Assembly (NCBI GenBank): GCA_022425485.1
Contig: JAKMFL010000047.1
Span: 1-47,552 of the forward strand
Direction of reading: 5' to 3'
Source: Alphaproteobacteria bacterium
Lineage (GTDB): Bacteria > Pseudomonadota > Alphaproteobacteria > Puniceispirillales > Puniceispirillaceae
Length of the DNA: 47,552 nucleotides
Shown here: piece by piece, positions 1 through 47,552 of the stretch
Numbering within the stretch: the stretch's first letter is position 1
Layout of the letters: the number at the start of each line of letters is the position of its first letter
Position numbers and translations under genes: made by a program
The notes under the pieces: model-generated
What the model was told of the DNA's origin: nothing
The model's database searches: none
Seen by the model: the letters and a program-made list of their open reading frames with translations, nothing else

Positions 1-99
1 TGTAATTACTGAAAATTCCTCAAACAGAAACGAGTTATGGCGGCACTTCAAACCGATTATGTGGCCAATATCGGCGAGAAAATTTTTAACGAGGGGCAG

Positions 100-567
100 T
101 TGGATTTATTTTTATCCACCTACGAAAACCGAATAGATGCGAAAGGCAGGGTTTCTGTGCCTGCGCCTTTCCGTACGGTTTTAGAGCGCAATCGCAGCCC
201 CCTTTATATCTATAAATCGCTGACCCATGCGTGCTTGGAAGGGTGCGGGCCAGAGCGCATTAGCCAGATTGTTGATGCGATTGACCAAATGGACAGCCTG
301 TCAGAAGAGGCTGAAATCCTGCAAACCATGCTGTTTAGCGCCCAAGAGATGAAAATCGATTCAGATGGCCGTATGTTGCTCCCTGCCGAGTTTATTGAGT
401 TTGCGGCCCTAGATGGTACCGCTTTATTTTCAGGTATTGGCCGGTCATTCCAAATCTGGCGCCCTGACCAGCATCAAAAACGCGAGACAGATTTCCGTGA
501 CCGCGCGGCCAAGCAAGGTGTGCCTCGCCTGACCCTTGGCCGGCGTCCAGAGCCGGGAGAGCGGTAA
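100..567 (+). CDS. mraZ: Transcriptional regulator MraZ
   Basis: MraZ is a small DNA-binding protein of the SpoVT/AbrB fold. It heads dcw clusters and in studied bacteria represses them. Two AbrB-like repeats are visible: one around LFLSTYENRIDAKGRVSVPA at the N-terminus and one around KIDSDGRMLLPAEF in the middle. I chose the TTG at 100 (155 aa) because family members begin a few residues before FLSTY and because GAGG lies 5 nt upstream. An ATG at 37 in the same frame would add 21 residues with no family counterpart and only a weak ribosome site. The stop overlaps the rsmH start (TAATG). Identity is clear; the start is less certain. Confidence 0.93.
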   Translation: MDLFLSTYENRIDAKGRVSVPAPFRTVLERNRSPLYIYKSLTHACLEGCGPERISQIVDAIDQMDSLSEEAEILQTMLFSAQEMKIDSDGRMLLPAEFIEFAALDGTALFSGIGRSFQIWRPDQHQKRETDFRDRAAKQGVPRLTLGRRPEPGER

Positions 568-1541
568 TGGCACAGTCCAGCTTGCATATACCGGTCATGC
601 TGGACGAGGTCATCGCCGCCCTGACACCTTCGCCGGGCAAAGTGTTTCTTGACGCGACCTTCGGAAATGGCGGCTATACCAAAGCCTTGTTAGATACAGC
701 CAATTGCCAAGTTGCCGCGATAGACCGAGACCCAGACGCAATTTTGCGCGGCCAGCCCTTGCTAGCGGCCTATTCCGGACGCCTGCAATTACTAGAAGGC
801 CCGTTTTCAGAAATGGCGCGTCTTACCACAGCAGCGGGCATCAAGAAGCTCGATGGTATTGTCTTTGACTTAGGGGTTTGTTCAACCCAGCTAGATGAGG
901 CCGAGCGCGGCTTCTCGTTCCGCCAAGACGGGCCGCTTGATATGCGGATGTCAAAACAAGGGCTAGATGCTAGCGATATTGTCAATGAGCTAGATGAGGC
1001 CGCCCTTGCAGATATTATTTGGCGCTTTGGTGAGGAACGCGCCTCACGCCGGATTGCTAGAGCCATTACCCGTGCCCGCCTTGATGCGCGAATTGAGCGC
1101 ACCAGCCAGCTTGCCGATATTGTTCATTCGGTGATGCCGCGCCCTAAACCCGGACAGGCAGATAGCGCCACCCGCACCTTTCAGGCTTTGCGCATTTATA
1201 TTAATGGAGAGCTAGAGGAGTTGGAAAAAGCGCTAGCAGCTGCAGAAGATTTACTCGCCCCAGATGGGGTATTGGCCATTGTTAGCTTCCACTCGCTTGA
1301 AGATCGCATTGTTAAAAATTTTCTAAATGCCAAAAGCGGCAATCTTCCGGCCCCTTCGCGGCATCGCCCTGATATACGCGCTGAACAGCCTGCTATTTAC
1401 GCGCTGACCCCGCGCAAACCCCTGCTGCCCTCAGATGCAGAAATTGCCGTTAATGCGCGTGCACGTTCAGCAAAATTACGGGTGGCCCGCCGGCTTGCTA
1501 ATGTAGCGGGTAAAACAAACCCCTTAGAGGAGAGCGCTTAA
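567..1541 (+). CDS. rsmH: 16S rRNA (cytosine(1402)-N(4))-methyltransferase RsmH
   Basis: RsmH (MraW) transfers a methyl group from S-adenosylmethionine to N4 of C1402 in the 16S rRNA decoding centre. The 324-residue length is normal. Near the N-terminus are HIPVMLDEV and the SAM-binding loop TFGNGGYTKALL. FDLGVCSTQLD and GFSF follow, then the C-terminal SFHSLEDRIVKNF signature. It overlaps mraZ by one base, and ftsL starts directly after its stop, so it sits inside the dcw operon as usual. Confidence 0.97.
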   Translation: MAQSSLHIPVMLDEVIAALTPSPGKVFLDATFGNGGYTKALLDTANCQVAAIDRDPDAILRGQPLLAAYSGRLQLLEGPFSEMARLTTAAGIKKLDGIVFDLGVCSTQLDEAERGFSFRQDGPLDMRMSKQGLDASDIVNELDEAALADIIWRFGEERASRRIARAITRARLDARIERTSQLADIVHSVMPRPKPGQADSATRTFQALRIYINGELEELEKALAAAEDLLAPDGVLAIVSFHSLEDRIVKNFLNAKSGNLPAPSRHRPDIRAEQPAIYALTPRKPLLPSDAEIAVNARARSAKLRVARRLANVAGKTNPLEESA

Positions 1542-1865
1542 ATGCTTCGCGTTATTCTAATATTGTGTTTTGTCCTAGCGGTGAGTGGCAGTGCGCTCTA
1601 TATGACAAAATTGTCGGTAGATGGGCGTTATGACCGTTTGAGCCAGTTGCAGAGTGACATCAAGGCAGCAGAAAACCGCGCCATCATCCTAGAGGCTGAA
1701 TGGGCCTATTTGAGCCGGCCAGATAGATTGCTGAACCTGTCTTCCTCGCTATTATCTATGCGCCCGATAACCCAAAACCGCGTATTGCCGCTGGAATCTA
1801 TTCCCTTGCGACAACCAGCCAGCGAGCCAAGCGGGGACAAAGATAGGGGGCGTGATGCGCAATAA
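1542..1865 (+). CDS. ftsL: Cell division protein FtsL
   Basis: This is a 107-residue bitopic inner-membrane protein with a short cytoplasmic start, one transmembrane helix (about residues 3-22) and a periplasmic segment with heptad-like Leu/Ile/Ala spacing typical of the FtsL coiled coil. FtsL joins FtsB and FtsQ in the complex that activates FtsW-FtsI. Sequence conservation in this family is weak, so the call rests on topology, length and its place between rsmH and ftsI. Its ATG follows the rsmH TAA with no gap, and its tail overlaps ftsI by about 11 bases. Confidence 0.85.
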   Translation: MLRVILILCFVLAVSGSALYMTKLSVDGRYDRLSQLQSDIKAAENRAIILEAEWAYLSRPDRLLNLSSSLLSMRPITQNRVLPLESIPLRQPASEPSGDKDRGRDAQ

Positions 1866-3600
1866 CACCCCTTCCTCACCTGAACGTTCAAACGCAATGT
1901 CTGCAATTTGGCGGCGCATCTGGCCATCGCGCCCAGACCCTGACAAATCACGGCGTATCGCACGGGCACGCTTGCTTGTAGCGGGGGCAATGGCAACCAG
2001 TTGCTTTATGGGCATCAGCGCCAAGGCTGTATGGCTGGTCAGTGGCCAAGATGAGGCAAAAAATGGGCAGATGCAAACACAAGCGAATGCAGCCCGCGGG
2101 GCCATCTATGATCGCAAAGGCCGCCTGTTGGCAAGCACCCTGCCGATTATGCGCCTGCATCTTGACCCAAAAATGGTGCTAAATCCGTATGAGGTGGCTA
2201 CTAAATTAGCGCCCCTTCTGCCAGGAAAGTCTGAGCAGGATATCTTGAAAGCACTGGCGCGGAAGAGCCGTTATGTTGAGCTAGATAGAAAAATAACCCC
2301 AGCGCGGCATGCCGCTATTATGCAGCTTGGCCTGCCGGGGGTAAATATTTCTGCGACCTCGCTACGCAGCTATCCCCATGGGCCAGAAGCCGCGCACCTT
2401 GTCGGTCAGGTGGATCGCGACGGGCAAGGTATTGCTGGCGTAGAAAAGAGTATGCAAGCCAAGCTGGCTGCTGGCGAAAATGTAAATCTTTCGATTGATT
2501 TAGGCGTACAAGCGATAGTGCGTCAGTCTTTAAGCCACCAGATTGAGCGTTTCGAAGCCGTTGGCGGGGCTAGCCTTGTCATGGACATGAAAAATGGCGA
2601 GATAATCAGCCTTGTATCTTTGCCAGATTACGACCCTAATCACTTCGCAGAGGCGCGTGATGATGCCAGATTCAACCGCGCTACCAAAGGCGTGTTTGAA
2701 ATGGGCAGTATTTTCAAAGTGCTGAATACAGCGATTGCACTTGAAAGCGATGCCGCTTCGCTTGTCTCTTCTTATGATGTTTCCAAGCCTTTGCGCATTT
2801 CTGGCTATTCCATACGCGATTTTCACCCTCGCAAACGTGCATTAAACCTATCTGAGGTCTTGGTCTACTCCTCTAATATTGGTTCAGCAAAAATTGCCGA
2901 AGCGATCGGGCCTGAAATACAGCAAAGCTATATGGAAAAACTGGGTCTGCTAAATCGCCCTGCCCTTGAATTGCCAGAAACAGCACAACCTCTCATGCCT
3001 CGAAAGTGGGGGCGGCTTTCTACCATTACTATCTCTTATGGCTATGGGCTATCTGTATCGCCTGTCCATGCTGTTGGCGCCATAGCGGCGGCGGCCGGAA
3101 ATGGCGAATTTATTGCGCCTACCTTGTTGCTTCGCGAGCCAGATGAGGTGTTTGAGCGCACCCGCATCTTCTCTGCCGAGACCAATCGTAAGGTGCGTTC
3201 CATGATGCGCTTGGTTGTCTCACACAAAGATGGGACAGCGAATTATGCAGATGCACCTGGCTATTTGGTTGGCGCCAAAACAGGTTCGGCTGAAAAGCTG
3301 AAAATTGGCGCGCGCGGGTATAATAAAAAAGCTAATTTAACCTCCATTGTGGCGGCCTTTCCTATTCACGACCCACGTTATTTGATTTTTGTGATGGTGG
3401 ATGAGCCAAAACCGCAAAAATTCTCGCATGGCTATGCCACTGCAGGATGGGTAGCCGCACCCGTAATCGCTGAAATTGTAAAAAAGGCAGCCCCTGTGTT
3501 GGGGGTTCTTCCTGTTGACATAAAGGCGCCAGAAATCCGCCAAAATCTTGAGCCAAACCTGAATATTGGTGGCAAGGGAGCTATTTTTGCATCTTTCTGA
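1855..3600 (+). CDS. ftsI: Peptidoglycan D,D-transpeptidase FtsI (PBP3)
   Basis: FtsI is the monofunctional class B penicillin-binding protein that cross-links septal peptidoglycan. A membrane anchor lies at about residues 38-62, followed by the dimerisation/pedestal region and the transpeptidase domain. The three active-site motifs are present: SIFK (nucleophile Ser, about residue 285), SSN (about 339-341) and KTGS (about 475). The start could be GTG 1852 or ATG 1855; I use the ATG, giving 581 aa. It overlaps ftsL upstream and murE downstream, and works with FtsW, encoded later in the same cluster. Confidence 0.96.
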   Translation: MRNNTPSSPERSNAMSAIWRRIWPSRPDPDKSRRIARARLLVAGAMATSCFMGISAKAVWLVSGQDEAKNGQMQTQANAARGAIYDRKGRLLASTLPIMRLHLDPKMVLNPYEVATKLAPLLPGKSEQDILKALARKSRYVELDRKITPARHAAIMQLGLPGVNISATSLRSYPHGPEAAHLVGQVDRDGQGIAGVEKSMQAKLAAGENVNLSIDLGVQAIVRQSLSHQIERFEAVGGASLVMDMKNGEIISLVSLPDYDPNHFAEARDDARFNRATKGVFEMGSIFKVLNTAIALESDAASLVSSYDVSKPLRISGYSIRDFHPRKRALNLSEVLVYSSNIGSAKIAEAIGPEIQQSYMEKLGLLNRPALELPETAQPLMPRKWGRLSTITISYGYGLSVSPVHAVGAIAAAAGNGEFIAPTLLLREPDEVFERTRIFSAETNRKVRSMMRLVVSHKDGTANYADAPGYLVGAKTGSAEKLKIGARGYNKKANLTSIVAAFPIHDPRYLIFVMVDEPKPQKFSHGYATAGWVAAPVIAEIVKKAAPVLGVLPVDIKAPEIRQNLEPNLNIGGKGAIFASF

Positions 3601-5071
3601 ATTATTAACATATCTGCCTTCTGCGCAGCTTGTATCTGGAGATAAGAGCCTAGACATTGTTGGTGTGAGCGCAAATTCAGCCACCATCCAGCCGGGGGCG
3701 TTGTTTGCCGCCCTTAAAGGCACAAAAAATGATGGCCATGACTTTATCGATACCGCTATCAAAGCTGGGGCTGTTGCCATATTAAGCGACCATGCGAGCC
3801 TTTCTTTGCCAGCAGGAATTGCCCATATCAATTGTGATGACACCCGCCATGCCTATGCACAAATTTGTGCTGCAATTTATGCTTCGCGGCCGGGCATGTT
3901 GGTCGGGGTAACGGGTACAAATGGCAAAACATCCGTAGTGGAATATATGCGCCAGATTTGGACACGGGCAACTTGGCCTGCAGCCACTATCGGCACGCTA
4001 GGCGTTGCCTGTCCAGTGCCTGAGCTTGCCAGCGGCTCTGCTATGTTAACCACCCCTGCACCTGAAAACCTCTATGCGCTCTTGCATAAGATGGCAAAAT
4101 CAGGGATTACGCATACCGCCTTTGAGGCTTCTAGCCATGGCTTGGATCAGCAAAGGATGGTGGGGCTTGGCGTTAATGTAGCTGTGTTCACCAATCTTAG
4201 CCAAGATCACCTAGACTGGCATGGCGATATGGATAGCTATTTTGAGGCAAAAGCCAAGCTGTTTCATCAGAACCTTCTGAACGGTGGCACGGCGGTTCTA
4301 AACGCAGATGATCCACAAGTGATGCGGCTGAAAGAGCTGCTAGCAAAACGCCAGATTGTTATTTGGACGGTGGGCAGTAATCCAGAGGCTGATTTCTGCA
4401 TCCAGAAGATTGAATCGCATCCCTTTGGGCTAGATGTGCAAATCACCGCAAAAGGAGAGAATTTTCGCTTTCCTGTTGCCTTATCGGGTACATTTCAGGC
4501 GGTTAATGCGGTGATGGCAGCCGTAGCTGCTTATGCCTCTGGTATGCCGTTGCAAGACTCATTAGGAGCGCTGCCAGCTTTGACACCAGTGCGTGGACGC
4601 ATGCAGCCTATCCATGAACATCCAGCCGGGGCGCGTATCATTATCGATTTTGCGCATACACCAGACGCTCTAGAAGCTGCCCTTATTGCCCTGCGAGGCC
4701 AAACGCCTGATAAACTAAAGGTTATTTTTGGTTGTGGTGGTGACCGCGACAAAGGTAAACGCGAAAAAATGGGCGCAATAGCGGCCAAGCTCGCTGACCA
4801 TGTCATTATTACAGATGATAATCCACGCAGTGAAGACCCTAGCATAATCCGCGCCGAAATTCGCAAAGGCTGCCCAGATGCCAAAGAAATCTCGCCACGT
4901 GATGCCGCAATAAAGGCCGCGATTAGCGATCTAAAAGCTGGTGATACGCTATTGATAGCCGGTAAAGGGCATGAAACCTCACAGATGATCGGCACCGAGA
5001 CTTTGCCATTTGATGATGCCAGCGTGGCACGCCATGCCATAGCCCAAATAGGCACAAAGGGGGCAGGATGA
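3587..5071 (+). CDS. murE: UDP-MurNAc-L-Ala-D-Glu:meso-diaminopimelate ligase MurE
   Basis: MurE adds the third stem-peptide residue to UDP-MurNAc-L-Ala-D-Glu using ATP. The Mur ligase P-loop TGTNGKTS is at about residue 110. The DNPR motif (in ITDDNPRSED, C-terminal third) is characteristic of enzymes that select meso-diaminopimelate, so this cell should have DAP-type peptidoglycan. I chose TTG 3587 (494 aa): AAGGGAG lies just upstream at 3574-3580 with a 6-nt spacer, whereas TTG 3566 and GTG 3569 in the same frame have no good ribosome site. The gene therefore overlaps the 3' end of ftsI by 14 bases. Confidence 0.96.
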   Translation: MHLSELLTYLPSAQLVSGDKSLDIVGVSANSATIQPGALFAALKGTKNDGHDFIDTAIKAGAVAILSDHASLSLPAGIAHINCDDTRHAYAQICAAIYASRPGMLVGVTGTNGKTSVVEYMRQIWTRATWPAATIGTLGVACPVPELASGSAMLTTPAPENLYALLHKMAKSGITHTAFEASSHGLDQQRMVGLGVNVAVFTNLSQDHLDWHGDMDSYFEAKAKLFHQNLLNGGTAVLNADDPQVMRLKELLAKRQIVIWTVGSNPEADFCIQKIESHPFGLDVQITAKGENFRFPVALSGTFQAVNAVMAAVAAYASGMPLQDSLGALPALTPVRGRMQPIHEHPAGARIIIDFAHTPDALEAALIALRGQTPDKLKVIFGCGGDRDKGKREKMGAIAAKLADHVIITDDNPRSEDPSIIRAEIRKGCPDAKEISPRDAAIKAAISDLKAGDTLLIAGKGHETSQMIGTETLPFDDASVARHAIAQIGTKGAG

Positions 5072-6546
5072 GCTTATCTAAACTGCACCCAACAAAAATA
5101 GCAGAAATTTGCAACGGCTATTGGCTGAACGAGGATATCCCTCAATTTGCCTTTCATCATGTGGTTATTGATAGCCGTCAGATGGCAGGTAATAGCTTGT
5201 TTATTGCCCTGAAAGGCGCCCATAAAGATGGGCATGACTTCCTTGCAAGCCTTGCTGACCACCCAGAATATGGCGCAATGGTCAATAAACCTGATCCAGA
5301 AATTAACTTGCCCCAATTAGTTGTTGCTGATGTCGAGGCTAGCTTTCAGGCATTAGCAAAATTTGTTGCGCATAATAGCCGCGCCCGCAAAATCGCCATC
5401 ACGGGTTCTGTTGGCAAAACAGGCACCAAAGATATGATAGCAGATATGCTGGCAGTTGCGGGGAAGGTGCATGCAACAAAAGGTAATCTTAATAATCACT
5501 TAGGCGTGCCTCTAACAGTAAGCAACATGCCAGAACATAACGATTTTCTGGTCGCAGAAATGGGTATGAATAGCGCAGGTGAAATCACCTTGCTGTCTGA
5601 AATTGTACGCCCTGACATAGCTATTATCACGCGTATTTCAAATACCCATGCTGCCTTTTTTAATAATCTATCTGAAATTGCCGAAGCGAAGGCAGAAATA
5701 TTCTTGGGCGCAGATGCGTTTGGCACAGCTATTCTGCCACGCGATGATGAATTTTATAGCCAGCTTGCCGGCTCAGCCCGCTTATCAGGCCTGAAAAACA
5801 TCATTAGTTTTGGCACAGACGAAGATAGCACTATCCGGCTTGAAAATATGGAGGTGCAGGAACAAGGCCTAGAAATAACCGCTAGCCTGCCGCATCCACA
5901 GACCCAAGGCATGCGCCAGATAGTCAGCTTCACCCTTGGCATGCGGGCCAAACATTATGCGGTGAACGCACTGTGTGCGCTGGCCGTTGCATATGCCCTA
6001 AAACTGGATTTGGCGCCGCTCCTGCCTGCCTTCGCCCAGATGCGTGAAGGGACAGGCCGCGGCCGCGTTCACCAGCTACATTATGCTGAGCGTGAGCTGA
6101 CCTTAATTGATGATAGCTATAATGCCAGCCCAGCTTCGATGCAGGCAGCTCTTGCGGCCGCTGCTTCTTATAACGCAGAAAATCTGCTGATTATTGCAAG
6201 CGATATGCTGGAGCTTGGTGCGGCAGAAATAGCTGAGCACAAGGCCCTAGCACCTGCCATTGAAACCGCAAAAGCAAAATCAGTGATAGCTATCGGGCCG
6301 TTAATGCAAAGCTGCTGCCAGCACCTGCCGGAGGCCATTTCTGCTACTTATTTTGCCGATGCAAAAGCAGCTTATACAGCTTTTGATAAGGACTTAGTGG
6401 CCATGATAGGGGCAGCTGATCTTATCCTGATTAAAGGCTCGCACGGCTCTGGAGCGCATAAAATAAGCGCCTATCTGCTGGACAGGCTAAGCGGCAAACA
6501 TAATGGCCCATCCACCCCGATGAGAGGTGTTTACCATGCTGCCTGA
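5068..6546 (+). CDS. murF: UDP-MurNAc-tripeptide D-alanyl-D-alanine ligase MurF
   Basis: MurF attaches D-Ala-D-Ala to the UDP-MurNAc tripeptide, the last cytoplasmic step of the pentapeptide. The P-loop appears as [11 protein letters not shown] at about residue 112, where most homologues have GKTTTK; the Lys and following Thr are kept in altered context. YNASPASM, the family ATPase/substrate motif, is at about residue 350. The 492-aa length is normal. It begins with an ATGA overlap on murE, and its 3' end overlaps the mraY start by 11 bases. Confidence 0.96.
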
Positions 6547-7624
6547 TTTGCTTTTAGCCTTTTCCGATGATTATAAAATCCTGAATTTATTCAGATATAT
6601 AACCTTCCGTTCAGGCGGCGCCTTTATGACAGCTTTGATTGTGTCATTACTGTGCGGAGAACGGTTTATCGCTTGGCTCAAAGCCCATCAAGCAGAAGGC
6701 CAGCCTATTCGCCAAGATGGCCCAGAGAGCCACATAATTGCCAAAGCTGGCACGCCTACAATGGGCGGGCTGTTAATCTTATTCAGTTTCATTTTTGCAA
6801 CCCTTTTATGGGTGCCCTTATCAAATGCCTATCTATGGCCAGTATTATTGGTAGCTGCCTCTTTTGGGATGATCGGCGCAGCAGATGACTGGTTAAAGCT
6901 GAAAAAACGATCCAGTGATGGGATGAGCAGCCGGCAAAAGCTGGTTCTGCAATTAGGTGCAGCCTTGCTTGCCAGTTTAATTTTTATCCAGCTTTCACCT
7001 GAAGAACTACGTTATGGGGTGGCGCTACCCTTTTTCAAAGATTCCCTGATTTATTTAGGATTGCTTTATGTACCCTTTGCCATGCTGGTTATTGTTGGCG
7101 CGTCGAACGCTGTCAATTTAACCGATGGGTTAGATGGGCTAGCCATTGTGCCGGTGATGATTGTGTGCGTGTGTTTTGGTCTGATAGCCTATCTCAGCGG
7201 CAATATTAATTTTGCTAGCTATCTGCAAATTCATTATGTGCCGGGCACAGGCGATCTAGCGACCTTGCTTGGGGCAATCATTGGGGCTGGGCTCGGCTTT
7301 CTTTGGTTTAATGCGCCGCCAGCAAAAGTATTCATGGGCGATACAGGCTCGCTAGCCCTAGGCGGAGCTTTAGGGGCTGTTTCGGTGGCCACGCGCCATG
7401 AGCTCGTACTGGCCATTGCAGGCGGCTTGTTTGTGGTCGAAACCTTGTCTGTTATTTTACAAGTCGCCTCGTTCAAGTTAACCGGAAAACGGATTTTCTT
7501 GATGGCCCCTCTGCATCATCATTTTGAGAAAAAAGGCTGGGCAGAAAGCACCATTGTTATCCGCTTCTGGATTATTTCCGTGGTTCTGGCGCTTATCAGC
7601 CTGTCGACCCTGAAGCTGCGATAG
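6536..7624 (+). CDS. mraY: Phospho-N-acetylmuramoyl-pentapeptide transferase MraY
   Basis: MraY transfers phospho-MurNAc-pentapeptide to undecaprenyl phosphate, making lipid I in the inner membrane. It is a polytopic protein with about ten transmembrane helices. Signature motifs are TPTMGG, the catalytic aspartates in ADDWLK and [22 protein letters not shown], and [14 protein letters not shown] chose ATG 6536 (362 aa), which gives the usual MraY N-terminus and has GAGAGG 8 nt upstream. A GTG at 6527 in frame would add three residues. Confidence 0.97.
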
Positions 7625-7635
7625 GATAACAGCAG

Positions 7636-9009
7636 ATGGCACAGACAAAAATAAAAGCATTTAATAACATAGCCATTTTAGGGCTGGGTCGTTCTGGCCA
7701 AGCTGTGCTGGATGCGTGCGCTTGTGACGGCATCACCGTTAGCCTGTATGATGATCATTTTTCTGCAAATAGGCGTGCGGGCGATACAGCGGAAAAATAT
7801 TTTAAACATTATGATGACTGGGACATGGATAAGCTAGACGCGCTTATTATCAGCCCCGGCATTCCCCATAATTATCCAGAACCCCATCCAGCAGCAAAGG
7901 CGTGCATAGAAGCTGGCATCCCTATTTTAAGTGAAGTGGAATTTGCCCTGAGACGCGGACGCAAAGGGCGCTGGGTATCCATAACAGGCACGAACGGTAA
8001 ATCCACAACTACCGCCCTTATCGGCCATATCCTAGAACAAGCGGGGCTGGTTTGTGCCATTGGCGGGAATATTGGCGCAGCCGTCACCGCATTAGAGACG
8101 GTCGGGGCTGATGGCGTGAATATCATCGAGCTATCTTCCTACCAGCTAGAGGTAACCGCCTCTTTGCGCTCAGACATTGCGGTTATTATGAATATCACGC
8201 CTGATCATCTGGACAGGCATGGCGGTATGCAGGGCTATATTACTGCCAAAGAACAGGTGCTAGCCTCCCTTGCCCCAGAAGGGCTAGCCATTTTAGGGGA
8301 AGGTGAGGCACTAGATAATTTAAGCAAAAAATATGAAGGACAGCTGCGTATCTCCCGCCTTGCAGATGGCTTGGTTGCGGCTGAGGCCAGCCATATTAAC
8401 CGCTTTAACAACCTAGCCTTGAAAGGGATGCATAATGCGCAAAATTGCCTCGCTGCCAGAGGTGTCTGCCGCGCCCTCGGCTTGTCTGATACGCAAATAG
8501 ACGCCGGAATTGAGAGCTTTTCTGGCTTGCCGCACCGCCTGCAACCTGCTGGCCAGATAGATAATATCTTATTTGTGAATGATAGTAAGGCCACGAATGG
8601 CGAGGCAGCAGCGCATGCGCTGGCCAGTTTTGAAAATATCCATTGGTGTGCAGGCGGGATTGCCAAAGAAGACGGGCTGGAAGCGTGCCTGCCCCATTTG
8701 CAGCATGTTGTTCAATCCTATTTATATGGCGCTTGCGCTAACGATTTCGCCAATAGCCTGCAAGGACTTGTACCGGTTAGCTGTTTTGAAACATTAGAAG
8801 AAGCGATACAAGCCGCTAGCGCATCTGCACAAAAGCGCCCAGCGCCTGATCAACAGGTTATTTTACTCTCACCAGCAGCGGCCTCTTTTGACCAGTTCCC
8901 TAGCTTTGAAGCGCGGGGCCAGCATTTCTGCGCCCTTGCTGCTGCGCATGTTGCCAAGCGGGCCTCCCCCCCTGCCGTACCTGACAGCTTTGGGGGGCGC
9001 CATGTTTAA
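7636..9009 (+). CDS. murD: UDP-MurNAc-L-alanine:D-glutamate ligase MurD
   Basis: MurD adds D-Glu to UDP-MurNAc-L-Ala. The N-terminal nucleotide-sugar domain has the ILGLGRSGQA Rossmann loop, the central domain carries the P-loop ITGTNGKSTTTA (about residue 117), and NDSKATN in the C-terminal third is a MurD signature. The 457-aa length is normal. A short gap of 11 bases separates it from mraY, and its 3' end overlaps ftsW by 8 bases. Confidence 0.96.
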   Translation: MAQTKIKAFNNIAILGLGRSGQAVLDACACDGITVSLYDDHFSANRRAGDTAEKYFKHYDDWDMDKLDALIISPGIPHNYPEPHPAAKACIEAGIPILSEVEFALRRGRKGRWVSITGTNGKSTTTALIGHILEQAGLVCAIGGNIGAAVTALETVGADGVNIIELSSYQLEVTASLRSDIAVIMNITPDHLDRHGGMQGYITAKEQVLASLAPEGLAILGEGEALDNLSKKYEGQLRISRLADGLVAAEASHINRFNNLALKGMHNAQNCLAARGVCRALGLSDTQIDAGIESFSGLPHRLQPAGQIDNILFVNDSKATNGEAAAHALASFENIHWCAGGIAKEDGLEACLPHLQHVVQSYLYGACANDFANSLQGLVPVSCFETLEEAIQAASASAQKRPAPDQQVILLSPAAASFDQFPSFEARGQHFCALAAAHVAKRASPPAVPDSFGGRHV

Positions 9010-10147
9010 TCGCACAGACAGATCGCGCCTTGGCATCTGGTGGTGGACAGTAGACAGAATGATGCTGACCTGCACCCTTTTATTGATGGTCTTGGGCGCC
9101 GTGCTTGTGATGGCTGCCAGCCCGCCAGTAGCAGAACGCATTGGCCTTGCAGAACATCATTTTGTTTTCCGGCAGATATTTTTCATGTTGCCAGCTTTGC
9201 TCGTCATGCTTGTCACCTCTATTCTAACAGAGCGCACTATCCGCATTTTATGCCTGCTTGGCGGCATGGTTATCACTGGACTGATGGTGGCTACTCTGGC
9301 TATCGGCCCAGAGGTAAAAGGCGCAACTAGGTGGCTGATGCTAGGGGGTTTGCGCCTGCAACCTTCTGAATTTATAAAGCCGATTTTGGTCATCATCTCC
9401 GCTTGGTTATTGGGGTTATGGCGCGAGCAGGAAGGCTTTCCGGGCTGGGCATGGGCATCTGCTGTGGTGGGGGTAATTGTTGCCATCCTCATCTTGCAAC
9501 CAGATGTCGGTATGACGGCGGTAGTGGTGTTAACTTTTGGCTTCCAAATGTTCTTAGCTGGCCTGCCATTATTGCTGATAGGGGTGGCACTGGCGCTTGC
9601 CCCGCTAGCCGTCATTATGGCCTATAGCTTTTTAGACCATGTGCGCTTGCGCGTTGACAAATTTTTCACTGGAGGCAATTTGCAAACCGAACGCTCTATC
9701 CAGTCCTTTGTTGAAGGTGGATGGTACGGGGTTGGCCCGGGTGATGGGCGCGTAAAGCTGCATCTACCAGATGCCCATGCCGATTTTATTTTCTCGGTTG
9801 CGGCTGAAGAATATGGGCTTATCGCCTGTCTATTCCTGATAGGGCTATTCGGATTTATTGTTATTCGCGGCTATGCCCAATCGCTTATTGCCAAAGATAT
9901 GTTCTCGATGCTGGCGGTGTCTGGCCTTGCTACCCAGTTTGGTGTTCAGGCGGCTATCCATATGGCCTCTTCTTTAAATCTTATTCCAACCAAAGGGATG
10001 ACCCTGCCCTTTATTAGCTATGGCGGCTCCTCGCTTGTTGCAAGCGGTTTGACCTTGGGGCTTATTCTTGCCCTTAGCCGGAAACAGCACCCTTCTGAGC
10101 AGGAAAATTTTGCCCCTGAGCAGATGATGCCGGAGGCTAGCCGATGA
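9002..10147 (+). CDS. ftsW: Septal peptidoglycan glycosyltransferase FtsW (SEDS family)
   Basis: FtsW polymerises glycan strands from lipid II at the septum, paired with FtsI. The product is hydrophobic with about ten transmembrane helices and carries SEDS motifs, including KGATRWLMLGGLRLQPSE near residue 105 and FISYGGSS near the end. ATG 9002 (381 aa) is preceded by the G-run 8992-8997 and gives an N-terminus typical of alphaproteobacterial FtsW. The reading frame stays open upstream, but that part is only antiparallel baggage within the murD coding region. Confidence 0.96.
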   Translation: MFNRTDRSRLGIWWWTVDRMMLTCTLLLMVLGAVLVMAASPPVAERIGLAEHHFVFRQIFFMLPALLVMLVTSILTERTIRILCLLGGMVITGLMVATLAIGPEVKGATRWLMLGGLRLQPSEFIKPILVIISAWLLGLWREQEGFPGWAWASAVVGVIVAILILQPDVGMTAVVVLTFGFQMFLAGLPLLLIGVALALAPLAVIMAYSFLDHVRLRVDKFFTGGNLQTERSIQSFVEGGWYGVGPGDGRVKLHLPDAHADFIFSVAAEEYGLIACLFLIGLFGFIVIRGYAQSLIAKDMFSMLAVSGLATQFGVQAAIHMASSLNLIPTKGMTLPFISYGGSSLVASGLTLGLILALSRKQHPSEQENFAPEQMMPEASR

Positions 10148-11256
10148 GCCTTAGCACAGCAAAGCCGCAATATATCTGTTTAGCCGCCGGTGGCACAGGC
10201 GGGCATGTGATGCCAGCTATCTGCATAGCTGAACGCCTGCTAGCAGAAGGCCATCAGATTTTATTGCTGACCGATAAGCGCGGCGCAAAACTTATTCCGG
10301 CGCATCTGCCCTATAAGAGGCTAGCGTCTGCTTCACCTTTTTCTGGCTCTGCAATGCGGCGGCTTGGCGCGATGATACAGCTCGCTGGTGGATTAGTAAG
10401 CTGTCTTATAACACTGGCCAGAAGGCGCCCTGCGGTGCTGCTTGGTTTTGGTGGTTATCCAGCAGCAGCACCAATTTTTGCAGCCTGGTGTTTGAACATA
10501 CCTGCGGTTATGCATGAGCAAAATGCGGTTATTGGCCGGACAAACCTAATGCTAGCACGCTTCACGAAAGCGCTATTGGCAAGCTGGCCAAAAAACAAAG
10601 GCTCGCTGGGGAAAACGCCTGTCATTCATACAGGCTTGCCAGTGCGTGAGCGCTTTACTGCCATTAAACCCTACAAGCCTAACCCAAGCACCTCCCCCTT
10701 TCAGCTAGCAATATTTGGGGGCTCTTTAGGGGCCGCGCTATTTGCAGAAATTATTCCGGCCGCCCTCGCACAGCTTCCCGCCACAGACCGTCGCCGCCTG
10801 AAGGTTACGCAGCAGGTAAGAGAAGAGCAGAAAAAAACCTTAGATGAATTTTACCATAAGCAGGGAATAAGCGCTGAAACACGCACCTTTTTTGATGATG
10901 TGGATGAGGTGATGGCCCGTGCAGACCTTATCATCACCCGCGCAGGCGCCTCGTCAGTAGCCGAGATTGCGTGTGCCAGCAGACCTGCCATTTTTATCCC
11001 TTTTGCAAACGCTATGGATAATCACCAACAGGCCAATGCCGAGCAGCTATGCGCCCATAAAGGGGGGCTGCTGCTAGCAGAAGCAGATTTGGAGGCAAGT
11101 GAATTATCCCAGCGCATCGCAACGCTAATGGAAGATAAAAGCTTGCGGCTTGAGATGGCAAAAAATGCAAGCGCGTGCGCAAAAAAAGATGCCGCCGCCA
11201 TGATTACCGACCACCTTCTCTCTTACCGGGATGCCCAGAACAAGGAGGCCGCATGA
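10144..11256 (+). CDS. murG: Lipid II synthase MurG (UDP-GlcNAc transferase)
   Basis: MurG is a peripheral membrane GT-B glycosyltransferase that converts lipid I to lipid II by adding GlcNAc. The glycine-rich loop AAGGTGGHVMPA starts at about residue 14. HEQNAVIGRTN follows in the N-domain, then FGGSLGA, and the UDP-GlcNAc-binding region with ITRAGASSVAE near residue 263. The 370-aa length is normal. It starts with an ATGA overlap on ftsW and ends with one on murC, consistent with translational coupling. Confidence 0.97.
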   Translation: MSLSTAKPQYICLAAGGTGGHVMPAICIAERLLAEGHQILLLTDKRGAKLIPAHLPYKRLASASPFSGSAMRRLGAMIQLAGGLVSCLITLARRRPAVLLGFGGYPAAAPIFAAWCLNIPAVMHEQNAVIGRTNLMLARFTKALLASWPKNKGSLGKTPVIHTGLPVRERFTAIKPYKPNPSTSPFQLAIFGGSLGAALFAEIIPAALAQLPATDRRRLKVTQQVREEQKKTLDEFYHKQGISAETRTFFDDVDEVMARADLIITRAGASSVAEIACASRPAIFIPFANAMDNHQQANAEQLCAHKGGLLLAEADLEASELSQRIATLMEDKSLRLEMAKNASACAKKDAAAMITDHLLSYRDAQNKEAA

Positions 11257-12692
11257 CTGCCCTTCCCCTTTCCATCGGCAGGATTCATTTCACTGGTATC
11301 GGCGGTATCGGCATGAGTGGTATTGCCGAAATTTTGCATGAGCTAGGCTATCAGGTGCAAGGCAGTGACATTGCAGAAAGTGCAAATGTTCGCCGCCTGC
11401 GCGCGCGCGGAATTGAGGTATCTATCCCGCAAAAAGAAGAAAATTTGGAAGGGGTATCTATCGTCGTTATTTCCACCGCAATCAAGCCAGATAATCCAGA
11501 GCTTGTTGCGGCGCGGACGCGCTATTTGCCAGTTGTACATCGTGCTGAAATGCTAGGGGAATTGATGCGCTTGCGCTGGTCGGTTGCGGTAGCAGGCACG
11601 CATGGCAAAACGACAACCACGTCGCTGGTAGCGACTTTGCTAGACGCCGCTGGCATTGACCCCACCGTTGTAAATGGCGGCATCATTTCTAGTTGGGGCA
11701 GTAATGCGCGGCTTGGAAGCGGCGACTGGATGGTGGTAGAGGCAGATGAAAGTGATGGGTCTTTCTCACGCCTGAAACCCACCGTGGCTATTGTTACCAA
11801 TATTGATGCTGAACATTTAGACCATCACGGCTCTTTTGAAAATCTAGAGACAGCGTTTGAGAATTTTATCACCTCAATTCCGTTTTATGGTTTTGCGGCT
11901 TTATGTATTGACCATCCCTCGGTGCAGAAGCTACTGCCAGCCGCATCTGACCGGCGCGTTATCACCTATGGTCTATCCGCGAATGCAGATGTGCGGGCGG
12001 TGAATTTGCGCCATGAAGCTGGTCAAATGTTGTTTGATGTGCAGCTATCTGACCGGCTGGAAATCGCTGTTGATAGATTGGAAGACGTGCAATTCCCAAT
12101 GTTGGGCGAGCATAATGTGCAAAATTGTCTGGCGGCAATATCCATCTGTCTTGAAATGGCCATTGACCCTGCGGTGATTTTATCTGGCTTGCGCCAATTC
12201 AAGGGCGTTGGCAGGCGCTTTGATTTCAAGGGCGAGACAGATGGCATAACCATCATTGATGATTATGGTCATCATCCAGTAGAAATCCGTGCCGCTTTAT
12301 CTGCCGGACGAATGCGAGCTGAGCAGAATAAATTGATCGCTGTTGTTCAGCCGCACCGTTATACCCGTCTGCGCGATTTATTTTCAGATTTCTGCGCCTG
12401 TTTTAATGATGCTGACCATGTCATTGTCTCAGATGTTTATGCAGCTGGTGAGGCGCCAATTGAAGGGTTTGAGCGAGACGATCTTGTGGAAGGATTGCGG
12501 GCATGGGGGCATCGTTCTGTGCATGCTATGCAAGACCCAACTCATCTAGCGGCACAGATAAATGACTTAGCGACAAGCGGCGATCTGGTCATGTGTTTAG
12601 GGGCTGGCACCGTTACCCAATGGGCATCTTCTTTGCCGCAAGAGCTTGCTTTACTACGCAGCGCTTCGCCTGATAAGGAGGCTGGGGAATGA
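11253..12692 (+). CDS. murC: UDP-N-acetylmuramate:L-alanine ligase MurC
   Basis: MurC adds L-Ala to UDP-MurNAc, starting the stem peptide. HFTGIGGIGMSGIAEIL near the N-terminus and the P-loop AGTHGKTTTTS at about residue 115 are diagnostic; YGHHPVE lies in the C-terminal half. ATG 11253 (479 aa) is preceded by AAGGAGG at 11242-11248 and overlaps the murG stop as ATGA. The frame is open for 26 codons upstream, but that segment is Arg-rich and lies inside murG. Confidence 0.97.
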   Translation: MTALPLSIGRIHFTGIGGIGMSGIAEILHELGYQVQGSDIAESANVRRLRARGIEVSIPQKEENLEGVSIVVISTAIKPDNPELVAARTRYLPVVHRAEMLGELMRLRWSVAVAGTHGKTTTTSLVATLLDAAGIDPTVVNGGIISSWGSNARLGSGDWMVVEADESDGSFSRLKPTVAIVTNIDAEHLDHHGSFENLETAFENFITSIPFYGFAALCIDHPSVQKLLPAASDRRVITYGLSANADVRAVNLRHEAGQMLFDVQLSDRLEIAVDRLEDVQFPMLGEHNVQNCLAAISICLEMAIDPAVILSGLRQFKGVGRRFDFKGETDGITIIDDYGHHPVEIRAALSAGRMRAEQNKLIAVVQPHRYTRLRDLFSDFCACFNDADHVIVSDVYAAGEAPIEGFERDDLVEGLRAWGHRSVHAMQDPTHLAAQINDLATSGDLVMCLGAGTVTQWASSLPQELALLRSASPDKEAGE

Positions 12693-13609
12693 GCTATCGT
12701 TTAGAGGAACAGATTAAAGGATTGCGCGGCACGCTGACAAAGGCAGCCCCCTTAGCCAAACTAACATGGCTACGTGTTGGCGGCATCGCAGACTGGCTAT
12801 TCACCCCAGCCGATGCAGATGATTTGCAAAACTTCTTGCATCAATGCCCGAATGATATCCCTGTCATGCCTCTGGGGGCTGGCTCAAACACGCTAGTCCG
12901 AGATGGCGGCGTAGAGGGCGTTGTTATACATCTTGCCAAACATATAAATGGGCTAAGCCACAAAACAGGCGAGCTACGCGCAGAGGCAGGATGCAGTGAT
13001 GCGGAGGTTGCACGATATGCCGCAAAGGCTGGACTTACCGGCCTAGAATTTATGGTCACGATACCCGGCACTATTGGCGGCGGTCTGATTATGAATGCGG
13101 GCTGTTATGGCAAAGAATTCAAAGATGTTTTGATACGGGCTGAGGGCTTTCAGCGCGACGGCACCCCCTTTAGCATCACCCCGGAAGATATAGAGATGCG
13201 CTACCGTAACACCAACGTGCCAGAAGGGTGGATTTTTACTGCTGCCACCTTTGCCGTCACTAATAGTGAGGGGGAAGATATTCGTGGCCGCATGAAAGAA
13301 ATGATTGCCGCCAGAGCAGATAGCCAGCCAGTGGGTGTGCGCACTGGCGGCTCAACCTTTGCAAATCCTGATGGCACCAAAGCTTGGCAAATAATAGACG
13401 CTGCGGGTTGTCGCGGCTTGCAACGCGGGGATGCCAGCATTTCTGAAAAACATTGTAATTTTCTGATCAATAAGGGCAATGCGTCTGCGGATGACCTAGA
13501 GCAATTGGGCGAGCAGGTGCGCGATGCAGTGGAAACAAATAGCGGCATTCGCCTGCGTTGGGAAATTAAACGCATAGGCCGTAAGGGAGGCACAAATGCC
13601 AGCATTTGA
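12689..13609 (+). CDS. murB: UDP-N-acetylenolpyruvoylglucosamine reductase MurB
   Basis: MurB is the FAD/NADPH reductase that makes UDP-MurNAc. The FAD-binding motif GAGSNTLVRDGGVEG is at about residue 59, GTIGGGLIMNAG at about 128, and the catalytic Ser region appears as RTGGSTFANPDG at about 215. The 306-aa length fits the shorter type common in alphaproteobacteria. It is linked to murC by ATGA and overlaps ddl by 14 bases. Confidence 0.97.
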   Translation: MSYRLEEQIKGLRGTLTKAAPLAKLTWLRVGGIADWLFTPADADDLQNFLHQCPNDIPVMPLGAGSNTLVRDGGVEGVVIHLAKHINGLSHKTGELRAEAGCSDAEVARYAAKAGLTGLEFMVTIPGTIGGGLIMNAGCYGKEFKDVLIRAEGFQRDGTPFSITPEDIEMRYRNTNVPEGWIFTAATFAVTNSEGEDIRGRMKEMIAARADSQPVGVRTGGSTFANPDGTKAWQIIDAAGCRGLQRGDASISEKHCNFLINKGNASADDLEQLGEQVRDAVETNSGIRLRWEIKRIGRKGGTNASI

Positions 13610-14504
13610 CCGAAAGGTAGCGGTATTGATGGGTGGCTGGACATCTGAAGCGGCGGTTAGCCGTGTTTCAGCCAGTTTTTGTAGCAAAGCTGCCCGCCTC
13701 GCTGGCTGGGATGCGATTGAAGTAGAGCTAGATAGGGACATTATTACCAAGCTTGAAGATATAAAGCCTGACCGCGTCTTTAATGCCTTGCATGGCCAAA
13801 TAGGAGAGGATGGCTCGGTTCAAGGGATGTTAAATATACTGAATATTCCCTACACCCATAGCGGCGTTCTGGCCTCAGCTACGGCGATGGATAAAATCAG
13901 CTCGCGGCTAATTTTTGCCTCTATTGGCATCGCTGTGCCGCCGCTGCTTGCGTTGGAGCAAAATAGCCATGTCTATCCATCAGATTATACTGGCGCCCAT
14001 GTCATTAAGCCTCGCAATGACGGCTCCAGCTTTGGGGTGGTGATTGTTAAAGAAGAGGATAACGCGCCTGAGCGAAGTCTGTGGCCTGCTGAAACTGACC
14101 TGATGGCAGAAATCTATATCCCGGGCAAAGAGCTGACCGTATCGGTGTTAGATGGGCGGGCGCTTTGTGTAACCGAAATAAAGGTAGATGAACATTTCTA
14201 CGATTTTAATGCGAAATATAAGCCGGGCGGCTCGCATCATGTGCTGCCAGCTGACATTCCTGAACATATCACTAATCAGGCGTGCGAATGGGCGGAGCGT
14301 GCCTTTCAGATTCTTGGTTGCCGCGGGGTTGCGCGCGCTGATTATCGCTGGGACGAGGACGCAGACCAACTCTATATGCTGGAAGTAAATACCCAGCCCG
14401 GTATGACAGCAACCTCCCTGACCCCAGAACAAGCAGCCTTTGTCGGTATCTCTGGTGAAGAGCTGGTTAATCATTTGCTGGAGATTGCGCAATGCGACGA
14501 CTAG
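13596..14504 (+). CDS. ddl: D-alanine:D-alanine ligase
   Basis: Ddl is an ATP-grasp enzyme that makes the D-Ala-D-Ala dipeptide used by MurF. The N-terminal motif is VLMGGWTSEAAVSRVSA, followed by NALHGQIGEDGSVQGML, KPRNDGSSFGVV in the ATP-grasp domain, and MLEVNTQPGMTATSL with the metal ligands at the C-terminus. The 302-aa length is normal. Its ATG at 13596 has an AAGGGAGG element upstream. It lies between murB and ftsQ, the usual alphaproteobacterial position. Confidence 0.97.
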   Translation: MPAFDRKVAVLMGGWTSEAAVSRVSASFCSKAARLAGWDAIEVELDRDIITKLEDIKPDRVFNALHGQIGEDGSVQGMLNILNIPYTHSGVLASATAMDKISSRLIFASIGIAVPPLLALEQNSHVYPSDYTGAHVIKPRNDGSSFGVVIVKEEDNAPERSLWPAETDLMAEIYIPGKELTVSVLDGRALCVTEIKVDEHFYDFNAKYKPGGSHHVLPADIPEHITNQACEWAERAFQILGCRGVARADYRWDEDADQLYMLEVNTQPGMTATSLTPEQAAFVGISGEELVNHLLEIAQCDD

Positions 14505-15283
14505 CCGAGCTTAATATCTTTGCAAAACAAGGCAGAACCCTATCGCTAAAAGCGAGCATAATTGGCTTTTTCGGAATTTTGCTAGTGGTGTCTGCTGTCG
14601 CGGGCTATTGGCGCGCGGATCTGTTGCAAGCTGAATTCCACCAGTTGGCTATTGCCCGAGGTTTTACCCCAAAGACCATTGAAATTACGGGCCGTAATCA
14701 TACTAAAAAACAAGAAATTGTTGCGATCGCCAATCAGATGAAAGGCCGTTCTATTTTAGCCATTGACCTGATTGAGCTGCGCAAAAACATTCTAGACCTT
14801 GGGTGGGTAGAAGATGCGGTGATCATCCGAACCCTGCCTGATAAGCTAGAGATTCGTTTGACCGAACGGCAACCTGTCGCCCTGTTGCAGACGCCAGATG
14901 GGCATCAGCTGATAGATGCAAGCGGAGCAATAATAACCGGCGCAAACCCCTCTGACTTTAGCCATCTGGTTGTTGCCTCTGGCAGTGGGGCGGCGATACG
15001 TGTTTCTGTCATCCTCGATATTTTACACTCTGAGCCAGAATTATTCGCTGATGTGTGGGCAGTGCAATATGTCTCTGAGCGGCGCTGGGATATTCATATG
15101 CGTTCAGGCCTGACTATTCGCCTGCCAGAGCAAGACCCCGTGCTGGCTTGGTCGCAGCTAGCCAAGCTAGAGCAGGAAACGGCCATTACAGAACGTGATC
15201 TAGCAGCGATTGATTTGCGCGTGCCGGGCCAGCTTGTGGTCGAGCCCAATATTCCCATTCGCGGCAAAGGAAGGAAGACCTGA
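14492..15283 (+). CDS. ftsQ: Cell division protein FtsQ
   Basis: FtsQ is a bitopic divisome scaffold that holds FtsB-FtsL. The product has a short cytoplasmic part, one transmembrane helix (about residues 20-40), and a POTRA domain visible as IEITGRNHTKKQEIVAIA followed by LGWVEDAVIIRTLPDKLEI. The beta domain follows. The 263-aa length is normal. It overlaps ddl by 13 bases, and its TGA shares a base with the ftsA ATG. Confidence 0.94.
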   Translation: MRRLAELNIFAKQGRTLSLKASIIGFFGILLVVSAVAGYWRADLLQAEFHQLAIARGFTPKTIEITGRNHTKKQEIVAIANQMKGRSILAIDLIELRKNILDLGWVEDAVIIRTLPDKLEIRLTERQPVALLQTPDGHQLIDASGAIITGANPSDFSHLVVASGSGAAIRVSVILDILHSEPELFADVWAVQYVSERRWDIHMRSGLTIRLPEQDPVLAWSQLAKLEQETAITERDLAAIDLRVPGQLVVEPNIPIRGKGRKT

Positions 15284-16575
15284 TGGCTACACGCTATAAA
15301 GCTGGCAAGTCCCCTTTTGCGGTCATTGATCTAGGCTCTTCACGCTTTGCCTGTCTGATAGCAGAAATTGGCCCGGATGGCATGCCAAAATTACTTGGCC
15401 AAGCTATTCATGCCGCCGAGGGGATAAAGCAGGGTGAAATCACTGATATGGCCCGCTTTAGCACGACTTTGGGGCGGGTGGTTGAGTCTGCTGAAAGTAA
15501 CGCTGGCTTGACTATTGATACCCTTCATATTGTTACGCCTGCTGGCCAGCCGCGCCTGTTAGAACAGATTGCCGAAATACCTATCGGAAATCATGTTATC
15601 AATCGGCGCGATATCCGCAAACTGGCTGAAAAGCAGCATGAACACCAAGGACTGCAAGGATTTACCGTCTGTCAACGCCAGACACGCGAATATCTGATAG
15701 ATGGGCTTGGTCAGATAGACAATCCCCTCAGCATGACGGGTGAGCGGCTCCAACTTGCCTATCATGACCTGATAATTGCGCAAGCAAGCTATAATAATTT
15801 GTGTGAAGCCGCCCAGCAAAATCATTTAAAATCTGCCCATGTATATCATAGTGCAGCCGCCGCTGGCCTCGCCTGTCTGTCTGATGATGAGCGAGAGCTT
15901 GGCACGCTGATGATAGATTTTGGCGGCGGCACTACTTCGTTTGCCATCTATGCAGAGGATAAATTACGCCATGTCGGCAGCCTTCGTATGGGCGGGCAAA
16001 ACATCACCCGTGATATTGCAAAAATGCTGTCCATACCCACAAATGACGCAGAGCGCTTAAAGGCAGTTGAAGGCTCTGTTCTGCCAGAAATGGCCACCAG
16101 CTTAGCTCTAGGCAGCAGTTTTCCGGCTAATGGAGACAATTTTGTTCTCTCTAAAAGCCTGCATGAGCGCGATATGCTGACCCTCTCTTCTGGCCAAACA
16201 ATTGAACGCGCGTTTTTAAATGACATTATTCGTACCCGGCTTGAAGAAATTTTAGAGCTGATAGACCAACATTTAAAGGATGCTGGCATGCGCCCTGCCG
16301 CTGCTTTCAATCTTGCTATAACCGGCGGCGCTAGTCAGCTTACCGGCCTATCTGATTTTGCTGCTGCCTATTGGGGCAAGCCTGTTTTGATAAAAATACC
16401 GCAAACGCTTTTTGCGCATGACAGCCAGATTTCAGGCGGCTCATTTGCGGCGGCAATTGGTATGGCCATGTTTGTGCAACGCCTAGAAGAAACACGCGCC
16501 GAAGATGTGACAACCCGCTATTCCGGTGACGGGTTCTGGGCAAGATTGCGCCTCTGGTTTAAGAATAATTTGTAA
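15283..16575 (+). CDS. ftsA: Cell division protein FtsA
   Basis: FtsA is an actin-like ATPase that anchors FtsZ filaments to the membrane. Actin-fold phosphate loops are seen as AVIDLGSSRFACLIAE (about residue 14) and LMIDFGGGTTSF (about 209), and a third nucleotide motif as NLAITGGASQL (about 346). The C-terminus FWARLRLWFKNNL is amphipathic, as expected for the membrane-targeting helix. The 430-aa length is normal. It is the last gene in the tightly overlapped part of the cluster. Confidence 0.96.
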   Translation: MATRYKAGKSPFAVIDLGSSRFACLIAEIGPDGMPKLLGQAIHAAEGIKQGEITDMARFSTTLGRVVESAESNAGLTIDTLHIVTPAGQPRLLEQIAEIPIGNHVINRRDIRKLAEKQHEHQGLQGFTVCQRQTREYLIDGLGQIDNPLSMTGERLQLAYHDLIIAQASYNNLCEAAQQNHLKSAHVYHSAAAAGLACLSDDERELGTLMIDFGGGTTSFAIYAEDKLRHVGSLRMGGQNITRDIAKMLSIPTNDAERLKAVEGSVLPEMATSLALGSSFPANGDNFVLSKSLHERDMLTLSSGQTIERAFLNDIIRTRLEEILELIDQHLKDAGMRPAAAFNLAITGGASQLTGLSDFAAAYWGKPVLIKIPQTLFAHDSQISGGSFAAAIGMAMFVQRLEETRAEDVTTRYSGDGFWARLRLWFKNNL

Positions 16576-16616
16576 TGTTTTTAATGGTTTAGAGTAAATT
16601 AGTATAAGGAGCCCAA

Positions 16617-16718
16617 ATGTTAACCTTGATCAATTACCAACCTGCTGGGATGTGTTTTACGCCTCCAGCTTCTCTTCACGCTGCACGGGCTGACAGCGCG
16701 ATTTCAACCTCCAAATAA
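16617..16718 (+). CDS. Candidate 33-residue small ORF upstream of ftsZ
   Basis: In the 158-base gap between ftsA and ftsZ an ATG at 16617 is preceded by AAGGAG (16606-16611) with a 5-nt spacer. This is as good a ribosome site as any in the cluster. The ORF runs 33 codons to TAA at 16716-16718, 15 bases before the ftsZ ATG and in the same frame as ftsZ. The peptide starts MLTLINYQPAGMCF and shows no membrane segment or motif I recognise. It could be a leader peptide affecting ftsZ translation, a small protein, or chance. Confidence 0.35.
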   Translation: MLTLINYQPAGMCFTPPASLHAARADSAISTSK

Positions 16719-16733
16719 AAAAGGGAGATTATC

Positions 16734-18518
16734 ATGACTATCAACCTCACAGTCCCACAAACGATGCAGGAATTGCGTCCGCGTATCACCGTTGTTGGTG
16801 TTGGCGGCGCAGGCTGTAATGCTGTCAACAATATGATCGATGCCAACCTTGAAGGTGTTGATTTTCTGGTTGCAAACACAGATGGCCAGTCGCTAGCGCA
16901 TTCTATGGCTAGCCGAAAATTACAGCTAGGCACCAGCCTGACCGGTGGTCTTGGCGCTGGCTCCAAGCCAGAGGTTGGCCGCAAAGCAGCAGAAGAAAGC
17001 CTTGATGATGTGCTCGCTGAGCTAGCAGATTCCAACATGGTCTTTATCACCGCAGGTATGGGCGGCGGCACCGGCACAGGTGCAGCACCTGTTATTGCCA
17101 AAGCAGCTAGAGAACGGGGCATCCTGACAGTTGGTGTGGTAACCAAACCCTTTGATTTCGAAGGCAAGCGCCGGATGGAGCAAGCAGATGAGGGTATCCA
17201 AGCCATGCAAGGCTATGTGGATACGCTGATTGTTATTCCAAATCAAAACCTGTTCCGGCTTGCGAATGAGCGAACCACACTTGCAGATACCTTCCATATG
17301 GCTGACGCAGTTTTGCATCAGGGCGTATGCGGTGTTACTGACCTGATGATAAAGCCAGGTATTATCAATCTGGATTTTGCCGATATCAGAGCAGTTATGT
17401 CTGAAATGGGTAAAGCGATGATGGGCACAGGCGAAGCATCAGGCGAGGCGCGTGCTATTGAAGCTGCAGAAGCAGCTATCAACAACCCGCTTTTAGATGA
17501 TACCTCGATGAAAGGGGCCAAAGCCGTTCTTATCAACATCACCGGCGGCATGGATATGACCTTGTTTGAGGTAGATGAGGCCGCTAACCGTATCCGCAGC
17601 GAAGTGGATCAAGATGCAACTATTATCTTTGGGTCTGCGTTTGATGAGAAGCTTGAGGGTGTGATGCGGGTATCGGTTGTGGCAACAGGTATTGAATCAA
17701 TGGAGCAAACAAGCCCATTGCCCTTTATCAATGAGCCAACAATCATGCCAGCACAGCCGGCTATCCAACCCGCAACACCCCCTGCTGCACAAGCTACTGT
17801 GACACCGCAGCCACAAATGCGGGTGAATGCTTTTACTGCCCCTGCGGCGGAAATGCCCGTTGCGACAGCACCAGCAGAAGAGGCATCTGCGGATATAGCG
17901 CAAATACCAGCATTAGAAACAGAAGCAGAAGCAGAAACAGAAATAGCCGCAGCTGCTGAGATGCCCACAATGGAAATGGGAATGCTGGAAACAGAACAGC
18001 AGCTAGATCTGGAAAATGCGGTTAAATCTGCTGAGGCGTCTGACCATAAATTAGATGGCTTTGATGTACCAAGCACAGAAAGCGCTGCTGATGAAACAAC
18101 AGCATCGCTAGCAGGCGCAGCAGAAGTTGCTAAGGGACATGCGCAAGCCACGGTTATTCGCCGGCCGCTCTTTACGCCAGATGCCCCGCGTGATGTCGGT
18201 CTAGATGAAGAATTGATGCAAACTGACCCAGTACCAGAAGGCGCATCGCGGCCGTCGCTTATCAACCGGATATCAGGTCTATGGTCAGCTAAAACAGAAA
18301 CGCCTGCACCCACAGCAGAGGCAGCACCAACAAAAGAAGAGCCGCAGCTAAGCCGCAGCAATCTGACCCTGCCAAAGGTTGAGGAACCTGCCATAATGGA
18401 TTTACCAAAGGCAGATATGGTTCAGACCAGCCTGCCGGTAGACCCGGTCACAAAAGAAGATGATACAGAAGATGATGATCTGGATATTCCAGCCTTCTTG
18501 AGACGTCAAGCTAACTAG
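16734..18518 (+). CDS. ftsZ: Cell division protein FtsZ
   Basis: FtsZ is the tubulin-like GTPase that forms the Z ring. The GTP-binding loop [10 protein letters not shown] is at residues 110-119 and the T7 loop NLDFADIR at 213-220. The globular domain ends near residue 325. A long low-complexity linker rich in Ala, Glu, Thr and Pro follows to about 580, then the conserved C-terminal peptide [11 protein letters not shown] that binds FtsA and other partners. At 594 aa it is longer than the E. coli protein but within the alphaproteobacterial range. AAAGGGAG at 16720-16727 supports ATG 16734. Confidence 0.98.
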
Positions 18519-18547
18519 CTAAGCTAACTAACCAAGCTAATTGGGAA
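18509..18547. repeat. 13-bp tandem repeat, three decaying units, at the ftsZ 3' end
   Basis: Units AGCTAACTAGCTA (18509-18521), AGCTAACTAACCA (18522-18534) and AGCTAATTGGGAA (18535-18547) follow one another exactly. The first contains the last ftsZ codons and its TAG stop. Identity falls from unit 1 to unit 3. Confidence 0.7.
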
Positions 18548-18571
18548 GCCTGATGTGGTAAAAAACCAATA

Positions 18572-18607
18572 AAAAGAGCCCGTTCTGTTCAATCAGGCGG
18601 GCTTTTT
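18572..18607 (+). terminator. Rho-independent terminator after ftsZ
   Basis: A stem AGCCCG (18577-18582) pairs with CGGGCT (18598-18603) around a 15-nt loop and runs into a T-run (18603-18607). The A-run just upstream of the stem can extend pairing with the T-run. It marks the end of the dcw transcript before lpxC. Confidence 0.75.
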
Positions 18608-18715
18608 CATGCTAATCTGCAATTATTTGGAATTACAACAATTGGTAACTAAATGTGATTTGTGTTTACGTGCTATGCTTTCTACATTCATCCTGAGATT
18701 TTTGGGTGAACGGAT

Positions 18716-19723
18716 ATGAATGCACATACATCACACGATATGACCGCACAAAATACGCACGAACATGACGATACTGCTAACAGCAATAATCATCTGAATA
18801 ATGACTGGCAGCATACCCTTGCCCAGCCGATTGAGGTTGGCGGAATTGGCGTGCATTCCGGCAGATTTATCGAAGTAATCCTGCATCCCGCCCCTGCTGA
18901 TCACGGCATTGTGTTTGAGCGTAGCGACGTATCTGATTGTGACAGCATCATTCCAGCAACTATCGAATTTGCTGTTCCGCATGATTTATGCACCCGCATC
19001 GAGAATAAGGACGGGGTTGGTGTAAACACGATTGAGCATTTCATGGCGGCTTTTCACGGCATGGGCATTGATAATTTGCGCATCGAAATAGATGGCCCAG
19101 AAATGCCGATTTTAGACGGCAGTGCTACCCCAATTTTCAATCTTTTAAAACGGGCTGGCCTTACGCGCCAAGATAAACGGCGTCACGTGATTACAATCCT
19201 CAAAGAAGTTGAGGTAGATATGGGAGATGGTGTTATGGCTAAACTATCCCCTGCTGACAGTCTTGAAATAGATGTTAGCATCCAGTTTGATGATCAGCTT
19301 ATCGGGCAGCAATCCATTTCTTACACAAATAACAGCCAAGCCTTTATTGATGAGCTAGCAGATGCGCGCACCTTTTGCATGCTAAGAGACGTAGAAGCCA
19401 TGCGGAATTCAGGGCTTGCACGCGGCGGCTCTCTAGATAATGCGCTGGTGGTGCATAATGGTGCGGTATTGAACGAAGGCGGCTTGCGGACAACAGACGA
19501 ATTCGTCCGGCATAAAACCCTAGACTGTCTTGGTGATTTGTTTTTACTAGGGATGGCTATTAAGGCACGCCTGACCGCAAGTAAACCCGGCCATGCACTT
19601 AGTACTAATTTGCTCAAAACCTTGATGAATACACCAGATGCTTTCCATATAGAGGGTCGTGGTAGCGCGTCTGATCACGGCCAATGGGCATACCCTGAAA
19701 CAGCTGTTGCGGCGCATAGTTAG
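18716..19723 (+). CDS. lpxC: UDP-3-O-acyl-N-acetylglucosamine deacetylase LpxC
   Basis: LpxC is the zinc-dependent committed step of lipid A synthesis, so the cell makes a lipopolysaccharide outer membrane. Key residues are visible: the catalytic Glu and zinc His in NTIEHFMAAFHG, the zinc His and Asp in HKTLDCLGDLFLLG, and the later GHALSTN His. The family core begins near residue 32 at HTLAQPIEVGGIGVHSG. The first 31 residues form an extra His/Asn/Thr-rich tail, making 335 aa against about 305 in E. coli. No internal ATG gives a normal start. The site follows the ftsZ terminator. Confidence 0.97.
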   Translation: MNAHTSHDMTAQNTHEHDDTANSNNHLNNDWQHTLAQPIEVGGIGVHSGRFIEVILHPAPADHGIVFERSDVSDCDSIIPATIEFAVPHDLCTRIENKDGVGVNTIEHFMAAFHGMGIDNLRIEIDGPEMPILDGSATPIFNLLKRAGLTRQDKRRHVITILKEVEVDMGDGVMAKLSPADSLEIDVSIQFDDQLIGQQSISYTNNSQAFIDELADARTFCMLRDVEAMRNSGLARGGSLDNALVVHNGAVLNEGGLRTTDEFVRHKTLDCLGDLFLLGMAIKARLTASKPGHALSTNLLKTLMNTPDAFHIEGRGSASDHGQWAYPETAVAAHS

Positions 19724-19814
19724 GCATAGCCCGCCACTTTCATAACAAACTAGCTGTTGTTTTAAAGTAATCTTCCTCTTTCCAGTTGCATCACGACCCG
19801 CTATTGTAGGACGT

Positions 19815-19847
19815 GCGAATTTAACTACCGATAAGGTCGCTTTTTTT
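19815..19847 (+). terminator. Possible weak terminator after lpxC
   Basis: An imperfect stem (GCGA at 19815-19818 and ACC at 19827-19829 against GGTCGC at 19835-19840, with a bulge) is followed directly by seven T residues. It lies about 100 bases past the lpxC stop. The stem is short, so this is tentative. Confidence 0.35.
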
Positions 19848-19932
19848 GTATGCGCCTTGCATGTTTCATCTTTTGACAGACGGATATGGTATACTGATGC
19901 CAAAGTTCAACCTTTTAGTTTCTTCATCCTAT

Positions 19933-20760
19933 ATGCGCCAGCCATTGCGTATCCTGCGTTTGATTTTGATTGCTGGGCTAGCGGCGATGGTTTCTGCCTG
20001 TAGCAGTAATAACAGTGAAGATTTAAATGCCCAGACAGAAGCCCCTGTTGACCAGCTATATAATGAAGCGCTGAATACTGTGTTTAACGGTGATGTAGAT
20101 ATAGCTGCCCCAAAATTTGAAGAGGTAGAGCGCCAACATCCCTATTCTATTTGGGCAGTTCGTGCCCAGATTATGGCAGCTTGGTCATTTTATGAATCCA
20201 ATCAATATACACAAGCAGTAGCGAGCCTAGACCGTTTCGTTCAGCTATATCCTGCTGACCCGCTTACCGAATATGCCTATTATTTAAAAGCGCTGTCCTA
20301 TTATGAGCAAATCGTGGATGTAGAGCGCGATGCCGATATGACCTATAAAGCGCTAAACGCATTTGAAGATGTGTTGCGCCGATATCCAAATGGCCCTTAT
20401 GCACGCGATGCCCAGTTAAAGGCTGACCTTGCTAGCTCGCATCTAGCAGGCAAGGAAATGGCCGTTGGCCGCTTTTACTTGAATAAAGAACATTATTCTG
20501 CGGCATTGAAAAGGTTTGCTATTGTTGTGCGGGATTATGATCGCACTAATCAAGTCTCTGAAGCGCTGTATCGTATGGGAGAAGCTTATCTCTCGCTTGG
20601 CCTAGATAATGAAGCTGAGCGCGTTTTGCAGGTTGCTATATATAACTACCCTGACTCTATCTGGACAGAAAGACTGACAGAGGTAGTCGAGAATCCGTCA
20701 CGTTCTGGTCCGCAAGGGGTTTTAGCAACCGTTGCTGACCGTGCCCTATCCCTATTTTAA
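19933..20760 (+). CDS. bamD: Outer membrane assembly lipoprotein BamD
   Basis: BamD (ComL/YfiO family) is an outer-membrane lipoprotein of the BAM complex that inserts beta-barrel proteins. From ATG 19933 the product (275 aa) has a lipoprotein signal with lipobox VSAC followed by SSNN. TPR-like repeats follow, with paired YNEALNTV, FDRFVQLYP-like and YYLKALSYYEQI helices typical of BamD. The frame is open further upstream (ATG 19897 and 19846), but those starts would bury the signal peptide. Position after lpxC and before recN is common in alphaproteobacteria. Confidence 0.93.
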   Translation: MRQPLRILRLILIAGLAAMVSACSSNNSEDLNAQTEAPVDQLYNEALNTVFNGDVDIAAPKFEEVERQHPYSIWAVRAQIMAAWSFYESNQYTQAVASLDRFVQLYPADPLTEYAYYLKALSYYEQIVDVERDADMTYKALNAFEDVLRRYPNGPYARDAQLKADLASSHLAGKEMAVGRFYLNKEHYSAALKRFAIVVRDYDRTNQVSEALYRMGEAYLSLGLDNEAERVLQVAIYNYPDSIWTERLTEVVENPSRSGPQGVLATVADRALSLF

Positions 20761-20771
20761 TAAGCGCTGCC

Positions 20772-24538
<3,767 letters not shown>

Positions 24539-24560
24539 GCAATATCAAACTCCCAAAACT

Positions 24561-26321
24561 CTAAATAGCGCTGCATTTAGCCTCTAGCCAGCCTGCGAGT
24601 TTCGGGCTTAGATGCGGGCTTAGATGGGTATATACCCAGCGATGATAGGCATTTAGCCATGCTGTTTGCTCAGCCGTTAAAAGTGGCGCCGCAATCAGCT
24701 TTTTATCAAACGGAAAACAAGTCAGCGTCTCGAACGCTAAAAAACCATCTGATTGTTCTATCGCTAGCACCAGATTTTCATGACGAATACCGTATTTATT
24801 TCTGCTATAAAATCCCGGCTCATTCGAGAGTACCATACCTGCTTCTACGGGCAGCTGGCAACGCTTAGAGATAGAAACAGGCCCTTCATGCACAGACAGG
24901 ATATGGCCGACACCATGCCCAGTGCCATGCCCAAACTCTAGCCCGTTTGCCCAGAGCGGTGCGCGGCAAATGCCATCTAGCTGCGCACCTGTTACCCCTT
25001 TTGGAAAACCAGCACGTGCTAGCTCAATATGCGCCGCCAACACGTAGCTGGCATTTCTGATAACCTCTTGTGGCGGGCTTTTGCCCTCAGGCCCATAGTA
25101 AAAAGTGCGGGTTATATCGGTCGTTCCCATCTGATAATGCGCACCAGAATCGACCAGCAAAACCCCATCTCCATCCAGCTTCTTATCCGCCCCCTTTATC
25201 GCGCGATAATGCACGATTGCCCCATTGCCGCGAAACCCAGCGATGGTATCAAAGCTATCACAGATATAGCCTGCATTTGCGCGTCGCAATTCGGTTAGCT
25301 TTTCGGCAATATCGGCCTCACCTATTCCTTTTGCGGGCGCTTCTTCTTCCAGCCAGTACCAGAACTGACATAAAGCTATCCCATCTCGCAAATGTGCTTC
25401 CCTAAATCCCGCTATTTCCGTTTCATTCTTAATGGCTTTTCGGGCCAGCAATGGCTCTGGGCGCAGCACTATTTCCAGCTTAGCTTCTGTCAGCACATCC
25501 CGCATCGCGGCTGGCAGACTAGCTGGATCACAAGCAATTTTCTCCCCCTTAAAGCGGGTAAGATAATCTGGTAGTTCTGCCCAATCCAAGGTCTTATATC
25601 CAGCCTTTTGTGCCTGATGCGCGCCAATGAAAACAAGCTCGCCATTATCCTGCAACAGGGCAAAACATAAATGAAAGGGGGTGTTTTGCAAATCACGTCC
25701 GCGAATATTAGCAAGCCAGTTAACGCAATCAGGTGCGGTTATCAGGCAAAGCTGACACCCTGTAGCACGCAGCACCTCGCTTGCCTCTGCCAGTTTTGTG
25801 CGGGCTGTTTTGCCAGCAACTGCCTCCTCCAAAATAAAGGTTTCAGCCTCGATATAGGCCGGTCTATTTGGCCAGATCTGGTTTAGCGGGTTTTGCTCGC
25901 AAGCTATCCAGTCAATCTCTGCTGTGCCACATTTTTCTGGTAAATTTTCTAGGGCGGTAACCGTCACCGCCCAGCTATCATAGCCGAGCGCTAGCCTTCC
26001 GCTAGCAGGCTGCTCTGACATCCACTGATTTACATTCTTTTCTGCGCTATCAAAAGTTTGATAGAGGCGGTTATCGGTTTGCTGCGCAATTTGCAAGCTG
26101 TAACGCCCATCGGTAAAGAGCGCAGCGTCGTCGCTCAAAATAAGGCCAATACCCGCAGAACCTGTAAAGCCCGTAAGATAGGCTAAATATTCATCTCCTT
26201 CGCGCACCTCTTCGCCTTGAAACCTGTCTGCTCTGGTCAGATAGAAACCGTCAAGTGATTGGGCTGCCAAGATTTGGCGAAACTGTCCAAGCTTAGATGC
26301 AGGGTCATTAGCCGTCGTCAT
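24561..26321 (-). CDS. Xaa-Pro aminopeptidase (peptidase M24B)
   Basis: This metallopeptidase removes N-terminal residues before proline. The 586-aa product has the three-domain layout of the large aminopeptidase P type: two creatinase-like N-terminal domains and a pita-bread catalytic domain from about residue 300. The metal ligands are visible as the Asp residues in LLVDSGAHYQMGTTDITR, the His in GHGTGHGVGH, and the Glu residues in SNEPGFY and RHENLVL. Its ATG overlaps the prmA stop (ATGA), so the two are co-translated. Confidence 0.94.
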   Translation of the reverse strand: MTTANDPASKLGQFRQILAAQSLDGFYLTRADRFQGEEVREGDEYLAYLTGFTGSAGIGLILSDDAALFTDGRYSLQIAQQTDNRLYQTFDSAEKNVNQWMSEQPASGRLALGYDSWAVTVTALENLPEKCGTAEIDWIACEQNPLNQIWPNRPAYIEAETFILEEAVAGKTARTKLAEASEVLRATGCQLCLITAPDCVNWLANIRGRDLQNTPFHLCFALLQDNGELVFIGAHQAQKAGYKTLDWAELPDYLTRFKGEKIACDPASLPAAMRDVLTEAKLEIVLRPEPLLARKAIKNETEIAGFREAHLRDGIALCQFWYWLEEEAPAKGIGEADIAEKLTELRRANAGYICDSFDTIAGFRGNGAIVHYRAIKGADKKLDGDGVLLVDSGAHYQMGTTDITRTFYYGPEGKSPPQEVIRNASYVLAAHIELARAGFPKGVTGAQLDGICRAPLWANGLEFGHGTGHGVGHILSVHEGPVSISKRCQLPVEAGMVLSNEPGFYSRNKYGIRHENLVLAIEQSDGFLAFETLTCFPFDKKLIAAPLLTAEQTAWLNAYHRWVYTHLSPHLSPKLAGWLEAKCSAI

Positions 26322-27286
26322 ATCCCTGCCCCTCTGTTATATTTATCACGGTGTTTCTGAGCCGGGTTAATCCGGCGATGCCCAAGCACCAGACAAGACC
26401 ACTCGCCAATGATAATATGCTGTTTTAGACGCATATTGCGGGGCAGATAGGCTTGCATGACCCAATTAACTTGCGGCGTTAATAGCCCCGATAAAATAAG
26501 CTGGCCATGCGGGCTTAGATGGGCGGTTAAATCTTGCGCCATCTGACGCAAGGGGCGGGCAAGAATATTGGCCAAAATGACGTCATAAGTGCCATTTCGT
26601 GAAAGCAGGCGATTAGAAAACCCCGCAGAATAAACCGCCTTCATCTGCCGCCGCGACACGTTGTTAAGCTGCCTATTTTCCGCTGCCGTGCGCACGGATA
26701 TCGGATCGTTATCCGCAGCCATCACACGCGCATTTGGAAATAAGTGACTAGCAGCAATTGCCAAAATCGCACTGCCACATCCCATATCCAGTATATTTTG
26801 AGGGCGTCTTTTTTGCTGTTTTATATCGCCAAGCGCAAGCAGACATCCATGGGTAGTTGGGTGCGTGCCAGAACCAAAGGCCTGTGCTGCATCAATTAAA
26901 ATCGGGTGCAGGGTTTTAGGCGGCGATTGTTTGATATGGCTGCCATAAATCCAAAATCGACCAATTTTTAGAGGCGGAAAACTTTTCCGGTTTTCGGACA
27001 GATAATCGTGCGCTGGAACAAATTCAACACTGATATTTGCCTCTTGCAGCGCTTCTAGTGCGCGTTCTGCAATCTGGTGAATTGTCGTTTCATCTGGCGT
27101 GTCTTGGAACCAGGCTTGTAATTTTGCTGGTTGGCTATCTCCTGCCTCAAGGGACAGCGCGTCCGGGTTGCAAAGCGCGTCAATCGCTGTTTCCATTGCC
27201 ACCAAATTCTCAGAACTGGTAACGGTAAGCACCCAATGACCGCCCGCCTCATGTGAACCTTTATCGTTGTCTATGCTTCCGGCCAT
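26318..27286 (-). CDS. prmA: Ribosomal protein L11 methyltransferase PrmA
   Basis: PrmA methylates ribosomal protein L11 using S-adenosylmethionine. The C-terminal methyltransferase core has DAAQAFGSGTHPTTHGCL, the SAM loop LDMGCGSAILAIAA and the NPP-like catalytic motif as ILANILARPL. The N-terminal L11-binding region is present but divergent. ATG 27286 (322 aa), 13 bases after the uvrD stop and with AGGG upstream, fits better than longer starts that would run into uvrD. Confidence 0.92.
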   Translation of the reverse strand: MAGSIDNDKGSHEAGGHWVLTVTSSENLVAMETAIDALCNPDALSLEAGDSQPAKLQAWFQDTPDETTIHQIAERALEALQEANISVEFVPAHDYLSENRKSFPPLKIGRFWIYGSHIKQSPPKTLHPILIDAAQAFGSGTHPTTHGCLLALGDIKQQKRRPQNILDMGCGSAILAIAASHLFPNARVMAADNDPISVRTAAENRQLNNVSRRQMKAVYSAGFSNRLLSRNGTYDVILANILARPLRQMAQDLTAHLSPHGQLILSGLLTPQVNWVMQAYLPRNMRLKQHIIIGEWSCLVLGHRRINPAQKHRDKYNRGAGI

Positions 27287-27299
27287 CTTAATTGCCCTA

Positions 27300-29618
27300 T
27301 CATTCCATCTCATCCGGCAGACTAACAAAACTGGCAACAACTTTTTTCAAGCCTGCTTTATCAAATGCAATTTCCAGCTTATCTGCATCAACAAGCTCAA
27401 TCGTTCCCATGCCAAATTTTTGATGAAAGACACGCATGCCCTTATCAAAATTATGCCGCCCCTTATCGGGAAGCCAGCCATCACGGTCACGTTGCGGGGC
27501 CGCAGCGCTTGCCAACTGGTTCCGCGCCATCCGCCCCCATGCAGGACCATAGCCGGGCTTGCCAACGCGCCCACTAACATCCCCCAGCATCACTGGCTCA
27601 GCCCTGCCTACCCCCAGCCCTTGCGCCATATCCTCCTCGATATGCTGAGCAGGTAATTCGGCGATAAAGCGTGACGGGATAGAAGATTGCCATAAGCCAT
27701 GTATGCGGCGATTGGCGGTGAAGCTGATATATACTTTCTTACGCGCTCTGGTGATGCCAACATAAGCTAGGCGGCGCTCTTCTTCCAGCCCTGCCCCGCC
27801 ATTTTCGTCCAATGACCGCTGGCTTGGAAAGACACCTTCTTCCCAACCGGGCAAGAATACGGTGTCAAACTCTAGCCCCTTAGCCGCATGCAAGGTCATT
27901 AAAGATACCTCGCCCTCATCTGAGCTGGTCTCATTATCCATCACTAGCGATATATGCTCTAAAAAGCCGCCTAGCGTATCAAAGCTCTCCATTGCTACAA
28001 CTAATTCTTTCAGATTTTCAAGCCTGCCCGGCGAATCTGGCGATTTATCCGCCTGCCACATACCCGTATAGCCTGCTTCATCCAGCACCATCTGTGCAAA
28101 TTCCGAAGGCAGCATACTCTCTTTTTTCTGATACCAGCTGGCTATTTGCTGGCAAAAATCAGCCAAAGCGCGGCGGGCTTGTGGGCGCAACTCATCACTA
28201 TCTGCCAGCGTGCCAGCAGCCGCAAGGAGCGGTGTCTGCGAGGTGCGTGCAAGATGATATATCTGCTGTAAACTGGCCGTACCAAGTCCGCGTTTCGGGG
28301 TGTTAATAATGCGCTCGAAAGCCAGATCATCTGCTGGTTGGTTAATCAGGCGCAAATAAGCCATAGCATCTCTGATTTCAGCACGCTCGTAAAAACGGGT
28401 GCCAACCACGCGGTAAGGCAGGCCTATCGCGATAAACCGTTCTTCAATCTCGCGTGTCTGGAACCCAGCACGAACCAATACAGAAATTTGGTTCAGGTCA
28501 TACCCATCTCGCATCATCCCTTCAATGATAGAAGATAGGGTGCGTGCTTCTTCTTGGCCGTCCCAATAGCCAGACACCTTGATCAGATCGCCTTCTGCAT
28601 CCGAGGTGTACAAGGTTTTCCCCAAACGCTGTTCATTATGGGCGATAACAGCTGAAGCGGCTGACAATATATGCCCTGTGGAGCGATAATTTTCTTCGAG
28701 CCGAACCGTTTTTGCTCCCTGATAATCGCTTTCAAAACGCAGAATATTGCCGACCTCTGCCCCGCGCCATCCATAAATGGATTGGTCATCATCACCAACA
28801 CAACACAAATTATGATGTCCAGCGGCGAGCAGACGTAGCCACAAATATTGTGCCACATTCGTGTCTTGATATTCATCGACCATAATATAGGTCAGGCGGG
28901 ACTGATAATCGCGCAACACATCTTCATGCTCTCGAAAAATGGTCAGCATATGCAACAATAAGTCACCAAAATCCACTGCATTTAAGGTTTTAAGACGGGC
29001 TTGATACATCCCGTAAAGCTCTGCTGCACGGCCATTCGCAAAATCGCTTGCCTCCGCAGCAGAAACGCGGGCCGGAACAAGGCCCCTATCCTTAAACCCG
29101 CTAATAATGCCAGCCAGCATTCGCGGCGGCCAACGTTTTGTGTCTATTTGCTCGGCTTCTAGCAGTTGTTTCAGCAGACGATTTTGATCGTCCATGTCAA
29201 GAATTGTGAAATCAGATTTCAGGCCAACCAGTTCCGCGTGCCGGCGCAACATTCGCGCAGCAATAGAATGAAAGGTGCCTAGCATCACCTGTTCTGCCAT
29301 CGGGCCAACCAGTTGCAGAATACGCGCCTTCATCTCACGCGCGGCCTTATTTGTAAAAGTAACCGCCAAAATATTCCAAGGCGCTGCTTTGCGGGTAGCG
29401 ACTAGTTGCGCTAGCCTTGCGGTCAGCACACGGGTTTTACCTGTTCCTGCCCCTGAAAGCACCAGTAAGGGCCCATCTAGACTGGTAACGGCCTCAAACT
29501 GCGGCGCGTTTAGCCCTTGCAACCAAGGCCCATCAGGCATTTGCGGTGCGGGCACGGCATTATTTTGTGTCTCAGAGGGCACTGGCGAGTTTGGGTATTG
29601 GTCAACTGGATCGGACAA
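27300..29618 (-). CDS. uvrD: UvrD/PcrA-type superfamily 1 DNA helicase
   Basis: This is a 3'-5' DNA helicase for excision repair and removal of stalled complexes. The SF1A motifs are in order: Q motif near LNAPQFEAV, Walker A GAGTGKTRVL, Ia TFTNKAAREM, II VDEYQDTN, III GDDDQSIYGWRGA, IV ENYRSTG, V LMTLHAAKGLEF, VI YVGITRARKK. The C-terminus has the Tudor-like segment found in UvrD/PcrA (FHQKFGMGTI). The 772-aa length is normal. It leads the - strand uvrD-prmA-aminopeptidase set; a Rep-type name is less likely given the C-terminus. Confidence 0.95.
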   Translation of the reverse strand: MSDPVDQYPNSPVPSETQNNAVPAPQMPDGPWLQGLNAPQFEAVTSLDGPLLVLSGAGTGKTRVLTARLAQLVATRKAAPWNILAVTFTNKAAREMKARILQLVGPMAEQVMLGTFHSIAARMLRRHAELVGLKSDFTILDMDDQNRLLKQLLEAEQIDTKRWPPRMLAGIISGFKDRGLVPARVSAAEASDFANGRAAELYGMYQARLKTLNAVDFGDLLLHMLTIFREHEDVLRDYQSRLTYIMVDEYQDTNVAQYLWLRLLAAGHHNLCCVGDDDQSIYGWRGAEVGNILRFESDYQGAKTVRLEENYRSTGHILSAASAVIAHNEQRLGKTLYTSDAEGDLIKVSGYWDGQEEARTLSSIIEGMMRDGYDLNQISVLVRAGFQTREIEERFIAIGLPYRVVGTRFYERAEIRDAMAYLRLINQPADDLAFERIINTPKRGLGTASLQQIYHLARTSQTPLLAAAGTLADSDELRPQARRALADFCQQIASWYQKKESMLPSEFAQMVLDEAGYTGMWQADKSPDSPGRLENLKELVVAMESFDTLGGFLEHISLVMDNETSSDEGEVSLMTLHAAKGLEFDTVFLPGWEEGVFPSQRSLDENGGAGLEEERRLAYVGITRARKKVYISFTANRRIHGLWQSSIPSRFIAELPAQHIEEDMAQGLGVGRAEPVMLGDVSGRVGKPGYGPAWGRMARNQLASAAAPQRDRDGWLPDKGRHNFDKGMRVFHQKFGMGTIELVDADKLEIAFDKAGLKKVVASFVSLPDEME

Positions 29619-29861
29619 AACCGCCTCACAAGAATCAAATTGTTAACATTATCTGATATAGGGGCAAAACATAGATATTAAAAGCCTATTACAGAGGTTC
29701 TTTTGTAGCATAGGTAACTTGGTTATTCCACGCTAGCCCACACATAAACAGGCATTAGGCGCCTTCCCTGCATCGCTTATTTCCAGCTTATGCTTGCATC
29801 TATCATCAGCGACGTTTATTTTGACGCCAAAGTTTCCCGATTACTATCATCGAGGCTTATG

Positions 29862-30605
29862 ATGATGAAACCAGACCATAGGATTAAAACAGCGATGCTT
29901 GCCGGCATAGCGCTATTTATGGCTGGTTGTGCAAGCTCATCAGATAAGGGTGATACAACCGCGCGATCAGACCCTTATGAAAGCGCAAACCGCTCTGTCT
30001 TCGCCTTTAATCTCGCCATAGATGATTATGCGCTGGAGCCAGCAGCCAAAGCCTTACGCGCATCTCCAAATGCCGTGCAGATGGGTCTTCGCAACCATGT
30101 GGACTGGGTAAGCATGCCAAAAACAGCCCTAAACTCTGCATTGCAGGGCAAGACTGAGAATGCTGCAATTGCTACCCTTAATTTTGCGATAAACAGCTTA
30201 ACCTTTGGATTTGCTGATTTGCTGGAGGGCGAAGAGCGTCCCGAACGAGAAGATTTTGGGCAGACTTTGGCTAGTGCGGGGGTAGAGGAAGGCCCTTATG
30301 TCGTGGCGCCCTTGCTGGGCGGCCAAACCGGGCGTGCACTCGCTGGATGGGGTGTTGATTTTATCCTAAATCCTTATGGTCAGCTGACAGAAGGTGTTCC
30401 AGCAGCGGTAAGCAATGTCTCCATCCCTATTTCAGCAACATCTATCCGTGCGACTTATTTTGACGCCATCAATGATGTGAAATATAATAGCCTTGATCCC
30501 TATGCACGGGCACGCTCAGCATATTATCAACAGCGCGATGGGTTATTACGCAACAATCTACCTATTGATGAAACGAGTTCAGATTTTGGTAGTTTTTTTG
30601 AGTAG
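29862..30605 (+). CDS. mlaA: MlaA (VacJ) family outer-membrane lipoprotein
   Basis: MlaA sits in the outer membrane and removes misplaced phospholipids from the outer leaflet, passing them to MlaC. The product has a lipoprotein signal with lipobox MAGC followed by ASSS, then the family opening DPYESANRSVFAFNLAID, and the conserved DFGQTLASAGVEEGPYVVAPLLG region. Three ATG codons stand in a row at 29859-29867. GAGG at 29852-29855 best fits the second (247 aa). The frame is open upstream to 29790, but a start there would displace the signal. mlaC follows 14 bases later. Confidence 0.93.
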   Translation: MMKPDHRIKTAMLAGIALFMAGCASSSDKGDTTARSDPYESANRSVFAFNLAIDDYALEPAAKALRASPNAVQMGLRNHVDWVSMPKTALNSALQGKTENAAIATLNFAINSLTFGFADLLEGEERPEREDFGQTLASAGVEEGPYVVAPLLGGQTGRALAGWGVDFILNPYGQLTEGVPAAVSNVSIPISATSIRATYFDAINDVKYNSLDPYARARSAYYQQRDGLLRNNLPIDETSSDFGSFFE

Positions 30606-30619
30606 AAGGTGTGGCCAAG

Positions 30620-31279
30620 ATGACAACCAATTTAGGGATACAGACAAGACGGGGCTTTTTAGGCCTGGCTGCCGCGTTATTAATTACGAACGGCTGGACA
30701 CAAAATGCACTAGCTGACCGTCTGACTGTCGCGGAAAATCACATTGGCAAACTTATTGCGGAGCTGCGTGAAATAGAGGCAATGCGCGGCAGCCTTACAT
30801 CTGAAAAATACCGGCACCTAATCGCATTGATTATGGAAACCTATTTTGATGTTGAGGGCATTACGCGCTTTACAGCAGGACGTTACTGGCGCGTGGCCTC
30901 TAACGAGCAAAGAAATGCGTACAAAGAGGTGTTTCGAGGCATTTTACTCTCCGAAGCCAGCAACCGTTTTGATCAAATTCTGACCTTCAGCTTTACCCCT
31001 ACTAAGGCGCAGGCCAGAGGCGATAAGCTGATATTAGTTACCGGTATCGCTAAAGATAATTCAGGTCAAATACCCGATACCAAGATTGTCTGGCGGGTTG
31101 CAGCGCAGGCTGGAAAACCAATGAAAATTATCGATTTGGAAATTGAAAATATTTCCATGCTAAAAACCCAGCAGGACGAAAACGCAGCCCTAATCAAGCG
31201 CAATGGCGGTAATTTTGACGCGCTTATACAAGCGATGCGCACCCGCCTTGATATGATCAACAGCCAGTCGAAAAATTAA
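30620..31279 (+). CDS. mlaC: MlaC-type periplasmic phospholipid-binding protein with twin-arginine signal
   Basis: MlaC shuttles phospholipids between the MlaA complex and the inner-membrane MlaFEDB transporter. The fold is recognisable from TFDVEGITRFTAGRYWRVAS-like and ILLSEASNRFDQIL segments. The N-terminus carries TRRGFLGLAAALLI, which matches a twin-arginine (Tat) motif plus a hydrophobic stretch ending near NALA, so export in folded form is likely. ATG 30620 (219 aa) is preferred over GTG 30611. The mlaFED genes are not in this window. Confidence 0.9.
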   Translation: MTTNLGIQTRRGFLGLAAALLITNGWTQNALADRLTVAENHIGKLIAELREIEAMRGSLTSEKYRHLIALIMETYFDVEGITRFTAGRYWRVASNEQRNAYKEVFRGILLSEASNRFDQILTFSFTPTKAQARGDKLILVTGIAKDNSGQIPDTKIVWRVAAQAGKPMKIIDLEIENISMLKTQQDENAALIKRNGGNFDALIQAMRTRLDMINSQSKN

Positions 31280-31297
31280 GTTCCTGAGCCTGAAAAA

Positions 31298-32977
31298 CTA
31301 GCGTGTAATAGGCTTATAGCGAATACGCGTTGGCTGTTGTGCATCATTGCCGAGACGGCGCTTTTTATCTTCCTCATAAGCCTGATAATTGCCTTCAAAC
31401 CACTCAACATGGCTATTGCCTTCAAATGCGAGAATATGGGTAGCTATTCTATCCAAAAACCAGCGATCGTGGCTGATAACAACCGCACAGCCAGCAAATT
31501 CCAACAACGCTTCTTCAAGCGCGCGCAGGGTATCTACATCTAGATCATTTGTTGGCTCATCCAGCAGCAGAACATTCGCCCCACTTTTCAGCATTTTTGC
31601 CAAATGAACGCGGTTGCGCTCCCCGCCAGAAAGCTGGCCAACCCGCTTTTGCTGGTCACTGCCTTTGAAATTAAACAAGCTGACATAGGCGCGTGAGGGC
31701 ATAGCTCGATTGCCAAGCTGTAATTCATCCAAGCCGTCCGAGATTTCTTCCCAAACCGTCTTGCCATCCTCTAATGTATCGCGCGACTGATCCACATAGC
31801 CTAACTTCACGGTCTCCCCTAGCCGCATATCTCCGCTATCGGGGTTTTCTTGGGAAGTGAGCATCTTAAACAAAGTAGATTTACCCGCACCGTTAGGGCC
31901 AATAACGCCAACAATCCCTCCCGGTGGCAAGCGGAAGCTCAAATCTTCGACCAGCAACTTATCACCAAACCCTTTTTGCAAGCCATTTGCCTCAATAACA
32001 ATATCCCCTAGGCGCGGCCCAGCAGGGATAGATATTTTTGTTGTCTCATGGCGCGCTTCCTTATCCTGCTCTAGGAGTTTTTCATAAGCAGATAGGCGGG
32101 CCTTTGATTTAGATTGCCGCGCTTTCGGCGCTGAGCGGACCCATTCTAATTCACGTGACAGGGATTTAACGCGGCTGTCTTCTGTCTTGCCTTCCTGTTC
32201 GAGGCGCTTTTGCTTTTGTTCCAGCCAGCCAGAATAATTACCCTGATAGGGAATGCCTTGACCGCGATCAAGCTCTAGAATCCAACCGGCAACCTCATCT
32301 AGGAAATAGCGGTCGTGAGTGATGGTCACTACGGTGCCCGGAAAATCATGTAAAAAACGCTGTAGCCATGCTACAGATTCAGCATCCAGATGGTTTGTTG
32401 GCTCATCCAGCAGCAACATGTCAGGTGCGCTAAGCAGCAACTTACACAAGGCCACACGGCGGCGCTCCCCGCCAGAAAGCACAGTTACATCCGCACTGCC
32501 ATCTGGTACCCGCAGCGCATTCATGGCTATCTCAGCTTTACGTTCTAGATCCCAGCCATCTATTGCGTCTATCTGCTCTTGCAATTCTGCCTGCTCAGCG
32601 ATAGTGGCATTCATTTCCTCATCGCTCATCTCTTCGGCGAAACGTGCACTAACCTCATTAAAGCGGTCGACAAGTTCTTTGGCCTGACCCATGCCAGACA
32701 AAACATTCCCCGCTACATCCATAGTTTCATCAAGTTCCGGCTCTTGGGCTAGATAGCCGATATTGATGCCATCTGCTGGCCACGCTTCACCTGAAAATTC
32801 GGTTTCAATGCCAGCCATAATTTTCAGCAATGTTGATTTACCTGCGCCGTTCAAACCGAGCACCCCGATTTTTGCGCCAGGCAGGAAGGACAAGCTAATA
32901 TCTTTTAACACTTCTTTGCCGCCCGGCCATGCTTTGCCTAGCTTATGCATTGTATAGACATATTGTGTGCTTGCCAT
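31298..32977 (-). CDS. ettA: Energy-dependent translational throttle protein EttA (ABC-F)
   Basis: EttA is a soluble ABC-F ATPase that binds the ribosomal E site and tunes the first elongation steps according to ATP level. Both ATPase halves are complete: Walker [12 protein letters not shown] and [21 protein letters not shown] and [10 protein letters not shown] signatures, Walker [12 protein letters not shown] and [11 protein letters not shown]. The inter-domain linker is charged and helical. The ending RIRYKPITR matches EttA rather than Uup. The 559-aa length is normal. It converges with mlaC, leaving 18 bases. Confidence 0.95.
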
Positions 32978-33000
32978 GATGGGAAATCCTTATATCTTAC

Positions 33001-33030
33001 CAGAGCCTGAAACAGAGCCTGAAATCAGGC
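33001..33030. repeat. 12-bp tandem duplication plus palindrome upstream of ettA
   Basis: CAGAGCCTGAAA occurs twice in a row (33001-33012, 33013-33024). The second copy runs into TCAGGC, so that GCCTGA-AA-TCAGGC (33017-33030) forms a palindrome. It lies in the presumed 5' region of ettA. It could be an operator or leader hairpin; nothing further can be said. Confidence 0.5.
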
Positions 33031-33134
33031 GTTTTGACTATGTTACTTTCATAGCGCAAAACCCAAAGCTTTGCTATGCTGTTTTACGCAAAGATTTTCT
33101 GGATAAATCTGCCCTCTATTATGAATAATTATTG

Positions 33135-33506
33135 ATGTCATTTTTCTCTTTTAGCAGCCTATTCCCCCTACCTTTATGGAAGCTCCTCCTAGACAGCGCC
33201 TTTGGGTTAATAATGTGGCTAATGATAGCCCGCTTTCTGCTTCTGATTTTCGTCTCTGAGCAAACCCGGCTACCTGTCTTGCGCCATATCATGGCGATGG
33301 GCGGCCGCCTATTGCGCTGGGTGGCTATCGTCACGCCTAGCTGGTTAAATGCCCGCTCCCACGATCTGTATTTAGCGCTGTTATTATTTCTAGCACGGTA
33401 TTACGCCTTGCCGGCACTCGCTAATTATGATGTGCGTTTGATCAGTGCGTTGCCGATGGAAGCCAAGCTGGCCAGCCTAGCTAGCGGGTTAGTCGCGCTG
33501 TTCTAA
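33135..33506 (+). CDS. Small membrane protein, possibly YggT-like
   Basis: The product (123 aa) has at least two hydrophobic helices, about residues 15-38 and 75-90, with an Arg-rich stretch between them (MGGRLLRWVAIVTP). The pattern of helix, VxxQ/TxLP turn and second helix resembles single-repeat YggT proteins, which are membrane proteins of poorly defined role. I cannot confirm this by eye. ATG 33135 has no clear ribosome site, and a TTG directly precedes it. Its 3' end overlaps the convergent neighbour by 18 bases. Confidence 0.6.
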   Translation: MSFFSFSSLFPLPLWKLLLDSAFGLIMWLMIARFLLLIFVSEQTRLPVLRHIMAMGGRLLRWVAIVTPSWLNARSHDLYLALLLFLARYYALPALANYDVRLISALPMEAKLASLASGLVALF

Positions 33507-33836
33507 AATTATGTGTCGGCGCGGGGCGCCATCTTCTGCAAGCTCTATTAATTCTATCCGGCCATCGCTGCGCCTGCCTTCTATCCAGATAGCGCCAGCC
33601 TCGCCAATATGCACCCCTTTGAAGGCAGTACCTTCACTAAGCGCATAAGATAGGGTTTGTATTTCACGCGCTTTCTTGGCAAACAATTTGTCCGCTTGCT
33701 GTTTCATGCCGATAACCAGCGCAACCAGTCCAGCTGCGATAAGCACCGTCATCACAAGGATAGATAATTTAATAAGCCGCAAACTGCGCGGCGAAAAAAG
33801 AGGGGCGATTTCAGCTTCTGGTTTGTCGTGTTGCAT
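33489..33836 (-). CDS. Single-pass membrane protein of unknown function (DUF6476-like)
   Basis: The 115-residue product has a charged N-terminus, one transmembrane helix (about residues 24-44) and a soluble tail with two short beta-rich segments (AGAIWIEGR and RIELIELAED). Proteins of similar size and layout lie next to the rluD-like gene in several alphaproteobacteria and are grouped as DUF6476. That match is from memory of layout, not alignment. It is divergent from the pseudouridine synthase gene to its right. Confidence 0.6.
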   Translation of the reverse strand: MQHDKPEAEIAPLFSPRSLRLIKLSILVMTVLIAAGLVALVIGMKQQADKLFAKKAREIQTLSYALSEGTAFKGVHIGEAGAIWIEGRRSDGRIELIELAEDGAPRRHIILEQRD

Positions 33837-33856
33837 CTTAGCTAGATGTCTTTCCT

Positions 33857-33895
33857 AAATGCGCTTATGAGATGCGCTTATTAAATACGCTGGCT
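33857..33895. repeat. 13-bp tandem repeat, about 2.5 units
   Basis: AAATGCGCTTATG (33857-33869), AGATGCGCTTATT (33870-33882) and AAATACGCTGGCT (33883-33895) are adjacent, the last decayed. They fill part of the gap between the DUF6476-like gene and the rluD-type gene. Confidence 0.55.
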
Positions 33896-34055
33896 GGTTA
33901 CATTTAACGGCCGCGTTACCTATGATAATTTAGCTAGTCTGATAAGTATCACAAGCTTTGCTATTTTCACAAATGCTGATTTGCAAGCTGCGCCTATCCA
34001 TGAGATGATAGCGCAATTTTTTAACCCTTTTGATACGGTAAGCTGCCCAAAAGAT

Positions 34056-34103
34056 ATGCCCGAAAATATAACAGAAAATATGCCGGAAAATATAACAGAA
34101 ATT
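34056..34103. repeat. 24-bp tandem duplication in the rluD 5' coding region
   Basis: Two adjacent 24-bp units (34056-34079 and 34080-34103) differ at two positions and encode MPENITEN then MPENITEI. Each begins with ATG, so the duplication also duplicates a possible start codon. Confidence 0.75.
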
Positions 34104-35090
34104 CTTACCCTTACAGCAGAGGATGATGCCCCGCGAGGCCGTTTGGATAAATGGCTGGCTGACCATAGCGGGGTGGAGGCTCTATCGCGCTCACGCATCA
34201 AAAACCTTATCTTAGATGGCCAGCTTTTATGTGATGGCAAGCCAGAATGCGACCCGTCAGCAATGGTGCGCGGCGGGGCAAGCTACCGCCTAACCTTGCC
34301 TGCTGCCACCGCTGCCAAGCCGCAGGCAGAAGCTATCGCCCTTGATATTTTATTTGAGGATGAGGCGATTATTGTCTTGAACAAACCCGCAGGTATGGTT
34401 GTGCATCCTGCCCCTGGCGCCATAAATGGTACGCTCGTCAATGCCCTGTTGGCGCATTGCGGGGATAGCCTGACAGGGATAGGCGGGGTGGCAAGGCCGG
34501 GCATTGTACATCGTTTAGACAAAGACACCTCTGGGGTGATGGTAGCGGCAAAGACCGATATCGCGCATGCCAAACTTACCGAAATGTTTGCGGCGCATGA
34601 TTTAGATAGGCGCTATCAGGCGCTGATATGGGGGCTGCCAGCGGAACGAAATGGGGAAATAGATGCCCCGTTGGGACGGCATCGCACAGACCGTAAACGC
34701 CAAGCGGTGATGGAGCGAGGCCGCCATGCGATTACCCATTACCGCACTTTGCGCGATCTGCCGCCTTTTGGCTGTCTGGTAGAATGCCAATTAGAGACAG
34801 GCCGCACCCACCAGATACGGGTACATATGGCGCATATTGGCCATGGGATTATTGGCGATCCGCTTTATGGACGCCCGAAACGCAGTGGCCAGATGCCGGA
34901 TAATTTATCACGGGCAGCGCTGGCACAAATGCGGGCCTTTCCCCGTCAAGCCCTGCATGCCAAAACGCTAGGCTTTGCCCATCCCATCACCGGGGAAGCT
35001 ATGGAATTTAGCCAAGAGCCGCCAGCGGATATGGACAAGCTAATAAAGCTTATTGATGAGGCGATAAAAAAACGCGGTATATCGCGGTAG
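34056..35090 (+). CDS. rluD: RluD/RluC-type 23S rRNA pseudouridine synthase
   Basis: This RluA-family enzyme isomerises uridines in 23S rRNA. An S4 RNA-binding domain comes first (RLDKWLADHS to ILDGQLLCDG), then the catalytic domain with FEDEAIIVLNKPAGMVVHPA and the catalytic Asp in IVHRLDKDTSGVMV. GRTHQIRVHMAHIGHGIIGD is also conserved. The N-terminus is uncertain: the frame opens at TTG 33981, with ATG at 34005, 34056 and 34080. I use 34056 (344 aa). The start of the protein contains a duplicated octapeptide. Assignment as RluD rather than RluC is by family resemblance only. Confidence 0.9.
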   Translation: MPENITENMPENITEILTLTAEDDAPRGRLDKWLADHSGVEALSRSRIKNLILDGQLLCDGKPECDPSAMVRGGASYRLTLPAATAAKPQAEAIALDILFEDEAIIVLNKPAGMVVHPAPGAINGTLVNALLAHCGDSLTGIGGVARPGIVHRLDKDTSGVMVAAKTDIAHAKLTEMFAAHDLDRRYQALIWGLPAERNGEIDAPLGRHRTDRKRQAVMERGRHAITHYRTLRDLPPFGCLVECQLETGRTHQIRVHMAHIGHGIIGDPLYGRPKRSGQMPDNLSRAALAQMRAFPRQALHAKTLGFAHPITGEAMEFSQEPPADMDKLIKLIDEAIKKRGISR

Positions 35091-35112
35091 ACCTGCCATA
35101 AAAAGGCCACTC

Positions 35113-35143
35113 TTTACAAATACCTTTAAGCTTCCCATATAAA
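35113..35143 (+). promoter_or_regulatory. Candidate rpoH promoter
   Basis: TTTACA (35113-35118) and an ATATAA/TATAAA element (35137-35143) lie 18-19 bp apart, about 40 bases upstream of the rpoH start. The spacing is slightly long for a vegetative promoter, so confidence is low. Confidence 0.35.
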
Positions 35144-35183
35144 TTGGTGTAATTCAGCACCCGCAAAGGAGCCGATAATAAAG

Positions 35184-36092
35184 ATGAGCAAAAACGCCCT
35201 TATCCCTTCTCTGACCCCCGAAGGCAGCCTGTCTCGCTATATGGAGCAAATCCGCCAGTTTCCGATGCTGAAAGCAGATGAGGAATATATGCTGGCACGC
35301 GCCTTTAATGAGCGCGGCGATGTAGAAGCGGCGCACAAGCTGGTGACTAGCCATCTGCGTTTGGTGGCAAAGATTGCGATGGGCTATCGCGGCTATGGCC
35401 TGCCTGTGGCGGATTTAATATCTGAGGGCAATCTGGGCATGATGCATGCGGTGAAGAAGTTTGATCCGGAACGCGGCTTTCGCCTTGCTACCTATGCGAT
35501 GTGGTGGATAAAGGCCTCTATTCAGGAATATGTTCTGCGCAGCTGGTCTTTGGTGAAAATCGGCACGACGGCCTCACAAAAAAAGCTGTTTTTTAATCTG
35601 CGCCGTATCAAAGGCCGGATTGGCGCGATAGATAGGGGCGATTTAAGCCCGCAAGATGTCAGCGATATCGCGGATGAGCTTAATGTGCCAGAAGCTGATG
35701 TGATTTCCATGAATCAGCGCATGGCGGGGGGCGATCATTCCCTAAACACCCCTGTTTCAGCCGAAGGGTTGGATAATGGCGGCGAATGGCTGGATTGGCT
35801 GGAGGATGAACGCCCAGACCAAGAAAGCAGCTTTGCCGATACAGAAGAGCTTAGCAAGCGCCAAAACCTGATGGTGGACGCGATGCAAGAATTAAACCCG
35901 CGCGAGGTGCGCATTATAGAGGCACGCCGCCTCTCAGAGCCGCCTTTGACCCTAGAGGCGCTAGCAGATGAATTTTCGGTTAGCCGAGAGCGTATCCGCC
36001 AGATAGAGGTGCGTGCGTTTGAAAAATTATCCAAAGCCGTGCTGGAAAAAGCAGACGCGCTAAAGCTGCTGCCACAACAAGAACAGCATTAG
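35184..36092 (+). CDS. rpoH: RNA polymerase heat-shock sigma factor RpoH (sigma 32)
   Basis: RpoH directs transcription of heat-shock genes. Region 2 has GNLGMMHAVKKFDPERGFRLATYAMWW, written here in part as DLISEGNLG and FDPERGFRLATYA. The RpoH box that distinguishes it from other sigma factors is seen as QKKLFFNLRR near residue 133. Region 4 carries the helix-turn-helix EALADEFSVSRERIRQIEVRA. The 302-aa length is normal. AAAGGAG at 35166-35172 precedes the ATG. Several rpoH paralogues occur in many alphaproteobacteria; only one is visible here. Confidence 0.95.
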   Translation: MSKNALIPSLTPEGSLSRYMEQIRQFPMLKADEEYMLARAFNERGDVEAAHKLVTSHLRLVAKIAMGYRGYGLPVADLISEGNLGMMHAVKKFDPERGFRLATYAMWWIKASIQEYVLRSWSLVKIGTTASQKKLFFNLRRIKGRIGAIDRGDLSPQDVSDIADELNVPEADVISMNQRMAGGDHSLNTPVSAEGLDNGGEWLDWLEDERPDQESSFADTEELSKRQNLMVDAMQELNPREVRIIEARRLSEPPLTLEALADEFSVSRERIRQIEVRAFEKLSKAVLEKADALKLLPQQEQH

Positions 36093-36097
36093 GATAA

Positions 36098-36115
36098 GGG
36101 GCGCGATAAAGCCCC
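36098..36115 (+). terminator. GC hairpin after rpoH, possible terminator
   Basis: GGGGC (36098-36102) and GCCCC (36111-36115) pair around an 8-nt loop just past the rpoH stop. No T-run follows directly, so termination, if any, would be weak or Rho-assisted. Confidence 0.35.
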
Positions 36116-36208
36116 GCTTCCCGCTAGATTTCTATAACCCCCTTTACCTTTTTTTAAGATTTACTGATCTATACTCCCCTAATCAAACCGATTGAGGGAA
36201 AAAATAAA

Positions 36209-36581
36209 ATGAAAATTCAACCTACTTGGATTAGCAAGCCTACTCATTATTACGAGCTGTGCGTCAATTACAAACGATGCTCACGTACCTGTTGCACTCT
36301 CTTTCAGTAACGGTAGCAATGGAACTTGTGATATTGAAAATAAAAGGTTTTCAGCAAAAATAGACATCCCAAGCACACCGATGGTACGACGGTCAGACGA
36401 TAATCTAAGACTGAGATGTGAAACAGTTGACGGGCGAAAAGTAACTACTTTTATTCCTAGCACCATAGGGGCTAAATTAATTTTAAGTGCTGTCTTTTTA
36501 GACTTTGGGATCACCGATTCTATAACCGATAAGCACCGCGAATATCCAGCTAGTTTCGTTATTCCAATCCCTTCGGAATAA
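36209..36581 (+). pseudogene. Small lipoprotein gene with apparent one-base frameshift at its start
   Basis: ATG 36209 has GAGGGA (36194-36199) upstream but leads to a 33-codon dead end. One frame over, immediately after that ATG, the sequence encodes FNLLGLASLLIITSCASIT, a lipoprotein signal with lipobox ITSC. About 100 further residues follow, ending IPIPSE at TAA 36579-36581. Removing one A from the AAAA at 36212-36215 would join them into a 123-aa lipoprotein (MKFNLLG...). The mature part (two Cys, an MVRRSDDNLRLRCETVDG segment) resembles small lipoproteins often misnamed translation initiation factor 2. It is either a true pseudogene or a sequencing error. Confidence 0.65.
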
Positions 36582-36605
36582 AATGTAACAAATTCAGAAC
36601 CACCC

Positions 36606-37898
36606 CTACCCTTTAAACGGGTCGCGGACGAGGATGGTGTCATCACGCTCTGGGCTGGTGGATAACAGGGCGACAGGCAGGCCTGTTAATTCCTCCACAC
36701 GGCGGATATATTTCACCGCATTGGCGGGCAATTCTGCCCAAGAACGGGCGCCATAGGTGGTTTCTGACCAGCCCGGCATTTCTTCATAAATCGGGGTACA
36801 TTTGGCCTGATCCGCGGCATTTGATGGAAAATAATCCAGCTTTTGGCCATCACATTCATAGCCGGTGCAGATTTTCAATACCTCAAACCCGTCCAGCACA
36901 TCCAGCTTGGTCAGCGCCATGCCCGTAATCCCCGCAGTTAGGCCAGCTTGGCGCACCATTACCGCATCAAACCAGCCGCAACGCCGCTTGCGCCCCGTAA
37001 CCGTGCCAAATTCACGGCCCCGCTCGCCCATGCGCGACCCATCATCCCCGAAATCTTCGCTGGGAAACGGGCCAGAGCCTACACGCGTGGTATAGGCCTT
37101 GGTAATGCCGAGGGTGAATTCCACCGAAGACGGGCCAGTACCCGCCCCTGTGGCCGCTTGCCCTGCGACCGTGTTAGAGGAGGTCACAAACGGATAGGTG
37201 CCATGATCGATATCCAGCATCACGCCTTGCGCCCCTTCAAACAAAATCGTCTGGCGGGCATCTTGGGCAGCGGCTAGCACCTGCCAGCTGCGCCCGGCAA
37301 AGCTTAACAGCTCTTCTGCCATGCCCATTAATTGGGTGGCCATTTCATCTGCCTGCACCGGCGCACTGCCTGCGGCTTCTAGCCAGACATTATGATGGGC
37401 TGCCAGCGCCGCTAGCCGTTCTGCCAGTAATTCAGGATTGCGCAAATCAGACAGCCGCACCCCGCGCCGCGCTACCTTGTCTTCATAGGCAGGGCCAATG
37501 CCGCGCCCGGTCGTGCCAATCTTACCTGCCCCGCGGCGTGCTTCACGCGCTTGGTCAACTTCTACATGCACAGGCAGGATAAGGCTTACGCTCTCTGAGA
37601 CAATTAAATTATCTGGGCTGACCGCCACCCCTTGCCCGCGCAAGGTTTCAATTTCCCGCAGCAACGCAACCGGGTCTACCACAACGCCATTGCCAATGAC
37701 CGATTTTTTGCCCTTGCGCACAATCCCCGAAGGCAGCAAAGACAGCTTATATTCAACCCCATCAATAACCAATGTATGCCCAGCATTATGACCGCCCTGA
37801 AAGCGCACAACCATATCGGCGCGTTCCGACAGCCAATCGACGATTTTACCCTTGCCTTCATCCCCCCACTGGGAGCCAATTACCGCCACATTTGACAT
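36606..37898 (-). CDS. purA: Adenylosuccinate synthetase PurA
   Basis: PurA joins IMP and aspartate using GTP in AMP synthesis. The N-terminal P-loop [16 protein letters not shown] and catalytic GGHNAGHTL are clear. [14 protein letters not shown], the IMP-site [18 protein letters not shown] and [12 protein letters not shown] also match. ATG 37898 (430 aa) gives the standard start and has AAGAGG 6 nt upstream. The longer open frame upstream is Arg-rich and unlike the family. It lies 70 bases after hisZ on the same strand. Confidence 0.97.
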
Positions 37899-37968
37899 AA
37901 CAAACCTCTTTTTCTTCGCTTCTCGCCGCATCTGGCGGGTTTTTACATTACAAGATAGGGAAACTGTC

Positions 37969-39198
37969 CTAAAGCGGCTCTGGCTGGCTGGCCGCCTCAC
38001 GGACAATAAACTGGCATCCTAGCGCACGGGCCTCTGCTGCTTCATCTGCGCCCTCACTGCCAAAGACAATATGCCTGCCGCGCTGAATATAGCTAAGCGC
38101 GACCGCAAAGCCTAAGGCGGCTGGAATATACACAAAAGGCGGCGCATCTGGCGCTGTTAGCCCGCGCAACACCCGCTCCATATAAACAGAAATACCCACT
38201 GCCGCTTCATCATAACCCGTTCGATAGGCGCCGCCCTTCGCTATCGCGCCGCGCAAGCCTTTGGCGAATAAAGAAAAGCTGATAGAGGTGTGATAGCCAA
38301 ACCCCTGCATATCCAAGGGATCTAGCGTTATCGCTACATCTGGTAATAATTTTTTCAAGGTATCTGCGACCTTTAGCAAACTATCTAGCTTGCTAGCCGC
38401 GCCGTCGTCTAAATCACCGCATAGGGCACGCAACGCATCTGTAGACGCCCCAGAGGCTGTCATCACATCTGCCAGCTTCTGTGCCGCCGCAATGGGCAGC
38501 CCTGCCAGAGCAGAAATATCACGGTTTCCTATCGCTTCAAATAATTGTTGTTTTATGGCGGCATCCATAACCGCTAGCTCTTTGCCAAGCAGCACTTCTG
38601 CTAGATGCGGCAGCCCTAAATCCAGCGTCACATCCTTAATACCTGCTTTTTGCAAGCCCAGCACACCAGCCAGAATAATTTCGGCCACCGCCCCTTCATC
38701 ATCGCGGCCAATTATTTCTGCACCTGCCTGCACCAGCTGGCGCTCAGGATTGAGAACATCTGGAACCACGCGCATCACATCACCGCCATAGGCCAAGCGC
38801 AAGGGACGCGGGCGGCTGGCAAGGCGCGTGCCGGAAATTCGGGCTATTTGTGCGGTCATATCTGAGCGCAACGCCATCATCCGCCGCGATATCGGGTCAA
38901 GCAGGCGAAAGGTTTGCTCGGCCAATGCTGCCCCCGGCCCATCGCCAAGCAAGCTAGTCTCAAACTCCAACAATGGCGGCTTGATACGCTGATATCCAAA
39001 CTGAGAGAAACACGATAAAACCGCCGCAACCGCATCTGCATCTTGCTGGGCTTGCGGGGCCAGCAAATCGGACAGGCCAGCAGGCAGCAACCCTTTATCT
39101 GACCCCCCTTTTACATTTTTTGATGCAGGCATATCTGGCCCTATGGACGCAAGCGTTGCCGCGCTATTTTCAGCATCAAAATCGTCCGATGAAGTCAT
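37969..39198 (-). CDS. hisZ: ATP phosphoribosyltransferase regulatory subunit HisZ
   Basis: HisZ is a catalytically silent histidyl-tRNA synthetase paralogue that activates the short form of HisG, so a short hisG should exist elsewhere. Class II synthetase-like motifs remain: [24 protein letters not shown] and [14 protein letters not shown]. The C-terminal anticodon domain of HisRS is lacking, and the length (409 aa) fits HisZ. The first 25 residues are unlike the family, so an internal ATG (residue 23) is a possible start. purA follows on the same strand. Confidence 0.92.
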
Positions 39199-39230
39199 CT
39201 TTTCATCTGCCCCCTAAAGGCGGTTCACAC

Positions 39231-39269
39231 GACAGAATATATGGACAGAATATATGGACAGAATATATA
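39231..39269. repeat. 13-bp tandem repeat, three near-perfect units, upstream of hisZ
   Basis: GACAGAATATATG (39231-39243), GACAGAATATATG (39244-39256) and GACAGAATATATA (39257-39269). On the hisZ strand each unit contains TATATT, so the repeat lies where a -10 region is expected about 35-70 bases upstream of hisZ. It could act as an operator or be a neutral slippage product. Confidence 0.85.
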
Positions 39270-39379
39270 GGCAGCAAAGTCGCGTAAAATCCGTTTTGTG
39301 CCTGCCCTAGCCTGTCACAAAGTGTCCTTAAAACTTTTTTATAGCTTTTATCCTTTTTACCAGACAGGAGCAAGCATAA

Positions 39380-39411
39380 GGGGTGCAAAGACTGAGCTTG
39401 CACCCCTTTTT
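39380..39411 (+). terminator. Strong hairpin with T-run between serA and hisZ
   Basis: GGGGTGCAA (39380-39388) pairs perfectly with TTGCACCCC (39398-39406) around a 9-nt loop, followed by five T residues on the + strand. Both flanking genes run on the - strand; in that direction the hairpin is followed by the less U-rich TTATGCTTGC. It probably ends the serC-serA transcript and may be bidirectional. Confidence 0.7.
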
Positions 39412-39443
39412 AGAAGTGTTTTCCGAGCTAAGCGTGTTAGCTA

Positions 39444-41024
39444 TTAGGCAAAGCGTAGATAATCTGCCCGCACAATCTGGGGCAGGTCACGAATCGCGCC
39501 AAGCGTATCTTTATCTACTGAGCCATCTATTTCCACTAACGCAACCGCTTCGCCGCCAGCTTCTTTGCGCCCTAAATGGAAGCTGGCAATATTCAAGTCC
39601 AGCTCGCCCATCAGCATGCCAAGCGTGCCGATAAAGCCCGGCTTATCATAATTGCGCAAATACAGCATATTTTGCGGGAAATCAGATTCGATAGAAATAC
39701 CCTGCACCTCTACCAAACGCGGCATATCCCCGCCCACTAACGTGCCAGAGATGGTGCGCTCGCCAGACGCATAGCTGACCGTAAGGCGCAGTAAGGTTTC
39801 ATAGTCACAACGGCGATCATGGCGAACAGTTGCAACCGCAATACCGTTTGACGAGGCTACGCTTGTCGCATTAACCATATTTACAGAATCCATCTTCACA
39901 CCCAATAATCCGGCCAGCATAGAAGCCAGCACTGGCTGTTCATTCAAAGATGCCGCACGACCATCAAATTCCAGCTTTATGGTGTTTAAATCAGGCAGGT
40001 CTGTTTGCCCCAAAAACCGCCCAAGATGAGATGCAAGTGTCATATAAGGCTTTAGGATAGGCGCTTCCTCAGCACTAACAGAAGCCATATTAATCGCGTT
40101 TGTTACCGCCCCTGTGGTCAGGTAATCCGCCATCTGCTCAGCTACCTGCAAGGCAACCTTTTCCTGTGCTTCTAATGTGCTTGCCCCTAGATGCGGGGTA
40201 GCGATAAAATTTTCAGCTTCAAACAGCGGATTATCTTTTGCGGGTTCTACCTCAAACACATCCAAGGCTGCCCCTGCTACATGGCCAGAGTTTAGCGCCG
40301 CAAGCAAAGCCAGCTCATCAACCAGACCGCCACGTGCACAATTAATAATGCGAACGCCCTTTTTCATCTTATTCAGGGCGTCAGCTGAAATGATGTTACG
40401 GGTAGAATCTGTCAAGGGTGTATGTAGGCTGATAAAATCAGCACGCGCTAACAGCTCATCCAATTCAACCTTCTCAATGCCTAGGGTTTTAGCTCGCTCT
40501 TCGGTCAGGAAAGGGTCATACCCCATCACCTTCATCTTCAGGCCTTGCGCACGTTCTGCTACAATCGCCCCGATATTACCGCAGCCGATAATGCCTAGCC
40601 GTTTGCCAGTGATTTCGGTGCCCATAAATTTAGATTTCTCCCACTTGCTAGCAGTGGTCGAAGCGTGCGCTTGCGGGATTTGCCGGGCCAGTGCCAATAG
40701 CATAGAGATCGCATGCTCAGCTGTGGTAACCGCATTACCAAATGGCGTATTCATGACCACGACACCAGCATCGGTAGCCGCTGCCAAATCAACATTATCA
40801 ACACCAATGCCTGCGCGGCCAACGACCTTTAACTTATCTGCCCGCGCCAATAATTCCGGCGTAACCTTGGTTGCTGAACGAATAGCCAGACCATCATAGT
40901 CACCAATTATTTCGGCAATTTCATCAGCACTTAATCCGGGCTTGAAATCCACTTCGATACCTGCCTCAACAAAGATATCAACCGCTTCTTTAGCCAGTTT
41001 ATCGCTTATCAATACTTTCGTCAT
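39444..41024 (-). CDS. serA: D-3-phosphoglycerate dehydrogenase SerA
   Basis: SerA oxidises 3-phosphoglycerate with NAD+, the first step of serine synthesis. The substrate domain comes first, then the NAD domain with GRAGIGVDNVD and GKRLGIIGCGNIGAIVAERA, Arg in NCARGGLVDE and catalytic His in HLGASTLEAQ. An allosteric (ASB) domain and a C-terminal ACT domain (about residues 450-526) make the long form. I chose ATG 41024 (526 aa) because AAGGA lies 8 nt before it; ATG 41030 in frame lies too close. serC ends just upstream. Confidence 0.96.
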   Translation of the reverse strand: MTKVLISDKLAKEAVDIFVEAGIEVDFKPGLSADEIAEIIGDYDGLAIRSATKVTPELLARADKLKVVGRAGIGVDNVDLAAATDAGVVVMNTPFGNAVTTAEHAISMLLALARQIPQAHASTTASKWEKSKFMGTEITGKRLGIIGCGNIGAIVAERAQGLKMKVMGYDPFLTEERAKTLGIEKVELDELLARADFISLHTPLTDSTRNIISADALNKMKKGVRIINCARGGLVDELALLAALNSGHVAGAALDVFEVEPAKDNPLFEAENFIATPHLGASTLEAQEKVALQVAEQMADYLTTGAVTNAINMASVSAEEAPILKPYMTLASHLGRFLGQTDLPDLNTIKLEFDGRAASLNEQPVLASMLAGLLGVKMDSVNMVNATSVASSNGIAVATVRHDRRCDYETLLRLTVSYASGERTISGTLVGGDMPRLVEVQGISIESDFPQNMLYLRNYDKPGFIGTLGMLMGELDLNIASFHLGRKEAGGEAVALVEIDGSVDKDTLGAIRDLPQIVRADYLRFA

Positions 41025-41035
41025 TTTCATCTTCC

Positions 41036-42193
41036 TTAAATCTTTAACTCAGCGCGCACTTCATTAAATGCCCAGTCTAACCAAGGCATAAGCGCTGCCA
41101 TATCGCTCGCATCTACAGTAGGGCCGCCCCAAACACGTAGTCCCGGTGGGGCTGTACGATACCCGCCAATATCAAACGCAACACCTGCACCAGCCAGCTT
41201 AGTGGTTATGGCTTTGGCAAAGGCAGATTGCTGTTCTGCTGGCAGAGCCCGAACCGCCGCATCGCTGATTTTCAAGCAAATGGAGGTTGAGGAAAGGTTT
41301 GCAAGGTCAGCACACAGAAAATCGCACCAAGCCGCGCTTTCAACAAAATCACGCACCGCTTGCAGATTAGCCTCAGAGCGGGCAATCAGACCATCCAATC
41401 CACCGACACTATCTGCCCAATTTAAGGCTGAAAGCAAATCTTCGACACATAGCATGGAAGGCGTATTAATCGTGTCACCACGGAAAATCCCCTCAATAAG
41501 CTTGCCGCCCTTAGTAAGCTGAAAAATCTTTGGCATCGGCCAAGGCGGCGTGTAACTCTCTAGCCGCTCTACGGCGCGCGGGGATAAAATAATCACACCA
41601 TGCGCCGCTTCACCGCCTAGCGATTTCTGCCAGCTAAAGGTTGTGATATCCAGCTTTTGCCAATCCATTTCCATAGCAAAACAAGCAGAGGTCGCATCCG
41701 CTATGGTCAACCCTTTCCGGTCATCAGCAATCCAGTTTGTATCCGGCACCCGCACACCAGATGTGGTGCCGTTAAAGGTAAACAGAATATCGCGATCGGC
41801 ATCAGTGGCGTTCAGATCAGGTAGCTCGCCCCAATCTGCTTCAAGGATGCGGCAATCTTCTAATTTCAGTTGCTTGGTTGCGTCCCCGACCCATGTTTTG
41901 CCAAAAGATTCCCAAGCCAGCACATCGACGCCTCTGGCGCCAAGGACAGACCACATCGCCATCTCCACCGCCCCTGTATCAGAGGCTGGCACGATGCCTA
42001 AACGATAATCAGACGGCAATCCGAGCATTTCGGACATCCGGTCTATCGCTTCTGTGATTTTTGCTTTGGGTTCTTTTGCACGATGAGAGCGGCCTGTCTC
42101 GGCGCCCTCAAGTTGGGCAGGGGTCCACATGGGATGCTTTTTGGTTGGCCCGGATGAAAAATGCGGACAAACCGGCTTACGCGTCGGCGTCAT
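41036..42193 (-). CDS. serC: Phosphoserine aminotransferase SerC
   Basis: SerC transaminates 3-phosphohydroxypyruvate to phosphoserine using pyridoxal phosphate. The PLP lysine is in [15 protein letters not shown] (about residue 195). The N-terminus [18 protein letters not shown] and [11 protein letters not shown] match the alphaproteobacterial SerC type (385 aa), which differs from E. coli SerC. It is the first gene of the serC-serA operon and is preceded by a promoter and a structured leader. Confidence 0.96.
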
Positions 42194-42244
42194 GGTGAAC
42201 CTCGTCAGTGATTTTGCCTTCCGTTGGGGGAAGACGACCCACCG
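42194..42244 (-). promoter_or_regulatory. Structured leader of serC, candidate serC RNA motif
   Basis: On the serC strand the 51 bases before the ATG fold well. An outer stem pairs GGTG with CACC (directly before the ATG) and TCGTC with GACGA. Inside is a hairpin CTTCC-CCCAAC-GGAAG and a single-stranded A-rich stretch. GACGAGG contains the GAGG ribosome site, so pairing would cover part of it. A conserved serC leader motif is known upstream of serC in alphaproteobacteria; I propose this as an example from position and shape, not alignment. Confidence 0.5.
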
Positions 42245-42247
42245 CAG

Positions 42248-42275
42248 AAGATAGTCACCTGAAAACCAATGTCAA
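42248..42275 (-). promoter_or_regulatory. serC promoter
   Basis: Reading on the - strand, TTGACA (42275-42270) is followed after 16 bp by TATCTT (42253-42248). The -35 box matches consensus perfectly. Transcription would start near 42241, at the beginning of the structured leader. Confidence 0.6.
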
Positions 42276-42329
42276 GATAGCTGATGGAATTTTGAATAAA
42301 TTGCCAAGGTTTGGGCGTTCTAGCAGTGT

Positions 42330-43682
42330 TCAGCCAGAAACCGTTTTTAGCGCAGCTACAAGGCGCTGCATTGCCGCATCAAGCACAGCTTCATCTAGCG
42401 CTTCGACCATCACCCGAATAAGCGGCTCTGTTCCAGATGGGCGCAGCAAAATACGCCCTTCCTCGCCTAGCTCTTTTGTTACCGCCGCCATCTCAGCTTT
42501 GATATCTGGATGCGTTAAAACCGCCTTATCCATATCTTTTAAATTCACGAGTTTTTGCGGAACCGGGGTAAAGCTTGATAAAATCTGTGACGCTTTCCTG
42601 CCACTGCGGGCCATTATGGCCAGAATTTGCAAAGCCGCGATAAGGCCATCCCCTGTTCGGGTTAGCTCAGGCAGCAATATATGACCAGAAGGCTCCCCGC
42701 CAAGCTGGCTTCCTGTTTCTTGCATCCGTTGCGCAATATAACGATCGCCAACAGGGGCACGCTCAAACGCTATCCCGGCATCAGCCAGACATCGCTCAAG
42801 CCCAAGATTGCTCATCACTGTGCCGATAACAGGCCCCTGTAGATTGCCGCGCGATTGCATATCTAAGGCCAGCGCCGCAAGGATCTGGTCGCCATCACAT
42901 ATCGTGCCCTTTTCATCTGAAAGAATAAGCCGATCCGCATCCCCATCCAGACAAATGCCGATATCCGCCCCCGCATCACGCACCGTGCGTGCCATCACCT
43001 TAGGCGCAGTTGCCCCGCAATCCAGATTGATATTCAACCCATCTGGTGCCACACCCATCGCCAGAATATCCGCGCCTAATTCGCCAAGCGTATCTGGTGC
43101 CGTTCGATAAGCTGCCCCATGGGCGCAATCCACCACCAAATGCAAACCAGCGAGTGATAGGCTAGTATCAAAGGTCGCTTTAGCAAACTCCATATAACGC
43201 TGGGCAGAGTTTACAATCCGGCGTGCCCGGCCAAGCTTGTCCGCTTCGGCAAGCGCAATAGAGCCTTGCATTACCTCAGAGATTTCTTCTTCAATCTTAT
43301 CCGCTAGCTTGCCCCCATCAGGGCCAAATAATTTTATGCCATTATCATGGTGCGGGTTATGAGAAGCCGAAATCATCACGCCAAAATCAGCACGCATAGA
43401 ATGGGTAAGATAAGACACCGCAGCGGTTGGCACAGGCCCTAACAAGCGGCAGCTGATCCCGATAGAGTTAAAGCCAGCGACCAGTGCTGCCTCCAGCATA
43501 TAGCCAGATAGTCTTGTATCCTTGCCGATTACCACAACCGGATTGGCATTGCGCCCTTCACTCTGATTATTATCCGCAAACCACCGCCCCGCGGCCAAAG
43601 CAAGCCTAACCACCGCCTCCGCCCGCATTGGCCCTGTGTTAATACGCGCCCGCACACCATCTGTGCCAAAAATGCCTGCCAT
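42330..43682 (-). CDS. glmM: Phosphoglucosamine mutase GlmM
   Basis: GlmM converts glucosamine-6-phosphate to glucosamine-1-phosphate for UDP-GlcNAc, the precursor of the wall and lipid A made by genes in this window. FGTDGVRA opens the protein; the phosphorylated Ser is in VMISASHNPHHDNGIK (about residue 104). The metal loop is DGDADRL, and the C-terminal phosphate-binding loop is RPSGTEPLIRVMVE. The 450-aa length is normal. GAGG lies 4 nt before the ATG. Its usual partner folP is displaced about 3.6 kb upstream. Confidence 0.97.
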   Translation of the reverse strand: MAGIFGTDGVRARINTGPMRAEAVVRLALAAGRWFADNNQSEGRNANPVVVIGKDTRLSGYMLEAALVAGFNSIGISCRLLGPVPTAAVSYLTHSMRADFGVMISASHNPHHDNGIKLFGPDGGKLADKIEEEISEVMQGSIALAEADKLGRARRIVNSAQRYMEFAKATFDTSLSLAGLHLVVDCAHGAAYRTAPDTLGELGADILAMGVAPDGLNINLDCGATAPKVMARTVRDAGADIGICLDGDADRLILSDEKGTICDGDQILAALALDMQSRGNLQGPVIGTVMSNLGLERCLADAGIAFERAPVGDRYIAQRMQETGSQLGGEPSGHILLPELTRTGDGLIAALQILAIMARSGRKASQILSSFTPVPQKLVNLKDMDKAVLTHPDIKAEMAAVTKELGEEGRILLRPSGTEPLIRVMVEALDEAVLDAAMQRLVAALKTVSG

Positions 43683-43745
43683 GATGCCTCGCCTAAAAAA
43701 TACAGCTAAATCAGAAAAATAGGTATAATCAAGCCTATCAGAAAC

Positions 43746-43761
43746 GGCAAGAACCCTTGCC
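43746..43761. other. Short perfect hairpin between glmM and the upstream gene
   Basis: GGCAAG and CTTGCC form a 6-bp inverted repeat around AACC. There is no T-run on either side. It may protect the end of the upstream message or mean little. Confidence 0.35.
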
Positions 43762-43774
43762 AGCTTTGCCCAAA

Positions 43775-44314
43775 TTATAGGTCAGAAGCAGGCTTTCTGT
43801 CCAGCATATCAGGCAAGGGGTTTGGCTTCTGCGCTGGCAATTGGCCGGCAGTTAGCATTTCTGCTTCTAATTTGGCACGAAACCGCGCTTTTAAAAGCGT
43901 GGCTGGAATTTCATTTAGCAGTGAAGCAGACACTAGCTTATGCCTTAGCCTAGCGGTCACTGGATATACTAACAGCTGCATTTCGGCAAAAACGAAATCC
44001 GCTAAATCTTCATCTGAGCGTGATTGATAATGGCTGGCTATCATATCTAACAGGTCAGACCTGTCCTTATCTAGCGGCGCAAAAATCGGCGCGTTGCCAA
44101 TGGCCGGTGTTTCTATTGTATGAAGAACTAAACTGCCATCTTGGCCAGCATAGATAGTCCCCTCAAACAAAAGCGTGTCAAACAACGCCAGATGCCAACC
44201 CTGCGCAATGAAAGCCAAAGAATCCGTTCTGCTCTCACTATAATTTTGGCCTATCAGATAGTCGCGGACGCGTTGAAGTGACAATAGAGGCATAGTTTCA
44301 TCCATGTAAGACAT
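43775..44314 (-). CDS. Hypothetical protein of unknown function
   Basis: This 179-residue protein has no signal peptide, membrane segment or motif I recognise. It is rich in Leu, Ala and Asp, with probable helices at RSDLLDMIASHYQSRSDEDL and KARFRAKLEAEM and a Pro-rich tail (QKPNPLPDML). Base use resembles the housekeeping genes more than the restriction cassette. Three in-frame ATG codons (44314, 44305, 44293) compete as starts. It lies upstream of glmM on the same strand and could be co-transcribed with it. Confidence 0.6.
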   Translation of the reverse strand: MSYMDETMPLLSLQRVRDYLIGQNYSESRTDSLAFIAQGWHLALFDTLLFEGTIYAGQDGSLVLHTIETPAIGNAPIFAPLDKDRSDLLDMIASHYQSRSDEDLADFVFAEMQLLVYPVTARLRHKLVSASLLNEIPATLLKARFRAKLEAEMLTAGQLPAQKPNPLPDMLDRKPASDL

Positions 44315-44635
44315 AGCCTATTAGAAATAGACATATTGTCAGACCGAGATTAGGGAAGTCTAGATTTAAGCCCTATCAGTTTAACAAAAATAGGGAAAAG
44401 GAAAACCTTAATGATCATACATCTAAGATTAAAAAGTACCAAAAACAGGCATTTCAGGCAACTATTCTACCCATTTTGTGTATTGGGTGTGCGCAAATGT
44501 TAAACTGAGTTCATGGCATTAATCACAGCCCTCAGCTTTCACATTTAAAATTATAGTTGTTGTTAACACTTTATAAAGATTTGCCTGTTATGGTTGTTGT
44601 TGGATTATTCTAACTCGCTTACGGCAAAATAAAAA
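44315..44635. other. A+T-rich gap at the left edge of the restriction-modification cassette
   Basis: This 321-base gap separates divergent genes and should hold promoters for both. I see an inverted repeat CCCTAT (44371-44376) and ATAGGG (44390-44395) with a 13-nt loop, and scattered GTTGTTGTT runs near 44553 and 44592. No convincing -35/-10 pair, tRNA or integrase site is visible. The methyltransferase ATG follows an A-run with no ribosome site. Confidence 0.5.
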
Positions 44636-45415
44636 ATGTTGGAAAAACAGCTTACTTCTACGCCAGAAAACATTCCCTTTTCATCAATTTTAAAGGGTCA
44701 AATAATCCATGGTGACTGCTTAAAAGTCATGAAAGCACTACCAGCAGAGTCTTTCAAATGCATAGTTACTTCACCTCCATACAATATCAAAAATAGTACA
44801 GGTAATGGGTTAAAGAATGGCAGTGGAGGCAAGTGGCCTAAAGCCGCTTTAATAGAGGGGTATGAGAATCACAAAGATACTTTGCCTCACAAAGATTATG
44901 TATCGTGGCAACGCGAATGCTTGCACGAAATGATGAGGCTTCTTAAGCCTGATGGAGCAATCTTTTATAATCATAAATGGCGGGTGCAAAACGGTTTACT
45001 ACAGGATAGATCGGATATTGTAGAAGGATTTCCGGTAAGACAAATTCTAATTTGGCATAGGGCTGGGGGTATAAATTTTAATCCAGGTTATTTCTTACCT
45101 AATTACGAAGTTATTTATTTAATCACTAAGCCAGAATTCCGTTTGGCACCAAAGGCGAATGCACTTGGCTGCATCTGGCGGATAAATCAGGAAAATAGTA
45201 ATCCTCATCCAGCCCCGTTCCCGGTAGAATTGGCTTCTCGCTGTATAGAGTCAGTTGGCGAAGGCCCCATTCTTGACCCCTTTATGGGTTCAGGCACAAC
45301 TGCGGTAGCCGCAGAACAGGAAGGCCTTGAATGGCTAGGCATTGAGAACTCCAAAGAATACGCCGCCATGGCTGAAGCGCGGTTGATTAAAACCGCTAAA
45401 ATCAAAAGGCAATGA
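44636..45415 (+). CDS. Type II DNA methyltransferase, beta class
   Basis: This amino-methyltransferase (259 aa) protects DNA from its partner endonuclease. The catalytic motif IV TSPPYN is at residues 45-50 and the SAM-binding motif I DPFMGSGTTAVAA at 214-226. The order catalytic-then-SAM is that of the beta class. SPPY is commonest in N4-cytosine enzymes but also occurs in some N6-adenine ones. The partner is MvaI/BcnI-like, a family whose known systems use N4-cytosine methylation, so N4mC is my inference. The target sequence cannot be read from the gene. Its stop overlaps the endonuclease start (ATGA). Confidence 0.88.
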   Translation: MLEKQLTSTPENIPFSSILKGQIIHGDCLKVMKALPAESFKCIVTSPPYNIKNSTGNGLKNGSGGKWPKAALIEGYENHKDTLPHKDYVSWQRECLHEMMRLLKPDGAIFYNHKWRVQNGLLQDRSDIVEGFPVRQILIWHRAGGINFNPGYFLPNYEVIYLITKPEFRLAPKANALGCIWRINQENSNPHPAPFPVELASRCIESVGEGPILDPFMGSGTTAVAAEQEGLEWLGIENSKEYAAMAEARLIKTAKIKRQ

Positions 45416-46164
45416 CGCTCTCAGATGCGGAGTTACGAGTTCGGATTAATGATGTTTTAGAAGCTGGATGGATAAAAATTCCTGATGAATTTGGCTATCG
45501 TGGAACGGGTGCGCCCGGCAAGATGCTGGAAGAATTGCTCGATATAAAAGGGGGCAATCGCGATGAACCGGACACAGGCAAATGGGAAATAAAATTCCAC
45601 TCGGGATCCTCGCTTCTAACATTATTTCACCTTGAAGGTATGCCCAAAGGACATCTGCACCCAATTGTCAAAAAGTTTGGCTGGCAAAACAGGGACGGAC
45701 GGCTAAGTTTTCGTCATACTGTGCATGGTTCTGTGACAGCACGCGGCTTTTATGTTGAAAATGACAAATCTAAAATTATCATCCGGAACAAAACAGAACC
45801 AAATGAAGAGCTTGCCTATTGGATGCATGACAGGCTGATTAATGCTTTTGCTTATAAATTTAGAAGATTGGTCCTGGTAAGCGGGCGGAAACATAATGGC
45901 TCCGTTCGTTATTAGTCTGCCGTCTTCTATACAGAGCCAAAAACAACACAATTTTTAACAGCTATTCAAAATGGCTATGTTGCTATTGACTTTGACGTCC
46001 GCGAAAAAGGGGAAGGAAAATTACGTAATCACGGCACAAAATTTCGGATAAATTCAAAACATTTGGATTGGCTTTATCACAAAAAAAACGGATGGGCCAA
46101 ACAGAACAGTAACTTCCATTATACAGTCCTATTTCTTTGTGGCCCATCTAAGCACGATCCTTAA
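45412..46164 (+). pseudogene. MvaI/BcnI-family restriction endonuclease interrupted by an in-frame TAG
   Basis: The frame reads 167 codons, a TAG at 45913-45915, then 82 more codons to TAA at 46162-46164. The total of 250 codons is close to MvaI and BcnI (about 240). The front part has GTGAPGKMLEELLDI and WEIKFHSGSSLLTLFH, with D54-x4-E59-x-K61 in the spacing of the MvaI active site. KKFGWQNRDGRLSFRHT follows. The part past the stop keeps family features (IDFDVRE and LRNHGTKFRI). It is either inactivated by one nonsense change, read through, or a sequencing error. It overlaps the methyltransferase by four bases. Confidence 0.8.
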
Positions 46165-46221
46165 CTCAAACATTTTTCCAACGCCAAAACTAATTGAAAA
46201 CGATCATTAACTTGTCATTTC

Positions 46222-47010
46222 TTATTTATTGTTTCCCTCAATGAAGGAAATTCGCTTCACCGGCTTACCTTCATCTGAGACACCCTCCAACATATCATTT
46301 AATGCTTTAACGATTATTTGAAGCCGCCTATCATCTAGTTCTCCCGTATATGAAACAATAAAACGTTCATCAGGAACCCGATAGCTAAATGACCTATCAA
46401 TCAAAATATTCCAACCCTCTTTTACTCTAATCTGAGTGATTTTTTCATCTACAGAATTGTCACTCAGTTCAGCAGAACTTGTTTCTACTTCTTCGCCAAA
46501 GTTAGCTGGTTCATCTGGTAAACCTTCCTCAATTTTGGCAAATTGACAATTTGCAATAAAATTCTTCGCAACCCTGTCAGCGGTTTCTTGATTAAATGGG
46601 GGGGTATGCTTCACTTGGAGGTAACTTGAAAGCGTTTCCATGGCACTATCAGAACCAAATTGCTCATATAGACTCTTAAATACGCCTGGGTTAAGCGAAA
46701 ATTCTTGCAAAAGCTCAAATTTTCTTTCTTCATTTATATCTCCGCCGATTACCGCCTCTTTCGCCTCTTTGGATATCTTATACTCACCTTTTCCAGACTT
46801 AGTAAGAAGGCCATAATATCCCAAACCAGCAAGCTTTCGGACAGCCGCACCGGAACTTGAGCCGATGGCCTTGAAAAACTGTTCTTTGTTAAATGTGGCA
46901 TTCTGAAGTCCCACGTTCTTAAGCATTGAGATAATATTTAGTGATTGTTGCAAATCTAAATATGGCGCCCGTGGCGAGACATTCTGCTTTTTCAATGGTT
47001 CATTAGACAT
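46222..47010 (-). CDS. Uncharacterised protein with predicted N-terminal winged-helix domain
   Basis: The 262-residue product begins with a region that looks like a winged helix: FNKEQFFKAIGSSSGAAV then KLAGLGYYGLLTKSGKGEY, the typical layout of recognition helix and wing. A helical middle follows (VFKSLYEQFG, ADRVAKNFIANCQFAKI), then an acidic linker near residues 165-185 and a short beta-rich tail (RFIVSYTGELDDRRLQIIV). Similar N-terminal modules occur in uncharacterised bacterial proteins. AAAGGA precedes the ATG. It converges with the endonuclease gene, and base composition is A+T-rich like the cassette. A DNA-binding role is inference. Confidence 0.7.
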   Translation of the reverse strand: MSNEPLKKQNVSPRAPYLDLQQSLNIISMLKNVGLQNATFNKEQFFKAIGSSSGAAVRKLAGLGYYGLLTKSGKGEYKISKEAKEAVIGGDINEERKFELLQEFSLNPGVFKSLYEQFGSDSAMETLSSYLQVKHTPPFNQETADRVAKNFIANCQFAKIEEGLPDEPANFGEEVETSSAELSDNSVDEKITQIRVKEGWNILIDRSFSYRVPDERFIVSYTGELDDRRLQIIVKALNDMLEGVSDEGKPVKRISFIEGNNK

Positions 47011-47305
47011 TTTTTTATCCTTTAGCTGTTTTTAGGTTTTATATTTAACCTTTTAGTTGTGTAGTATGTAAGGAGAGTTGTGTCCAATACAAGGCTTTCA
47101 ATTAAAAAAATGTGGTTTATTTTTTAATCGTCTCTTAAATATCGGAAATTGATTAGAAAAACGTATTCTGTAATCAGCTAAAAGTATGTAAATCATACCT
47201 TTTTTCTGAACAGACTAAATTGGAACACAAATAAGAAAATCACAAGCAATATAAATAAAAACCGTTACCCCACGAATTTTAGCCAGTTTTTGAACTTCTC
47301 TTGTC
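47011..47305. other. A+T-rich gap at the right edge of the cassette
   Basis: This 295-base gap lies between folP and the winged-helix gene, both on the - strand. It holds an imperfect hairpin GTATG (47184-47188) and CATAC (47194-47198) flanked by AAAA and TTTT, which could terminate folP transcription. No tRNA, att-like direct repeat or integrase is visible. Confidence 0.45.
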
Positions 47306-47552
47306 TTACCGCATCAGGATTGAGAGTGCCTGATAGGTTGGGGCAACATCATGGGTGCGGAAAAACTGGGCACCTTGCTGAGCAGCGATAAGCGATAACG
47401 AAAGCCCGCCACCGAGGCGTTCCGCCCCCGCATCCGCGCCAAAACCAGAAGCGGGCGCGCCTAGACCTTCTGCGGCAAGAATAGGGAGCGAGGATTTGCG
47501 CGATACGCCGATAAGCACAGCCACCCCTAGACCATGAAATAGCGACGTCCAG
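47306..47552 (-). CDS. folP: Dihydropteroate synthase FolP, C-terminal part, cut by the window end
   Basis: FolP condenses para-aminobenzoate with the pterin pyrophosphate in folate synthesis. Only about the last 81 codons are in the window. FHGLGVAVLIGVSRKS carries the conserved SRK motif, and AAQQGAQFFRTHDVAPTYQAL the conserved HDV near the C-terminus. The insert of Gly/Ala residues between them is within family variation. The gene is incomplete because the window ends, not because it is broken. Confidence 0.88.
   Translation of the reverse strand, partial: WTSLFHGLGVAVLIGVSRKSSLPILAAEGLGAPASGFGADAGAERLGGGLSLSLIAAQQGAQFFRTHDVAPTYQALSILMR

Follow-up and report, generated by a model that had tools for sequence, protein, structure and literature searches.

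One of the closest described parallels to the locus considered here is the inactivation of inlA in Listeria through its 5' poly(A) tract: a shift in the run of A that follows the start codon cuts a surface protein short within a few residues; in the portion of that study drawn upon here (PMC2831843), the inlA run is of 6–7 A and polymorphic between strains, whereas the run in our case is of 4 A. The same portion, which concerns another bacterium and a reporter in one gene, gives the rates of Orsi et al. as ~5.5e-7 for A6 to A7 and ~3.9e-8 for A7 to A6, and for an A2GA4 tract no deletion event at all (below ~3e-10). A second and more general parallel is the recent frameshift pseudogene of an acquired gene, with which the locus shares a single lesion, an otherwise conserved frame, a sporadic distribution, an atypical base composition and a variable site; no tested feature stands clearly against this likeness, the lesion here being one seen in the assembly. 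A third parallel might be struck with the PEGA-like small lipoproteins, since the AlphaFold model of our protein (mean pLDDT 85.3) is likewise that of a lipoprotein with a small beta-rich domain, but a Pfam PEGA match is found in 0 of 38 family members and the protein itself matched nothing.

The locus lies within a stretch of 47,552 nucleotides (the window, i.e., the whole of the DNA analysed) and probably records the recent loss of a horizontally acquired accessory lipoprotein gene, an event ordinary in kind. On this account, a stand-alone lipoprotein gene would have been acquired horizontally by a probable SAR116-type marine alphaproteobacterium, into a gap between two convergent housekeeping genes, and a net one-base shift just behind its start codon would recently have abolished it. 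It would be a mostly clean example of the small accessory genes that come and go in marine bacteria.

The start region and the frame break

The start region reads GAGGGA at 36194–36199 on the plus strand, which presumably served as the ribosome-binding site, followed by nine bases, an ATG at 36209–36211 and an AAAA run at 36212–36215, the net one-base shift falling within this run or close to it. The ATG, presumably the former start codon, is now out of frame, opening 33 codons that end at a stop at 36308–36310. The lipoprotein frame itself (P0001) occupies 36213–36578 on the same strand, with 122 open codons leading to a TAA at 36579–36581; it codes for a charged start (lysine) and a hydrophobic stretch, together judged by eye to be a signal peptide, then for a lipobox, ITSC, whose Cys codon is at 36258–36260, and for 106 residues beyond it that form the conserved mature part. 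Upstream, this frame is closed by a TGA at 36210–36212 that overlaps the ATG, and its earliest in-frame ATG, GTG or TTG is at 36381, past the lipobox. In the assembly, the coding frame is disconnected from its start, as in a pseudogene. Ribosomes starting at the ATG would make a 33-residue peptide and stop, and no lipoprotein would be exported.

An earlier note on this DNA had claimed a lipoprotein gene disrupted by a single extra A right after a start codon that stands one frame off. The relative position of the ATG, the frame and the 33-codon stop bears out the displaced start, and the ribosome-binding site, ATG, signal peptide, lipobox and open frame, along with the family matches described below, uphold the disrupted gene. 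Of the third element, what stands is the shift within the first codons and not its assignment to one extra base: the searches gave no closely related orthologue, still intact, with which the window copy could be aligned, so the event cannot be assigned to one particular base. What the sequence shows is a reading frame displaced by a net one base within the first few codons.

The lipoprotein family and its distribution

Relatives of P0001 are found at 44 loci in genome_contigs, with identities of up to 70% over matches of at least 100 residues (two short matches are higher), and at four places in relatives' genomes besides the window's own; because it is matched so often, the frame is more than a chance open frame. 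The distribution is sporadic: a P0001 match is found in 4 of 41 genomes, own included, when the own genome and those of the genus, family and order are searched, and a family profile run over 136 genomes of the order matches 10 of them, with 11 copies in all and one in the window's own genome. Six plasmid records of Rhodovulum and Cereibacter and one IMG/VR contig (L062) also carry the family. Its records are assigned to Pseudomonadota, Verrucomicrobiota, Planctomycetota and others, many of them being metagenome bins for which single assignments may be wrong.

At 34 of the 44 loci, the gene is intact: an in-frame start precedes the lipobox Cys by 13–32 residues, and the frame then stays open as far as its end (a script identified 33 of them, and L007, whose sequence missed the script's motif, was added by eye). 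The lipobox Cys is invariant in all 38 aligned sequences, and the invariant NKR, R.SDD.L and D.HR.Y positions of the family alignment (A2) are present in the window copy. Searches for a known domain or function were negative throughout: P0001 matched nothing in Pfam, NCBIfam, PHROGs or PADLOC; Pfam over the 38 members gave only stray weak matches, the best at E 0.016, in one or two members each; and a PDB search with the family profile returned a single match at E 0.29. The AlphaFold model found no PDB fold match at E<=0.001, and its fold matches among viral models are weak, the best (1.7e-3) being to an unnamed one and a PEGA-named one being reached at E 0.27. A full-text literature search with consensus peptides of the family found no paper, and the word lipoprotein is absent from an account of SAR116 genome features (PMC8547437). 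The family is a real one, but it is unnamed in the libraries searched. Being spread over phyla, highly conserved in its mature part and unnamed, it makes a reasonable target for functional work.

A phage origin was considered and rejected: at E<=0.01, none of 50,697 phage records matched, the IMG/VR contig is a single one, and there was no PADLOC match. Gene neighbourhoods point to no partner: among the neighbour families of 48 loci (up to three ORFs per side), none is common to more than three loci, and the analysis of partner genes is thus uninformative. Individual arrangements can nonetheless be described. In one metagenome-assembled genome, a family copy forms the in-frame continuation of a long upstream frame, which by eye resembles an outer-membrane transport protein (L041:4519-6342), and the same genome has a stand-alone copy (L042). 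On two Rhodovulum plasmids, the lipoprotein gene is directly downstream of a large autotransporter-barrel gene (L065:1631-6348 and L066:1763-6348).

A variable gap and the origin of the gene

The lipoprotein gene fills the gap between two convergent and intact genes, which from their sequences, rather than a family search, we take to be an rpoH-type sigma factor gene (35184–36092, plus strand) on the left and purA, for adenylosuccinate synthase (36609–37898, minus strand), on the right. In G001, a genome of the window's own genus that is the nearest by RpoH (97% identical) and hereafter the sister genome, the gap holds a different lipoprotein gene (132 aa), preceded by a near-identical flank and followed by the same end of purA. 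This second lipoprotein (L051:2562-2957) has no Pfam or NCBIfam match and, of 61 genomes in the family, 3 carry it. In G007, a BrnT/BrnA toxin-antitoxin pair (by Pfam) is found in the gap; in four further members of the genus, G003–G006, the gap is empty, and in G002 the contig ends inside rpoH. A survey of 30 loci, taken of the 46 genomes with a match at the threshold used, found purA close by in 26, the window included; in 22 of these the gap is empty (9–76 nt between match ends) and in four it is filled (495–723 nt), namely in the window, G001, G007 and L096. Thus, the cargo of this gap differs in close relatives and, in the window, is broken, the compared neighbours being intact.

The shared upstream flank, TACCTTTTTTTAAGATTTACTGATCTATACT (36145–36175, plus strand), is a possible promoter; the sister genome, in which it precedes a different gene, shares 29 of its 31 bases, and a sigma-70 scan did not report it. 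With 3 mismatches allowed, it has one match in G000, one in G001 and 0 in 6 other genomes of the genus, and because it matches only once in each of the two it is not a dispersed element. These single matches, the presence of weak repeats only, and an Rfam search around the lipoprotein gene that matched no element, speak against insertion as a repeat-borne cassette. A general repeat search around the gene, made with the attC-type imperfect inverted repeat of an integron gene cassette in view, found only arms 529 nt apart and a 12-nt direct repeat (11/12 identical) at the frame's start and stop, 36203–36214 and 36577–36588, which could be due to chance or be an insertion trace.

The base composition of the lipoprotein gene sets it apart, with a G+C of 40% and a GC3 of 0.32 against 0.40–0.62 in 36 neighbours. 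In the family tree, the window copy pairs with one whose record is titled Micavibrio (support 96/98), and neither of the included copies from G001 (L008, L005) is its sister. Given the sporadic family, the plasmid records, the base composition, the variable gap and the tree sister, the gene was probably acquired horizontally.

Age of the break and its competing explanations

Among 33 relatives, 30 alignment columns are invariant, and the window copy keeps every one of them; both this test and the simulation based on it exclude the rows that diverge most, which are L005, L039, L040 and L042. When random changes were made neutrally to the sister sequence, all 30 columns were kept in 8.3%, 0.65% and 0.05% of runs after 10, 20 and 30 changes, respectively; the window copy differs from that sequence at 104 of 321 sites. 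Such low survival, set against 104 differences, means that almost all of the divergence arose under constraint and, therefore, that the break is either recent or not real. Two further figures complicate this picture. The window branch has a length of 0.85 in the tree against ~0 for its sister, and the derived changes are nonsynonymous in 32 of 48 cases on the former and in 7 of 19 on the latter (P 0.03 by Fisher's test). This excess of amino-acid changes hints at some older relaxation, and not only the recent break, but synonymous sites are saturated. In a leave-one-out profile comparison, the window copy scores 29th of 34, a low rank that still falls inside the spread of the intact copies, and dN/dS is unusable because nearly all dS values are saturated.

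The first alternative to recent loss is that the shift is an error of sequencing or assembly and that the gene is intact in the organism. The 30 conserved columns of the mature part, the single lesion found in the frame and an assembly in 90 contigs all favour it, and a gene that is in truth intact would show the same conservation of the remaining frame. Against it stands the quality of the surroundings: each of the 36 window genes chosen for comparison gives a single alignment, covering at least 90%, with its counterpart in the sister genome, and there is no frame break in 42.6 kb (the comparison took in non-overlapping ORFs of at least 300 nt and pairs above 60% identity). This comparison alone could miss breaks that shorten a window ORF; in the stricter reverse comparison, 34 of 36 sister-genome genes match the window unbroken over at least 90%, and the exceptions are explained, one reaching 89% and the other being cut by the window's end. 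Frame errors are thus rare around the lipoprotein gene. By the rule of three, at most ~0.026 errors are expected in a gene of 373 bases, before allowing for the fact that this gene was selected for being broken. Another accessory gene of the window, moreover, carries a lesion of a different type, a stop. An error is accordingly unlikely, though it keeps some real weight, and under the preferred reading of recent loss the shift would be present in the living population, where loss of the gene would have been tolerated or favoured.

Breakage is not confined to the window. Eight of the 44 loci are broken or without their 5' part (L011, L034, L043, L044, L045, L047, L048, L049), two of which, L044 and L047, are close to contig ends, and two more are unclear, one being the copy fused in frame to an upstream frame (L041) and the other near a contig end (L046). 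L011 has a stop just behind the lipobox, with its close relative L008 intact, and L043 has lost its start and carries a frame shift elsewhere in the gene, with its relative L007 intact; these are independent breaks. Within the order, 3 of the 11 copies are damaged, namely that of the window with its off-frame start, that of G005 with a stop, and that of G058, which matches only from profile position 37; a further copy (G091) is cut by a contig end. It might be proposed from this that the lipoprotein is a mobile, conditionally useful surface protein repeatedly switched off by mutation under selection, e.g., from phages or predators, such that breakage is adaptive, but we regard this as rather improbable.

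That the protein is still made by recoding, i.e., by a change of frame during initiation or immediately afterwards, or from a non-standard start such as ATT, would account for the preservation of the whole mature frame, but is very improbable: 34 of 44 relatives start in frame, and hence there is no off-frame start conserved across the family that would support it; neither a known slippery heptamer (by eye) nor an Rfam element is found at the site; and a start at one of the in-frame ATT codons would lose the signal peptide, at whose end these codons are placed. Phase variation, whereby changes in A-run length turn the lipoprotein on and off as the earlier note had suggested, would suit a run that follows the start codon immediately, a position in which any shift shuts the gene off completely, and the enrichment of poly(A) tracts near the 5' ends of prokaryotic genes (in the portion of PMC2831843 drawn upon), but it is most improbable, as the run is an A4 only and no hypermutable repeat, such runs are commonplace (678 homopolymer runs of at least 4 in the 36 compared genes, 42 of them of at least 6, as row sums), the A2GA4 tract of the reporter gave no deletions, and the breaks in two close relatives, L011 and L043, are elsewhere in the gene.

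The second interrupted gene of the window belongs to a restriction-modification pair (44636–46161, plus strand) that the sister genome lacks in its syntenic stretch. Its N6/N4 DNA methylase covers its profile, and its endonuclease, of the MvaI/BcnI family, is cut by an in-frame TAG at 45913–45915; the 82 codons behind this TAG (45916–46161) match the remaining part of the endonuclease profile (E 3.3e-9). Beside the pair, in an AT-rich stretch, a frame of 262 aa with no Pfam match runs on the minus strand at 46225–47010.
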